DNA from: a virus
Length of the DNA: 47,456 bases
IMG/VR virus record: IMGVR_UViG_3300026484_000160
Coordinates: 1-47,456 of that record
Strand: one strand, 5' to 3'
Numbering within the stretch: the stretch's first letter is position 1; every line of letters begins with the position of its first letter. Positions 1 to 47,456 of this stretch are shown piece after piece. The notes beneath the pieces were generated by a model, which searched no databases, had not been told where the DNA came from, and saw only the letters and a program-made list of their open reading frames with translations. The position numbers and the translations under genes are program-made.

Positions 1-347
1 TCATTAATAGCATTAACGATATTATCTTGAGCATCCGTAGTTAAACTAGATAGTGTTCCTATATTAGTAGCATTAGTATCCGAATGACTATCTACTTCAT
101 TAATAGCTGAAACCAGATCCGTTTGAGCATCTGTAGTTAAACTAGATAGTGTTCCTATATTAGTAGCATTAGTATCCGAATGACTATCTACTTCATTAAT
201 AGCATTAACGATATTATCTTGAGCATCTGTAGTTAAACTAGATAGTGTTCCTATATTAGTAGCATTAGTATCTGAATGGCTATCTACTTCATTAATAGCA
301 TTAACGATATTATCTTGAGCATCTGTAGTTAAACTAGATAGTGTTCC
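1..347 (-). repeat. Tandem 96-bp repeats inside the fibre gene (distal array)
   Basis: Equivalent positions recur at 2, 98, 194 and 290, an exact 96-bp (32-codon) period, with only scattered base changes between copies. One copy (about 100-130) differs more and encodes TDLVSAINE instead of DNIVNAINE. The array continues past the left edge, so the copy number is a minimum. Near-identity at DNA level suggests recent amplification or gene conversion. Confidence 0.93.
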
Positions 348-3236
348 TTCTACACTTTTTGCTCTATTCACTTCATTATCTATATTAGTTTGAAGAGTAG
401 AATCTGATGAATCAACGTACGTAATTAAAGCATAATCGTCTATATTATATTGTTCAGTAGTATAAATTCTAAAATCTTTAGTTCCTGGATTGCCTGAACC
501 ATCATCATCAAAATATTTTCTAACAACCGGATCTAATCCATAATTGAGAGCTTCAGTAGAATATAATACTGTTTGAACATCTTTATCACCTACTTGTACA
601 TCATTATTTTTGTAAAAATTACCTGTACTTGTAGTAGTTCTCTTAATTAAATTAACTGTCTCTGTTAAATCTGACGCATTTTCTTTAAGACCTTTAATAG
701 AAAAATCATTGTATACTAATATATCTGAAATAATAGTTCCTGATAATTTAATACCCTGATCATCTTGTGAAATATCTACATATTTTAAATCAGCACCAAA
801 AGGTGGAAGATTTACTGATTCTTTAGTCCATTTAATTACATTATTAGTAGTGATAGAACCATCATTTATAGTAATACCTATATCATCTACAAAAGAATAA
901 TCTGCTTTTAAATCTAAAGCTATCCGTGCTAAGTTACTGATTGGTTTATCTAAATCGGCAGTATTATCACAATTACCTAATCCTACGTCAGATTTCGTTA
1001 CATTATGAGGATTACCTACTATTTGAGCTATATGATTATCAATATGACTATCTACTTCATTGATAGCATTAACGATATTATCTTGAGCGTCTGTAGTTAA
1101 ACTAGATAGTGTTCCTATATTAGTAGCATTAGTATCTGAATGACTATCTACTTCATTAATAGCATTAACGATATTATCTTGAGCGTCTGTAGTTAAATTA
1201 CTTAATGTTCCTACGTTAGCTTCATTTTGTAGAGCTAAATCTCTAGTGTCGTAATAATTTTGATAAGTAAATCCTTCATCAGTATGAATCATATAGTCGA
1301 TTTCAGCACCTGAAGATCCTTTTCTAACTATAGGATTTAAAGTATCGTTTTCAGATCTTATAAAAGATTTTATTCCGAAATCACCAATTTCTAAATCATT
1401 ATTAGAATTCAATTTAACTAAACTCTTAACATCATCATAAGATGAATTATTAGATGAAATGCTTATATTATTATTTAATTTAATGTTAGATTTGATATCG
1501 CTATCTATAGAAACTAAAGATAAAGGATCTCCTAATTTTACTTCTGAAACTGATGAAGTCTTACCAAAAGTCGTTCCATTTATAATAGAATATTTTAAAA
1601 TATTTTCAATAGAATCTGTACCTTCAGTTACTAAAGCAGCACCAGTATTTAAAATAAATTTTCCTACTCTATTGCTACCACCAACTCTTTCATTAAGTTT
1701 TTGTTGAAGGATACTAGGATTAGTAGTTTCATCTCCTGAAATATCTACCATACCTATATCATTAATAGATAAAGAATTAAATTCTAGACCATCTTCTGTA
1801 GATTTTACTCTAGGAAAAAGATATTGCGAATTAGCATAAGTTTCCGGAGTATCGTGAAGATCATTAAATTTCTTTTCACCTGTTAAAAATATCTCTACAT
1901 TCAGTTCAGCACCATCTAACCAAGTTTCACCTGACGCTGAAAGAGGTGTTACTGAAATATTATAATAAGATGAATCTATTCCTGTTGTAGGTGGCGTATT
2001 AACTACAAATATCATATAACTACTATCAGTAGAATCTCTAAATCCGATTAAATCATCTTTTTGTAATGATTCTATTCCGAAAGCTCTATCATTTAAATAT
2101 CTATCTAATTTAGAAACATATAAAACGCTTATAGATGAAAAATCAGAATTATTAGTTCTTACTTGTTTATCATACTGTCCTGCAGGATCAACAGTTTCAT
2201 TATCGAAATAATAATCGGCAGATAATATAGAATTTCCAGCAGATGGTTCAAAAATTAATCCATCTTCACTATCATTAACTGTTACTCTCATACCTTTATA
2301 TCCTAAATAAGGCTTTAAAGTATCTTGTGAAACAGGTGTATCTTCTAAAGTTACGAATTTAGTCTTATGTGGATTAGAACCATCTTGCAAAGAAATATGC
2401 GTTTGAATAGATGAATCGTAAGGTTCATATTCTATTTCAGAACCATTTCCAGGATTATGTGAATGACCTATATTAGATTTTAAATCTAAACCTGCCTGTA
2501 GCGTTTGTTGATTAACTGCATCTAGAGGATCTTCTGGATTTTTAACATTTCTTACTAAATGATTATTAACATCAATATCACCAAACATAGAAGTAGTTCC
2601 GTCTCTTCTTAAATAAGCATCAGGATTTACATTTCCTGGCACTACCATCCATCCTGAAGTAGAATAAGTTAATTGATCGTTATTAAAAACCGTTTCTGAT
2701 TGTAATTCACCTGTTTGATATGTGTATCCGTTATTTTCATCAACATTGATAATTAGGAAAAAATCTCCGGTAACTAATCCTGAAACTTCAGGATATTCAC
2801 TACCTATTTCAGGAGTAAATTGTCCTTTTAAAGTAAATGAAGTAGATTCTATTAATGTATTATCTATTAAACCGTTAGAATTAGTTTTAACCGGTTGACC
2901 TGAGATGCCTGTTTTATGATCTATAAAATCCGTTTTAAGATATCTACTATTTAGCTCGGAATCTAAATTACTAATATCATCAATTAAATGTGTATGATTG
3001 ATATCTGATTTAAGTGCTAGAGCATCTTTAAGATCTATTTGATTATCTAAAAATCCTTGAATATTCCCCCATTCTACAGAGTTTTCTCCTAAAGTAGTCC
3101 AATTTACCACATCTCCATCAAATTTCACATATCCAAATTCATCAGTATCTGTAGCGTATACTAATTCACCTTCAACAGGTGGTGTAGCTACTAATTCCGC
3201 TTTAAGACCTCTTCTTAATACTATTCCAGTTGCCAT
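1..3236 (-). CDS. Large tail fibre protein with 32-residue tandem repeats (3' end outside window)
   Basis: An uninterrupted frame of 1078 codons runs from an ATG at 3236, with a GGAAAGGA ribosome site upstream, off the left edge, so the C-terminus is missing. The N-terminus (ATGIVLRRGLKAELVATPP... then GELVYATDTDEFGYVKFDG) is the type seen on phage fibre and tropism proteins. Middle parts carry fibre signatures: LKSDINHTHLIDDISNLDSE and NPHNVTKSDVGLGNCDNT, followed by ADLDKPIS. Late in the protein there is a 32-residue repeat built on IGTLSSLTTDAQDNIVNAIN; two copies precede the NPHNVT segment-like linker and at least three and a half follow near the edge. Fibres of this type are trimeric and bind the host surface; the receptor is not predictable. 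It is last in a minus-strand late operon, 15 bases after the preceding gene. Fibre call is strong; which T4 fibre it replaces is unknown. Confidence 0.9.
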   Translation of the reverse strand, partial: MATGIVLRRGLKAELVATPPVEGELVYATDTDEFGYVKFDGDVVNWTTLGENSVEWGNIQGFLDNQIDLKDALALKSDINHTHLIDDISNLDSELNSRYLKTDFIDHKTGISGQPVKTNSNGLIDNTLIESTSFTLKGQFTPEIGSEYPEVSGLVTGDFFLIINVDENNGYTYQTGELQSETVFNNDQLTYSTSGWMVVPGNVNPDAYLRRDGTTSMFGDIDVNNHLVRNVKNPEDPLDAVNQQTLQAGLDLKSNIGHSHNPGNGSEIEYEPYDSSIQTHISLQDGSNPHKTKFVTLEDTPVSQDTLKPYLGYKGMRVTVNDSEDGLIFEPSAGNSILSADYYFDNETVDPAGQYDKQVRTNNSDFSSISVLYVSKLDRYLNDRAFGIESLQKDDLIGFRDSTDSSYMIFVVNTPPTTGIDSSYYNISVTPLSASGETWLDGAELNVEIFLTGEKKFNDLHDTPETYANSQYLFPRVKSTEDGLEFNSLSINDIGMVDISGDETTNPSILQQKLNERVGGSNRVGKFILNTGAALVTEGTDSIENILKYSIINGTTFGKTSSVSEVKLGDPLSLVSIDSDIKSNIKLNNNISISSNNSSYDDVKSLVKLNSNNDLEIGDFGIKSFIRSENDTLNPIVRKGSSGAEIDYMIHTDEGFTYQNYYDTRDLALQNEANVGTLSNLTTDAQDNIVNAINEVDSHSDTNATNIGTLSSLTTDAQDNIVNAINEVDSHIDNHIAQIVGNPHNVTKSDVGLGNCDNTADLDKPISNLARIALDLKADYSFVDDIGITINDGSITTNNVIKWTKESVNLPPFGADLKYVDISQDDQGIKLSGTIISDILVYNDFSIKGLKENASDLTETVNLIKRTTTSTGNFYKNNDVQVGDKDVQTVLYSTEALNYGLDPVVRKYFDDDGSGNPGTKDFRIYTTEQYNIDDYALITYVDSSDSTLQTNIDNEVNRAKSVEGTLSSLTTDAQDNIVNAINEVDSHSDTNATNIGTLSSLTTDAQDNIVNAINEVDSHSDTNATNIGTLSSLTTDAQTDLVSAINEVDSHSDTNATNIGTLSSLTTDAQDNIVNAIN
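1043..1218 (-). repeat. Second cluster of the same 96-bp fibre repeat
   Basis: Two copies of the unit found at the left edge occur here (equivalent positions 1058 and 1154, again 96 bp apart). They are separated from the distal array by about 700 bp of non-repeated fibre sequence containing the VGLGNCDNT motif. The same unit at two places in one gene offers sites for in-frame deletion or expansion of the fibre. Confidence 0.9.
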
Positions 3237-3251
3237 TATTATTCCTTTCCG

Positions 3252-3827
3252 TTATTCGCAATTTGTAGAAGGCTCATTACCATCTACATCATCTATATTA
3301 CCGTCGACTAAAACATCATCACCATAAATTCTACAATCTAAAATGACTCCATCACCTGTTTCATTAATATTGTAATCTGTATTAAAAGATTCAGCGAATT
3401 CTTTAGATACGCTTTCACAAATATTAATCATTTCGTGCTTGTCAAAAAAACTAAAATTAAAAGATTCGTCAAATCCTCTTTTATACGTTAAACACTCATC
3501 TTCTCTTTCTAAAAAAGATACAAAATTTTTCGATTCACATTCGCATTCTATCAACACACCTCCAAGATGTATTAATAAATCAGAACTGGATAAGCATTTA
3601 TTAGATATTGGAAGTTTTTTAGTTATGAATGTTCTTCTATAAGTATCTAAATAGACGTTTAAATTATTATATCCTTCTTCAAGGTCCTTACAATTTATTT
3701 GTATTAATGAATCGGATATGAATCCTTTTACATCAGCGCCTTTAAAAGATCCTCCAGCAATATATAATTCATTATATTTTAAAGACTTATCTTTATCTAT
3801 ATCTATATTACTAGTTAAAATATACAT
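3252..3827 (-). CDS. Hypothetical protein in the fibre operon, cysteine-rich
   Basis: A 191-residue protein that I do not recognise. It starts MYILTSNIDIDKDKS and ends in an acidic tail (DGNIDDVDGNEPSTNCE). It contains eight cysteines, among them the pair in ECECESK, which is many for a virion protein from a reducing cytoplasm. There is no signal peptide or membrane segment. It lies 2 bases downstream of the paralogous small structural protein and 15 bases upstream of the large fibre gene, in the same late operon, so a role in fibre attachment or assembly is plausible but rests on position only. Confidence 0.6.
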   Translation of the reverse strand: MYILTSNIDIDKDKSLKYNELYIAGGSFKGADVKGFISDSLIQINCKDLEEGYNNLNVYLDTYRRTFITKKLPISNKCLSSSDLLIHLGGVLIECECESKNFVSFLEREDECLTYKRGFDESFNFSFFDKHEMINICESVSKEFAESFNTDYNINETGDGVILDCRIYGDDVLVDGNIDDVDGNEPSTNCE

Positions 3828-3829
3828 AA

Positions 3830-4342
3830 TTACTCTTTAATTATAGTTAAGATTTCTACTTCATCATCTTTATTAAGAGGACTTAATAAAGTTACTGATG
3901 TTCCTGTATTAGCAATAACTTGAGATTTTTTAATTTTCTTGCCGTTTACGTAAACTTCTACTAAATCTTCAGAATAATTACAAGCAAAAACGTTCTGATT
4001 CTTAGAAGCTTTATATTCATAATTTTCACGTTTTTCACTTATAGGAGAAATGTTATTTGATATTTGTGTGAGAAATTTTCTATCTTTAGGTTGATTTATT
4101 TGAGAAATGTATAAACCGTTTTCTTTAGGTGTAGAATTGTAGATAGAAACTAAAGAACCTTCATAAATCGTAGGATTATCTTGCTCTTCAAATTTTTCTA
4201 ATGTAGTAAATTTATTAATAATAACTTCTTTATCTTCGAATATATCATCAATAAATTTTCTTAACGTTTCTGCTGTAATATTACCTACAGTATTATCAGC
4301 AAAAAGGCGTAAAAGAATATCTTTTTTATTATTGTTAGTCAT
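3830..4342 (-). CDS. Small virion/appendage protein, paralogue 1 of 3
   Basis: The 170-residue product shares its first 90 or so residues with the proteins at 9608-10279 and 10292-10897: a short polar start, then LFADNTVGNITAETLRKFID, then IYEGSLVSIYN and GLYISQINQP. After that it diverges. Its C-terminus, VEVYVNGKKIKKSQVIANTG followed by LLSPLNKDDEVEIL, is the beta-sandwich motif (xVYVNGxxL...PLxxGDxVxI) common in phage fibre and tail-appendage proteins. I infer a shared N-terminal anchoring module with a variable outer module. It follows its own late promoter at 4368 and starts the fibre operon. Confidence 0.7.
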   Translation of the reverse strand: MTNNNKKDILLRLFADNTVGNITAETLRKFIDDIFEDKEVIINKFTTLEKFEEQDNPTIYEGSLVSIYNSTPKENGLYISQINQPKDRKFLTQISNNISPISEKRENYEYKASKNQNVFACNYSEDLVEVYVNGKKIKKSQVIANTGTSVTLLSPLNKDDEVEILTIIKE

Positions 4343-4367
4343 GTTTATTAGACCTCTACTTTTTCAA

Positions 4368-4375
4368 TATTTATA
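4368..4375 (-). promoter_or_regulatory. Late promoter TATAAATA
   Basis: A perfect TATAAATA on the minus strand lies in the 38-base gap upstream of the start at 4342. It would drive the 4342-to-left-edge group (small appendage protein, hypothetical, large fibre). Confidence 0.8.
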
Positions 4376-4380
4376 AAATA

Positions 4381-4857
4381 TTAAATTTGAGAGGCGTTAA
4401 ATACATCTGACTTAGTAGAAGTTTTCATTAGTTTATCGTGTTCTTCTTGAGTTAGTCCTGAACCTACATTTACTTTGATAATTTCTACTTGTGGAGGCAC
4501 GTAGTTGATATCTACAGTAACACCATCTGATAAAAGAGACCTATCAAAACAATATATTCCCTCATATCCGTCATCGGTAATAATAGTACCAGTTATTGTA
4601 AGGGCGTGTGAAGTATCATAGGGTACTATTTTAGTACCCGATTGACATACAACATATCTTTCAGTATACTTACCGCCACCTTTTGGAACATTTCCATAAG
4701 CTTTAAGAAAAACATCGAAAGATCTTAGACTTTCATCTGTTCTTCTTAAAGCTCTCATTTCGACGTAAATATCTATAGGATGAACTTCGGCATCTACCGT
4801 TTCTGAAGATAAATAAATTCTTCTATTAACAGGATCTATATGGTCTATTATAGCCAT
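4381..4857 (-). CDS. Conserved phage virion-associated protein
   Basis: A 158-residue protein beginning MAIIDHIDPVNRRIYLSSET. The central region (MRALRRTDESLRSF, then YTERYVVCQSGTKIVPYD, then LTITGTIITDDG) looks like a compact beta-rich structural protein, and the tail GSGLTQEEHDKLMK is a short helical ending seen on several phage appendage proteins. Its start overlaps the end of the upstream gene (4848-5168) by 10 bases, which suggests translational coupling. The same neighbourhood, with the 496-residue protein upstream, argues for a virion part rather than an enzyme. I cannot equate it with a named T4 protein. Confidence 0.6.
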   Translation of the reverse strand: MAIIDHIDPVNRRIYLSSETVDAEVHPIDIYVEMRALRRTDESLRSFDVFLKAYGNVPKGGGKYTERYVVCQSGTKIVPYDTSHALTITGTIITDDGYEGIYCFDRSLLSDGVTVDINYVPPQVEIIKVNVGSGLTQEEHDKLMKTSTKSDVFNASQI

Positions 4858-5168
4858 AAATTTCCTCCTTCATCTAAAGTTCCTCCATATTTATTAGTCA
4901 TCCATTCTAAAATCACGGCGGTAATTATATACATCACTTGAGAACCGTAAATATTGTTAATAGATCCGTCTAAAGGATCTATATAGGTGTAGTTATCAGG
5001 CATAAATTTAGATAAAGGTTTAGAAATATAATCATAATTAGGAATTATATTAGAAATTTTACTCTCATCATCATAAATCATCTGCTGAACTGTTACATGA
5101 ACCCAAACTTCAGAATCTTCTCTAGGCGATTCTATAGATATCTTTGAAGCTCTGAGTTTGGTTTTCAC
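4848..5168 (-). CDS. Small virion-associated protein
   Basis: A 106-residue protein, MKTKLRASKISIESPREDSE..., with a short hydrophobic helix near the C-terminus (VMYIITAVILEWMTN). It sits between the 496-residue virion protein (14 bases upstream) and the 158-residue protein whose start it overlaps. No catalytic motif is visible. The three genes form one unit and probably act together in the particle; the function of this one is unknown. Confidence 0.55.
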   Translation of the reverse strand: MKTKLRASKISIESPREDSEVWVHVTVQQMIYDDESKISNIIPNYDYISKPLSKFMPDNYTYIDPLDGSINNIYGSQVMYIITAVILEWMTNKYGGTLDEGGNLWL

Positions 5169-5182
5169 TAATCATACCTTTA

Positions 5183-6673
5183 TTATACGTTTGTTTCTAG
5201 AGATGGTTCAGCGGCAGCTGTAACTGTTGAGTTTCTAGTAATAGTAAATACTGTTTTAGCTTGAGTAGCTCCACCATCACCTTCACATAAGAAAACTACA
5301 TCTTTATCTGTACCTGCAGTACCACCGATAGTATCACCATCGTAGTCAAATCCAAATTGAATTTTATTATCTACCGCATCATTAGATACATTACCCTTAA
5401 CCGGAGAAGAAGTATTATCTACAACAGTAACAGCAGAAGATGTATTGTAATCAGCAAGGAAGAATGCATGATACCAAGCGTTTGTATCTGCAACGGCTGT
5501 CGCACCTACACTAATAGAAACAGCAACATTAAACGGTAAAGTTTTATGAGATCCGTCGTCCGCAGTAAATACGATAGATTGTTCATCAGTAGTAGGAATA
5601 TTTTCAATAAATAATCCTTTTGTATCGGCACCAGATTGTGTTACAATTCTACCTTGAGCGTCATAAGAATACCAAACTCCCACACGTTTACCATGAGTTA
5701 CGTTATCAGCATGAGCATTAATATCGTCATCTGTTTGAGCTAAAGCATCTAAATAAGCAACACATTGATCTAAGCTACCTGAATCGTTATTATGTAATAC
5801 CCAAGTAAAATCACCATCCGCTTCATTAAATCCTGATTCTGTTTGAGGAGTATCTAATTCTTCTAGAGACATTCCTGTCCAAGGTGCAACTTGAGAACCA
5901 CCATAAACATCTGATAAATTATAACTACCTGAAGTTAAGTGAACACTCTCACCAAGTGCGAACCCTGAGTTATACCCGTCCATTTGAGTAACCCCTGAGT
6001 CAGCTAACACTTTTTCATCGTAATTATATCCGAATGTACGAACTTTCATAGATAAATATGTACGTAGGTCGAAAGTAGTTGTATTTGAATCTACTCCTGC
6101 ATCTCCATAAACCTGGATAGCCTCATCCACCGGACCTGATTTAGCGAAATCATACGGAACATCTCCTGCAACGAGTTGATAATAAGGTTGAGATGTAGCT
6201 TCTATATTACCTAGTGACTTTACTCCGTAATATATACGTCCAATATTACCTGAACTATCACGTTCAATCCAACCTGAACCACGTACCTTATTTCTATCAT
6301 CTGTTGTAGTAGATGTATTAGTACCATCAGCATCATCAAACTTTCTACTATTTAGAACTTCATAAGCACCACCAAATTTAAAGGTACCTTTAAAATATCT
6401 ATCATATTTACGTAAATTTTCATCAATACGTCTTTCTTGGTTTTCGAAAGCATATAAAGCCTCAAGCTTGATACCTAATTGATTAGTAAGTGGATTATCT
6501 TCTGCTCCACTACCGAAATCGATCTGAGCAAGTTCTTCTGCTGTAATTAGTTCAATTCTTCCGTTAGCAACATCAAAGTAGATATTTCCATCTGGAGTTC
6601 CTGAACGACTCTGAGTAGACTGTTTAAGTAGTGTACTGTAATTTGATAAATCAATTAATGCTGGTGTAGCCAA
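5183..6673 (-). CDS. Conserved phage virion structural protein
   Basis: A 496-residue protein with regular beta-rich composition, many Gly, Asp, Ser and Thr, few Lys and no cysteine cluster, typical of an extracellular virion part. The segment VRGSGWIERDSSGNIGRIYY, then VKSLGNIEATSQPYYQL and GPVDEAIQVYGDAG, then FDLRTYLSMKVRTFGYNY, matches my recollection of a virion protein family common in environmental tailed phages, where a damaged-reading 'GW..RD..G', 'tLG', 'YYQ' and 'GPvnEaiqvyg' order recurs. The remaining third is repetitive (TTFDL, TADDGSH, AVADTNAWYHAFF). It is co-transcribed with the gene at 7041. Exact position in the particle is unknown; its high quality codon usage and long length suggest abundance. 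Confidence 0.7.
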   Translation of the reverse strand: MATPALIDLSNYSTLLKQSTQSRSGTPDGNIYFDVANGRIELITAEELAQIDFGSGAEDNPLTNQLGIKLEALYAFENQERRIDENLRKYDRYFKGTFKFGGAYEVLNSRKFDDADGTNTSTTTDDRNKVRGSGWIERDSSGNIGRIYYGVKSLGNIEATSQPYYQLVAGDVPYDFAKSGPVDEAIQVYGDAGVDSNTTTFDLRTYLSMKVRTFGYNYDEKVLADSGVTQMDGYNSGFALGESVHLTSGSYNLSDVYGGSQVAPWTGMSLEELDTPQTESGFNEADGDFTWVLHNNDSGSLDQCVAYLDALAQTDDDINAHADNVTHGKRVGVWYSYDAQGRIVTQSGADTKGLFIENIPTTDEQSIVFTADDGSHKTLPFNVAVSISVGATAVADTNAWYHAFFLADYNTSSAVTVVDNTSSPVKGNVSNDAVDNKIQFGFDYDGDTIGGTAGTDKDVVFLCEGDGGATQAKTVFTITRNSTVTAAAEPSLETNV

Positions 6674-6690
6674 TTTTTATCCCTTTTTGT

Positions 6691-7041
6691 TTAAATTTGA
6701 AGAAATTCATCCATATCCATATCTCCCATAGCTTGCTCTAGGATCATAGATAATCTAATGTTTTCAGATTTCAAGAATTCGATTATATTTTCAGACGATG
6801 TCTTTATATTTTCGATTTCTTTATTCTTTTTTTCTTTCATAAAATCAATGCCTGCATTGAAAGCGATTAGTTCAAATTTTCTAGCGAACTTTATAGCTTC
6901 CATTACGTCTTTTTCAGACCAATGTTTAGGTAGCTCATAAAGATCTTCTGTTTGTTCGTTACGAACAACCCATTTAGAAATTTCACCATCGCTTGTCAAT
7001 TGAGTGGCATGACAACTCTGCAAATCTATATAATTTTTCAT
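6691..7041 (-). CDS. Hypothetical small protein
   Basis: A 116-residue product starting MKNYIDLQSCHATQLTSDGE. I chose the ATG at 7041 because it has a good AGAGGTG ribosome site; the longer possibility from 7092 would begin upstream of the late promoter and has no such site. The N-terminal half is a small globular region and the C-terminal half is predicted helix with coiled-coil character (KEKKNKEIENIKTSSENIIE) and an acidic end (MGDMDMDEFLQI). It begins the transcript that continues into the 496-residue virion protein 17 bases on. Function unknown; a chaperone for that protein is one possibility. Confidence 0.6.
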   Translation of the reverse strand: MKNYIDLQSCHATQLTSDGEISKWVVRNEQTEDLYELPKHWSEKDVMEAIKFARKFELIAFNAGIDFMKEKKNKEIENIKTSSENIIEFLKSENIRLSMILEQAMGDMDMDEFLQI

Positions 7042-7057
7042 TTTCACCTCTTTTAAG

Positions 7058-7065
7058 TATTTATA
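7058..7065 (-). promoter_or_regulatory. Late promoter TATAAATA
   Basis: Perfect match on the minus strand, 16 bases before the ATG at 7041 and just inside the upstream intergenic boundary with the gene ending at 7073. This short spacing is repeated at other late genes in the window. Confidence 0.8.
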
Positions 7066-7072
7066 AATTAAA

Positions 7073-9283
7073 TTAGTTATTTTCATCAGCATTCAAATTG
7101 ATTGTAACGTTTTGATCTGAATCGGTTAAGGTGTAATATGTTATGCTTTCTTCATAATCATTATCCGGCTGAGATATTATTTGTACCGCAATAGGTGTAT
7201 CTGATGTGTAGTTATAGCTATAAGTTTGATTATCCTCCGTAGCGCTTTCCTCTCCTGCTAACTCAGACGCTCCGGCTAAAGATCCTATATTATCAACCTT
7301 ATATATTCTCCACTCATAATGTGTAATACTAGGACGTACAGTGAATTTGAAATTTTTACCATTCTGAATATCTACTGTACCTCCTGCGCTATCACTTGTA
7401 CTAACGTTTGTACCATTAATACATTTAACAGTTAATGTACCGCTAGTACCCTCCCAGTATATATCCGTTCCTGAGCCATCTACTGATATATTGTCTAGTG
7501 TTATGGTTCCTGTAACACTTGCTGGAATGTGTAATGCATACTTTCCTTCAAATTCTTTAATAATTATATTCTTGAAATTTATTACGTTCTCTAAATTAAT
7601 TATATAATTATCTTTAGGTGTACTTAATGTACTATCTATAATGTCTATATCACCTAATATCTCTGAATTAGAAATAAAAATTGAATTTTTAAAATGCATA
7701 TTTGAAGTTAATGATATAAGTCCACATCCTTTTAAGGTAGTGTCATTTATATTAATAACGCCATTTGTATTGCTAGAAGTAAAATACCAATCACTTAAAC
7801 CTTGCAATATCATATTGCTTAAATCTACTTCGCTATTTGCGGTAATATTAAAATTTATACCACTTCTATTAGGCGTTTGATGAAATAAGTATTCTCTTTC
7901 AGCAACGTTATAATTAGCTGGATATTCCACAATTTTATTTTCATCATAAAAATAAGTATCAATGTTTCCGTTGCCTATTTCTATTGGTACTTGGACTAAT
8001 ATTTCCTGTCCTTGTAGTAAGTTAGGTCTAAAATATGAGCCATCTTGATAGTTAAGTAGAGTAGAAAATGATGCTCGCAAGGTAGGTGTACCACCTACAA
8101 TCGTACTATTTCTATATCGATACAATCTATTAAAAGTCATATAACAAATAATAGTCCTGCTTCTTTCTCCAAACCCAATTTTAGTTATAGCGGACAAATC
8201 TACATTACCACTAGAAGCGAATGCTGGAGCAGCAGCGTCTATAATGTAAGTAAACTGCATGGCAAAATTTAATAATTTATTATCCGCACTATCAATATTA
8301 AATGCTTTATAATTACCATCACCATCCATTAAATATATAAGTCTACCTTGTGTACCAATACCAATAGTAGGTTGATATTTCGGTTTATAGGGATACACAG
8401 AAACCGCTAACATATCTGTTGTCAAATCAACAGAATTTTCTAAAGTAAGTTCCATTAACGTATATTTTAGTCCCTTACTTCCTTTTAGAACGGGTGCTTT
8501 TTGTAGAGGATAAAACCCAACATCTCCTACATTCTCCGTTATTGTACCACTCACAACGTCTAATCCGTTTAAAGTTGTTAAACTTGAATCACCTAGTGTA
8601 GAACCATTAACCATACCGTCAGTTGCAAGTTCTATTATATCTAAATCATTATAACAAACAGGTTCAGATAAATTATTTCCATCATCAATTATTTCAAATT
8701 GTAACATACCTGTTGCGGTGTGTTGTGATACTTGAAGTTCATTAGGAACATTATCGATATCTGTTATTGTGTTTGCTTGAATATTCATAGAAACTGAAAG
8801 AGACTCATCGTTTATATATCTTCTTCCATAATTTTCTATACTAATACCACCAACACCTGACGCACTAGCAAATACAAAATGTAAATTTCCAACAGCCGTA
8901 TTAGAAGGCTTAAAATAGGAATATGTAGTACAGGTAGTAGTATCCCCATTAGTTATTGTATCTATGTCTGAAATAGGTGCACTAGTATCTGCTCCTTTTA
9001 TACAAAACATAGCAGATTGGTAAGCATCAGTGTCACTACTTGAAGTAGTTGGAGCAGTTTCATTAGACGAAGCGAACTTATAACAAGCCAGCATTTCATT
9101 TTTTAGTGAGCCTGCATAAATAGATGTCCATCCATCAGGTACTGTTAAGTGCGAACCTGTTGCTGTATCTTTATGTGCTAACCATACTAATAAGTCATTT
9201 TCTTCATAGTTTGGTAATAAACCTGTATGTGAGTCAACATCTTCGTCGTCAGATGCGTACGTATAGTCTGATATGTAAGCCAT
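7073..9283 (-). CDS. Large beta-rich appendage/adhesion protein
   Basis: A 736-residue protein. The first 120 residues (ENDLLVWLAHKDTATGSHL, then VPDGWTSIYAGS, then MFCIKGADTS) form a beta-sandwich module I know from environmental phage appendage proteins ('GDLLV...P.GWT....'). Residues about 480-610 show repeated short strands with turns (NMILQG, FKNSIFISNSEILGDIDIID, NVINFKNIIIKEF), consistent with a right-handed beta-helix. The last 120 residues (VRPSITHYEWRIYKVDNIGS...) look like an immunoglobulin-like or carboxypeptidase-regulatory-like sandwich. No enzyme motif is evident, so it may bind polysaccharide without cutting it. It lies in the appendage cluster and its transcript seems to begin at 11873. 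Surface-binding role is inferred. Confidence 0.65.
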   Translation of the reverse strand: MAYISDYTYASDDEDVDSHTGLLPNYEENDLLVWLAHKDTATGSHLTVPDGWTSIYAGSLKNEMLACYKFASSNETAPTTSSSDTDAYQSAMFCIKGADTSAPISDIDTITNGDTTTCTTYSYFKPSNTAVGNLHFVFASASGVGGISIENYGRRYINDESLSVSMNIQANTITDIDNVPNELQVSQHTATGMLQFEIIDDGNNLSEPVCYNDLDIIELATDGMVNGSTLGDSSLTTLNGLDVVSGTITENVGDVGFYPLQKAPVLKGSKGLKYTLMELTLENSVDLTTDMLAVSVYPYKPKYQPTIGIGTQGRLIYLMDGDGNYKAFNIDSADNKLLNFAMQFTYIIDAAAPAFASSGNVDLSAITKIGFGERSRTIICYMTFNRLYRYRNSTIVGGTPTLRASFSTLLNYQDGSYFRPNLLQGQEILVQVPIEIGNGNIDTYFYDENKIVEYPANYNVAEREYLFHQTPNRSGINFNITANSEVDLSNMILQGLSDWYFTSSNTNGVININDTTLKGCGLISLTSNMHFKNSIFISNSEILGDIDIIDSTLSTPKDNYIINLENVINFKNIIIKEFEGKYALHIPASVTGTITLDNISVDGSGTDIYWEGTSGTLTVKCINGTNVSTSDSAGGTVDIQNGKNFKFTVRPSITHYEWRIYKVDNIGSLAGASELAGEESATEDNQTYSYNYTSDTPIAVQIISQPDNDYEESITYYTLTDSDQNVTINLNADENN

Positions 9284-9291
9284 ATTTTCTC

Positions 9292-9606
9292 CTAATATTT
9301 TATCTTATGATATAATTTAACAGCCGACACCATACTCATAGTGTATATATTTTTTTCAACCTCATATAAGAGTTCTTCAAAATATAAATCGGCCTTTTCA
9401 TATTCCTCTAGATCGCATAAGTAGTCGTGTATAACTACAGCGTGCATGTATTTAGGTTTAAATGGTGGAATAATATTCCATAATAACCTAGGTATATTAG
9501 CTCCATTAGTAATATATCCTTTAGGCACCAAAATATCCTTGTAAATGTATGCTTCTATTAATTCATACCTATTATCTCTTCTAGGTTTTAATATTGGGTA
9601 TTCCAT
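9292..9606 (-). CDS. DUF1353-family phage protein
   Basis: A 104-residue protein with the family's main landmarks: a basic start, VPKGYITNGANIPRLLWNII, then AVVIHDYLCD and a following acidic helix (YEKADLYFEELLYEV). DUF1353 proteins are small, widespread in tailed phages and usually sit near tail or lysis genes; their biochemical role is not established. The HDYL motif is conserved in the family and could bind a metal, but that is a guess. It starts 1 base after the gene at 9608 and ends 8 bases before the appendage gene, as part of the same operon. Confidence 0.8.
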   Translation of the reverse strand: MEYPILKPRRDNRYELIEAYIYKDILVPKGYITNGANIPRLLWNIIPPFKPKYMHAVVIHDYLCDLEEYEKADLYFEELLYEVEKNIYTMSMVSAVKLYHKIKY

Positions 9607-9607
9607 T

Positions 9608-10279
9608 TTATGCCTTCGTAAAATCTAAATATATATTAGAAATGTTATCACCAGAGTAATTAATAGTTTTTGTAATTTTATTAGAATTTATATTATCTAA
9701 TATAACTACAGATTCTATATTTCCATCATCATTATAAGATATATCTTTAGTAAATAGTTGTTCATTTTTAGTATCGTCTTTATATATATTTATTTGAATT
9801 ATATCTCCATCATCATAAACTAATTCCTTAAAATAATTATCTTCTGCTTCCTTATATAATCCTAATAATTCCGTTTTATATTTAGTATTATCTAAATCGT
9901 CTTTAGCAGTCCATACACCATTTTCTAATACTAAAATATCACCATCTTTAGCATCATCAACATCTATAATTATAGAGTTTAAACTAGGCTCAGGTGAAAT
10001 TCTTATAAGTTGACTAATATCTAAAGGCTGGTTGATAGTACTTAGATATAATCCTTTTTCATCTGGTGTAGTTCCTCTATAAATTACTACTAAAGAACCT
10101 TCATAGATATTAGTATTATTAAAAGGTATATCGTTAGAAGTAGCTATTTTAATAACTTGAACTTCTTTATCAGAAAAGATAGCTTCAATATAAGCCCTCA
10201 TATCTCCTGCGGAGATATCATATTCATTATTATCTGGAAAGAGAGCTAATACTCTATCTTTAGTATCATTGTTAGTCAT
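9608..10279 (-). CDS. Small virion/appendage protein, paralogue 2 of 3
   Basis: The 223-residue product shares its N-terminal module with its neighbour at 10292 and with 3830-4342: VLALFPDNNEYDISAGDMRA, IEAIFSDKEVQVIK, IYEGSLVVIYRG and KGLYLSTINQP. The middle has the phrase KDGDILVLENGVWTAKDD, a turn motif common in phage fibre proteins. The C-terminus (YDDGDIIQINIYKDDTKNEQ, then VVILDNINSNKI) is a run of beta-strands unlike the other two paralogues. Read together, the three look like one attachment domain carrying three different outer domains. Probable minor tail or neck appendage; the partner is unknown. Confidence 0.7.
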   Translation of the reverse strand: MTNNDTKDRVLALFPDNNEYDISAGDMRAYIEAIFSDKEVQVIKIATSNDIPFNNTNIYEGSLVVIYRGTTPDEKGLYLSTINQPLDISQLIRISPEPSLNSIIIDVDDAKDGDILVLENGVWTAKDDLDNTKYKTELLGLYKEAEDNYFKELVYDDGDIIQINIYKDDTKNEQLFTKDISYNDDGNIESVVILDNINSNKITKTINYSGDNISNIYLDFTKA

Positions 10280-10291
10280 TTAACATCCATC

Positions 10292-10897
10292 CTATTCGTT
10301 AACTATTACCCATTGTGATGAGCCTTTAATCACTTTAAGGCTTTGATTTTTAGTAGATAGTACTAATTGCGATTCGCCACCTATATTAGCACCTTCAGAA
10401 TCTATTACTGTTACATTATTAACATCGAAATTAGATGATGAATCTACTATTTCTATTGTAGAATTCAATTCTAAACTATTAGGAATAGTTATAGTGATAG
10501 CGTTATCTGTCGTATCAGCATATATAAATTCTCCGGATAGGGACGCCTCATAATCTGAATTAATATTTACATATATTTTTTCAGGAATTTTAGTCCATTC
10601 ATTGTCAAGAAAAGATAGTTTTATTAGATCTTGAGGAGTTCTCGGTTGATCTTTTTTAGATAAATAAATTCCTGATTGATTAGTATTATCATTAAATACT
10701 ACCACTAAACTATCTTTATAAATGTTTGAATTATTTGGTTGTAAATCTATCATTTTTTCTATCTTTACAACTATCTCTTCTTTAGAGGAGAAGATAGCTT
10801 CTACATAGGTTCTCATATCTGCTGCTGAAATTTCATAGTTATTATTATCAGGAAATAATGCTAAAACTTGATTTTTTATTATATTATTTTGTGTCAT
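10292..10897 (-). CDS. Small virion/appendage protein, paralogue 3 of 3
   Basis: A 201-residue protein whose first 95 residues parallel the neighbouring gene (VLALFPDNNNYEISAADMRT, VEAIFSSKEE, NIYKDSLVVVFN, GIYLSKKDQP). Its C-terminal 95 residues are a familiar phage domain: FIYADTTDNAITITIPNS, then STIEIVDSSSNFDVNNVTV, then GGESQLVLSTKN and SSQWVIVNE, a beta-structured module at the tips of many tail fibres. This supports calling the whole family appendage proteins. Order of genes and 12-base spacing suggest tandem duplication of 9608 and 10292, with later replacement of the C-terminal halves. Confidence 0.75.
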   Translation of the reverse strand: MTQNNIIKNQVLALFPDNNNYEISAADMRTYVEAIFSSKEEIVVKIEKMIDLQPNNSNIYKDSLVVVFNDNTNQSGIYLSKKDQPRTPQDLIKLSFLDNEWTKIPEKIYVNINSDYEASLSGEFIYADTTDNAITITIPNSLELNSTIEIVDSSSNFDVNNVTVIDSEGANIGGESQLVLSTKNQSLKVIKGSSQWVIVNE

Positions 10898-10901
10898 TTA
10901 A

Positions 10902-11855
10902 TTATCCTTGCTCCTCTATTATAAATCTGTGCAACATGCTATTATTCTCTAGAGGTGTATGTAATGGATTAGTAGTCAAACTATATCTATTATATATAAA
11001 ATATTTTTGTTTATAAGTATCAGGATCTGTAACTTCCTGAATTTCGTATTGATATGGTAAAAATACTAAAGAACTATCATCTACAGAATCTGATTTTAAT
11101 CCTACATAACAGTATTCAATATCGCTACCACCATTGGTATAATCATCATTATAATCTGTATTGAAAGCGTTTAGCTCATTTCTTACAGGATTGATATAAT
11201 AGTCTGTTCTTCCGTATCTTCCGACAAATAAAGAACAGTTTTTATCTTTAGCTATCTTAGACATTTCGCTATAATAATTAGTTCCTAAGAAATATGCTGC
11301 CCATTTTGTAGGTAATATACAAAAAGAATCTAAAGTTCTAAAAACATATTTATTCATTTCAGTAACACTTTCAGCAACTTTTTGAGATATTTGAGAAATT
11401 ACCCATCCTGAATTAGCAGTATTTACTATTAAATTGTTTTTAGTAAAGCTTTCATTATTTATCATTCTAATTAGTTCAAAGTTTTCATCTTCTGAAGAGA
11501 GTCCTGAAAATATTTTACCTATTTTCTCACTAGCTTTTTTCCTATACATTTTTTTCATATCTTGAGCTGCTTCAATACTTACGTCTGTATCTATTTTATA
11601 CAATTTAGTATGAACGTCTTTTTTAACTATTTCTACACTATTTTGTAAATATTTCTTTTTAGATGTATAGATAGTACCCCAAGATGATTCTAAAGGAACT
11701 ACAGAACAAATAGAATAAGCTAAACTATTATTGTATTTTTCATCTATTAAATGAGATAAAATATCTTGTGTGCTAGCAATATCGAAAGAATCTGTACCTT
11801 CCGTAAGGTTGATTCCTGAATTTTTTTTAATTATTTTTAAGTTATCTTCTTTCAA
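10902..11855 (-). CDS. Short gp23/gp24-like capsid-fold protein
   Basis: A 317-residue protein whose second half follows the T4 major capsid protein gp23 region by region: LFVGRYGRTDYYINPV corresponds to gp23 'VFAGVLGGKYRVYIDQYA', YCYVGLKSDSVDDSSLVFLP to 'YFTVGYKGPNEMDAGIYYAP', and YFIYNRYSLTTNPLHTP to 'MGFKTRYGIGINPFAE'. The middle (SSEDENFELIRMINNESFTK) matches the gp23 stretch after the 'HGLDA' segment. gp23 is about 520 residues and gp24 about 430, so this is much shorter, missing most of the N-terminal arm and the insertion domain. It lies among appendage genes, first in a late operon. It could be a vertex or decoration subunit, or a second capsid-like shell part. The fold call is fairly firm; the role is inferred. 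Confidence 0.7.
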   Translation of the reverse strand: MKEDNLKIIKKNSGINLTEGTDSFDIASTQDILSHLIDEKYNNSLAYSICSVVPLESSWGTIYTSKKKYLQNSVEIVKKDVHTKLYKIDTDVSIEAAQDMKKMYRKKASEKIGKIFSGLSSEDENFELIRMINNESFTKNNLIVNTANSGWVISQISQKVAESVTEMNKYVFRTLDSFCILPTKWAAYFLGTNYYSEMSKIAKDKNCSLFVGRYGRTDYYINPVRNELNAFNTDYNDDYTNGGSDIEYCYVGLKSDSVDDSSLVFLPYQYEIQEVTDPDTYKQKYFIYNRYSLTTNPLHTPLENNSMLHRFIIEEQG

Positions 11856-11872
11856 GTATTCTCCTTACTAAT

Positions 11873-11880
11873 TATTTATA
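11873..11880 (-). promoter_or_regulatory. Late promoter TATAAATA
   Basis: Perfect minus-strand match, 17 bases before the ATG at 11855. It lies back to back with the plus-strand early-type promoter at 11885, so the two programmes diverge from this 73-base gap. It probably drives everything down to the gene ending at 7073. Confidence 0.85.
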
Positions 11881-11884
11881 TGAT

Positions 11885-11907
11885 TTTAAGTTAAATTATT
11901 ATATAAT
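11885..11907 (+). promoter_or_regulatory. TTTAAG-N11-TATAAT promoter
   Basis: TTTAAG at 11885-11890, 11 bases, then a perfect TATAAT at 11902-11907, followed 21 bases later by the start at 11929. Same bipartite pattern as the other accessory-gene promoters here. Confidence 0.75.
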
Positions 11908-11928
11908 ACAAACAATAAAGGAGAGAAA

Positions 11929-12228
11929 ATGTATCAAATTAGCGAGAAAGAATGGAATAGAGTTTTAAAAAGATTTAAAAATAAGTCTGAAGAAATCGAT
12001 CTTTTAAACAAACAAATAAAAGAGATGAAGAAAGAATTAGAAAAGCAAGAAGAAGCTAATAAAGAATTAAAAAAAGAAAAGGAAAAATTAGAGAAAGAAA
12101 ATTTTATTCTTTTAAATACTCAAAAAACTCTTTTAGAAAATCTTAACGATTCTTTAAGTTTGTTAGAGAGATATAATATAAAAAAATACAAAACAATAAC
12201 TTCTAATAGTTTGGATGAATTAGTTTAA
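11929..12228 (+). CDS. Small coiled-coil protein
   Basis: A 99-residue protein dominated by a charged helix (residues about 15-75, LNKQIKEMKKELEKQEEANK onwards, with a heptad pattern of Leu, Ile and Lys/Glu). This is a long coiled coil flanked by a short N-terminal MYQISEKEWNRVLKRF and a polar tail. Nothing links it to a known enzyme. It is the first gene of the plus-strand accessory group and has its own promoter and a GGAGAG ribosome site, so it is probably an early or middle protein. Function unknown. Confidence 0.6.
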   Translation: MYQISEKEWNRVLKRFKNKSEEIDLLNKQIKEMKKELEKQEEANKELKKEKEKLEKENFILLNTQKTLLENLNDSLSLLERYNIKKYKTITSNSLDELV

Positions 12229-12279
12229 CATAAACAATATAGATGAATGATGCAGTATCTATAAAAAAATTAAGATGAT

Positions 12280-12302
12280 TTTAAGTTTCTTTATATTATA
12301 AT
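12280..12302 (+). promoter_or_regulatory. TTTAAG-N11-TATAAT promoter
   Basis: TTTAAG at 12280-12285 (followed by TTTC), 11 bases, TATAAT at 12297-12302, then 21 bases to the start at 12324. Confidence 0.78.
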
Positions 12303-12323
12303 ATATGAAATGAAGGATAGAAA

Positions 12324-12542
12324 ATGAATGATACAAAAGAATTAGCTAAACAAATTTGGTTAGAAGATGATTTAAATATTAAGAAAGAATTATCTTATAA
12401 AATGATTGATAGTTTAGTCGCTAAAAAAGAAACCAAAGAAAAGTTTAAAAAAGATATTTCTAATTGTAAATCTAAAAATAAAATAGATAAACTAGCTGCA
12501 GATATTACATTAGTCGGATATGATATGAAGGTAGTAAAATGA
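12324..12542 (+). CDS. Hypothetical small protein
   Basis: A 72-residue, strongly charged and probably all-helical protein (KELAKQIWLEDDLNIKKELS; KFKKDISNCKSKNKIDKLAA). I do not recognise it. It has its own promoter at 12280 and an AAGGA ribosome site. Its stop overlaps the start of the MazG-like gene by 4 bases (ATGA), so the two are translationally coupled and probably work at the same stage of infection. Confidence 0.55.
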   Translation: MNDTKELAKQIWLEDDLNIKKELSYKMIDSLVAKKETKEKFKKDISNCKSKNKIDKLAADITLVGYDMKVVK

Positions 12543-12811
12543 GAGAAGAACAAAAAAGAGCTTATAGAACTTTCCTTATTAAAGGAGAGGATCAACATAA
12601 TCAAGTTATCGAAGAATGTTCGGAAGTTATTAAAGAAATAACTAAAAAAAATAGAGGAAAATTTTCGGAGCCTTCTTTGAAAGAAGAGTTAGGAGATTTA
12701 ATGAATGCTATAGAATCTTTAATCTATTTGTATAATTGGGATGAAGAAAAATTTCATAATGATAGAATAGAAAAAATCTTAAAATATGAAAATAAATTAA
12801 AGTCGAATTAA
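12539..12811 (+). CDS. MazG-like nucleotide pyrophosphohydrolase
   Basis: A 90-residue protein of the all-alpha NTP pyrophosphohydrolase superfamily. The two metal-binding acidic motifs are present: EECSE at residues 25-29 and EELGD at 49-53, separated by the usual helix (VIKEITKKNRGKF) and followed by LMNAIESLIYL. Members hydrolyse nucleoside triphosphates to monophosphate and pyrophosphate. In phages they are thought to adjust nucleotide pools, remove non-standard nucleotides or lower ppGpp; which applies here is not visible. Length fits a minimal single-domain form. It overlaps the preceding gene by 4 bases. Confidence 0.8.
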   Translation: MREEQKRAYRTFLIKGEDQHNQVIEECSEVIKEITKKNRGKFSEPSLKEELGDLMNAIESLIYLYNWDEEKFHNDRIEKILKYENKLKSN

Positions 12812-12817
12812 TTTAAA

Positions 12818-12840
12818 TTTAAGCCTCTTTATACTATAAT
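12818..12840 (+). promoter_or_regulatory. TTTAAG-N11-TATAAT promoter
   Basis: TTTAAG at 12818-12823, 11 bases, TATAAT at 12835-12840. The leader that follows, ATATTATATAAAGAGAGAAG, is nearly the same as those after 36979 and 40792. Confidence 0.8.
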
Positions 12841-12868
12841 ATATTATATAAAGAGAGAAGGATATATT

Positions 12869-13093
12869 ATGAAAAATTTAGATAATGAAATTTTAAATTA
12901 CGATTGGAGTTTTGAAGATAGAACTATCGTTTTTGATTTTGACGGAAATGAGTTAGTTCATAATTATAGAGAATTTGATGCTCCTATTTTAAATGAATTT
13001 GGAGATCAATTAATTCCTTTAGACGAATTAAAATTTATCGAATTAGAAAAAATAGATGAAGAACAACATATGTATTATGGATATAATTTATAA
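12869..13093 (+). CDS. Hypothetical acidic small protein
   Basis: A 74-residue, acidic protein (MKNLDNEILNYDWSFEDRT...; FIELEKIDEEQHMYYGYNL). The phrase TIVFDFDGNELVHNYREFDA suggests a small beta-sheet, and the FDFDGNE stretch superficially resembles a HAD or EF-hand loop, but the rest of neither family is present. It has its own promoter at 12818 and is followed 10 bases later by the amidotransferase gene, so they share a transcript. Function unknown. Confidence 0.55.
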   Translation: MKNLDNEILNYDWSFEDRTIVFDFDGNELVHNYREFDAPILNEFGDQLIPLDELKFIELEKIDEEQHMYYGYNL

Positions 13094-13103
13094 AGGAAAA
13101 AAA

Positions 13104-13757
13104 ATGTGCTCAATAGTAGCAAGTTTTAAAAAAGAAAAATTACAAGAATTAATAGAAAAAAATCAATTTAGAGGGAACTTTAGTTATTCTTATACGGAAC
13201 TAGAAGATAATGGAGCTCCTACAGCTCAATTAAAAGGTTTTGGTGAGTTTCCTCCTAAAATAATAAGAGAAGAAAAATATAAAATATCTCACGTTCAAGC
13301 TCCTACAGGCGGAATGTTAAAAGATTGTAAAAGAATTCATCCTACAGAAATAAATTTATCTATGCTATGGCATAATGGATTAATCACTCCTAAGGGTGTG
13401 AAATTTCTTCAAAAAGAAGTAGAAGTTGAAGAAGATTTCGATACTCTATTATTACATAAGTTTATAGAAAAATATAATTTTAATTTTGAAAAATTAAGCG
13501 AAGTGGAAGGTTTATTTAGTTGCGTTATGTTAGTAGTAGACCAACTATATCTGTTTAGGACTAAACACGGTCAATTATGGATTGATGAAGATATGAATAT
13601 TAGTTCAATAGAGTTTAAAAATTCCGTTTGTATTCCTTATGATAAGGTTTATGAGGTAGATTTGAAAAATAAAAAATTAATAGAAGTAAGTTCTTTTAAA
13701 ACTAAAAGATATAACATAATCATTAATTCTTCTAATAAATTTGAAGAATTATTATAG
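13104..13757 (+). CDS. Stand-alone class II glutamine amidotransferase
   Basis: A 217-residue protein starting MCSIVASF. Cys2 becomes the N-terminal nucleophile after removal of Met, as in Ntn-type glutaminase domains. Further family marks are RGNFSYSYTELEDNGA (the RGP/D-type loop), HVQAPTGG (HxRxAT-like strand), LWHNGLIT (the classic HNG motif), FSCVMLV, and LYLFRTKHGQLWIDEDMNIS. I chose the ATG at 13104 (AAAGGA site) because any earlier start would displace the cysteine. The domain releases ammonia from glutamine, but no synthetase domain is attached. Similar lone domains occur in other T4-type phages. A partner for base modification, for example 7-deazaguanine chemistry, is a guess. Confidence 0.8.
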   Translation: MCSIVASFKKEKLQELIEKNQFRGNFSYSYTELEDNGAPTAQLKGFGEFPPKIIREEKYKISHVQAPTGGMLKDCKRIHPTEINLSMLWHNGLITPKGVKFLQKEVEVEEDFDTLLLHKFIEKYNFNFEKLSEVEGLFSCVMLVVDQLYLFRTKHGQLWIDEDMNISSIEFKNSVCIPYDKVYEVDLKNKKLIEVSSFKTKRYNIIINSSNKFEELL

Positions 13758-13776
13758 AGACCTAAGTCTCTATAAT
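13751..13776. terminator. Bidirectional terminator between converging genes
   Basis: A perfect 11-bp stem (ATTATAGAGAC / GTCTCTATAAT) with a CTAA loop lies exactly between the ends of the amidotransferase (plus) and sheath (minus) genes. It overlaps the amidotransferase stop codon. Symmetry and position make a two-way terminator likely, although the downstream T-run is short on both sides. Confidence 0.85.
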
Positions 13777-15882
13777 TTAAGCACCTATAACCGTAGCGAA
13801 CGATTTAGTTCCTACATTATTGAAATTCAATTTAATAAATTCGGCAGCATATTTAGGTTTAATGTAAATATCTACAACTAATTCATTTCTACTAATTACA
13901 TCTGGTGTATTATTAGTTTCATCACAAACAACTAAAAAATCTTCTATTCCTCTTCCCGCTTTAACAGAACTTAAGAACGGGTTAAACATTGCTAAAATAG
14001 CGTTTCTTGTGAAAGAATCGTTAAACTCAAAAGTTTGAGATTTAGCAGCTTTAGCCATAGCTCTTTCAAGAACATTAAATAATCCTCTTACATTGATTCT
14101 ATCAAATGAAGAAGCATAATTAATCATAGTCTTTTGACCCCAAACTAAATTGCCTTCACCTGGGAAATTAACTATAGGATTAATATTATTAGAATATAAA
14201 GAATCTCTTTGAGGTTGGTTAGGACTAAAAGCAATTCTATCAATATTTCTCAATCTACCTCTTTTAAGACCTGCTGAAGCCCACCAAGAAGCTTGATTAG
14301 TATTAGTATTAGCTCTAAGACCTGCTACATCACCTGCAACATTAATCCATCTAAATTTCTTAGCATATCCATCATAAATTCTAACATAATTTCCAAAATA
14401 AGACGCAAACATAGTTCTTAAAAATGGTGGATTATTTTTAATTTTTCTAGTTATTCCATCAACGATTACTGCAGCTTTCTTTCCTACTACATCTGAATAA
14501 GATGCTCCGATGAAAGCAATACAATCTTTTCTTTTATCAGCTAATAATGCTGCTGACTTTCCTTCATCGTTTTCATTACCAATAATTATATCTATAAGGT
14601 ATAATTCTTTATCTTCTACAGTCATATATGCTTCTTGAATAGAACCTTGATCAGTAATAATAGGTGAAACTCCACCCCATAAACTTAAAGGACCTTGTAC
14701 ATAATTAGTATTAGGTAGAGAAGGATCATCATTTACATCAAATCCTTGAGAATCTTTAAAAACTGCAGAATATACGTATGATTTATATGTGCTTGTAGTA
14801 ATTTCACCTGTAATCTGATTAGGTTTAGAGTGAACTTCTACATCAAAAGCGCTTAGAGACTGATTATCTATAACGTAAACAAGTTCAGAGTTTTCGTTAA
14901 TTACTGTTTCTATATATTTAGATTTTCCATTTCCGTCTACAGCTTCAGGATTAAAAGATGCTATAAAAGTTTCGTACGATTCACCTTTTTTAACGATAAT
15001 TCCTATTTCATCTTCTTCAACAGGCGGATAATCGAATAAATCTAGAACAGAAACACCCTCAAAAGCTTCACAAGCTGAGTTAACATTTTCATATTCTACA
15101 ATTTGATCTGCGAAGTCATAAGAATTAACTATTGCTATTTCTATTCCATTATTAACACTTCCGGCAGTTTTAGAGAAGAATCTCAATTTAACTTCATCTT
15201 CAAATCCATAAAAATCTTTAGAATATTCAAAATCGTTAAAATTTTTAATTAATTCATATTTTTGATTAAAATTAGGTTCTTTAACTACTGCAGGATTAGT
15301 TATGTCTCTATAAGCATAAGCTCCTGAATTTTGATGTTGTGAATATACTATGATTTTACTTCCTGGAAGAATTTCATATTGTAGGCCTTCGTCAACTTCT
15401 GATTGAGTATCTACATTCCATAAAATAAAAGTTAATGTGTAAGATTGTGTAGCTTCATCGAAATCTATCTTCTTTACTTTGTATCTAGATTGGTTTTCTT
15501 GACCTTCAAAAGTGATAATAGAATCTCTATAGATATCTTTTACACTAGATAAACCATTTACTAATCTATCTCCAACAGTATGATTACCAGGTACTTCGAT
15601 AGCGGTTTTATTATAAGTTCCCGTTTCTGAGAATACTCTAGAAATTACTAATTTATCTGAATAATCTAAAAATTTAGAACACTGAAACCACTCATTGTAG
15701 TTTTTATCTGTAGGTTTTCCGAAGTAATATTCTAACTCTTTTTTATTAGTTACTAAAAAAGGTTGTTCAATCACACCTTTTTCAAAATTACCTGCGAAAA
15801 ATGCTACCGACGTAGAAACGCTAGGTACAATCGCGGAATTGTCAATTTCGTTTATATAAACGCCTGGGCTTAAATATGCCAT
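13777..15882 (-). CDS. 18: Contractile tail sheath protein (gp18-like)
   Basis: A 701-residue protein starting AYLSPGVYINEIDNSAIVPS, the usual sheath N-terminus (SPGVYxxExDxS). It continues with SVAFFAGNFEKG and KELEYYFGKP, and near the C-terminus has the conserved sheath core: FAPN-like NNINPIVNFPGEGNLVWGQK, TFEFNDSFTRNAILAMFNPF, and VVCDETNNTPDVI followed by VVDIYIKPKYAAEFIKLNF. T4 gp18 has 659 residues, so this is slightly larger, probably in the outer variable domains. It polymerises around the tube and contracts. It comes after the tube gene but has its own promoter at 15999 and a long leader. Confidence 0.95.
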   Translation of the reverse strand: MAYLSPGVYINEIDNSAIVPSVSTSVAFFAGNFEKGVIEQPFLVTNKKELEYYFGKPTDKNYNEWFQCSKFLDYSDKLVISRVFSETGTYNKTAIEVPGNHTVGDRLVNGLSSVKDIYRDSIITFEGQENQSRYKVKKIDFDEATQSYTLTFILWNVDTQSEVDEGLQYEILPGSKIIVYSQHQNSGAYAYRDITNPAVVKEPNFNQKYELIKNFNDFEYSKDFYGFEDEVKLRFFSKTAGSVNNGIEIAIVNSYDFADQIVEYENVNSACEAFEGVSVLDLFDYPPVEEDEIGIIVKKGESYETFIASFNPEAVDGNGKSKYIETVINENSELVYVIDNQSLSAFDVEVHSKPNQITGEITTSTYKSYVYSAVFKDSQGFDVNDDPSLPNTNYVQGPLSLWGGVSPIITDQGSIQEAYMTVEDKELYLIDIIIGNENDEGKSAALLADKRKDCIAFIGASYSDVVGKKAAVIVDGITRKIKNNPPFLRTMFASYFGNYVRIYDGYAKKFRWINVAGDVAGLRANTNTNQASWWASAGLKRGRLRNIDRIAFSPNQPQRDSLYSNNINPIVNFPGEGNLVWGQKTMINYASSFDRINVRGLFNVLERAMAKAAKSQTFEFNDSFTRNAILAMFNPFLSSVKAGRGIEDFLVVCDETNNTPDVISRNELVVDIYIKPKYAAEFIKLNFNNVGTKSFATVIGA

Positions 15883-15998
15883 TATATTTCCTTAATTTTA
15901 GTCAATAGGAAAGTGTAATTCTCAATACTTTTTCAAAGGTTAAGGCTCTTCACCATTAACAGCATCTCGAAGCCTATCACTACTCACTATTGCTAAAA
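15883..15998 (-). promoter_or_regulatory. Long structured 5' leader of the sheath gene
   Basis: Unlike other late genes here, the sheath start lies 116 bases from its promoter. The leader is richer in G and C than its surroundings and contains a stem at 15939-15960 (GTTAA-T-GG, loop TGAAGAG, CC-TTAAC on the minus strand). I see no reading frame of use in it. A role in stability or translation of an abundant mRNA is possible. Confidence 0.45.
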
Positions 15999-16006
15999 TA
16001 TTTATA
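15999..16006 (-). promoter_or_regulatory. Late promoter TATAAATA for sheath gene
   Basis: Perfect minus-strand match placed 8 bases beyond the tube stop codon. It gives the sheath gene a separate late start in addition to read-through from the tube gene. Confidence 0.78.
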
Positions 16007-16013
16007 AAATATA

Positions 16014-16589
16014 TTAAAGAGCGTTTTCGTTTTCTGATGCGTTTTTAGGTTCATAAGAAGATGATTCTTCATTGCCTATAACCCAGTCACTGTAAGCGAA
16101 AGTCATATCAAATTCAGCAATTGTATCTGAAGAGTCATCACCGTAAGAAATCTCACCGATGCTTTGAGGAAAACAATTATGAAGAGTATAAGTAGCTACA
16201 GGTTTTCCTGCTGAATCTAATTGCTCGACTCTTAAATCAGCTAAAACTGAACCAGGATTTCCTGTATGTTTATTTTCCTGAAAATTGTCACAAGCGTCAG
16301 CCCATTTAATCATATCTAATCTGAATGAATGGTTTTCTTGTAGGTAGAAACTTAAATTCCAAGCATTATCGAATGTAGTATCACCAGGTAAGATTAATTT
16401 TCTACCTTGACTCCATACCTCAATTTGTCCTACTTCTTTACCCGGTGCTGTAGCACTTTTTGCTAAAACGTCTACTTCATTCAAAGCTGTAGCACCTGAA
16501 ACTGAAGAAGGAAAAGAGAATGTTACTCTATATTTATTTGCTCTTGCTCCTGCCCCAAGTGCAGCAGAAAGTTCTTTGATTGTAGCCAT
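16014..16589 (-). CDS. 19: Tail tube protein (gp19-like)
   Basis: A 191-residue protein; T4 gp19 has 163. The order of features is typical of the tube: ELSAALGAGARANKYRVTFS at the N-terminus, AKSATAPGKEVGQIEVWSQG (the 'atapG' loop), RKLILPGDTTFDNAWNLSFY, and C-terminal YTLHNCFPQSIGEISY then EFDMTFAYSDWVI. Hexameric rings stack into the inner tube through which DNA passes. It has its own late promoter at 16610 with a 20-base gap, consistent with high expression, and is followed by the sheath gene. A polar tail (SSSYEPKNASENENAL) extends past the fold. Confidence 0.93.
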   Translation of the reverse strand: MATIKELSAALGAGARANKYRVTFSFPSSVSGATALNEVDVLAKSATAPGKEVGQIEVWSQGRKLILPGDTTFDNAWNLSFYLQENHSFRLDMIKWADACDNFQENKHTGNPGSVLADLRVEQLDSAGKPVATYTLHNCFPQSIGEISYGDDSSDTIAEFDMTFAYSDWVIGNEESSSYEPKNASENENAL

Positions 16590-16609
16590 AAGGATATTCC
16601 TTTTTTATT

Positions 16610-16617
16610 TATTTATA
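16610..16617 (-). promoter_or_regulatory. Late promoter TATAAATA for tube gene
   Basis: Perfect minus-strand match 20 bases before the tube start at 16589, immediately next to the stop codon of the upstream tube-like gene. Confidence 0.82.
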
Positions 16618-16619
16618 AA

Positions 16620-17303
16620 TTAACTTATTAAGCCGCCTAGACGATCACCTAATATATTTTCAACAGCTTGTTTCTCTACACTGTTACCGATTATTACATC
16701 TGAAAAAGCAAAAGTAACAGATGTAGAAGATATCTCTGAGGTGCTATCATCTAATTGTATATCTTCTACGTTTATAGGAAAAGCACCTATAATAGTAGCT
16801 TCTAATATTACATTTTCTGAATTTCCTAGCTGTTGTATTTTTATGTCTTTTTGATATTCTGGTGCAACACCCGATAATAATAGTTGTGTAGGATCTTTTA
16901 CTATAGCTTTTACTTCTTTTACAGCATCTTTTAAAGAATTGATTTCGTTTAATACTAAACCAGATAAAGTATCTAACTTTTTAAAATATCCATCACCCTG
17001 ATTTTTTAAAGTTAGAGAGTGCATATCTTCCATCCATTGTGTAAAATATCTTCTCGCTACCATCTCAGAATCATTATAAAATTCTACAGTCCAAGAACCT
17101 GATAAAGAAGTCTCACCTATTATTTGAGTTTTTTTACCTTTAATAGTTACATCTACAGGAGTTATTACTCTACCAGGAAGTGCGGCAGCATGACACATAA
17201 CGTCTAAACTTCTAGAGATTTCAATCGTAGGAACTAATAGTCTATACTTATTAGACCTAGCACCACTTTTAAGAGTATTGATTAAGTTTTTTATTTTAGA
17301 CAT
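16620..17303 (-). CDS. Tube-fold protein (gp19/gp54-like), paralogue
   Basis: A 227-residue protein that follows the tube pattern: TLKSGARSNKYRLLVPTIEI, then HAAALPGRVITPVDVTIKGK (cf. the tube loop 'atapGkev'), then FPINVEDIQLDDSTSEISS and SVTFAFSDVIIG at the end. Between them is an insertion of about 60 residues with helical character (LKDAVKEVKAIVKDPTQLLL). It precedes the tube gene and overlaps the upstream tube-like gene by one base (TAATG). Likely a tube-fold ring at the tube end: initiator at the baseplate (like gp54) or terminator at the neck. Which of these is not decided by sequence alone. Confidence 0.75.
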   Translation of the reverse strand: MSKIKNLINTLKSGARSNKYRLLVPTIEISRSLDVMCHAAALPGRVITPVDVTIKGKKTQIIGETSLSGSWTVEFYNDSEMVARRYFTQWMEDMHSLTLKNQGDGYFKKLDTLSGLVLNEINSLKDAVKEVKAIVKDPTQLLLSGVAPEYQKDIKIQQLGNSENVILEATIIGAFPINVEDIQLDDSTSEISSTSVTFAFSDVIIGNSVEKQAVENILGDRLGGLIS

Positions 17304-18061
17304 TATACACCTTTATTTAATAGATTAGAAAAAGATTTTATCATTTCTTCTTTATCTTTTAACAATTCAGGAATATCTGGAAGATTATCCGAAAATATAT
17401 CACCTAAAGATTTTTCAATATCTGAAGTAATTGAATTTACTCTTTTATCTAATGCTGTTATGGTCGCATCAACCAATCTCTGAGCGACACCTACGTTCAT
17501 ATTTTCAAAAGATTCATCTTTATTCATAATTAGAAAAGAGAATTCTACTTGTAGTTCTAAGAATCCTGATACACCACTTGTATCAAATTCTATATTAGCT
17601 ATTTTAGTAGGATATACACCTTCAAAAATATATTTAGCTACTTCATTTTCATTCCAATCTTTTACTATTAGATTGATAGAGCCTAAAATATCTTGCTTAG
17701 TTTGTCTGTTAAACATTAATTTAATATCTTCGTTTGGTTTGATTGTGTTTTTATCTAAACCTTTTTGCCAGGTAATTAGATCTCTTAAAATTTCATGTTT
17801 TTCATCTATTATTAAAGTTACATTTAAAGACCTATTATAATCTACTCTAGTCATAATAGGAATGGTAGAACCTTTATAGGTTATTTCTACTTTTTTTGTA
17901 TCAATTTCAGGAATTGATATATTTTTACATAATATATCATACTGATGTGAAGTTTTTTGATTGTTGAGATTTTTAGGAAAAGTTATTTCTACGGAAAAAT
18001 TGGCAGGCCTTGATAAATTACCACCAGCTTCAAATAATAAATTTCCTATAGAGTTACTCAT
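17303..18061 (-). CDS. Tube-fold protein with helical C-terminal extension
   Basis: A 252-residue protein. Residues about 20-180 keep the tube pattern (NFSVEITFPKNLNNQKTSHQ, ILCKNISIPEIDTKKVEITY, YKGSTIPIMTRVDYNRSLNV, IFEGVYPTKIANIEFD, LELQVEFSFLIM), and about 70 C-terminal residues form a helix-rich tail (VDATITALDKRVNSITSDIE). It is the first gene of the minus-strand sheath-tube operon, directly at the divergent late promoter. Tube-fold paralogues with extensions cap or start the tube in contractile tails. Assigning gp48- or gp54-like status would need structure prediction. Confidence 0.65.
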   Translation of the reverse strand: MSNSIGNLLFEAGGNLSRPANFSVEITFPKNLNNQKTSHQYDILCKNISIPEIDTKKVEITYKGSTIPIMTRVDYNRSLNVTLIIDEKHEILRDLITWQKGLDKNTIKPNEDIKLMFNRQTKQDILGSINLIVKDWNENEVAKYIFEGVYPTKIANIEFDTSGVSGFLELQVEFSFLIMNKDESFENMNVGVAQRLVDATITALDKRVNSITSDIEKSLGDIFSDNLPDIPELLKDKEEMIKSFSNLLNKGV

Positions 18062-18085
18062 TTATTTTTCCTTTTTATATTTAAA

Positions 18086-18097
18086 TATTTATAAATA
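18086..18097. promoter_or_regulatory. Overlapping divergent late promoters (TATTTATAAATA)
   Basis: A perfect 12-bp palindrome contains TATAAATA on the plus strand (18090-18097, 18 bases before the start at 18116) and on the minus strand (18086-18093, 24 bases before the start at 18061). Both flanking genes encode tube-fold proteins, so one site can serve both directions. Confidence 0.82.
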
Positions 18098-18115
18098 CCT
18101 TAATAAAGGAACTAA

Positions 18116-18661
18116 ATGAAAGTAGAAGATATTGTTCAAAATATTTATAATGCTAATTGGGTACTATCTGATGAATTTGAAATAGAAATAGATAATCCTG
18201 GCGAAATAAAACAAGAAGTATGGAACATGTGTGTTGTATCTTTTTCTATGCCTGAATTATCATCGGCAGTAGGTAGTTCTGTTTTAGGCGGAATTAGAAA
18301 ACTTACGTCACGAATGTATGATACTTTCATAATTAATATAACTTTTAGAGATATCGGTCATACCAAACTTAGAAAATATTTTGAAAGAAAATTTGCCTTA
18401 CAACAAAAAATGTATTATGACCAAATATCTACTAAAATAGGTTTATTTCATATTGATTCTTCTGAAGGAAGTAGAAGAAAGCTATTTTCAGCGGAAGCGT
18501 TAATAACTAATATATCAGGATTAACTTTCAATAATGCAGAAAGCAATATTCAGGAATTTACAGTAAGTTTTTCAACTGGTTCTTTCAGTACTGATGAACT
18601 ATTGAATTTCGGTACTTCTGAATTCGAAATAGAAGTAATTGATAACTTAAATAATGATTAA
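18116..18661 (+). CDS. Tube-fold tail protein
   Basis: A 181-residue protein with the same strand pattern as the other tube-like proteins: SDEFEIEIDNPGEIKQEVWN, CVVSFSMPELSSAVGS (the 'lPg' loop), GGIRKLTSRMYDTFIINITF, FRDIGHTKLRKYFERKF, FSAEALITNISGLTFN and NIQEFTVSFSTGSFS. It starts the plus-strand baseplate operon from the divergent late promoter. It is probably a baseplate- or neck-proximal ring. Similarity to gp19 is at pattern level, so certainty is moderate. Confidence 0.65.
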   Translation: MKVEDIVQNIYNANWVLSDEFEIEIDNPGEIKQEVWNMCVVSFSMPELSSAVGSSVLGGIRKLTSRMYDTFIINITFRDIGHTKLRKYFERKFALQQKMYYDQISTKIGLFHIDSSEGSRRKLFSAEALITNISGLTFNNAESNIQEFTVSFSTGSFSTDELLNFGTSEFEIEVIDNLNND

Positions 18662-18678
18662 GATTATTATTATATAAT
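18657..18678 (+). promoter_or_regulatory. ATTAAG-N10-TATAAT promoter
   Basis: ATTAAG at 18657-18662 overlaps the stop of the upstream gene; 10 bases later TATAAT at 18673-18678. The start at 18701 follows with a GGGGAG ribosome site. This is the only early-type promoter in the baseplate block. Confidence 0.6.
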
Positions 18679-18700
18679 AGAAATATTAGGGGAGAAAAAT

Positions 18701-19450
18701 ATGGCAGTAGTAATAAATACTCAGAGTAAACAAAATGATATAAAATCGCAAACTTCAGACTCAACGAATAAAACATCGAATTCAACGAATAAGATCTTAC
18801 AATTAGGTCCTAGAAAAAGCGTTACTATTCATCCGTGGAAAGCAAGAGCTAAGAAGGATTTTATTAAGGTTTTTAAGAAAAAAGGTAAAAATGTATCGGA
18901 AAGAGATGTTTTAGACGTTTTGGTATATCCCTATATCGAAGAAAAAATATTTTTAAATTCTGCAGAAGTTCAATATATTTTAACTGAATTAAGAAAGATT
19001 TCGATAAAAGATCAAAATATTGAGTTTATTCTTACTTGTGATAAATGTACAAAAGAGTTTGATGTAGAAACTAACATAGATAATTTAGTACACTATAAAG
19101 AAACTCTAATACCTATAAAAGATGATAATATTGAATGGAAAGAAGTTTCGTCGTTAGAAGAATTAGAAAATAATTTAAAAAAATTCTCTGAAGAACCACC
19201 TAGCATAATTAACATGGCTATGAATATAAAAAACTATAACGGAGTTGAAATAGATTCTGTTGAAAAATTTATAGAGATTTATGATGATATGAGTATGGAT
19301 GAGGTCGATAATATCGAAACCAGATGGAAGGAAGTTTCTTCAAAATTTGAAATATATCAAGAATTAGAATGCCCTCATTGTAAATCTAAGACAGTCTATT
19401 TATTTGATGTTATACCTTCGTTTTTTGATCCTCTTTTACCTAAAGAGTAA
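18701..19450 (+). CDS. gp26/gp51-like baseplate hub assembly protein 1
   Basis: A 249-residue protein with a polar N-terminal tail (repeated STNK units), a helical core (ARAKKDFIKVFKKKGKNVSE; VQYILTELRKISIKDQ) and a zinc-ribbon assembled from CDKC near residue 113 and CPHC near residue 226. This combination, two CxxC pairs around a helical insert, is what I expect of T4 gp26-family hub assembly proteins. T4 genes 26 and 51 stand just before 27 and 29, which is the position here. The product is likely a chaperone or small hub subunit. It has a separate early-type promoter. Confidence 0.6.
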   Translation: MAVVINTQSKQNDIKSQTSDSTNKTSNSTNKILQLGPRKSVTIHPWKARAKKDFIKVFKKKGKNVSERDVLDVLVYPYIEEKIFLNSAEVQYILTELRKISIKDQNIEFILTCDKCTKEFDVETNIDNLVHYKETLIPIKDDNIEWKEVSSLEELENNLKKFSEEPPSIINMAMNIKNYNGVEIDSVEKFIEIYDDMSMDEVDNIETRWKEVSSKFEIYQELECPHCKSKTVYLFDVIPSFFDPLLPKE

Positions 19451-19458
19451 TATTTATT

Positions 19459-20100
19459 ATGTGTTTCAGAGATAAATTAAAAAAAGTAAAAAGATATAAT
19501 TCATTTCAAGAAAAAGAAGCACTATTATCTATATTAGATGAAGATAGTATTGATATAATTAATACCTCAAAAATTTTAGGTCTATCTCCGGTTAATAAAT
19601 TAGAAGCTGAGGCTCTTATTATGAAAGCTAGAGAAATTTCCGTTTCAGAATCTATTGAATTAACTAGTTCTTGTCCTAATTGTGATTATATTAATATGAC
19701 TAGCGTTGATATACCTTCTATGTTTTTCAAAGGAGAAATTGATTCAAAAATACCTGAGGGCATTTATAAGGATTTATCGGAAGTAGATATTGAAGGTTTG
19801 GAAGATTTAGAACTGGATAAATATAATGAATTAGAAAATAAATTAGAGAGCAATAATAAAAATATTTTTGATAATGTAGTTGAAATTAATTGTTTATCTT
19901 GTAAATATAAATATCAAACTAAAATAGAACCTCTGAAGTTTATTTCTAAATTCTCTATATCTAACTTATATGAACAATATTCCGATATTACTTATTATTC
20001 TCATATGAATAAATCTGATGTAGATAATATGTATCCGTTTGAAAGAGAAATATTTATTGGATTAATACAGAAAAAAGAGGATGAAAAAGATTCTGTTTAA
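19459..20100 (+). CDS. gp26/gp51-like baseplate hub assembly protein 2
   Basis: A 213-residue relative of the preceding gene: a helical start (KKVKRYNSFQEKEALLSILD; EALIMKAREIS), a first zinc pair CPNC, an acidic insert (EVDIEGLEDLELDKYNELEN), a second pair CLSC, and the ending SISNLYEQYSDITYYSHMNK then YPFEREIFIGLI. That ending is typical of T4-type tail-assembly chaperones linked to the hub ('lY.....ltyysh.s......mp..eR'). It lies 8 bases after its relative, so the pair probably arose by duplication, as in T4 genes 26 and 51. Weak ribosome site before ATG. Confidence 0.62.
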   Translation: MCFRDKLKKVKRYNSFQEKEALLSILDEDSIDIINTSKILGLSPVNKLEAEALIMKAREISVSESIELTSSCPNCDYINMTSVDIPSMFFKGEIDSKIPEGIYKDLSEVDIEGLEDLELDKYNELENKLESNNKNIFDNVVEINCLSCKYKYQTKIEPLKFISKFSISNLYEQYSDITYYSHMNKSDVDNMYPFEREIFIGLIQKKEDEKDSV

Positions 20101-20102
20101 AA

Positions 20103-20110
20103 TATAAATA
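20103..20110 (+). promoter_or_regulatory. Late promoter TATAAATA
   Basis: Perfect plus-strand match directly after the stop at 20100 and 20 bases before the GTG start at 20131. Confidence 0.82.
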
Positions 20111-20130
20111 CTTAAAAACTAGGAGACTAA

Positions 20131-22203
20131 GTGATTTTAGGTATTGCTAAAACTATTGGAAAAGTAGCTCTTAAGAGTTCTAAAAAATCTTTTTCTAAAA
20201 TAGGTGAATCTCTTTCAACAGTATCTAAAATGACTAAAACTGGTGTCAAGAAGAACATCAAAAAAAGAATTAAAACTAAATTTAAATCTAAAAAATCATC
20301 TCCTTCAAATCAAGAAAATCAAAAAATATCTCCTAATGAAATAGAATATCGAAACGAGATTAGTGAAATCACTTCATCAGATAATGATTCTAAAAATAAT
20401 AATAAACAAATATCTCTAAAAGACGAAACTCTAGATAAATTAGGAAAATTGCTAAATTTAGTAGATATTAGTGGAGGTACAGGCGGTACTAAAGCGGATC
20501 AAAGACAAGAATCTATAGCTAGAGCTAAATTTAGAGATAAATCTATAGAAATTTTAGAAGAAATTAAAGATGAAGTTAAAGATGATGAGAGTGAGAAGGA
20601 AGAGGAGAAAAATTCTAGTAAAAGATCTTTAAAAAATAAATTTAAAGGTGCAGGAACTTTTATATCTAGCTCTATTTCGGATATAAGCAAAAAAGTAAAT
20701 TCTAATAAAAGTGATATGTTTGCAACTTTATTCTTAGCTGTAGGAAGTATATGGGAAATAATTCAGGATCTTTTAGGATCTATTGCAGATGCCGGAGGTT
20801 TTATTCCTTGGATCAAAGATAATATAGGAACTTTTTGGAATAATTTTCAGGAGCTAGTTGATAAAGAATACGGAGGATGGCCTCAATTTATATGGGCTCA
20901 AATAAAAGAAACTGCAGAGATGGTGCTTTGGATAGCAGATAAGGTAGGCGAGTTTTTATTTGGTACTACCTGGAAAAAATCATTAGAATGGTGGAAATTA
21001 AAATTTGGATTGTTAGAAGCTTGGTGGGATAATTACGGTCAACAACTTTCCGATTGGTGGAAATACGTTCAAGATATCGGTATTACGAAATACATATTAG
21101 AAATTATTAAGAACTCAATAAATGATGTTGCTAAAATGATTTTAGGAGACAGTGCTGTCTCTGAAATGATCGATTGGTGGAATGAAGTAAATGACTCTGG
21201 CGGATTTTTAGAGTATTTGACTATTAAAATCCAAAGATGGTGGGAGGATTTTATTATAGAATCCTCAATGTATGATTGGTTAAAAGAAGCACTACTGGGC
21301 GGAAGATCTATAAAAGATATTCAAATAGCTAGAGCCGAGCAAGATAAACTGATTTTACAGCGAAAAGAATCAAGATTAGAAGAAGATAAAAAAGAAGAAG
21401 AAGCTAGACAAAAAGCTTTAAATGATTATAACGAGAGAAGAAAAAGCACAAAAAGTCAATATAATAAAGAAAAACTAGGAATTTATAAACAATATTCTAA
21501 AAATATGTCTAAAATAGAACATAAGCATAAAAAGTATATTAATACTAGTCAGAATCTTATTAAACCTACTAAAGAAAAAAATAGATTCACATACATTGGT
21601 AATAATTCTCAATCGTGGATGAAGGTTATAACATCACAATATGGAGTATCTGAATCTGTTCGAAATGGAGAAGGACATTCAGGTGTAGATTTTAGAGCTA
21701 AAAAAGGAGATCCTATTACTTCAATTACTGAAGGTGTAGTTGATAGCATTCAACCACACGATAAGAGAGGAGGCTTAGTTCTTTCTATAAAAGGAAAAGA
21801 CGGAGTTAGAACTCTATATATGCATCTTAGTAAAGTTTTAGTCAAGGTCGGTGATAGGATTTCTAGAGGACAAGTAATAGCTAAAGCAGGAAATTCACCA
21901 GGTAAGACTCCAGACGGAAGAGTTATGACTTCTCATATTCATATTTCTGTTAAAAAGAATGGAAAAACAATGGACCCTTTAACATATTTCAATAGTCTAA
22001 AATATGAAAATAATGAAACTTTAGTGAAAAATGAGATGAAAACTAAAAACGTATCTATTAAAGGTGCTAAAAAGGTAAATAATGAAGTCGTTGCGGATAA
22101 TGCTAACGTAAGCAAAGCAATTCATCAACTTAATAAGAAGATAGATGAAGTTAAATCGAGTAAAGTAACTTCAACTATACACGAATCTATAAGAGAGGCA
22201 TAA
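20131..22203 (+). CDS. Tape measure/hub protein fused to M23 peptidase
   Basis: A 690-residue protein with a GTG start and an AGGAGA site. Residues 1-60 are very basic. Residues about 195-400 are hydrophobic and rich in Trp (LFLAVGSIWEIIQDLLGSIA; SLEWWKLKFGLLEAWW), like tape-measure proteins that also insert in membranes. A charged helix follows (LEEDKKEEEARQKALNDYNE). Residues about 500-625 are a complete M23 zinc endopeptidase: HSGVD with H516 and D520, MHLS, and HIH with H602 and H604. Such enzymes cut peptidoglycan cross-links. The position matches T4 gene 29, before gp48, and the spike gene here lacks lysozyme, so this enzyme probably does local wall digestion. The tail (about 65 residues) is basic and helical. 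Confidence 0.8.
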   Translation: MILGIAKTIGKVALKSSKKSFSKIGESLSTVSKMTKTGVKKNIKKRIKTKFKSKKSSPSNQENQKISPNEIEYRNEISEITSSDNDSKNNNKQISLKDETLDKLGKLLNLVDISGGTGGTKADQRQESIARAKFRDKSIEILEEIKDEVKDDESEKEEEKNSSKRSLKNKFKGAGTFISSSISDISKKVNSNKSDMFATLFLAVGSIWEIIQDLLGSIADAGGFIPWIKDNIGTFWNNFQELVDKEYGGWPQFIWAQIKETAEMVLWIADKVGEFLFGTTWKKSLEWWKLKFGLLEAWWDNYGQQLSDWWKYVQDIGITKYILEIIKNSINDVAKMILGDSAVSEMIDWWNEVNDSGGFLEYLTIKIQRWWEDFIIESSMYDWLKEALLGGRSIKDIQIARAEQDKLILQRKESRLEEDKKEEEARQKALNDYNERRKSTKSQYNKEKLGIYKQYSKNMSKIEHKHKKYINTSQNLIKPTKEKNRFTYIGNNSQSWMKVITSQYGVSESVRNGEGHSGVDFRAKKGDPITSITEGVVDSIQPHDKRGGLVLSIKGKDGVRTLYMHLSKVLVKVGDRISRGQVIAKAGNSPGKTPDGRVMTSHIHISVKKNGKTMDPLTYFNSLKYENNETLVKNEMKTKNVSIKGAKKVNNEVVADNANVSKAIHQLNKKIDEVKSSKVTSTIHESIREA

Positions 22204-22204
22204 G

Positions 22205-23149
22205 ATGGCTGAAAACACAAACCCAAAACCTGAATCAGATAAAATAGAGGTAATAAAATATCCTGAAGATCTATCTCCTAATAGATTTATAAGTTTAGAA
22301 TTTTTCGATCCTGCTAATATTCAAAATATATCTAATCTATTAGAGGCTATGAAGAAAGCAGGTATAAGTCTTTTTAGTACTGCGGATGGAAAAAATAAAT
22401 CTAATGTTGCCGAAGTAGCAAAAGCTTTTAGTAATGTGGGAGATAAAACCTCTAAAGTTATTAAGACTGCAGCTAATAATATTTTAAGTGGAGAAAGAAG
22501 CGCTTTTAAAGAAAAAGTCTTAAAAGGTATTTTATATTTACCTTTACCTAATTCTTTGAACGATACTTCTCAAAATAGGTATCAAGAAAGTTCGGGAGCC
22601 ATTTCCTCTTTGGTAACTAAAATAAATAGTAGTTCGGTATCAAATTCATTTAATGAAATTTCCAATAGTGTAGGTGCTAAAAATATAATTTTTAATTCTG
22701 ACCTAAATCAGGTCTATAAAGGTTCTAATTTAAGGACTCTAAGCTTGTCTTGGATGCTTATACCTCAAAACGTTAAAGAAAGAAATAACGTTATTAGAAT
22801 GATTAAAATGATTAAAAAATACTCTAGTCCAGATGCTAGCATCTCTAGGTTATTTTTGATGCAACCTTCTCTGGTTAATGTGGTTTTAAGTAATCCTACA
22901 TTGAATGATATACAGAGATATCATAATATGGCTATTAACAGCGTAAGCATAGAATTTGGTTCTGGTGGAAATATGGAGATGTTTTATGATGGAATGATTA
23001 AAGAAATAACACTTAGCATTTCACTAGTAGAACTTAAAATTAATACTAAGCAAGATTGGTCTGATGATAAAAAATCTCAATTAGAAAAAAGCAAATATGA
23101 GAAAGAATCTTATGATACTCAAAAGAAAATAAGAGAATTAGGATATTAA
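22205..23149 (+). CDS. 48: gp48/gp54-like baseplate tail tube cap
   Basis: A 314-residue protein. The N-terminus KYPEDLSPNRFISLEFFDPA, the central YLPLPNSLNDTSQNRYQES and the C-terminal VYKGSNLRTLSLSWMLIPQN then RNNVIRMIKMIKKYSSPD follow the T4 gp48 and gp54 pattern ('YP.dl......ias', 'LPmP..l', 'f.g...R.f.f.f...P.......i..ii'). These proteins cap the hub and start tube assembly; both have a tube-like fold. gp48 has 364 and gp54 320 residues in T4. It starts one base after the tape-measure stop, as expected from the T4 order 29-48-54. I favour gp48 but cannot exclude gp54. Confidence 0.7.
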   Translation: MAENTNPKPESDKIEVIKYPEDLSPNRFISLEFFDPANIQNISNLLEAMKKAGISLFSTADGKNKSNVAEVAKAFSNVGDKTSKVIKTAANNILSGERSAFKEKVLKGILYLPLPNSLNDTSQNRYQESSGAISSLVTKINSSSVSNSFNEISNSVGAKNIIFNSDLNQVYKGSNLRTLSLSWMLIPQNVKERNNVIRMIKMIKKYSSPDASISRLFLMQPSLVNVVLSNPTLNDIQRYHNMAINSVSIEFGSGGNMEMFYDGMIKEITLSISLVELKINTKQDWSDDKKSQLEKSKYEKESYDTQKKIRELGY

Positions 23150-23150
23150 A

Positions 23151-23675
23151 ATGATTAATAAAGTTTACACATACGATACTTTTGATAGGTATGATTATAA
23201 CGTGAAAGATTATACTAGTAGATATTATGGATATCTTAGCAAATATCTTCAACAATATCCTGAATATTTTTTCTCTTATAACGTCGAAGATGATGAAAAA
23301 ATGGAAAATATTTCATATAAATTTTATAAAAGCGTAGATTATGCTGATCTAATTTTAGCTATAAATGAAGATGTGTTTTTGTGGAATGTTCCTTATAATC
23401 AAGATGTTAATAATAATCAAGCAGAATTATTAATTAAGATACTATTAAATTCAGCCGATTTATTAGGTATTAATACTGTAGAGAAAGAAAAAATAGAAAA
23501 ATTAGCTAAAGACGGTATTGAAGAGGGTAACAGTTTAAAAAGAAATATATTGCTACCTCGTCCCGAATATCTTTCTACAGTTATATCACTGATTGAAAAA
23601 TATAGAGATAAATATAACTTAAATAAAAAATTGACTGAAGATGAAGCAAGAAAACTATCTGATGAGGTTATATAA
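23151..23675 (+). CDS. 53: Baseplate wedge protein gp53-like
   Basis: A 174-residue protein; T4 gp53 has 196. The start YFFSYNVEDDEKMENISYKF and YADLILAINEDVFLWNVPYN follow the gp53 pattern in which a LysM-like segment ('dg......iSy..Yg....aW.il..N.i.d....p') is used as a structural joint. The remaining C-terminal half is helical and charged (VEKEKIEKLAKDGIEEGNS). gp53 clamps wedges to one another during baseplate formation. It overlaps the hub gene start (TAATG at 23674-23676), supporting joint expression. Confidence 0.75.
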   Translation: MINKVYTYDTFDRYDYNVKDYTSRYYGYLSKYLQQYPEYFFSYNVEDDEKMENISYKFYKSVDYADLILAINEDVFLWNVPYNQDVNNNQAELLIKILLNSADLLGINTVEKEKIEKLAKDGIEEGNSLKRNILLPRPEYLSTVISLIEKYRDKYNLNKKLTEDEARKLSDEVI

Positions 23676-24838
23676 TGATAGATGAATTTTCAGCTAACGG
23701 ATTTGATCTTACGCCCGAAATAGATAATTTTAACGGATATGAAGAATTTAAAATCTATGTGAATGGATTGGAAATTAGAGAATTTGAAATAATAGATTTT
23801 CAAATGAATTATGGAAAAGAGGAAAGAGGGTTTCTATCTTTTGTAGATAACTTAGGAATAGTGGAATTAGCTCCTCTAACTTTTGGTGTTTTAGAAATTC
23901 TTCTTATAGATAAATTAAAATCTAAACAATCTAAAAAATACGTAATAACTAAAGCAGAAACTATTAGAGCTAAGAGTAATATTATTAATATCGATTTAGA
24001 ATTTGAAGAGATGGATACATATAAATTAAAAAACTCATACGTATCTAAATCTTTTAAAAACTCTTCTATTTTAGAAATTCTGGAAAAAATATTTCAAGAA
24101 TTAGAAATAGAAGCAGAATTTAATAATAAAGACAAATCTTTAAAATATGAATATTTTGTAACTCCTGGAAATATATCGGTCTATGATTTTATATCTGCTC
24201 AATCTAAGATATCTGATTTTGATTTTTTTGTAGATCGAATGGGTTGGGTTTTTGCTCCTAGAGATGATTTCGATTTTTCCGAAATTAAATTATTACCGGA
24301 AGATGCTTTTAGCTTTACAAATAAAAAACCGTTCTGGAAGATTTTAGAATATAAAGGTAAAATATCCAATATCACAGAATTAAGAAAATGTGTAAATTCT
24401 TCTTTAACTAATCCAAATATTAAAGATTTAAAATATGATTCTAATGAAATTACAATTAAAGAATTATACAACTCTCAAAAACTAAACGGTCATTCTGGTA
24501 TTTCCGAAAAAGAGATTCCAGATATATTAAATAATATTGGTAAAAAACAGATAAATCATACCTTCCATACGCCTATATTAGGTGATGACGAAGACTTTAG
24601 GGAACACATAAAGAAAACTCAAGATATAAGTGTAGCAGTTCAGGGCGTGTTAGGTATTAGAATGTATGGTGCTATTAGATTAGATATTCCTAGAGCTAAA
24701 GTTCTAAAAGATAATTCTTTAGATTCCGTATTTAGTGGTAAATTTGTGGTATATAAAGTCATTGATAAAATAATGTCGGGTAGATATTTCCAAATATTAC
24801 ATTTAAGATCTTCAGATTTTGGAGAACAAAAATTTTAA
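23675..24838 (+). CDS. 27: Baseplate hub protein gp27-like
   Basis: A 387-residue protein, close to T4 gp27 (391). The start EEFKIYVNGLEIREFEIIDF, the long acidic middle and the segment DFISAQSKISDFDFFVDRMG then WVFAPRDDF are typical of the hub protein family (gp27, P2 gpD-type), which forms the trimeric ring at the baseplate centre; these proteins combine two barrel domains. The C-terminus (AIRLDIPRAKVLKDNSLDSV then YKVIDKIMSGRYFQILHLR) is also characteristic: the segment describes the second tube-like barrel. It lies between gp53 and the spike, as hub and spike often do. Confidence 0.8.
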   Translation: MIDEFSANGFDLTPEIDNFNGYEEFKIYVNGLEIREFEIIDFQMNYGKEERGFLSFVDNLGIVELAPLTFGVLEILLIDKLKSKQSKKYVITKAETIRAKSNIINIDLEFEEMDTYKLKNSYVSKSFKNSSILEILEKIFQELEIEAEFNNKDKSLKYEYFVTPGNISVYDFISAQSKISDFDFFVDRMGWVFAPRDDFDFSEIKLLPEDAFSFTNKKPFWKILEYKGKISNITELRKCVNSSLTNPNIKDLKYDSNEITIKELYNSQKLNGHSGISEKEIPDILNNIGKKQINHTFHTPILGDDEDFREHIKKTQDISVAVQGVLGIRMYGAIRLDIPRAKVLKDNSLDSVFSGKFVVYKVIDKIMSGRYFQILHLRSSDFGEQKF

Positions 24839-24845
24839 AGATTAA

Positions 24846-24853
24846 TATAAATA
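24846..24853 (+). promoter_or_regulatory. Late promoter TATAAATA
   Basis: Perfect match 20 bases before the preferred spike start at 24874, downstream of the gp27 stop. Confidence 0.82.
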
Positions 24854-24873
24854 TTGAAAAATAGAGGATGGAT

Positions 24874-25779
24874 ATGAAATTATATGAATGTGTAGTAGAA
24901 GATAATAAAGATCCTGACTACCTTGGAAGAGTAAAGTTAAGAGTCTTAGGTGTTCATAATCCTAAATTAAAAGATGTTAAAACTGAAGAATTGCCTTGGA
25001 GTAGATGTCTTCATCCTTTAGATCAAGGAAATACTTTTGGTACTTCTACTAATATTAAAGTAGGTACTTGGGGATGGTGTTTTTCCTTAAATGAATCTGA
25101 TACTGAATTTTTATTCATCGGAACATCTAAAGGTATTTTTAATTCTGTAACTACTAAAGATATCGATGGTGATGAAATAGGATTCAAGGATCCTTCAGGT
25201 CAGTTTCCTATTAGAAAAGGAATACCTGATAATCCTTTAATGTACGGTAAAAAACTCAATCCTGATATTACAAGAGACAGAGTAAAAGTAGATTCTTTTT
25301 CAGAGCAAAAAGATACGGCTGACAAGGCTACATATCCTAATAATAAAGTTTACGAAGATTATGAAGGAAATATAGTAGAGATTGATGGTACTAAAGGTAA
25401 TCCTAGAATTAGAATTCAACATTCATCAGGAGCCAGAGTGGAAATTTCTACTAAGGGTGATATAACTATACAGGCTTCAGATAAAGGAAACTTATGGGTA
25501 GAAACTCCTGGATTATTTGCTTTAGGTGCTGATGGTAATATAATATTTGAAGGAGACTTTAAAGTAGTAGGAAGTATTGAATGTACTGGAGATATCTCGG
25601 ATAAGATGGGAACTCTTGATTCATTGAGACAACAGCATGATGCAAATGTATCTACTTTTAACTCACATACTCATTTATATAAACCTGGTTCAGGCGATCC
25701 TACTCCTACTGTAATACCTAATTCTCCAGAAACTCCGGATCCTAAGACTAAATTCGTGTGGACAGGGACTCCTTTATAA
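24874..25779 (+). CDS. 5: Central spike protein (gp5/gpV-like, no lysozyme)
   Basis: A 301-residue protein with an OB-fold start (YECVVEDNKDPDYLGRVKLR, 'GRvkvrv.g.h'), a helical linker and a C-terminal beta-helix needle: VYEDYEGNIVEIDGTKGNPR, HSSGARVEISTKGDITIQAS, and FEGDFKVVGSIECTGDI, then FNSHTHLYKPGSG. T4 gp5 carries a lysozyme domain between these parts; here there is none. HTH near the tip may bind metal, as in P2-like spikes. I prefer ATG 24874 to 24868, since AGAGG touches the first but lies 6 bases from the second. The needle pierces the outer membrane; wall digestion is probably by the M23 domain upstream. Confidence 0.87.
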   Translation: MKLYECVVEDNKDPDYLGRVKLRVLGVHNPKLKDVKTEELPWSRCLHPLDQGNTFGTSTNIKVGTWGWCFSLNESDTEFLFIGTSKGIFNSVTTKDIDGDEIGFKDPSGQFPIRKGIPDNPLMYGKKLNPDITRDRVKVDSFSEQKDTADKATYPNNKVYEDYEGNIVEIDGTKGNPRIRIQHSSGARVEISTKGDITIQASDKGNLWVETPGLFALGADGNIIFEGDFKVVGSIECTGDISDKMGTLDSLRQQHDANVSTFNSHTHLYKPGSGDPTPTVIPNSPETPDPKTKFVWTGTPL

Positions 25780-25782
25780 ATA
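25775..25782 (+). promoter_or_regulatory. Late promoter TATAAATA
   Basis: Perfect match that overlaps the spike stop codon, 19 bases before the gp25 start. Confidence 0.8.
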
Positions 25783-25801
25783 TATAAATTAAGGAGCATA
25801 A

Positions 25802-26215
25802 ATGATAAATAATAAATATGTAGATATATCTTCTCCGAAAAATTCTTACGGCTCCGTGTATTACGAAAGAGATTATGATATAGATGCTATCAATAATTCC
25901 ATAATGAATTTATTTTCTATAGAACTTGGAGAGGTTCCTGGAAAGCCTTGGTTAGGTAATCCTCTTTCTTTTTACTTATTTGATAATATAGGATATTTCG
26001 AACAAAGATCTATAGAAATCTCTATTAGAAATACTCTTAGTTTATATGAACCTAGAGTGGAAATAGACTATGTTTATGTAAAAATGGAAGACGATACTAA
26101 TTCTATGGAAATTAATATCGGTTATTATACACTGTTAGGTAGTCAGGAAGTTTTTGAAGATTTAAAATTTAAATATTCACATAATAATATGACATCAATA
26201 GCTCAAAGAATATAA
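25802..26215 (+). CDS. 25: Baseplate wedge protein gp25-like
   Basis: A 137-residue protein; T4 gp25 has 132. It has the lysozyme-like W0025 fold pattern, ending with the conserved loop LYEPRVEIDYV (the EPR motif) that contacts sheath and wedge. The start GSVYYERDYDIDAINNSIMN and the phrase GEVPGKPWLGNPLSFYLFDN match the usual 'rG.r...pefGc' segment. gp25 links the inner baseplate to the first sheath ring and is among the most conserved contractile-tail parts. It lies before gp6, as in many phages and in type VI secretion clusters. Confidence 0.9.
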   Translation: MINNKYVDISSPKNSYGSVYYERDYDIDAINNSIMNLFSIELGEVPGKPWLGNPLSFYLFDNIGYFEQRSIEISIRNTLSLYEPRVEIDYVYVKMEDDTNSMEINIGYYTLLGSQEVFEDLKFKYSHNNMTSIAQRI

Positions 26216-26224
26216 AGGAAAAAT

Positions 26225-29200
26225 ATGGCTAACGATTTTACTAGTGATTCAGGTACTTTACAAGAAATTATACCGTTCACTTATGATGAGATTGAACAAA
26301 AAGTAAAAGAAATTTTAATATCTAAAGGTTTTAAAGATATAAATTATCCTGGATCTAATATTAGTCAAATCTCTGATATTATGATATATTTAGTACACGT
26401 ATTAAATACTAATACGGCTATAAATTTACAAGAAGTTTTACTACCTCTAGCCACTAAAAAATCTAATGTATTATTTTCCGCTAGACATTTAGGTTATGAA
26501 GCTAAAAGAAAAACATCTTATAGATATAACTTAAAAATTAATTTTAAAAAGAAAGAAAATATATCTGATACTCAATCTTATAATTTCGTTTTAAATAAGT
26601 ATACAAAATTTACAAGCAATGGTAATGATTATTATTACTTAGGTGATCCTATTATTGTAGAAGGTATTACTAATCAAAATAGATTTGATAAGTCTTTTAC
26701 AATAGAAGTAAAAGAAGGTACACTACACAAATACGAAGATGAAGAATTATTAAATATTAGAGCATATTCGGAAATAACAGATTCTGGAGCATTTACAAAA
26801 CAAAACTATATGATACCTTATAGAGATGTAGAAGAAGACGGTATTGAATTATTTTTAACTTATATTGATGATTATGGTACTCTTATTGAAAAAGAAAAAT
26901 GGGAGAGATATGATTCAATAATGATTGATAGTTCTTTCAGAGAAGTTCAAAAGAAATTTATTACATTAGAAAATATCTTTTTAGAGATGCCTTCTGTATT
27001 TTTTGAAATAGGAGGGATAGGTAATCCTGTAAGAATTAATACTTTAATACAAGCTAACGTATTAGTTTCAAAAGGAAGTAAAGGTGAAGCCGGAGAAAAT
27101 TTTGAAACAGAGGAAGCATTAAAAAATCAAATATCCGTTTATATGGAAGATATCGTACATTATGGTACTGAGTCTGAATCTATAGAAGAAATAAAAGAAA
27201 ATGCTATGATATACCACAATAGTGCTAATAGAGCAATTACTGCACTAGATTATAAGGCTATTGTTAAAAATCATGAATCTGTAAGATACGGTACTGTATG
27301 GGGGTCAGAAGAAGAACATTATGATGCTTTTCTACCTGGTAATATTTTATTTAGTTTATTTCCACAAAGAACTATTAGAAATCTAATTCCTACAGACGTA
27401 AATAAAGATTATAATAATAAAGATGAGTATGACGCTTACAAATTTCAATTTGATCTTCAATATATGCCTAGAAGACCTGTAATAAATTTTTTAGCAGATC
27501 CTACTACTAATCCTATTACAAGACCTATAAATTATATTCCTAGACCTGTAGGATATATAGATAAACCTGATGGATGGGATGATTATGCTAGTGGTGGTGT
27601 TTTACCTCCTCCTCCAGAAGTAAGTCCAAATCCTGGAGAAAAACCAGCTATTCAATATCCTCCAGAAAGAGCTAATTATTTTGCTGATCCTACCGCAGGC
27701 GGAGGAGTTCAAGATCAACTTCCGAGTAACTGGATAGAAAATCCTAACATTTCAGGAACTTTCGACGGAATTAATCCTGAACCAGGTTTAGAATTAATAC
27801 AAGACGAAACTTTTGTTAAAATATTTAATGATTACATTAAAACTATAAATTCTGCAAATGCTGCGATTTATATTAATAATGATCAGGCTTGGTATGATGA
27901 TGAAGAAACTCACGGTTTAGATGATAATGCTGCAGGTGGTTCATTTGGAGGAAATGCAGGAGAAGGTACATTATATAAAAAATGGTTACAAAAACCTGAA
28001 GTTATAGAGTATATAACTTGGTTAAAAGAAGACTACCTTTATAGAACGTCTCTAGCTGAATATACTAAATGGGAAAGTAATAGAAACGAATTTCAAGAAT
28101 ATTTAGAATTTTTAAATTCTGAAGATGGTATTGAATATATTACTTGGTTCAATTCATTAGATTTTAATCAACAACAAGATGTTTTAAATTATGAAGATTA
28201 CCTGGACAGTGTAGATAGATATAATGAAAATAAAAAAGAACAAGACTCACTATTAGATAACTGGTACTTAAGAGATGATGAAATTTACAAAAATCAGAAT
28301 ACTAAAATAGGTGAGGATGACGGCTCTATATTTTCTTCTTTAGAAAAATATAGAGTCATGACTATGAATCATGTTTATAGACAACCTGTATACTGTAATT
28401 TCGATTTTAAGGTAAGAGTTATTAATTATGAATTAGGTAAAGAAATAGCAGAAACTAATCAAGCTATTTTCGATACTATTAATAATTACTTTAAAAATTA
28501 TATAGAAAAATTAGATGTAGAGTATTATTCATCTAACCTTAAAAGAAGAGTGGATGAGATAGTAGGTGATTCTACAGGTGTAGAAATTGATCTAACGACA
28601 GATCTAAGCTTGCATAGAATAATGTATGATCCATTTACATCGTTATTGTATTCTCAAAATATGAATAAAATAATAACTAAGTTAGCTTTTCCTTTTGAAA
28701 ATATGTTTAGTAACGGATTAGATTTTGATGGCTATAAGGTTCTACCAAACATTGATACTGATAATTTCATTTTAGGAAAAACAAAATTCATCGTCGAGGA
28801 ACCTACAGAATCTGTTACTCTAGGAAGCGGTACAAGTATATCTCTTAATGTTGGCGAGGTAGTAATGGTTCAAGATGGATCTGTATATAAGTATTATAAA
28901 ACTCTAAGTGACAGACCTTCCATATCCATAGATACTGAAAATTTTGAAGATGATTCTAAGTGGATAGATTTAAATGATGAAATAGATATTATTAGAAGAG
29001 ATACCGTAAAAGTTCTTAGAAAAGGCTCTTCAGATTATGAATACTTATACGTAAATGAGGATATGATTAAGGTTAATCTATATTACGTATTAGATAGCAT
29101 AAATGGAGGATATGATTCTTCAAAATGGGAAACTGAATTCAGTTTTAAAGATGTTAATGATGACCCTATTCTATTAAAACCTTTAAATTTATATGTAAAG

Positions 29201-29557
29201 AAAAATGTAGATGGTGATTATGATGTACCTAGTACTTTTAGGACGGTAGATAAAGAAATAGAGATTCCTATTTATATAGGTGATGTTAATGATTCGTTAA
29301 TACCTGATATAGAAGTAGGAAAATATATCATTAGAAACGGAAGATATCAACACATAGAAGTACACCTAGAGTTCGAAGATGAGGTTTCTGAAGGTGTAGT
29401 TATAGGTAATGAAAAAATTCCAGCAAATCTTACTTTTACAGATTATGGATTTGGATATCTAAATTTAGCATATCCTAATGAGGTTGAGGTTAGTTCAGAT
29501 AACATGCCTTTTACTGCTAATACTATGCCTAGATTAAGACAAGTAAAATTTTTATAG
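26225..29557 (+). CDS. 6: Baseplate wedge gp6-like (J-type), greatly enlarged
   Basis: A 1110-residue protein where T4 gp6 has 660. The N-terminus (FTYDEIEQKVKEILISKGF, ISQISDIMIYLVHVLNTNTA, NLQEVLLPLATKKSNVLFSA, RHLGYEAKRKTS) is diagnostic. The gp6 core runs to about residue 400 (RAITALDYKAIVKNHESVRY, TVWGSEEEHYD) and resumes near 705 (MTMNHVYRQPVYCNFDFKVR). Between lies an insertion of about 300 residues that is Pro-rich (VLPPPPEVSPNPGEKPAIQY) then charged and repetitive (residues 600-690). A further extension near residue 886 has the phrase SISIDTENFEDDSKWIDL, related to repeats in the next protein. gp6 forms the wedge ring. The additions probably face outward; their role is unknown. Confidence 0.85.
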   Translation: MANDFTSDSGTLQEIIPFTYDEIEQKVKEILISKGFKDINYPGSNISQISDIMIYLVHVLNTNTAINLQEVLLPLATKKSNVLFSARHLGYEAKRKTSYRYNLKINFKKKENISDTQSYNFVLNKYTKFTSNGNDYYYLGDPIIVEGITNQNRFDKSFTIEVKEGTLHKYEDEELLNIRAYSEITDSGAFTKQNYMIPYRDVEEDGIELFLTYIDDYGTLIEKEKWERYDSIMIDSSFREVQKKFITLENIFLEMPSVFFEIGGIGNPVRINTLIQANVLVSKGSKGEAGENFETEEALKNQISVYMEDIVHYGTESESIEEIKENAMIYHNSANRAITALDYKAIVKNHESVRYGTVWGSEEEHYDAFLPGNILFSLFPQRTIRNLIPTDVNKDYNNKDEYDAYKFQFDLQYMPRRPVINFLADPTTNPITRPINYIPRPVGYIDKPDGWDDYASGGVLPPPPEVSPNPGEKPAIQYPPERANYFADPTAGGGVQDQLPSNWIENPNISGTFDGINPEPGLELIQDETFVKIFNDYIKTINSANAAIYINNDQAWYDDEETHGLDDNAAGGSFGGNAGEGTLYKKWLQKPEVIEYITWLKEDYLYRTSLAEYTKWESNRNEFQEYLEFLNSEDGIEYITWFNSLDFNQQQDVLNYEDYLDSVDRYNENKKEQDSLLDNWYLRDDEIYKNQNTKIGEDDGSIFSSLEKYRVMTMNHVYRQPVYCNFDFKVRVINYELGKEIAETNQAIFDTINNYFKNYIEKLDVEYYSSNLKRRVDEIVGDSTGVEIDLTTDLSLHRIMYDPFTSLLYSQNMNKIITKLAFPFENMFSNGLDFDGYKVLPNIDTDNFILGKTKFIVEEPTESVTLGSGTSISLNVGEVVMVQDGSVYKYYKTLSDRPSISIDTENFEDDSKWIDLNDEIDIIRRDTVKVLRKGSSDYEYLYVNEDMIKVNLYYVLDSINGGYDSSKWETEFSFKDVNDDPILLKPLNLYVKKNVDGDYDVPSTFRTVDKEIEIPIYIGDVNDSLIPDIEVGKYIIRNGRYQHIEVHLEFEDEVSEGVVIGNEKIPANLTFTDYGFGYLNLAYPNEVEVSSDNMPFTANTMPRLRQVKFL

Positions 29558-29566
29558 GAGATTTGA

Positions 29567-32500
29567 ATGAATGATATTGTCGGTGTATCAGGTGATTACA
29601 CACTCAATTCAATAAGAATTAAAGAAGATAAAGTTTTTAGAAGCGTAGTAGAAGCTATTACGCCTGAAAAAATATTTAAAGAAAATAAAGAATTAATTGA
29701 TGCTTTTGTAGATATCCTAGTAGAAGAATCTCCTATATCTATTAATATAATGGATATATTTAATAAAGATAAAAGCATAGAGAGTTTAGATGCCGTTCAG
29801 AAACAATTTGCAGAGGTTTATTTAAACAATTTTTATACAGTTTGGAATAAAGCCAAAACTGATTTTAGATTAAAAAATAAAATAGATAATCTTCTTAAAA
29901 AATATTCTAGTATAGGTATAGAAATAGATAGAAAAAAATCTTTTGTAAACTTTTTCGAAAATGAAGAAGAGATGTATACTTCTGATAGATATATGATGGC
30001 TAAAACCTTTAATGAAAAAAAAGGTACTGAAGTAGCTATTGAATACGCTTATAAGTTAGCTTGGTTATCAGGAATCGAAGGACCTCTTAGAGATGCTTAT
30101 TTTTTCGATATACAATCTCAAGCTTGTCTAGGGCTTTCTGAAGGATTTATTATCTGTGGAGATTCATTATCAGATCCTCTACCACCAGAACCTACACAAG
30201 AAGAGAAAGATTTATTTCCTACTATCTGGCCTCTTCCGGACGAAACTCCTATTCTGTGTAGCGATGCTTCTGCTTCTAGAATAGGAACTTTTACTATTTC
30301 TGATACGGTATCTCACGATTCTTGTACTAAATTTACATATCAAATAGAAGGATCTTTGTTTCCTGAGTTTTTTGAAGCTTTTGTTATTCCTTTAGCTCAT
30401 CCTATAGGATTTAATTACATCTATAGAAAAATTACTTCTATGGCTTTTGAAGATTATTTTAATTTAGAATATATTTACAGATGTGATGAAATTGGAGTAA
30501 GAAGTCTTTGTGTTGATGGAGATTGTACAGATACTTTAACTGAAATTTACGGAGTTAGAGCTATTTATGATGATGATGGTAAAATTATTTCTGCTGGAGG
30601 AGGAATATCTAAATCTCAATTAAAACATATTGAAAAAGGTATAATGATACAAGGTACGTATGCTAATTGGGATTATGAAAAATATATATTTGATAACGAT
30701 AATTATTTAATACAATACACTTATGCTCCTCCTCTTGGAAAGGTAGAACAAGTTATAAAATATTACGATATCAACCTAAATAGATCTTATAATTATGTTA
30801 AAAATCCTTCATTTGATGAGTGGTATGATTGGCAGATGAAGGAAAATACACATTGGACTATATCTGATGGTAAGGCTTCATTTAATAGTTATGTAGAAGG
30901 TGGTATGATTAGGTCTAATAATTCCTTGAATGAAAATCAAGAAGATTGGTATTATTTTGATTTTCCTGGTGGCGTGATAGATATATTCATGTATGGAGTA
31001 GATATGTTCGATACATATTTATTTTTATTTCCTATATCTGAAGAAGACAATCTAAATAACGGTAACTATAATAATTCTATATTAATGAATGACGACTACG
31101 GTAATTATTCAGATGCTAGGCTAGTAGGTAATATACCTTCAGGTAAATATATATTAATAGCAACAGGGTATGTAGATATGGATGCTTCTGATGAAGCAGG
31201 ATATACGATTTATCAATCAGGTGTATATGAATTAGCTCTCGGGTACGATATAGGTAACGTGTATAATATGCCTTCTTATGCTAGATTTTTAACTAGCGAT
31301 GAAATACGAACAACGTTTTGGCCTGTACTTGAAAGTGACTATGATATACTTTCTCAACCTATATCTTTAGAAAAAGATAAAAAATATGAAATAATATTAA
31401 AAATATCTGGTCTATCTCATGAAGATAAGGTAACTTTTAGAATAAATGAGAGAAAAGTATACGACGATAACGGTTTAGTTACTGATGTAGTATATGATGA
31501 GTGGTTACTAACAGAAAATATAGAATATAATTTAGGATATACAGGATATGGTGGAGAAGAGATTAAAATATTCGCTTCAAATATAATATCTACAAATTTT
31601 AAATTAGAATATGTCAATATTTTTATAAATGAACCTAGTAAAACTTATAACAACGATATAGATCAAAGTGATATATATATAATTAATCTAGATAATCCTA
31701 TATTAAACTTATTTACTCATGATGAAATGATTATTAAAACTGAGATATCTCTTAATGAGGATATGAATGAGTTATATTATAATCACATATCTGATGAAGA
31801 TAAATATCCTATCATAGGTAAAAATATGATAATAAATGAATATCATTATGGTAGAGCAGATGTTGAAACGTCAGGATATGAACAGATAGTTGATGTTGTA
31901 AAACATATGACTGTAGATTATTTTATGCCAACATTAGGTGCAGGTACTATTAGAACTAGATATGAGGCTACTAGAGATCTTGGATTAAGAGATTTGCTTT
32001 ATGAGGATTTTACAGATACTAATAATTGGAGAATATTAGTTAATAATATCAATTATAAATTAGATATTGATGAAGGTATTACTAGTGAAGGCGCTTTTAG
32101 AATAGGAGATAAAAATTCTAATCCAACAGGTTTAGTTATTCCTAAAGGTTCAGATGATACTACATATATGGTAGAAGAGTTAAGTATAGAAAGAGATTTC
32201 GAGGCTGAGTGGATCCAAGGTATAGATGATATATCATTTGCTAATCCATCTAAATGGTTTATGACGTCTGATTGGAGAATAGAAGAATTCTTCAATACTG
32301 AATCTAATTATGCCGAAATAAAACCAAGGAATACTATACAAACTACAGGTAGTGAACAATTAGTAGATGTTCAAGTTGGTACTCTTATAGAGTATATAGA
32401 GTCTGTTCAAGGACCGGATACAGATAATACATCACCTTTTGGACATAAATATCATACTTACGAATCTCTAGAAAATAGAGGTATTATAGATATTAATAAG

Positions 32501-33235
32501 GAAGATTTTATATCTTCTCCTAAATGGAAAAAATATAGGAGAACCGTTGATTCATATTTATCTAGAGAGATAGATACGGACACTATTCTCAATGATGAAA
32601 TAATAAAACTAACTACACTGATAGACTTTCAATATGATTATAACGATATTGATAACTGGATAGAACTTACTATAGGTCAAGAAGGTGATATAACGTATAG
32701 ATACAAAGAAGATGAAGATTTCTGGACAACTATCAACATAGGAAATTTAGTTACTTATCAAAAATATAAAAATGGAATTTTAGTATCTGAAAATCAATAC
32801 GAATCTGTCTTAGATAGAGGTGAGATTAATTTAAAAGATGAGGATTTCACAGATTCTAATAATTGGACTTTGATGCCAAATGCGGATAATGTACCAGATT
32901 ATACGTATAAATCTAATGATAATAATTACGTGACTGATGTTAGCGTAGGAATGACTGTTGATGTTATTCAAGATAATTACTGGTCAAATAGAGAGAGAAG
33001 AAGATACATTTCTAAAACGGATAGAAACTCTATAAATTTAGCTTGGGAGGATTTTTCAGATGAAAATTTATGGACTGAAGAAGAAGTAAACAATCCTATA
33101 AGGATATCCAATAGTACTCAAATAGAGTGGGGTGGAAAATATAAAATAGGTGATAAAATATATTTTACTGCTTCTCCTACTTTTAGAGGCAAAGTTACAT
33201 ATTTTGATGTAAAAGTTTTTAATAAAAAAATATAA
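29567..33235 (+). CDS. 7: Baseplate wedge gp7-like with adhesin-type repeats
   Basis: A 1222-residue protein; T4 gp7 has 1032. The N-terminal 330 residues are helical (AVQKQFAEVYLNNFYTVWNK; YMMAKTFNEKKGTEVAIEYA, the 'sKGt..sykylf' segment) and include EAFVIPLAHPIGFNYIYRKI, matching gp7 'VIRFVHPVGFGFIAI'. Residues 300-780 are mostly beta-rich. Four degenerate units resembling 'vdLxxEDFxDxxxW' occur near residues 809 (LLYEDFTDTNNW), 975 (DINKEDFISSPKW), 1087 (NLKDEDFTDSNNW) and 1156 (NLAWEDFSDENLW), as in large bacterial adhesins. gp7 is the wedge arm that follows gp6; position and size agree. Confidence 0.72.
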   Translation: MNDIVGVSGDYTLNSIRIKEDKVFRSVVEAITPEKIFKENKELIDAFVDILVEESPISINIMDIFNKDKSIESLDAVQKQFAEVYLNNFYTVWNKAKTDFRLKNKIDNLLKKYSSIGIEIDRKKSFVNFFENEEEMYTSDRYMMAKTFNEKKGTEVAIEYAYKLAWLSGIEGPLRDAYFFDIQSQACLGLSEGFIICGDSLSDPLPPEPTQEEKDLFPTIWPLPDETPILCSDASASRIGTFTISDTVSHDSCTKFTYQIEGSLFPEFFEAFVIPLAHPIGFNYIYRKITSMAFEDYFNLEYIYRCDEIGVRSLCVDGDCTDTLTEIYGVRAIYDDDGKIISAGGGISKSQLKHIEKGIMIQGTYANWDYEKYIFDNDNYLIQYTYAPPLGKVEQVIKYYDINLNRSYNYVKNPSFDEWYDWQMKENTHWTISDGKASFNSYVEGGMIRSNNSLNENQEDWYYFDFPGGVIDIFMYGVDMFDTYLFLFPISEEDNLNNGNYNNSILMNDDYGNYSDARLVGNIPSGKYILIATGYVDMDASDEAGYTIYQSGVYELALGYDIGNVYNMPSYARFLTSDEIRTTFWPVLESDYDILSQPISLEKDKKYEIILKISGLSHEDKVTFRINERKVYDDNGLVTDVVYDEWLLTENIEYNLGYTGYGGEEIKIFASNIISTNFKLEYVNIFINEPSKTYNNDIDQSDIYIINLDNPILNLFTHDEMIIKTEISLNEDMNELYYNHISDEDKYPIIGKNMIINEYHYGRADVETSGYEQIVDVVKHMTVDYFMPTLGAGTIRTRYEATRDLGLRDLLYEDFTDTNNWRILVNNINYKLDIDEGITSEGAFRIGDKNSNPTGLVIPKGSDDTTYMVEELSIERDFEAEWIQGIDDISFANPSKWFMTSDWRIEEFFNTESNYAEIKPRNTIQTTGSEQLVDVQVGTLIEYIESVQGPDTDNTSPFGHKYHTYESLENRGIIDINKEDFISSPKWKKYRRTVDSYLSREIDTDTILNDEIIKLTTLIDFQYDYNDIDNWIELTIGQEGDITYRYKEDEDFWTTINIGNLVTYQKYKNGILVSENQYESVLDRGEINLKDEDFTDSNNWTLMPNADNVPDYTYKSNDNNYVTDVSVGMTVDVIQDNYWSNRERRRYISKTDRNSINLAWEDFSDENLWTEEEVNNPIRISNSTQIEWGGKYKIGDKIYFTASPTFRGKVTYFDVKVFNKKI

Positions 33236-33238
33236 ATA
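33231..33238 (+). promoter_or_regulatory. Late promoter TATAAATA
   Basis: Perfect match spanning the gp7 stop codon, 20 bases before the start at 33258. Confidence 0.8.
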
Positions 33239-33257
33239 CTCTAATTAAAGGAAGAAA

Positions 33258-33929
33258 ATGAAAATAGAAGATTTAGCTAATAAGCCTACTGAAGGATATT
33301 TTAAATTAGAATGTTTGAATGAAAAAGGCGAAGTTATTGACGTTTTTGAACAGAAAAATATGATTATGTTCAACTCTAAACCTTCAGTAGCCAATTCAAC
33401 TGTAGGAGCATACCCTCCTGTAGATTATATTAATAAAATAGTTTTAGGTGATAGAGGTCACGACGTAGGAACAGGAAACTTATTAATAGGTAGAGATTTC
33501 GGATACCAAAGAGAAAAACTTTTTGCTGAGGAAGAATTAGGAAATACTTACGTTATAGTATTTAATTCTTTAATAAAAGATGGAGAAGGATTTATAAGCG
33601 ATATCCAATACGAAGCATATCACGAAGGAATTGCTACTAAATCTGTAGTCACTACTAACAGAGCTAGAGTATGGGCTAAAATAATTAATGTAAGTACTAT
33701 AGAATATCAAATAGAAATAGATCCGGCTAATGCTAACGGACCTGATGGAGTTCAAGCATGGACTGAAGCTGCTCTATTTACTAAGAGAGACGAATCTTCA
33801 GAATATGAATCAGGTACAGCACCGATCGGAACACCTAAAAACGGAAAAATATTCGCTATGAGAACTTTTCCAGCAAAAATTAAAGAACCTACAACTACGT
33901 TTAGAATAACGTGGCGAATTACATTCTAA
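33258..33929 (+). CDS. Baseplate/tail structural protein
   Basis: A 223-residue protein with a start GYFKLECLNEKGEVIDVFEQ then KNMIMFNSKPSVANS, and an end (WTEAALFTKRD, then GKIFAMRTFPAKIKEPTTTF, RITWRITF) that recurs in phage baseplate-wedge outer and fibre-attachment proteins ('eaaLf......mfar..fp.i.K.....l.itW.i.f'). It directly follows gp7 in the late operon, where T4 has gp8 (334 residues). It is shorter than gp8 and I cannot align it, so the T4 name is withheld. Probably a wedge periphery or fibre-holding protein. Confidence 0.6.
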   Translation: MKIEDLANKPTEGYFKLECLNEKGEVIDVFEQKNMIMFNSKPSVANSTVGAYPPVDYINKIVLGDRGHDVGTGNLLIGRDFGYQREKLFAEEELGNTYVIVFNSLIKDGEGFISDIQYEAYHEGIATKSVVTTNRARVWAKIINVSTIEYQIEIDPANANGPDGVQAWTEAALFTKRDESSEYESGTAPIGTPKNGKIFAMRTFPAKIKEPTTTFRITWRITF

Positions 33930-33938
33930 GGAGAATAA

Positions 33939-34331
33939 ATGGCAAGAACTACACTACAACAATTTGTTGATTATTATGAAGTAAGAAACGGTTATATGGG
34001 CTCTAAAGATGCTCTTAATAAAGCAGTACACCAAGCAAAATTAGAACTTAACGAATTATGGAATTGGGCTTCCGGAGGACAAGATACTATCAATCTTCCT
34101 GATGGTGGGATAAACGCATATATTATTAACGATAACAAATATAATGATATTGTAGGAGATCCTTCTAAATTAGCTAGATCCGCACAATGGTGTCAGGTAA
34201 ACTTATTTGATACTACGGCTGAACAAGGTAAAACAGATCGAGAAAGAGGTTGGAGTTCGGCTACAACTTGGAAGGTTATTACAGGTGTCTCGGATATGGG
34301 AGATACTAAATATAACGGAGGCACTTGGTAG
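33939..34331 (+). CDS. Hypothetical virion protein after the baseplate genes
   Basis: A 130-residue protein, ARTTLQQFVDYYEVRNGYMG..., with a helical first third (ALNKAVHQAKLELNELWNWA) and a beta-rich remainder rich in Gly, Asp, Asn and Trp (GWSSATTWKVITGVSDMGDT). The composition is that of an external particle protein. It is last in the operon, 9 bases after the preceding gene and before a hairpin terminator. I recognise no family. Possible small fibre or baseplate decoration. Confidence 0.5.
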   Translation: MARTTLQQFVDYYEVRNGYMGSKDALNKAVHQAKLELNELWNWASGGQDTINLPDGGINAYIINDNKYNDIVGDPSKLARSAQWCQVNLFDTTAEQGKTDRERGWSSATTWKVITGVSDMGDTKYNGGTW

Positions 34332-34336
34332 GATTT

Positions 34337-34357
34337 TTAAAGCTCTTTGAGCTTTAA
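34337..34357. terminator. Hairpin between converging late genes
   Basis: A 9-bp stem (TTAAAGCTC / GAGCTTTAA) with a TTT loop separates the plus-strand baseplate operon from the minus-strand gene at 34354, whose stop codon lies in the stem. No long T-run follows, so the strength is uncertain. Confidence 0.65.
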
Positions 34358-34830
34358 TCTACCATTTCCATATAGTTAAATTCTAAAGAAACTAACATAG
34401 ATATAGAATTATCTTCACTATCTCTAATATCCATTTCCACGTCACCAATAGATTGAACTCTACAATCCCTAAACCAAAATTTTTTAATTGATTTTTTATT
34501 TAAATTATCATAAACTTCTAACCATACATCAAAAGATTTTTTATTAGAGAATTTACCCTCCTTAACATTTATAGTTTCTATGAAATTATTGAATATTTCA
34601 TCATATACGTTCCAATCTCTATCTATTAAAATGTCTAAATTCAAAGTAGAGAATTCTACAGTATCTCCACCTAATTTTTCTCTCACTCCACTTCTTGTAC
34701 CTAATTGAGGATTGCTAAAAGATAAACCCGGTATATTGAACGATTGTGCTAGATAAAAAACATTTTTCAATACGTTAGAACCCCATCTAAGATCCGTTGA
34801 AGTAGATAGAGAATTATTAAATTGACTCAT
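34354..34830 (-). CDS. Tube-fold tail protein
   Basis: A 158-residue protein with tube-like order: FYLAQSFNIPGLSFSNPQLG (the 'vn lPGls' loop), LGGDTVEFSTLNLDILIDRD, WNVYDEIFNNFIETINVKEG, KKFWFRDCRVQSIGDVEMDI and SISMLVSLEFNYMEMV at the end. That is the same strand arrangement as gp19 and its relatives at 16014-18661, and makes this the fifth such protein in the window. It has its own late promoter 17 bases upstream, apart from the main operon. Possibly the neck-side tube terminator (gp3-like or gp15-like). Confidence 0.6.
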   Translation of the reverse strand: MSQFNNSLSTSTDLRWGSNVLKNVFYLAQSFNIPGLSFSNPQLGTRSGVREKLGGDTVEFSTLNLDILIDRDWNVYDEIFNNFIETINVKEGKFSNKKSFDVWLEVYDNLNKKSIKKFWFRDCRVQSIGDVEMDIRDSEDNSISMLVSLEFNYMEMVD

Positions 34831-34846
34831 AATGAACCTTTTTATT

Positions 34847-34877
34847 TTATTTATATGTCTGTATTATATATTATTAA
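34847..34877. repeat. 30-bp direct repeat, copy 1 (copy 2 at 35654-35684)
   Basis: The segment running from TTATTTATATGTCTG through ATTATATATTATTAA occurs again at 35654-35684 with a single difference (TGTA versus TGCA). Both copies contain a minus-strand late promoter, and each is followed on the plus strand by gp55-derived sequence (relic here, intact gene there). Confidence 0.85.
34848..34855 (-). promoter_or_regulatory. Late promoter TATAAATA
   Basis: Perfect minus-strand match 17 bases before the start at 34830. It lies inside a 30-bp segment repeated at 35654-35684. Confidence 0.8.
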
Positions 34878-34948
34878 TTCCGAATTGATACTTTTCAATA
34901 ACTCTAAAATAATTAAAAATATAAAAAATATAATATTAATAAATTAAT
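34876..34948 (+). pseudogene. Relic of the 5' part of the gp55 gene
   Basis: About 73 bases match codons 28-51 of the intact gene (35835-35908) with only a few substitutions and one missing base, which breaks the frame: AATTC-CGAATTGATACTTTTC here versus AATTC-AGAATTAATACTTTTC there. Together with the preceding 30-bp repeat it equals the region 35654-35908 with about 150 bases removed, including the promoter and start codon. It cannot encode a product. It marks a past duplication or failed recombination next to the sigma factor gene. Confidence 0.82.
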
Positions 34949-34986
34949 TTTGATCCTTATAAACAATTTTATTAAAATAAGAAAAC

Positions 34987-35265
34987 TTATTTTCTAAAAT
35001 CACCATATACATCTCTATAATTTTGATATGATGATAATAATTTTCTAAAATTCAATATAATTTCATCATTTTTACCGTTTTTATCTGCAGATAATATCAT
35101 AAGTTTCACTCCATTTAAAATATCATCGTTTGTTGTTGCTTTCAATATTTCTATCATATTATTAAGAAAAGTTATTTCGTCTTTGGATTTTTCCGCTTTT
35201 AATAAAATATTTTCAATTTTATTAAAATTTGTCTTTGATTCGTTAAATAATTCTGTAAATTTCAT
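34987..35265 (-). CDS. Small late protein with capsid-targeting-like N-terminus
   Basis: A 92-residue protein starting MKFTELFNESKT. I chose ATG 35265 because of its AAAGGAAG site; an upstream ATG at 35337 has none. The first ten residues resemble T4 capsid-targeting sequences (internal proteins MKTYQEFIAEA; Alt MELITELFDED), which direct proteins into the prohead and are cut by the gp21 protease. The remainder is helical (ILLKAEKSKDEITFLNNMIE, LILSADKNGKNDEII...). Two more proteins here share this start (45569, 46269). If right, it is a head-internal protein delivered with DNA. A late promoter lies at 35364. Confidence 0.55.
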   Translation of the reverse strand: MKFTELFNESKTNFNKIENILLKAEKSKDEITFLNNMIEILKATTNDDILNGVKLMILSADKNGKNDEIILNFRKLLSSYQNYRDVYGDFRK

Positions 35266-35363
35266 TATTATACTTCCTTTAGTTTTTTTAAGTTGCTTTT
35301 CTAATTTAACAATTTGTAGTTTATATAAAATATTCATGCTTTTTATTTAAATCTCTAACTAAT

Positions 35364-35371
35364 TATTTATA
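35364..35371 (-). promoter_or_regulatory. Late promoter TATAAATA
   Basis: Perfect minus-strand match about 99 bases before the ATG at 35265 (27 before the weaker ATG at 35337). It probably drives the capsid-targeted candidate; spacing is longer than usual. Confidence 0.65.
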
Positions 35372-35387
35372 AATCTAAATATTCTAA

Positions 35388-35624
35388 TTAGTTTACTACT
35401 TCTACATTCCAGCTTTTAATAAATTTCTTAAACTTAGCAGGAAGTTCAATCATAATATCATCTAATCAACTCCAATCTTTATCTTTTAAACCAAATTGTT
35501 TTGAAGAGTTTAAGAAATAGAAAAAATCATCTTGCTCTTGCTCTCCACCATCCGAGTACGCATCAATTAATTCAGAAACATCAACCTTAATGTTTTTTCC
35601 TTCTGTAGAATATCTTTTAAACGC
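35388..35624 (-). pseudogene. Broken 79-codon gene without start, with in-frame stop
   Basis: Between 35266 and 35753 there is no intact gene. The minus strand does hold a well-formed frame: FKRYSTEGKNIKVDVSELID, AYSDGGEQEQDDFFYFLNSS, KQFGLKDKDWS, a TGA at 35466-35468, then LDDIMIELPAKFKKFIKSWN and VEVVN before a TAA. Codon use is like that of real genes here. The expected start is AAA or absent (GCG at 35624 follows AAATAAATAAATAAAA) although an AAAGGGAG site and a late promoter stand upstream. So both start and reading frame are lost. I do not recognise the family. The rest of this 400-base stretch holds only promoters and the 30-bp repeat. Confidence 0.72.
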
Positions 35625-35653
35625 TTTTATTTATTTATTTATCTCCCTTTATA

Positions 35654-35684
35654 TTATTTATATGTCTGCATTATATATTATTAA
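35654..35684. repeat. 30-bp direct repeat, copy 2 (copy 1 at 34847-34877)
   Basis: Contains a minus-strand TATAAATA at 35655-35662, which fits as the former promoter of the broken gene ending at 35388. It precedes the intact gp55 promoter and gene by 70 bases. Confidence 0.85.
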
Positions 35685-35701
35685 GCTTAATTTAAGGTTA
35701 A

Positions 35702-35723
35702 ATTAAGTAATTTCATATATAAT
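35702..35723 (+). promoter_or_regulatory. ATTAAG-N10-TATAAT promoter for gp55
   Basis: ATTAAG at 35702-35707, 10 bases, TATAAT at 35718-35723. A second TATAAT at 35730-35735 lies 18 bases before the ATG. Both lack TATAAATA, so the late sigma gene is not itself under late control. Confidence 0.6.
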
Positions 35724-35753
35724 AAATTATATAATATGAAATAAGGAAACGTA

Positions 35754-36701
35754 ATGATAGATAAAACCTCTATCGAGGAATTAGAAAAAGATTTAGAAAA
35801 AAGATTAAATAGCTATCTACCTGAACCTATCATAAATTCAGAATTAATACTTTTCAACAACTCTAAAATAATCAAAAATATAAGAAAATATAATATTAAT
35901 AAATTAATGAAGAATTCTACACCGTACGGTTTAATAAATGCTTCTAAAAATGAAAAAAAGATACCTACGGAAAAACTACCAAATTTATATACTAAATTTA
36001 CTTTTTTAAAATCTATTCCTAAATATAATGATGAATATATACAAGAAATAGAGAATTTGAGAGATGAGTATAGTGACTTAGAAAGATCTATAGAAAAAGG
36101 TTTACAAAAGAAAAAAAGATATATTAGAGATAGAATAAAAGATTTAAGCTCTGCTACTTTCATTTATAGAGATCCTAATATTTTTGGAGAGATGGTTTTG
36201 ATAATTATTAATAATATACTTACTAGGCCTAACTTTTCAGGATATTCGTATAAGAATGAAATGAAATCTTTAGCCATAGAACATATTTTAAAATATACTT
36301 GGAGATTTGCTCCGTATAAACAATCTAAAATTTCCGGACAATATGTATCAGCATTTACGTACATTAGTACTATTTCTTTTAATGCTTTCGTAGCAACTAT
36401 CAATTCTCAAAATAAAGAATCTAAAAAATCTAAAGATGATTTTTTAGAAACTCAAAAATTTAAATACTCTACAGTAAAATCTTCAAAAATAATTCCAGAC
36501 CATTCAGAAATAGGAAAGAAAGTTAAATTAGTAAATATTAAAAACAAATTAATAGACGAAATTAAAAAGATTTCTCTGGATCAAAAAGATATATTAGTAG
36601 AATATCCTAAAAATTATAGAGTAGATATGAAAGAATATAAATCAATCACAGAATTTTCTAAAGAAAACGATTTAAATTTAAGTTTAGTTAGAGAGAGATA
36701 A
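35754..36701 (+). CDS. 55: Late-transcription sigma factor gp55-like
   Basis: A 315-residue protein. Residues about 140-225 match T4 gp55: IFGEMVLIIINNILTRPNFS then GYSYKNEMKSLAIEHILKYT, and SAFTYISTISFNAFVATINS, versus T4 '[37 protein letters not shown]' and 'NPHAYITQACFNAFVQRI'. T4 gp55 has 185 residues; this has an extra 130 residues of charged helix at the N-terminus and about 60 at the C-terminus. gp55 is a minimal sigma that recognises TATAAATA and binds the sliding clamp by a hydrophobic end; here the end is NDLNLSLVRER, plausible for that contact. It overlaps the gp33 gene by one base. Its 5' end has a relic at 34876. Confidence 0.85.
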   Translation: MIDKTSIEELEKDLEKRLNSYLPEPIINSELILFNNSKIIKNIRKYNINKLMKNSTPYGLINASKNEKKIPTEKLPNLYTKFTFLKSIPKYNDEYIQEIENLRDEYSDLERSIEKGLQKKKRYIRDRIKDLSSATFIYRDPNIFGEMVLIIINNILTRPNFSGYSYKNEMKSLAIEHILKYTWRFAPYKQSKISGQYVSAFTYISTISFNAFVATINSQNKESKKSKDDFLETQKFKYSTVKSSKIIPDHSEIGKKVKLVNIKNKLIDEIKKISLDQKDILVEYPKNYRVDMKEYKSITEFSKENDLNLSLVRER

Positions 36702-36946
36702 TGGAAAGTAACGATTTTTTAAAATTATTTAATGATATTAGTAAAATGGAAGGAAATAGCCTATTAGAAAAAATTCTAGACTATTGTGAAACATTCAATA
36801 AAGACGTTCAAGAAATAGGTGATATTTTAGAAGAAAATAAAGAATTCAAACAATTATTATATGACGATTGTGTCAATAATAACATAATTAATGATCCTAA
36901 ATATAAAAAGATATTAAATAGAACGGAAAATATCGAGGAATGGTAG
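36701..36946 (+). CDS. 33: Late promoter transcription co-activator gp33-like
   Basis: An 81-residue protein with NSLLEKILDYCETFNKDVQE, then IGDILEENKEFKQLLYDDCV and NNNIIND. This is the pattern of T4-type gp33 homologues in other phages ('s.ldAil.YCe..diD.e.va.li...lk.kl..ea...nll'). gp33 bridges RNA polymerase and the sliding clamp and, with gp55, activates late promoters. T4 gp33 has 112 residues; short versions are common in distant phages. Its ATG shares one base with the gp55 stop (TAATG), so the two late regulators are made together. Confidence 0.75.
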   Translation: MESNDFLKLFNDISKMEGNSLLEKILDYCETFNKDVQEIGDILEENKEFKQLLYDDCVNNNIINDPKYKKILNRTENIEEW

Positions 36947-36961
36947 GTTATTTTATTTGAT

Positions 36962-36984
36962 CTTAAGTCTTATTATACTATAAT
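36962..36984 (+). promoter_or_regulatory. CTTAAG-N11-TATAAT promoter with repeated leader
   Basis: CTTAAG at 36962-36967, 11 bases, TATAAT at 36979-36984. The leader after it (ATATTATATAAAGAGAAAAG then GATAGAAAGATGAAA) is identical to that at 40798-40832. Confidence 0.8.
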
Positions 36985-37013
36985 ATATTATATAAAGAGA
37001 AAAGGATAGAAAG

Positions 37014-37226
37014 ATGAAAATGAGATTTAACAATACTGAATATTATGATTTCATATATGGTGAAGATTTTGATGTTAGTGAGTGTGAGATAACTTCATTA
37101 GAAGGTGCTCCAGAGAAAATCGGTGGAAGTTTTTATTGTTCAGATAACTTGATATCTTCATTAGAAGGATATCCGTATTGTTCCGAAGATATTGATTCAG
37201 ATTTCAACGAAAACGAGAGCAATTAA
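37014..37226 (+). CDS. Short leucine-rich-repeat-like protein
   Basis: A 70-residue protein. The segment ITSLEGAPEKIGGSFYCSDN then LISSLEGYP is the phage-type leucine-rich repeat ('LtSLeGaPekvgGdFyCsnN'), usually found in many tandem copies in larger proteins. Here there is about one and a half copies, then an acidic tail (CSEDIDSDFNENESN). It is either a small relic with a retained frame or a minimal form. It has its own promoter and leader. No function can be stated beyond probable protein binding. Confidence 0.6.
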   Translation: MKMRFNNTEYYDFIYGEDFDVSECEITSLEGAPEKIGGSFYCSDNLISSLEGYPYCSEDIDSDFNENESN

Positions 37227-37265
37227 TATTTTAAATCTAAAATCAATCAATATTTTGTTTGATTT

Positions 37266-37271
37266 TATAAT
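37266..37271 (+). promoter_or_regulatory. TATAAT promoter without TTAAG element
   Basis: TATAAT followed by the same leader as 36985 and 40798 (ATATAAAGAGAAAAGGATAG). At the position of the upstream element stands AATATT, and the region just upstream is TTTTGTTTGATTT. It may be a host-sigma-only promoter. Confidence 0.6.
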
Positions 37272-37295
37272 ATATAAAGAGAAAAGGATAGAAAG

Positions 37296-37502
37296 ATGAA
37301 AGGTATATTAAAAAATTCAATTAAAGAGCAAGCTTCGGACATTATAGAAGATATGTATTTATTATCTAAAAAAGAATATAATGAAGAAGAATTTAAAGAA
37401 TTAATGAATTCAAAATTAGAACAATTTTTAGATTTTTATAATTTTAGAATAATCGAATATGCGGATAAATTACATAAAGAAAAGTTTGGAGATAAAAATT
37501 GA
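37296..37502 (+). CDS. Hypothetical helical protein
   Basis: A 68-residue, charged, probably all-helical protein (KNSIKEQASDIIEDMYLLSK; FKELMNSKLEQFLDFYNF). I do not recognise it. It has its own promoter at 37266 and an AAGGAT site. Its TGA stop overlaps the TTG start of the next gene (TTGA), so translation of the two is probably coupled. Confidence 0.5.
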   Translation: MKGILKNSIKEQASDIIEDMYLLSKKEYNEEEFKELMNSKLEQFLDFYNFRIIEYADKLHKEKFGDKN

Positions 37503-37984
37503 TAACGTGGACTCAACAATATAGAATAATCTCTAATGTTTTTAAATCTTTCCATATTGGTAAAAAAGTAAATGAAGAAAATCCTTTTACACAAAAAGAA
37601 TTAGAAAGAAATAAATTATTTTTAAATCCTAATAAGTTTCAAAATTACACCTTATCTAATTTCAAAATTCTTATAATTTATGAAATGTGGAAAAATATGC
37701 CTTCTTCTAAAATTTCTTTTCTCAAAATTTTAAATTCTTTAAAAGAAGAAGATATTATGGAATTTAGAAAATTTAAAGGAGATATAGAAAGTTATCATTA
37801 CATTTTTAAAAAAGATACAGATACTCTTAAGACTATAGATATAGAACCTTATGAAGCGTATAAGAAAAAATTAATACATCCTCTTACTTTAGGTTCTTTA
37901 AATATTTCTAAAAATTCGGTAGGAATAATTGGAAAAAAAGATGTATCTAAATCTAAAGTTCTTAGATCTTTTTTTAATTTTTAA
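37499..37984 (+). CDS. Hypothetical protein preceding the clamp loader
   Basis: A 161-residue basic protein. The first possible start is TTG at 37499, overlapping the upstream stop as TTGA; the first in-frame ATG would lose 60 residues. The same TTGA arrangement occurs at 45260. The sequence is helical at first (QYRIISNVFKSFHIGKKVNE; LSNFKILIIYEMWKNMPSS) and ends VSKSKVLRSFFNF, a possible clamp-binding peptide (hydrophobic pair FF). Position before gp44 makes the clamp-loader small subunit gp62 a candidate, but I see no convincing match. Left unnamed. Confidence 0.5.
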   Translation: MITWTQQYRIISNVFKSFHIGKKVNEENPFTQKELERNKLFLNPNKFQNYTLSNFKILIIYEMWKNMPSSKISFLKILNSLKEEDIMEFRKFKGDIESYHYIFKKDTDTLKTIDIEPYEAYKKKLIHPLTLGSLNISKNSVGIIGKKDVSKSKVLRSFFNF

Positions 37985-38005
37985 TTAAGATTTATATAAT
38001 ATAAT
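37984..38005 (+). promoter_or_regulatory. ATTAAG-N10-TATAAT promoter for gp44
   Basis: ATTAAG at 37984-37989, 10 bases, TATAAT at 38000-38005; another TATAAT overlaps at 37995. The gp44 ATG lies 18 bases downstream with an AGGAGA site. Confidence 0.55.
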
Positions 38006-38023
38006 TTTACTATAGGAGAATGA

Positions 38024-38971
38024 ATGCAAAAGACACCGATTTCTAAAAATGAAAATGAGAAAATATTTGTAGAAAGATATAGACCTAAAACTATAAAAGA
38101 TATAGTTTTACCGAAAGAAATGAAAGAATCTCTTTTAGAATGGAAAAAAGAAGGTCAAATTCCTAACTTATTATTAATATCTAAAACTCCTGGATTAGGA
38201 AAAACATCATTAGCTCATGTTATAGCTAACGAATTAGATGCCGAGATTAAATTTATCAATGCGTCTTTAGAAAGCAATATTGATTTATTAAGAGAATCTA
38301 TTAAAGGGTTTGTAACTACTGCAGGATGGGATAATAGACCTAAAATTGTAGTTCTTGACGAAGCGGACGGACTTAATGAAAGAACTACTCAACCTGCTCT
38401 TAGAGCCTTTATTGAAGAATTCTCTAAAAGTGCTAGGTTTATATTAACAGCAAACAATAAAAACAAAATTATAGAACCTTTACAAGATAGGTTAATGGAT
38501 TATGATTTTGATAAAATGTTCAATGAAAATAAAACTCTTATTAAAGATATCTATTTAAGATGCGAATCTATTTTAGAAGAAGAAAATATCGAACATAATA
38601 AAGAAGATTTAAAATATTTAGTTAAACATTATTTTCCTTCTCAAAGAAGTATCATAATGAAACTTCAACAATTTACTACTAATGGTATTTTAAAAATTAA
38701 CCGTTCTGAAATGAATATTGATGGCGTTTTAGCTGATATTAGAAAATTAGTTGTATCGAAAGATTTTGAAAAGATTAGAGAATTGATAACTGAAATTTCA
38801 GATCCTTCATTAATATTTTCTAATTTTTACGATCATTTAGATGAGTTTGAAAAATCTAAAAGGCCCGGAGTAGTTTTAACATTAGCTAAATATCAATCTT
38901 ATGATAGTTTAGTAAGAGATAGAGTTATCAATGTTATGGCATGTCTAACAGAAATGATGCAATTTTTATAA
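38024..38971 (+). CDS. 44: Sliding clamp loader ATPase subunit gp44-like
   Basis: A 315-residue AAA+ protein; T4 gp44 has 319. The start FVERYRPKTIKDIVLPKEMK is the RFC/gp44 signature ('qKYRPsti.eciLP'). Walker A is TPGLGKTS near residue 57, Walker B VVLDEADGL near 112, sensor 1 FILTANN, and LQDRLMDYDF takes the place of the SRC arginine-finger motif (T4 LQSRCRVITF): Arg is kept but the flanking residues differ. The C-terminal domain SQRSIIMKLQQFTTNGIL also agrees with T4 'FRKTIGELDSYSSKGVL'. It loads gp45, needed for replication and late transcription. It precedes the ParM-like gene by 11 bases. Confidence 0.92.
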   Translation: MQKTPISKNENEKIFVERYRPKTIKDIVLPKEMKESLLEWKKEGQIPNLLLISKTPGLGKTSLAHVIANELDAEIKFINASLESNIDLLRESIKGFVTTAGWDNRPKIVVLDEADGLNERTTQPALRAFIEEFSKSARFILTANNKNKIIEPLQDRLMDYDFDKMFNENKTLIKDIYLRCESILEEENIEHNKEDLKYLVKHYFPSQRSIIMKLQQFTTNGILKINRSEMNIDGVLADIRKLVVSKDFEKIRELITEISDPSLIFSNFYDHLDEFEKSKRPGVVLTLAKYQSYDSLVRDRVINVMACLTEMMQFL

Positions 38972-38982
38972 AGGAGAAATTA

Positions 38983-39897
38983 ATGAATTTACCAATAGGT
39001 ATTGATGTGGGATATAGTTCTACAAAAGTTAGATATAATGAAAAGAATGTGAGGTTTCCAACAGCCATTTGTTTTGCTACAGATGTAGGTACGTCCTTCG
39101 GAGAAGAGGATGTGTATGAATTTGAAGGTGATAAATATTACGTAGGAAAGGATGCTGTAGGTCAGGAAACTTTTAGTACTACTGATTATAAATTCTTATA
39201 TAAGTTTGCTCCTTTAATAATTTATCACATTCTTAAAAAGTTTGATGAACATAATCTATCTAAACCTGTAGAGGTAGTAACAGGTTTAGCTATTACTGAT
39301 TGGGATAAGAGAGAAGAATTTAAAGAAAGAATTTCTAATTTTGAAATTAATGGTGAATCGGTAGAATTAAAAGTATCATTAATTCCTCAAGGTGCGGGGG
39401 TAATTTTAGATTATGTGTATAATCAGAATGGTGGTAGTTTTCCTGAAAGAATCTCTGCTGTAGATATTGGTCATAATACTATTAATTTTTTAAGCTATAA
39501 AAACGGTAAACCTATTAGAAATGAGATTAATGGATATCCTGGTCATGGTGTGACTAGCATTCTTAAACCATTTACAAAATTTTTAGAAAATAAATTCTCT
39601 TTAAGTTTTTCAGAACAAGAAGCTATTGGAATTTTCCAAAAAGGTACTTTTAGATATAATGGTGAGTTACAAGAAGATGTAAGTGAAAAAATTACAGAAA
39701 TTAAATCCCAATTTATTAAAAAACTATTTAATAGTGTTTTAGTTAATGATAAAAAGATTATGGGAATGAGTGATGTAGTTCTTCTAGCAGGCGGTGGTAG
39801 CCTTTTATTAGAAGATGTAAATTTCCCTTCGAACGTATTTAAGGTAGAAGAACCTGTATTTGCAAATGTTAGAGGATATATGGTAAGCAAAGAATAA
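38983..39897 (+). CDS. ParM/StbA-like actin-family ATPase
   Basis: A 304-residue protein with the ATPase motifs of the actin fold: phosphate 1 IGIDVGYSSTKV (residues 5-16), phosphate 2 SAVDIGHNTINFL, and adenosine motif VVLLAGGGSLLL. The last strand EPVFANVRGYM matches the ParM/Alp family ending ('p.fANvrGy'). These proteins polymerise into filaments; plasmid ParM pushes DNA copies apart, binding its adaptor ParR. I chose ATG 38983 (AAGGAG site); an earlier ATG at 38941 lies inside gp44. The next gene encodes a ParR-like protein, so this is likely a two-gene filament system in a lytic phage. Partition, positioning and other roles remain open. Confidence 0.85.
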   Translation: MNLPIGIDVGYSSTKVRYNEKNVRFPTAICFATDVGTSFGEEDVYEFEGDKYYVGKDAVGQETFSTTDYKFLYKFAPLIIYHILKKFDEHNLSKPVEVVTGLAITDWDKREEFKERISNFEINGESVELKVSLIPQGAGVILDYVYNQNGGSFPERISAVDIGHNTINFLSYKNGKPIRNEINGYPGHGVTSILKPFTKFLENKFSLSFSEQEAIGIFQKGTFRYNGELQEDVSEKITEIKSQFIKKLFNSVLVNDKKIMGMSDVVLLAGGGSLLLEDVNFPSNVFKVEEPVFANVRGYMVSKE

Positions 39898-39910
39898 TTT
39901 ATTAAAATTC

Positions 39911-39945
39911 TCTCCTAGTTTGCATTTAGGAATGCATTTAAGAGA
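39911..39945. promoter_or_regulatory. Direct repeats and dyad between the ParM- and ParR-like genes
   Basis: TGCATTTA occurs at 39921-39928 and 39933-39940, 12 bp apart, within an imperfect dyad flanked by TCTC at 39911 and GAGA at 39942. Ribbon-helix-helix proteins bind such closely spaced repeats, and centromeres and operators of ParMR systems consist of them. The unit count here is only two. Candidate operator or centromere; it could equally be an mRNA hairpin. Confidence 0.4.
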
Positions 39946-39974
39946 TGATAAGGATTAACATAAAAGGAAGCAAA

Positions 39975-40256
39975 ATGGCAAAAAGCACGAACGTAGAATT
40001 AGATGATATTAGTTTGAATATTTTAAAACAAGTTGACGGAGTTCATAGAAATTCTTTAATCAATTTAGGAATCATTGCAATTTCTAAAACAGAATATTTT
40101 AAAAGCCTTACAGGTAATCCTTCAGAAGATATTTCTAAAATTGTAGATCTCAATGATGCGGTAAGCAATACAGATAATCTAAAAGAAGAAACTACTCCGC
40201 AAGGTCCTAATAAAAGAAGTAAACCTTCAATTGATATCGGATTTGATGATTTTTAA
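39975..40256 (+). CDS. ParR-like ribbon-helix-helix adaptor candidate
   Basis: A 93-residue protein. Residues 5-45 (TNVELDDISLNILKQVDGVH then RNSLINLGIIAISKTEYF) fit a ribbon-helix-helix fold: a strand, a helix, a turn and a second hydrophobic helix. The rest is polar and probably disordered, ending PSIDIGFDDF. ParR has the same plan: RHH DNA-binding head and flexible acidic-hydrophobic C-terminal peptide that inserts in ParM filaments. It is directly downstream of the ParM-like gene, in the usual parM-parR order. I chose ATG 39975 (AAAAGGAAG site). Homology to ParR rests on architecture and position, not on sequence identity. Confidence 0.62.
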   Translation: MAKSTNVELDDISLNILKQVDGVHRNSLINLGIIAISKTEYFKSLTGNPSEDISKIVDLNDAVSNTDNLKEETTPQGPNKRSKPSIDIGFDDF

Positions 40257-40336
40257 ACAATCGGCCACTCTTCAAGAGTTTGGTAAAGAGTTTCGAGATG
40301 AAGCTTGCCGAAAATATTTTTAAGGAGGTAAGTGAG
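40257..40336 (+). promoter_or_regulatory. Structured 80-base leader of the Hsp20 gene
   Basis: The leader contains an outer pair TCGGC (40261) / GCCGA (40307), an inner stem ACTC-TTCAA-GAGT at 40267-40279 and a strong ribosome site AAGGAGGT at 40323. CUCUU in the inner stem could also pair with AAGGAG with one bulged G, hiding the ribosome site. Small heat-shock genes are often controlled by such RNA thermometers. An in-frame ATG at 40298 would make the leader partly coding. Confidence 0.4.
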
Positions 40337-40732
40337 ATGCTTACAACACAAGATTTAATGAAAGATTTGGAATGGTTATTTGATGTTCCTGCAGGTAAGG
40401 AACCAAGAAGATATCCGTTAACTAATATTAGTTACGACGACAATAAAGTTTTTGTAGACGTAGCCGTAGCTGGTTTTGGACCTGATGATATTGATATTGA
40501 ATTAGAGGGAGATACTCTAATCATTACAGGTAAAAAATCTGAAGAAAAAGTTGATGAAGATCGTCAATTTGTTCAAAAACATATTAGTTCAGAATCTTTC
40601 GAAAGAAAAATCAAACTCCATCCTGACTTTGTAAGTGGAGATATTTCTGCTACTTATAAAAACGGAATTTTAGGAATTTCAATCACTAAGAAAGAAAAAC
40701 CTAAAAAACTTATTTCTATTGTATCTGAATAG
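40337..40732 (+). CDS. Small heat-shock protein (Hsp20/alpha-crystallin)
   Basis: A 131-residue protein. Residues about 25-120 form the alpha-crystallin domain: NISYDDNKVFVDVAVAGFGP, DDIDIELEGDTLIITGKKSE, SFERKIKLHPDFVSGDISAT and YKNGILGISITKKE, with the conserved 'A.y.nGvL.i.i' ending. A C-terminal I-x-I peptide (LISIV) for oligomer contacts is present. I prefer ATG 40337 because of its strong AAGGAGGT; ATG 40298, in frame, would add MKLAENIFKEVSE. These holdases prevent protein aggregation; phage copies may protect virion assembly. It follows the ParR-like gene and is ended by a good terminator. Confidence 0.92.
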   Translation: MLTTQDLMKDLEWLFDVPAGKEPRRYPLTNISYDDNKVFVDVAVAGFGPDDIDIELEGDTLIITGKKSEEKVDEDRQFVQKHISSESFERKIKLHPDFVSGDISATYKNGILGISITKKEKPKKLISIVSE

Positions 40733-40737
40733 ATTTT

Positions 40738-40759
40738 AGAGTCCTCTTCGGAGGACTTT
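40738..40759 (+). terminator. Rho-independent-type terminator with UUCG loop
   Basis: AGTCCTC-TTCG-GAGGACT, extended to 9 pairs by flanking AG/TT, follows the Hsp20 stop by 5 bases and is followed by TATAAATTTATTTG. The UUCG tetraloop makes a stable hairpin. Confidence 0.88.
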
Positions 40760-40774
40760 ATAAATTTATTTGTT

Positions 40775-40797
40775 TTTAAGTTAAATTATACTATAAT
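40775..40797 (+). promoter_or_regulatory. TTTAAG-N11-TATAAT promoter after terminator
   Basis: TTTAAG at 40775-40780, 11 bases, TATAAT at 40792-40797, then the common leader (ATATTATATAAAGAGAAAAG). With the terminator just upstream this forms a stem-loop plus early promoter unit, like the mobile promoter-stem-loop cassettes described in T4-type phages. Confidence 0.82.
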
Positions 40798-40826
40798 ATA
40801 TTATATAAAGAGAAAAGGATAGAAAG

Positions 40827-41006
40827 ATGAAAATTTATGGTTTCATAATATGGTTATTTGCGGTAGTATTATTAGTCACAATGAGTTATTTAGTGTTTGT
40901 AGGTTTAGCGTGGCTAATAATCTTAATGGTTCCTGTAGTTGGAACTTATGTGAATCCTTGGGCTTTAGGTGGTGCTTTTATGTTAATTAAAATCGTTTTA
41001 GGATAG
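40827..41006 (+). CDS. Small two-helix membrane protein
   Basis: A 59-residue protein, MKIYGFIIWLFAVVLLVTMS..., with two hydrophobic stretches: residues about 4-36 and 42-58, separated by VVGTYVNPWALG. Almost no charged residue occurs after Lys2, so it is certainly membrane-embedded. It has a clear promoter (40775), the common leader, and an AAGGAT site, and is followed 4 bases later by the gene at 41011. Small phage membrane proteins include holins, superinfection-exclusion proteins and transporters' inhibitors; nothing here tells them apart. Early-type expression argues against a lysis role. Confidence 0.75.
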   Translation: MKIYGFIIWLFAVVLLVTMSYLVFVGLAWLIILMVPVVGTYVNPWALGGAFMLIKIVLG

Positions 41007-41010
41007 AAAA

Positions 41011-41664
41011 ATGAAAGTTATAGAAGATATAAGCACTCTAAAAAAATGGGAAGATAGAATAGAAGAAAGCGATTCATACATTCCTATTAGAACAACGGAT
41101 ATTATTGAAAAGTTAGGTTATGAAGTTTTAACAATTTATTCTTTTTCAAAAACGTATCACGGCGTCACTCTTTATGATGATGAAATTAATAGAATCCTAA
41201 TAGAAAATAGCTATAAAAAAGAAAGAGCTTTTAGATTATCATTATATTCTAACGGTATGTTTATACCTTTAGGTCTTGAAAAAATCATTCATAGAGGTGA
41301 GCGAGCTAAAACGTTTTCAGAAATTGATAAAGTAGAACTGAGCGAAGCTATAAAATCTCGAAAAAATGCTATAGAAAAAATGAAAAAAGTTCCAGTATCA
41401 GAATTGGTTGAAAAAGAAATTATGAATGTCATATTCGGTAAAAGAGAAATTGATTTAAAAGAAGACGAAAATAATCTTAGAAGAGACAATTTGGCTGATT
41501 TTATCGAAGATGTTTTAGATATATACTCAACAGGCAATTATTTCATAATAAAAAAAGATAAAATTCGTAAAGGTAGAGCAAAGAGAAATATCAGTTATCT
41601 TTTATCTCTATCTACTAAATTATATAAATCCATATATAAAAATTATCCATTTATTTTTATTTAA
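41011..41664 (+). CDS. Hypothetical protein, possibly degenerate ImmA/IrrE-like
   Basis: A 217-residue protein I do not recognise with confidence. Residues 25-95 read IRTTDIIEKLGYEVLTIYSF, then TLYDDEINRILIENSY and ERAFRLSLYSNGMFI. The order resembles the ImmA/IrrE metallopeptidase layout ('..LGi.v....', 'i.vn......RfTlAHELGH'), but the HExxH zinc site is replaced by SLYSNG, so peptidase activity is not expected. The C-terminal half is helical and basic (AIKSRKNAIEKMKKVPVSEL; RKGRAKRNISYLLSLSTKLY). It is co-transcribed with the small membrane protein. The link is weak. Confidence 0.5.
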   Translation: MKVIEDISTLKKWEDRIEESDSYIPIRTTDIIEKLGYEVLTIYSFSKTYHGVTLYDDEINRILIENSYKKERAFRLSLYSNGMFIPLGLEKIIHRGERAKTFSEIDKVELSEAIKSRKNAIEKMKKVPVSELVEKEIMNVIFGKREIDLKEDENNLRRDNLADFIEDVLDIYSTGNYFIIKKDKIRKGRAKRNISYLLSLSTKLYKSIYKNYPFIFI

Positions 41665-41681
41665 GAAATATCATATATTAT
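41660..41681 (+). promoter_or_regulatory. TTTAAG-N10-TATTAT promoter
   Basis: TTTAAG at 41660-41665, overlapping the stop codon, 10 bases, then TATTAT at 41676-41681 (one mismatch to TATAAT). The next start is at 41700 with an AAGGAG site. Confidence 0.5.
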
Positions 41682-41699
41682 ATATTATAAGGAGAATAG

Positions 41700-41870
41700 A
41701 TGGATTTAAGTAGAGAAGATATTCTGAATGAATTATCAGTTTTATATCAATTAATTTCTAAGTTTAGATTAGGTGATGAGTTTAAAAAAGATGTGGAAGA
41801 TATTCAAAACCAAATTAATGAACTGCAAGAAATGTTGACAGACCTAGAAAGGAAAAAAGATGAGCACTGA
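41700..41870 (+). CDS. Small coiled-coil protein
   Basis: A 56-residue acidic protein, MDLSREDILNELSVLYQLIS..., entirely helical with heptad spacing (VEDIQNQINELQEMLTDLER). It has a good AAGGAG site, its own promoter and a coding-like codon use. Its last 11 bases overlap the start of the next gene (ATG at 41860), so translation is coupled. Function unknown; perhaps a partner of one of the next two small proteins. Confidence 0.65.
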   Translation: MDLSREDILNELSVLYQLISKFRLGDEFKKDVEDIQNQINELQEMLTDLERKKDEH

Positions 41871-42093
41871 TTATATGTTCGGAAATCCAGATGAATTAGA
41901 TGAGGCTATTAAGAGAAACGAGAAAATAGCATTAGAACAAGGTGTAGATATGAAATCACCTTTTAGTTCTGTAGAGGTGAGTGATTCTACTAAAAATATT
42001 AGTGAAAACTCAAATGTAGAGGATAGATTATGGAAAATAATTTTTGACTTGATAGAGGAGATTAAATTTTTAAAAGGAGAAGAGAATGATTAA
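41860..42093 (+). CDS. Hypothetical small acidic protein
   Basis: A 77-residue acidic protein: STDYMFGNPDELDEAIKRNE, a disordered Ser-rich middle (FSSVEVSDSTKNISENS) and a C-terminal helix (NVEDRLWKIIFDLIEEIKFL). It overlaps the gene before by 11 bases and the gene after by 8 bases, so three small genes form a tightly coupled translational unit ahead of the primase. I recognise no family. Confidence 0.55.
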   Translation: MSTDYMFGNPDELDEAIKRNEKIALEQGVDMKSPFSSVEVSDSTKNISENSNVEDRLWKIIFDLIEEIKFLKGEEND

Positions 42094-42295
42094 TAAAGAT
42101 GATAAAGTAAAAATTTACGAAGGTAATAAAGAGACCGGCGATTTAACAGGTCTTATTTTTGAAGTCAATATGGATGAATTGAAAAAATTTAATCGTAACT
42201 TTGAAAAATTTTATTATATTATAGAGGGTTTAGATATTAGAGACGAGAAATTTTTTGATAAAACTGTTAAAAAGTTAGATATGTCTAATCATTAA
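42086..42295 (+). CDS. Hypothetical small protein before primase
   Basis: A 69-residue protein: INKDDKVKIYEGNKETGDLT then GLIFEVNMDELKKFNRNFEK, with a C-terminal acid-rich helix. It might form a small beta-barrel followed by a helix. Its ATG overlaps the preceding gene by 8 bases and it ends 21 bases before the GTG of the primase gene. Position suggests a replication-linked job, but no motif supports it. Confidence 0.52.
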   Translation: MINKDDKVKIYEGNKETGDLTGLIFEVNMDELKKFNRNFEKFYYIIEGLDIRDEKFFDKTVKKLDMSNH

Positions 42296-42316
42296 TAAAT
42301 TAATGAAGGAGAAAAG

Positions 42317-43318
42317 GTGGTTTTAGATGAGCTTTCTAAAAAATATTTTAAACTAGCTACTAAAAATAAGAAATCAGAATCACCTAGCAGAATCACATGT
42401 AATTGTATAATGTGTGGTGATAAGAAAAATAGATTATCTTTAAGTGCTGTTAATGATGAGGTTGGTGTTTGTCGCTGTTTTAATGCAGGTTGCGTTCTAA
42501 ACGATCATGCGTTACCGTTTCCTGCCTTTTTAAAATTAGCTAATGTAACATTATATGAAAGATATAGAAGAGAAAAATTTAATAAAAATTTAAATAGCAA
42601 CGATAATTTAAATAGCTTATTAGGTGACAAGAAAGACGAGAAAACTAAAAAAGCTGAACCTATTAAAGAAGAAAATATAAATCTTCCGGATGCTTTTGGT
42701 AAATTGGTATTATTGAAAGAAGTACCCAAGGCTAGAGAGTATGTTGAAAATAGGTGTGTTTCTGAAGAAATATATAAAAACTGGTATTTTTCTAAAGAAG
42801 CATTTATTAGTGTATTAGATAAAAAATATTTCGTTCTTAATTACTTATTCATACCTATTATACAAAATAATAAACTTTCAGGATTTTATACTCGTTCAAT
42901 AGAAGAAAAGAGATTTAGTACTATTCTTTTTCCTAATAGAGAAAAGTTTTGGAGTTCTGACTCTATATTAACTAAAGAACACACCTATTATATCTTTGAA
43001 GGTATTTTTGACGCTTTAAGTTCCGGATTCGAACACGTAATAGCTATGTTATCGGCTGATCTTAGTGAAGAAGTTTTAGAAAAAATAGAAAAACCTATAT
43101 TTGTATTCGATAATGATGAAACTGGTAGAAATAAATCCATTAAAGAGGTTGAAAATAACAATAGAGTTTTTATTTGGCCTAAAGAATGGGATGATTTTAA
43201 AGATATGAATGAGGTATTATGTTCGGGAATTTCTAGAGAAGATATTCAAAAGACTATCAATTCTAATATTTCTGAAGGTATGATAGCTATTGTTAAATTA
43301 AAATCTAAAAAAATTTAA
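42317..43318 (+). CDS. 61: DNA primase gp61-like
   Basis: A 333-residue protein with a GTG start and an AAGGAG site; T4 gp61 has 342. A zinc-binding domain lies at residues 28-59 (CNCIMCGDKKN ... CRCFNAGC; ligands probably C30, C33, C54, C59). The TOPRIM core follows: YYIFEGIFDALSSG (catalytic Glu near 228) and FVFDNDETGR (acidic pair near 263), equivalent to T4 'VYVLEGPIDSLF' and 'VWVLDNEP'. The end NISEGMIAIVKLKSKK matches T4 'NIAQGLMAKMRLSKW'. With the gp41 helicase, not in this window, it makes the RNA primers for lagging-strand synthesis. Confidence 0.92.
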   Translation: MVLDELSKKYFKLATKNKKSESPSRITCNCIMCGDKKNRLSLSAVNDEVGVCRCFNAGCVLNDHALPFPAFLKLANVTLYERYRREKFNKNLNSNDNLNSLLGDKKDEKTKKAEPIKEENINLPDAFGKLVLLKEVPKAREYVENRCVSEEIYKNWYFSKEAFISVLDKKYFVLNYLFIPIIQNNKLSGFYTRSIEEKRFSTILFPNREKFWSSDSILTKEHTYYIFEGIFDALSSGFEHVIAMLSADLSEEVLEKIEKPIFVFDNDETGRNKSIKEVENNNRVFIWPKEWDDFKDMNEVLCSGISREDIQKTINSNISEGMIAIVKLKSKKI

Positions 43319-43324
43319 TAAGTA

Positions 43325-43347
43325 CGTAAGTGTTTTTATTATATAAT
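43325..43347 (+). promoter_or_regulatory. CGTAAG-N11-TATAAT promoter
   Basis: CGTAAG (in GTACGTAAGTG) at 43325-43330, 11 bases, TATAAT at 43342-43347; the start at 43369 follows 21 bases later with AGGAGAG. Confidence 0.7.
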
Positions 43348-43368
43348 AATATATGAATAGGAGAGAAG

Positions 43369-43605
43369 ATGAAGATAAAAATAAAAGATGAGATGAATGA
43401 TATTCGTATTAAACTATCTCATAAAGAACTAGTTATATTGAAAGAAGCATTATATTCATATAATATTCTTAATGATGATATAAAAGATCTCAATGTTCAA
43501 TTATTTGATAAAGATGAAATGAGAGATAGTACAGACGTTGAAAGAGTTGTCTTTAAAATGTATTCAAAAATACAAAATAAATTACTAGAAATTAACCCAT
43601 TTTAA
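43369..43605 (+). CDS. Hypothetical small protein
   Basis: A 78-residue protein: KIKIKDEMNDIRIKLSHKEL, then VILKEALYSYNILNDDIKDL, ending in a helix (FKMYSKIQNKLLEINPF). The two helices with an acidic loop look like a small bundle. It has its own promoter and lies 11 bases before the next gene, which shares the transcript. I do not recognise it. Confidence 0.55.
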   Translation: MKIKIKDEMNDIRIKLSHKELVILKEALYSYNILNDDIKDLNVQLFDKDEMRDSTDVERVVFKMYSKIQNKLLEINPF

Positions 43606-43616
43606 AAGGAGAAAAG

Positions 43617-44048
43617 GTGTTTATTAATTATGAGAATTTAACAATTAATTTAAAAAATGTTGTAAGCGTAAAGTTAGAGGATAAGAAAATTATTTTTAAT
43701 TATAATTATAATATTTCTTTAGACGGAAATTCGGTATCACCGGATTATTCATATATTTATGTAAAATCATATGCTGATAGAAATGAGATTAGAAAAATCT
43801 TAGAAGAAAATAATTTCATTTCTTTCAAAGAATCTGATAATTATTTTAACTTAGTTAACTTAGATAATGTTTCTTTTATTAAAGAATATATTAAACCTGA
43901 AAAAAATAAATATAGATTGATTTTTAATTTATGTGTAAGCAATACATTAAGAGATTCTAATACGATTACCTCTAATGCTGTGTATTATGATTTTCCAGAT
44001 GAATATAGTTTAACAAACGCTATCAATTCTATACCAACAATATCATAA
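43617..44048 (+). CDS. Hypothetical beta-rich protein
   Basis: A 143-residue protein that starts with GTG (AAGGAGAAAAG site): FINYENLTINLKNVVSVKLE, KIIFNYNYNISLDG, YIYVKSYADRNEIRKILEEN, LVNLDNVSFIKEYIKPEKNK. Two related units of strand-strand-helix appear (residues 1-65 and 75-143; compare NLTINLKNVVSVKLEDKKII with FNLVNLDNVSFIKEYIKPEK), suggesting an internal duplication of a small beta-domain, PH-like in layout. No known family. Same operon as the next two genes. Confidence 0.52.
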   Translation: MFINYENLTINLKNVVSVKLEDKKIIFNYNYNISLDGNSVSPDYSYIYVKSYADRNEIRKILEENNFISFKESDNYFNLVNLDNVSFIKEYIKPEKNKYRLIFNLCVSNTLRDSNTITSNAVYYDFPDEYSLTNAINSIPTIS

Positions 44049-44058
44049 AGGAGATAAA

Positions 44059-44517
44059 ATGGATGAATTAGACTTAGATGAATTATTAAATGATTTAGGT
44101 GAACAAGGTGAACCAGAGATAGAGAAATCAGAGGTAGAGAAACCTACAGTTGAAGATATTAAAAATATAGTATTTGATAAAACTATCGAAAAAGCATCAA
44201 AAGAAGCAAAAAAGACAGAAGATCCTGACAAATATCTAGAAGAATATATAGCAGATATTCAAGGCAGTGTAAGAGAATATTTGACAGAAAGACACAGAAT
44301 TAATGAAGAAATAAAAGCACTAAAGAGTGAACTTAAAGATCTTAAAGAAGAGATGAAAGATGAGGGTATCAAAATTACCGCAGTTGATAAAGCTTTTAAA
44401 GAAATGGTTTCAGAATTAAAAGAAGATTCTCAGGATGCCGTTTTAATAGAGAGTGTTAAAAATATGATTCAAAAAGATCCTACTCTTTACGGGATGGTGA
44501 GAGAAGAGGCTAACTAA
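44059..44517 (+). CDS. Acidic coiled-coil protein, possibly DUF2312/GapR-like in part
   Basis: A 152-residue acidic protein with an EL(N/D)-rich start (DELDLDELLNDLGEQGEPEI) and a central coiled coil. The segment RHRINEEIKALKSELKDLKE then EMKDEGIKITAVDKAFKEMV resembles the DUF2312/GapR segment ('IerLe.Ek.....dikdvyaeAKg.GfdvkalrkiI'), a DNA-structure-binding module; this is a weak likeness. Its stop overlaps the start of the Cas4-like nuclease (TAATG), so both are made together. Perhaps a nuclease or replication accessory. Confidence 0.5.
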   Translation: MDELDLDELLNDLGEQGEPEIEKSEVEKPTVEDIKNIVFDKTIEKASKEAKKTEDPDKYLEEYIADIQGSVREYLTERHRINEEIKALKSELKDLKEEMKDEGIKITAVDKAFKEMVSELKEDSQDAVLIESVKNMIQKDPTLYGMVREEAN

Positions 44518-45263
44518 TGGGTTTAAAATATGCTCCTTATTCAGCTTCTAGAATTTCTTTATGGAATTCTTGTCCTAGGAAATTTAAATATAACTATATA
44601 GATAAAATTCCTAAAGAACCTAGAGATGATACACCTCTTAAGAAAGGATTTTGTACTCACCTTTTTTTAGAAAATCATACTGCTAATTTAGGAAAGGAAA
44701 GATTATTAAAAGAGATTTCTAGAGAAAAAATTCCTAATGAGATAGTTCAAGAATCTAAAAAAATTTATAAAAAATTTGTAGATTCTGATTTAGGTAAAAA
44801 AATATTTTCATATTTACCTTTAGGAACAGAATTAGAGATTGGTTTAAAGATTCAAGGTGGTAAGATTCAGACTTGTGATTTTTTAGATCCTGGTTGTTTA
44901 TTCAGAGGTAAAATAGATTATATTTGTGTAGATAAAGAAAATGATAAAGTTTATGTTATAGACTGGAAGACAGGTAAAGATAAATCTGAAGGACCTTATA
45001 AACAAAAACCCGATCAATTAATTTATTACGCGGCTTGGTACTTTCATAACTTTCCGGTGGACGAATTAGAATTAGAATATATCTTTGTAGAACACGGAAC
45101 TTCAAGTTCTATTAAGTTAGTTAGAGATAAGTTAGACTTATATCTTAAAGTTCTTCTTAATAATATTAAGTCTATAGAAAATGATAACTCTTTCGATAAA
45201 ATTGAAGGTCCTCTCTGTAATTGGTGTGAATATAGAGATCATTGTATAAGAGATCAAAATTGA
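44517..45263 (+). CDS. Cas4/RecB-family Fe-S nuclease (PD-(D/E)XK)
   Basis: A 248-residue protein. N-terminal SRISLWNSCPRKFKYNYIDK supplies the first cluster cysteine (C19), and CNWCEYRDHC at the end supplies the other three (C234, C237, C243), the pattern of Cas4 and AddB. The nuclease core has KGFCTHLFLENH (motif I His), FRGKIDYI (motif II Asp), YVIDWKTGK (motif III D-x-K), and QLIYYAAWYF (Q-Y motif). Such enzymes are 5'-3' or mixed-polarity ssDNA exonucleases. Cas4-like proteins are known from Campylobacter phages. The likely role is recombination or processing of DNA ends; a CRISPR-related effect is speculative. No array or Cas1 is nearby. Confidence 0.9.
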   Translation: MGLKYAPYSASRISLWNSCPRKFKYNYIDKIPKEPRDDTPLKKGFCTHLFLENHTANLGKERLLKEISREKIPNEIVQESKKIYKKFVDSDLGKKIFSYLPLGTELEIGLKIQGGKIQTCDFLDPGCLFRGKIDYICVDKENDKVYVIDWKTGKDKSEGPYKQKPDQLIYYAAWYFHNFPVDELELEYIFVEHGTSSSIKLVRDKLDLYLKVLLNNIKSIENDNSFDKIEGPLCNWCEYRDHCIRDQN

Positions 45264-45559
45264 AAAATTATGAAGTTATGAGAAGAATTAGTAATATTCA
45301 AGTATTTCACGCACACATTCAGAGACTATTAAAGAGGAAGACTGGTCAGAATTTTGAGGTATTTTTTACCACAGATGATTTGGATAACGACCCTTTTATG
45401 GAGAGTATGATAATTTGCCTAAAAAGCGATAGTATATATATTAAAGAAAGTATAGATATTTCATTTTTGAGAGAATCTGATAAAATAGATATTCACGAAC
45501 ATATTATAAATTTAATTATAAATACTCTAAAAGAGAAGAGACCTAATCTTTTCATATAA
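45260..45559 (+). CDS. Hypothetical protein, TTG start
   Basis: A 99-residue protein, assuming TTG at 45260 that overlaps the nuclease stop (TTGA); an ATG at 45278 with a poor ribosome site is the alternative. The sequence RRISNIQVFHAHIQRLLKRK, then FEVFFTTDDLDNDPFMESMI and IDISFLRESDKIDIHEHIIN, alternates helix and strand, with a C-terminal helix (INLIINTLKEKRPNLFI). It follows the nuclease in the same operon and may be its partner. No family recognised. Confidence 0.5.
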   Translation: MKNYEVMRRISNIQVFHAHIQRLLKRKTGQNFEVFFTTDDLDNDPFMESMIICLKSDSIYIKESIDISFLRESDKIDIHEHIINLIINTLKEKRPNLFI

Positions 45560-45568
45560 AGGAAATAG

Positions 45569-46276
45569 ATGTTTAAAGAATTATTTACTGAGGCTAATAA
45601 AATAACTGGAAAAGATTTTGAGAGAATGATGTCTCTGCTGACGGATAAAAATGATGAAAAAGGTAAGGGTGTAGCAGCCAAGATAAAAGATAAGAATAAA
45701 GCAATCTATAGATACGTTGCTGGAGCTATCTTAGATTTACAATTAGTTACCGGAGATTTTACATACAATAGAACAAAATATAGTAGACCTGTAGATTATT
45801 TTTATGAAAGATCTATAGAATTAGGAGCTACTGAAGAAGACTTTAAAAAGGCTTTTAATGAAGCTAGTTCTATAGCATCTAAATATATAGAAAAATATAA
45901 AGATTTAAAATCTAAGAATTTAAGTAGTTGGGTAACGGGTGCTTTTTATAAATTTTTATTAAAATTAGGATATGATTTTAAAGAAATTAAGCGTGGCAAT
46001 GCTATGACTAGTAAGGGTAGATATGCTATGAGTACATCAGGTCGTAAATGGACTATAGGATATGAAATTGAAATTATATCTCCTAATGGAACTAAAGCAT
46101 CTTTAAAATTTGACGCTATTACTGATGAGGGAATAGATAATGAAACCGTTTATTATGTACTACATGATTTAACTAATTTAAACGATGGAAGATCGGCTCC
46201 TCATTATGGAGATAGTATGGGTATTAGAAAATGGAATAAATTTATTGAGAAAAATTTAAAGGAAATAGATGTTTAA
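45569..46276 (+). CDS. Candidate capsid-targeted protein
   Basis: A 235-residue, basic protein whose N-terminus MFKELFTEANK recalls T4 capsid-targeting peptides. The next 50 residues are helical (GVAAKIKDKNKAIYRYVAGA; ILDLQLVTGDFTYNRTKY). The C-terminal part is beta-rich (GRKWTIGYEIEIISPNGTKA, SLKFDAITDEGIDNETV, HYGDSMGIRKWNKFIEKN). A 20-bp sequence covering ribosome site, start and codons 1-4 is repeated exactly at the next gene. No enzyme family was recognised. If capsid-targeted, it would be packed in the head and injected. It is next to head gene 4 (opposite strand). Confidence 0.55.
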   Translation: MFKELFTEANKITGKDFERMMSLLTDKNDEKGKGVAAKIKDKNKAIYRYVAGAILDLQLVTGDFTYNRTKYSRPVDYFYERSIELGATEEDFKKAFNEASSIASKYIEKYKDLKSKNLSSWVTGAFYKFLLKLGYDFKEIKRGNAMTSKGRYAMSTSGRKWTIGYEIEIISPNGTKASLKFDAITDEGIDNETVYYVLHDLTNLNDGRSAPHYGDSMGIRKWNKFIEKNLKEIDV

Positions 46277-46523
46277 ACAATATTTTAAAGAAGAGAAAAT
46301 TCAAACGCCTTTACAAAAAGTAGAAGAAAAAACCGAAAAAGAGATAGATAAAACTATCTCCGAAATTAGAAAAAAATTAAAAATTAAATCTATCGTACCT
46401 ACAAAGTTTGGATTTCAGGTAGATTTTTTTAATCCTAATGATGCTAAAGAAGCGGCAAAAATGGCTGATACTTCTAAAATTTCAGGAAATAGCATTATGG
46501 TTGAAGGAATTGAGGGTATCTAA
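46269..46523 (+). CDS. Small protein with the same N-terminal signal
   Basis: An 84-residue protein: MFKQYFKEEKIQTPLQKVEE, then a helix (KEIDKTISEIRKKLKIKSIV) and a small beta-alpha end (TKFGFQVDFFNPNDAKEAAK). Its start overlaps the stop of the previous gene, and its first codons and ribosome site are copied from that gene (20 identical bases). The N-terminal motif is again that of T4 internal-head proteins. Possibly arose by tandem duplication of the signal followed by a new body. Function unknown. Confidence 0.5.
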   Translation: MFKQYFKEEKIQTPLQKVEEKTEKEIDKTISEIRKKLKIKSIVPTKFGFQVDFFNPNDAKEAAKMADTSKISGNSIMVEGIEGI

Positions 46524-46543
46524 TCTCCTACTCATTATACCTT

Positions 46544-47008
46544 CTATACACCTAACTCTTTTTGACCTAGAACTACAAATTCTAGGTTGTGAAACTTACA
46601 AAACTTTCTAGCACTTTCCCACTTAGCCACATTTATAGGATCATTCCATTGTGATTGCGGTTTTATCTCAATTAATCTCTTTTTACCATCTTTAAATTTT
46701 ATTAAAAAATCAGGAAAATATCTATGTTTTTTATTATCTTTAGGGCTTATATATTCTATAGCAAAAGGTTCAGCAGTCCAATATTCTATTTCTGAATTTA
46801 AATCACACCATTTCATAAATTTCTTTTCCCACGAACTTCTATATTCAGGAAACTCTTGCTTATTCATATAAGTATTGAGCGGTTTTTTATATTTATCTTC
46901 ATTTATAGGCTTATAAAAACCTCTCTCATAACGACTTCTACCACCTTCTTTATTAGTTCTATATCTTCTTCTTTTAGCTTGATATCTACCTGCTCTAGAA
47001 ATCGCCAT
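46544..47008 (-). CDS. 4: Head completion protein gp4-like
   Basis: A 154-residue protein; T4 gp4 has 150. It has the gp4 pattern: a basic start (RAGRYQAKRRRYRTN), EYRSSWEKKFMKWCDLNSEI (T4 'YKSSWELRFFQWCDTN'), the nuclease-like core HRYFPDFLIKFKDGKKRLIE then IKPQSQW (T4 'HRYFVDVKITF..G..IVEIKPKKQ'), and AKWESARKFCKFHNLEFVVL. The fold is TnsA/PD-(D/E)XK-type: PDF and IEIK supply the usual acid and lysine. gp4 acts on filled heads before tail joining; nuclease activity is possible but unproven. It follows the next gene to the right by 10 bases. Confidence 0.9.
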   Translation of the reverse strand: MAISRAGRYQAKRRRYRTNKEGGRSRYERGFYKPINEDKYKKPLNTYMNKQEFPEYRSSWEKKFMKWCDLNSEIEYWTAEPFAIEYISPKDNKKHRYFPDFLIKFKDGKKRLIEIKPQSQWNDPINVAKWESARKFCKFHNLEFVVLGQKELGV

Positions 47009-47018
47009 TTATTCTCCT

Positions 47019-47456
47019 TTATAATACTTTAGACGTTGATGACCATTCAGGAAAGCTAATACTAGCGGCAGCTAAATATTCCTCCTCATCCATCTGAATT
47101 ATAGAATTTGATATTCTTCTAATAGCATATCTTCTTAATATCGGCGAACCTTCAAATCTTTTCATAAGAGGTTTTATATCTTCATATACTAAATCTTTTT
47201 TCTTTTTTCTCATTTCTACTACTAAAGAAGCTAAAAGAACTCTCTGATTTTCAGGCATCCAATGAACGTTGAGACCTAATATATGTTTGTTATTTTGTTT
47301 AGAGTGTCCTAAACATATTATAAGAGGATTTTTATCGAATTTATGTTTATCGTGAATAGCATTATATCTAAAGAATAATAAATTACCCTCTCTAAAGGAT
47401 TTAGGTGTTTTTTTAGTTTTATTTTCTTTTTTAAATTTTCTCAAGAATTCTTTTTT
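47019..47456 (-). CDS. Conserved phage protein, 5' end outside window
   Basis: At least 145 residues; the frame stays open through the right edge (KKEFLRKFKKENKTKKTPKS), so the true start is probably beyond 47456. GNLLFFRYNAIHDKHKFDKN then PLIICLGHSKQNNKHILGLN, and VHWMPENQRVLLASLV, are features of a family common in T4-type and other marine phages ('GklyfF.YdPk.k..LpyyD.fPLvi.....gGfyGlNlHYLpp..R'). The ending RYAIRRISNSIIQMDEEEYL then AAASISFPEWS agrees. Its function is not known. Position before gp4 is the place of gene 2 in T4, but I see no support for that identity. Confidence 0.7.
   Translation of the reverse strand, partial: KKEFLRKFKKENKTKKTPKSFREGNLLFFRYNAIHDKHKFDKNPLIICLGHSKQNNKHILGLNVHWMPENQRVLLASLVVEMRKKKKDLVYEDIKPLMKRFEGSPILRRYAIRRISNSIIQMDEEEYLAAASISFPEWSSTSKVL

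Follow-up and report, generated by a model that had tools for sequence, protein, structure and literature searches.

A ParM/ParR-like actin and adaptor gene pair conserved in T4-type and YerA41-type phages

Two neighbouring genes of a T4-type phage encode an actin-like ATPase of the ParM/Alp class and a small protein whose likeness to ParR in architecture, position and profile similarity is well supported by sequence comparison. We favour, by a modest measure, the reading that the pair is a ParM/ParR-like machine of the phage that positions or separates replicating phage DNA in the lytic cycle. The evidence comes from the conservation and linkage of the two genes, their plasmid counterparts and their setting among replication genes.

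Results

Genomic setting of the pair

The window, by which we mean the whole stretch of DNA analysed, corresponds to one entire IMG/VR record (47,456 bases, G+C content 28.5%) and was taken as a piece of a large phage genome. Its attribution to a T4-type phage in an earlier sequence-only reading is borne out by genes for a gp44 clamp loader, a gp55-like late sigma factor, a gp23-type head protein, a gp18-type sheath and a T4-type baseplate (tube cap, hub and wedge proteins); a primase-type protein is also encoded. The pair lies where that reading had placed it, between the clamp loader gene and an Hsp20 gene, both of which were recovered by family matches (Table 1). A 96-bp tandem repeat (3.6 copies, 91% match) occupies positions 1-348, inside a long minus-strand open reading frame that leaves the record at its start.

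Table 1 Features of the gene pair and its immediate neighbours (positions in the window)
Feature	Position	Strand	Evidence or remark
Clamp loader large subunit (T4 gp44 type)	38024..38971	+	phrog_168 4.1e-80
ParM/Alp-class actin-like ATPase, 304 aa (ATG 38983 to TAA 39897)	38983..39897	+	ALP_N, MreB-like_C, phrog_691, AlphaFold
Phosphate-1 loop D8-V-G-Y-S-S-T-K15	39004..39027	+	D8, G10-S13 and K15 invariant in six relatives
Phosphate-2 motif D161-I-G-H-N-T166	39463..39480	+	D161, G163 and T166 invariant in eight-member alignment
Adenosine motif G270-G-G272	39790..39798	+	Invariant in six relatives
C-terminal P-x-(E)F-A/S-N-x-R-G-Y motif	39853..39879	+	Common to plasmid ParM/StbA proteins; 26 ATPase C-termini compared
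Gap between the pair, 77 bp, with two-copy 11-bp repeat (39921-39943)	39898..39974	+	No iteron array
Candidate ParR-like adaptor, 93 aa, ending IDIGFDDF	39975..40256	+	Downstream homologue in all ten relatives; hhalign P 7.7e-6
Predicted ribbon-helix-helix head (strand about residues 4-9, helices 11-19 and 22-37)	39984..40085	+	AlphaFold; strand inferred from sequence
Disordered linker, nearly without aromatics in the family	40113..40241	+	pLDDT <50 from residue 65
Candidate filament-binding tail FDDF (family WxxF/FxxF)	40242..40253	+	20/40 last-four residues aromatic in ten homologues
Hsp20 small heat-shock protein	40337..40732	+	PF00011 1.3e-18; phrog_432 3e-21

An ATPase of the ParM/Alp class

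The product of the first gene is a ParM/Alp-class ATPase, separated from Hsp70 and MreB by sequence families and not by its fold alone. It had been credited with a complete set of actin-fold ATP-binding motifs and a ParM-type ending, and both are present and conserved: residues D8, G10, Y11, S12, S13, K15, G163, T166 and G270-G272 are invariant in six relatives, and the ending reads P-x-F-A-N-V-R-G-Y. The protein of phage Carin-5 carries E instead of D at phosphate-2 position 161. Pfam searches returned ALP_N (6.3e-17) and MreB-like_C (4.2e-9) above cut-off and FtsA under it, PHROGs returned phrog_691, annotated as 'partition protein' (1.8e-36), and no Hsp70 family matched in the Pfam, PHROGs or NCBIfam searches. 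The NCBIfam equivalogs PRTRC_D and ParM did match, under their cut-offs, which marks the protein as a divergent member of the ParM class. With ALP_N and phrog_691/ParM as its best families, the ATPase groups as the sequence-only reading expected, and not with FtsA, MreB or Hsp70.

The AlphaFold model, of middling confidence (pLDDT 77.7, pTM 0.64), has an actin fold. Foldseek placed Ta0583 and plasmid ParMs first (9e-15 onward), and alignment of the model with ParM and Ta0583 covered 275-285 residues, with VIA Z scores of 17.3 for Ta0583, 16.5 for R1 ParM and 15.8 for Alp7A, against about 14 for actins, Hsp70 and MreB. The structural matches also include filaments that CorM forms with CorR.

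A small protein with a structured head and a fixed aromatic end

Directly 5' of the second open reading frame stands an AAGGA ribosome-binding site. Its product has no significant match in Pfam, PHROGs or NCBIfam; a DUF7302 match (1.5e-4, below cut-off) was set aside, as it involved one member and only the linker of the L017 homologue. The AlphaFold model reaches pLDDT 86-93 over residues 11-40 and is disordered from residue 65, in keeping with the family alignment, which runs from a strand-like start ending in L-D through a helix, an H-R-x-S-L-I-N-x-G-(I/L) block, a second helix and a variable linker to a fixed end. That end is WxxF or FxxF in nine of the ten homologues (FASW in L020), and aromatic residues, which fill half of the last-four positions (20 of 40), account for only 2 of 391 residues in the linkers.

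The strand-helix-helix order followed by a tail is the topology of a ribbon-helix-helix (RHH) protomer, and the protein would act as an RHH dimer; the two-stranded ribbon itself cannot form in a monomer model. Foldseek and VIA searches with the monomer model found no PDB or RHH match and are uninformative on this point; a profile HMM of the family matched nothing among PDB sequences, and no Pfam RHH family was hit. Thus, of what had been proposed for this protein, the reading frame, the disordered tail and the IDIGFDDF end stand, and the RHH head stands in part, with its helices modelled and no counterpart in the PDB. The phage heads carry a net charge of -2 to +1, whereas three of the five plasmid homologues reach +4 to +5. 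At the strand positions presumed to face DNA, most residues of the phage proteins are polar-neutral or acidic; binding to DNA is accordingly plausible but not assured.

Compared with a near-identical phage, both genes show a dS of about 0.34-0.35; dN is 0.004 in the ATPase gene and 0.018 in the small-protein gene (dN/dS about 0.012 and 0.05, respectively), and by this measure both are under strong purifying selection. Together with the conservation of the pair in ten relatives, these low ratios exclude chance as its source.

The two genes stay linked while their neighbours change

Relatives of the ATPase were drawn from IMG/VR and from named phages, and in all ten examined a homologue of the small protein is encoded downstream, frequently with unrelated genes between. 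The two genes are adjacent in L015, L019 and the 183-kb relative (of L013/L016); a methylase-like gene separates them in L014, a dUTPase gene in vB_Yru_GN1 (hereafter GN1), YerA41 and Carin-5, two unrelated genes in L017 and L049, and homing-endonuclease-like genes in L018 (4791-5891) and L020 (4981-6602). The ATPase frame of L018 seems to be interrupted, only a 165-residue open reading frame remaining. A reciprocal scan of IMG/VR with the small-protein alignment alone gave six loci, all of which also carry the ATPase; five were already known, and the sixth, L049, has a 61%-identical ATPase just upstream. That the pair is kept while the intervening genes change is strong evidence for a shared function. 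A further viral scan with the GN1 ATPase found nothing, and no relative turned up in bacterial genomes when two peptide patterns of the phage ATPase alignment were used. In a tree of 26 ATPases, the nine that belong to this group cluster on a single branch with support 100/99, distinct from the branches of Campylobacterota plasmids and of Firehammervirus, Vibrio and Rhizobium phages; the deeper order is not resolved.

In GN1, YerA41 and Carin-5 the pair sits among topoisomerase, exonuclease, dUTPase and helicase genes. In a time course of lytic YerA41 infection, the second topoisomerase, a DNA polymerase III subunit, the dUTPase and the helicases from the cluster are classed as middle-phase genes (PMC7354516), and the YerA41 pair itself would presumably be expressed with them. 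Nine records were searched for a tyrosine integrase and six for a large serine recombinase; neither was found, most of the IMG/VR records possibly being fragments, and tubulin (PF00091) is absent from six records, four of which may be fragments (controls detected, 13 of 14). A 152-residue open reading frame at 44059-44514 of the window has a weak partial match to phrog_95, 'integrase' (6e-4), and probably encodes no working integrase.

Counterparts on Campylobacterota plasmids

The best non-phage matches to the ATPase (33-35% identical, E 3e-36 to 2e-38) are encoded by Nitrosophilus labii pHRV44, Campylobacter iguaniorum pCIG1485E and C. upsaliensis plasmid 2. These Campylobacterota plasmids are the nearest non-phage relatives, from which nothing firm about the host follows. 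Their ParM/StbA genes are followed directly by a small RHH-like gene whose product has the same linker and tail layout as in the phages, and four of five such ParR-position proteins have an aromatic end (YGW, AWG, VAW, EGF). When the phage and plasmid small-protein profiles were compared by hhalign, they aligned in register over residues 1-58 with the P value given in Table 1, and the profile score of 34.7 lies well above those of 200 column-shuffled controls (mean 9.1, maximum 15.5). The systems differ in that these are plasmid-borne, the heads are more basic in two of the three named plasmids, and the ATPases fall on separate branches; in addition, iterons lie upstream of the genes in the C. 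upsaliensis and Nitrosophilus plasmids, and no such array accompanies the phage pair. What had been described as a ParM/ParR-like cassette is therefore upheld as regards the ATPase and the likeness of the adaptor, while the RHH dimer and its binding to DNA keep the status of predictions.

Search for a centromere-like site

No iteron- or centromere-like repeat array was found beside the pair in the window or in any relative examined. The region 39911-39945, earlier put forward for binding assays, is not supported as a site: it holds a two-copy 11-bp repeat alone, and this repeat is eroded in a relative that shares 96-99% identity in the flanking proteins. In L013, whose ATPase is 99% identical, the gap between the pair measures 112 bp and has diverged. 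Between the genes of GN1 and of the 183-kb relative, too, no centromere repeats were found in a shuffle-based screen that recovered one of five plasmid controls, so this genome-wide negative is weak. The 63-bp repeats of the 183-kb relative (G001, the record of L013) were considered as a centromere and rejected, since they are coding and specify 21-residue leucine-rich-like repeats.

These 63-bp arrays span several genes of G001 (1-1740, 37016-37538 and 182344-183351; unit LTSLEGxPxxVxGxFxCxxN). Both ends of the contig lie inside them, which suggests that the assembly broke there. Repeats of the same type also occur at 7921-8649 of L014, and a remnant of one to two repeats is present at 37014-37226 of the window.

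Discussion

In the mechanism that we propose, the ATPase would polymerise into actin-like filaments, as its fold suggests, and the small protein would form an RHH dimer with flexible arms, each ending in an aromatic tail that, by analogy with ParR, may dock on the filament. The RHH head would tie the filaments to phage DNA, or to a DNA-bound protein, and the machine would in this way push replicating genomes, position them or separate them in the course of lytic infection. This reading draws on the ParM/Alp class of the ATPase, the conserved linkage, the match to plasmid ParR profiles, the head-and-tail architecture and the purifying selection, as well as on the replication-gene neighbours, the lack of a tyrosine integrase or large serine recombinase in the records searched and the precedent of AlpA/AlpC (see below).

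Against it stand the lack of an adjacent centromere-like array, the neutral-to-acidic head, the absence of an RHH match for the monomer model and the middling confidence of the ATPase model. Alternatively, the actin system may have been put to another use, with an adaptor that makes no contact with DNA and filaments that organise the replisome, the membrane or the host cytoskeleton. A role with cargo other than DNA has been proposed for chromosomal relatives such as CorM/CorR. The neutral-to-acidic head, with few basic residues on the strand presumed to read DNA, would fit such a role, as would the lack of a centromere and the appearance of CorM/CorR filaments among the structural matches; however, residues 1-58, the head among them, can still be aligned with the plasmid ParR-position proteins and the replication-gene context favours DNA, and we hold this alternative to be rather unlikely. 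Far less credible is an Hsp70/DnaK-type chaperone with the neighbouring Hsp20 as its partner. The adjoining Hsp20 gene, the label 'DnaK-like chaperone' in GN1 and YerA41 and the shared actin fold (Z about 14 to Hsp70 nucleotide-binding domains) speak for it, but the note in the YerA41 record itself cites the ParM_like domain cd10227, and no Hsp20 is annotated by the pair in GN1, YerA41 or Carin-5. We reject this reading, given that no Hsp70 family matches and that the 304 residues are all actin fold, with no substrate-binding domain.

A plasmid-type partition function deserves about as much credence as the repurposed actin system, and is thus also improbable. Here the phage would persist as an unintegrated episome, in a carrier state or an unstable lysogeny, and the pair would segregate it at host division. 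The homologous architecture on Campylobacterota plasmids agrees with this, the absence of an integrase fits it too, and pairs of a ParM-like protein and an adaptor do occur in plasmid prophages (PMC8026635); in the Bacillus pumilus myophages Bp8p-C/T, the ParM-like protein is reported to influence lysogeny (PMC8026635, PMC6669507). Against it, no centromere repeats lie by the phage genes, unlike the upstream iterons of the C. upsaliensis and Nitrosophilus plasmids, and the pair is found inside lytic replication operons; in YerA41 the genes on either side are expressed in the middle phase of lytic infection (PMC7354516).

If the pair does move replicating DNA in the lytic cycle, a more specific extension is conceivable, although we regard it as doubtful: a virulent T4-type/YerA41-type lineage may have its own actin spindle with a dedicated adaptor and no adjacent centromere, as a counterpart of PhuZ where no tubulin was found. 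PhuZ tubulin is the usual model for DNA organisation by lytic phages, and the actin cases come mainly from temperate or plasmid-like phages. An actin and adaptor pair in the replication operons of large lytic phages, the cultured YerA41 included, makes it testable why a lytic phage would need an actin that moves DNA.

Comparison with known systems

This is not the first phage actin, and phage ParM-like proteins are already widely annotated. The rarity suggested by the sequence-only reading was overstated: relatives of the ATPase occur in at least 41 phage records, PHROGs has a 'partition protein' family, and pairs of a ParM-like protein with an adaptor have been published for Bacillus phages and as AlpAC (PMC8026635, PMC4446434). 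The phrog_691-type ATPases of Firehammervirus, Vibrio, Rhizobium and Acinetobacter phages likewise belong to large phages; they are about 28% identical and form a separate clade, and no RHH-like gene was seen downstream of them in the loci read. In the more distant Rhizobium and Vibrio phages (L004 3687-3992, L007 3492-3887, L008 3534-3890) the ATPase gene is preceded by one for a conserved small protein that begins with (M)xKITxESxQxxxSINxxF, is not RHH-like in look and may be a different partner. In Bacillus phage G (gp506-gp505; L010 3941-5438) a ParM-like gene is followed directly by one for a small protein whose head is RHH-like, and in Moorella phage MTATph1 (L011 4001-5662) the two are separated by one gene; the tails of both small proteins end in a leucine-rich LLGN motif, and these loci are probably unannotated ParM/ParR pairs.

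Bacillus phages Bp8p-C/T, B83 and IEBH also combine a ParM-like protein with a small adaptor, and differ, by their published descriptions, in being plasmid prophages or unstable lysogens and, for Bp8p-C, in having an HTH adaptor (PMC8026635, PMC6669507). The AlpC-AlpA-alpS system of the Corynebacterium prophage CGP3 is likewise a phage actin with a DNA adaptor that aids phage replication; there the adaptor gene and the alpS sites lie upstream of the actin gene in an integrated prophage, whereas here the adaptor gene lies downstream and no site was found. Loss of alpA or alpC halves the phage copy number and the two support replication rather than segregation (PMC4446434), a precedent indicating that such pairs can serve replication. 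A PhuZ/TubZ spindle, by contrast, needs a GTPase of the tubulin/FtsZ fold, the family absent from the six records searched.

Among the closest known systems are those of the Yersinia phages YerA41 and GN1 and the Cobetia phage Carin-5, whose ATPases are 47% identical and whose homologous partner, annotated as 'hypothetical protein', is encoded two genes down. They differ in the intervening dUTPase gene, and in their records the ATPase is labelled a DnaK-like chaperone or a partition protein and the partner is never linked to it; the name DnaK-like chaperone for the ATPases of GN1 (L001 4001-4918) and YerA41 (L054 3001-3918) is likely a misannotation. In the searchable literature, nothing was found on this family of adaptors in T4-type or YerA41-type phages, nor on its being linked there with the ATPase, and the two YerA41 publications mention neither ParM nor actin, so the partner family appears to be unrecognised in these phages. 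The comparison with ParM/ParR corrects the 'DnaK-like' annotation and provides a family of hypothetical proteins with a hypothesis for its function.
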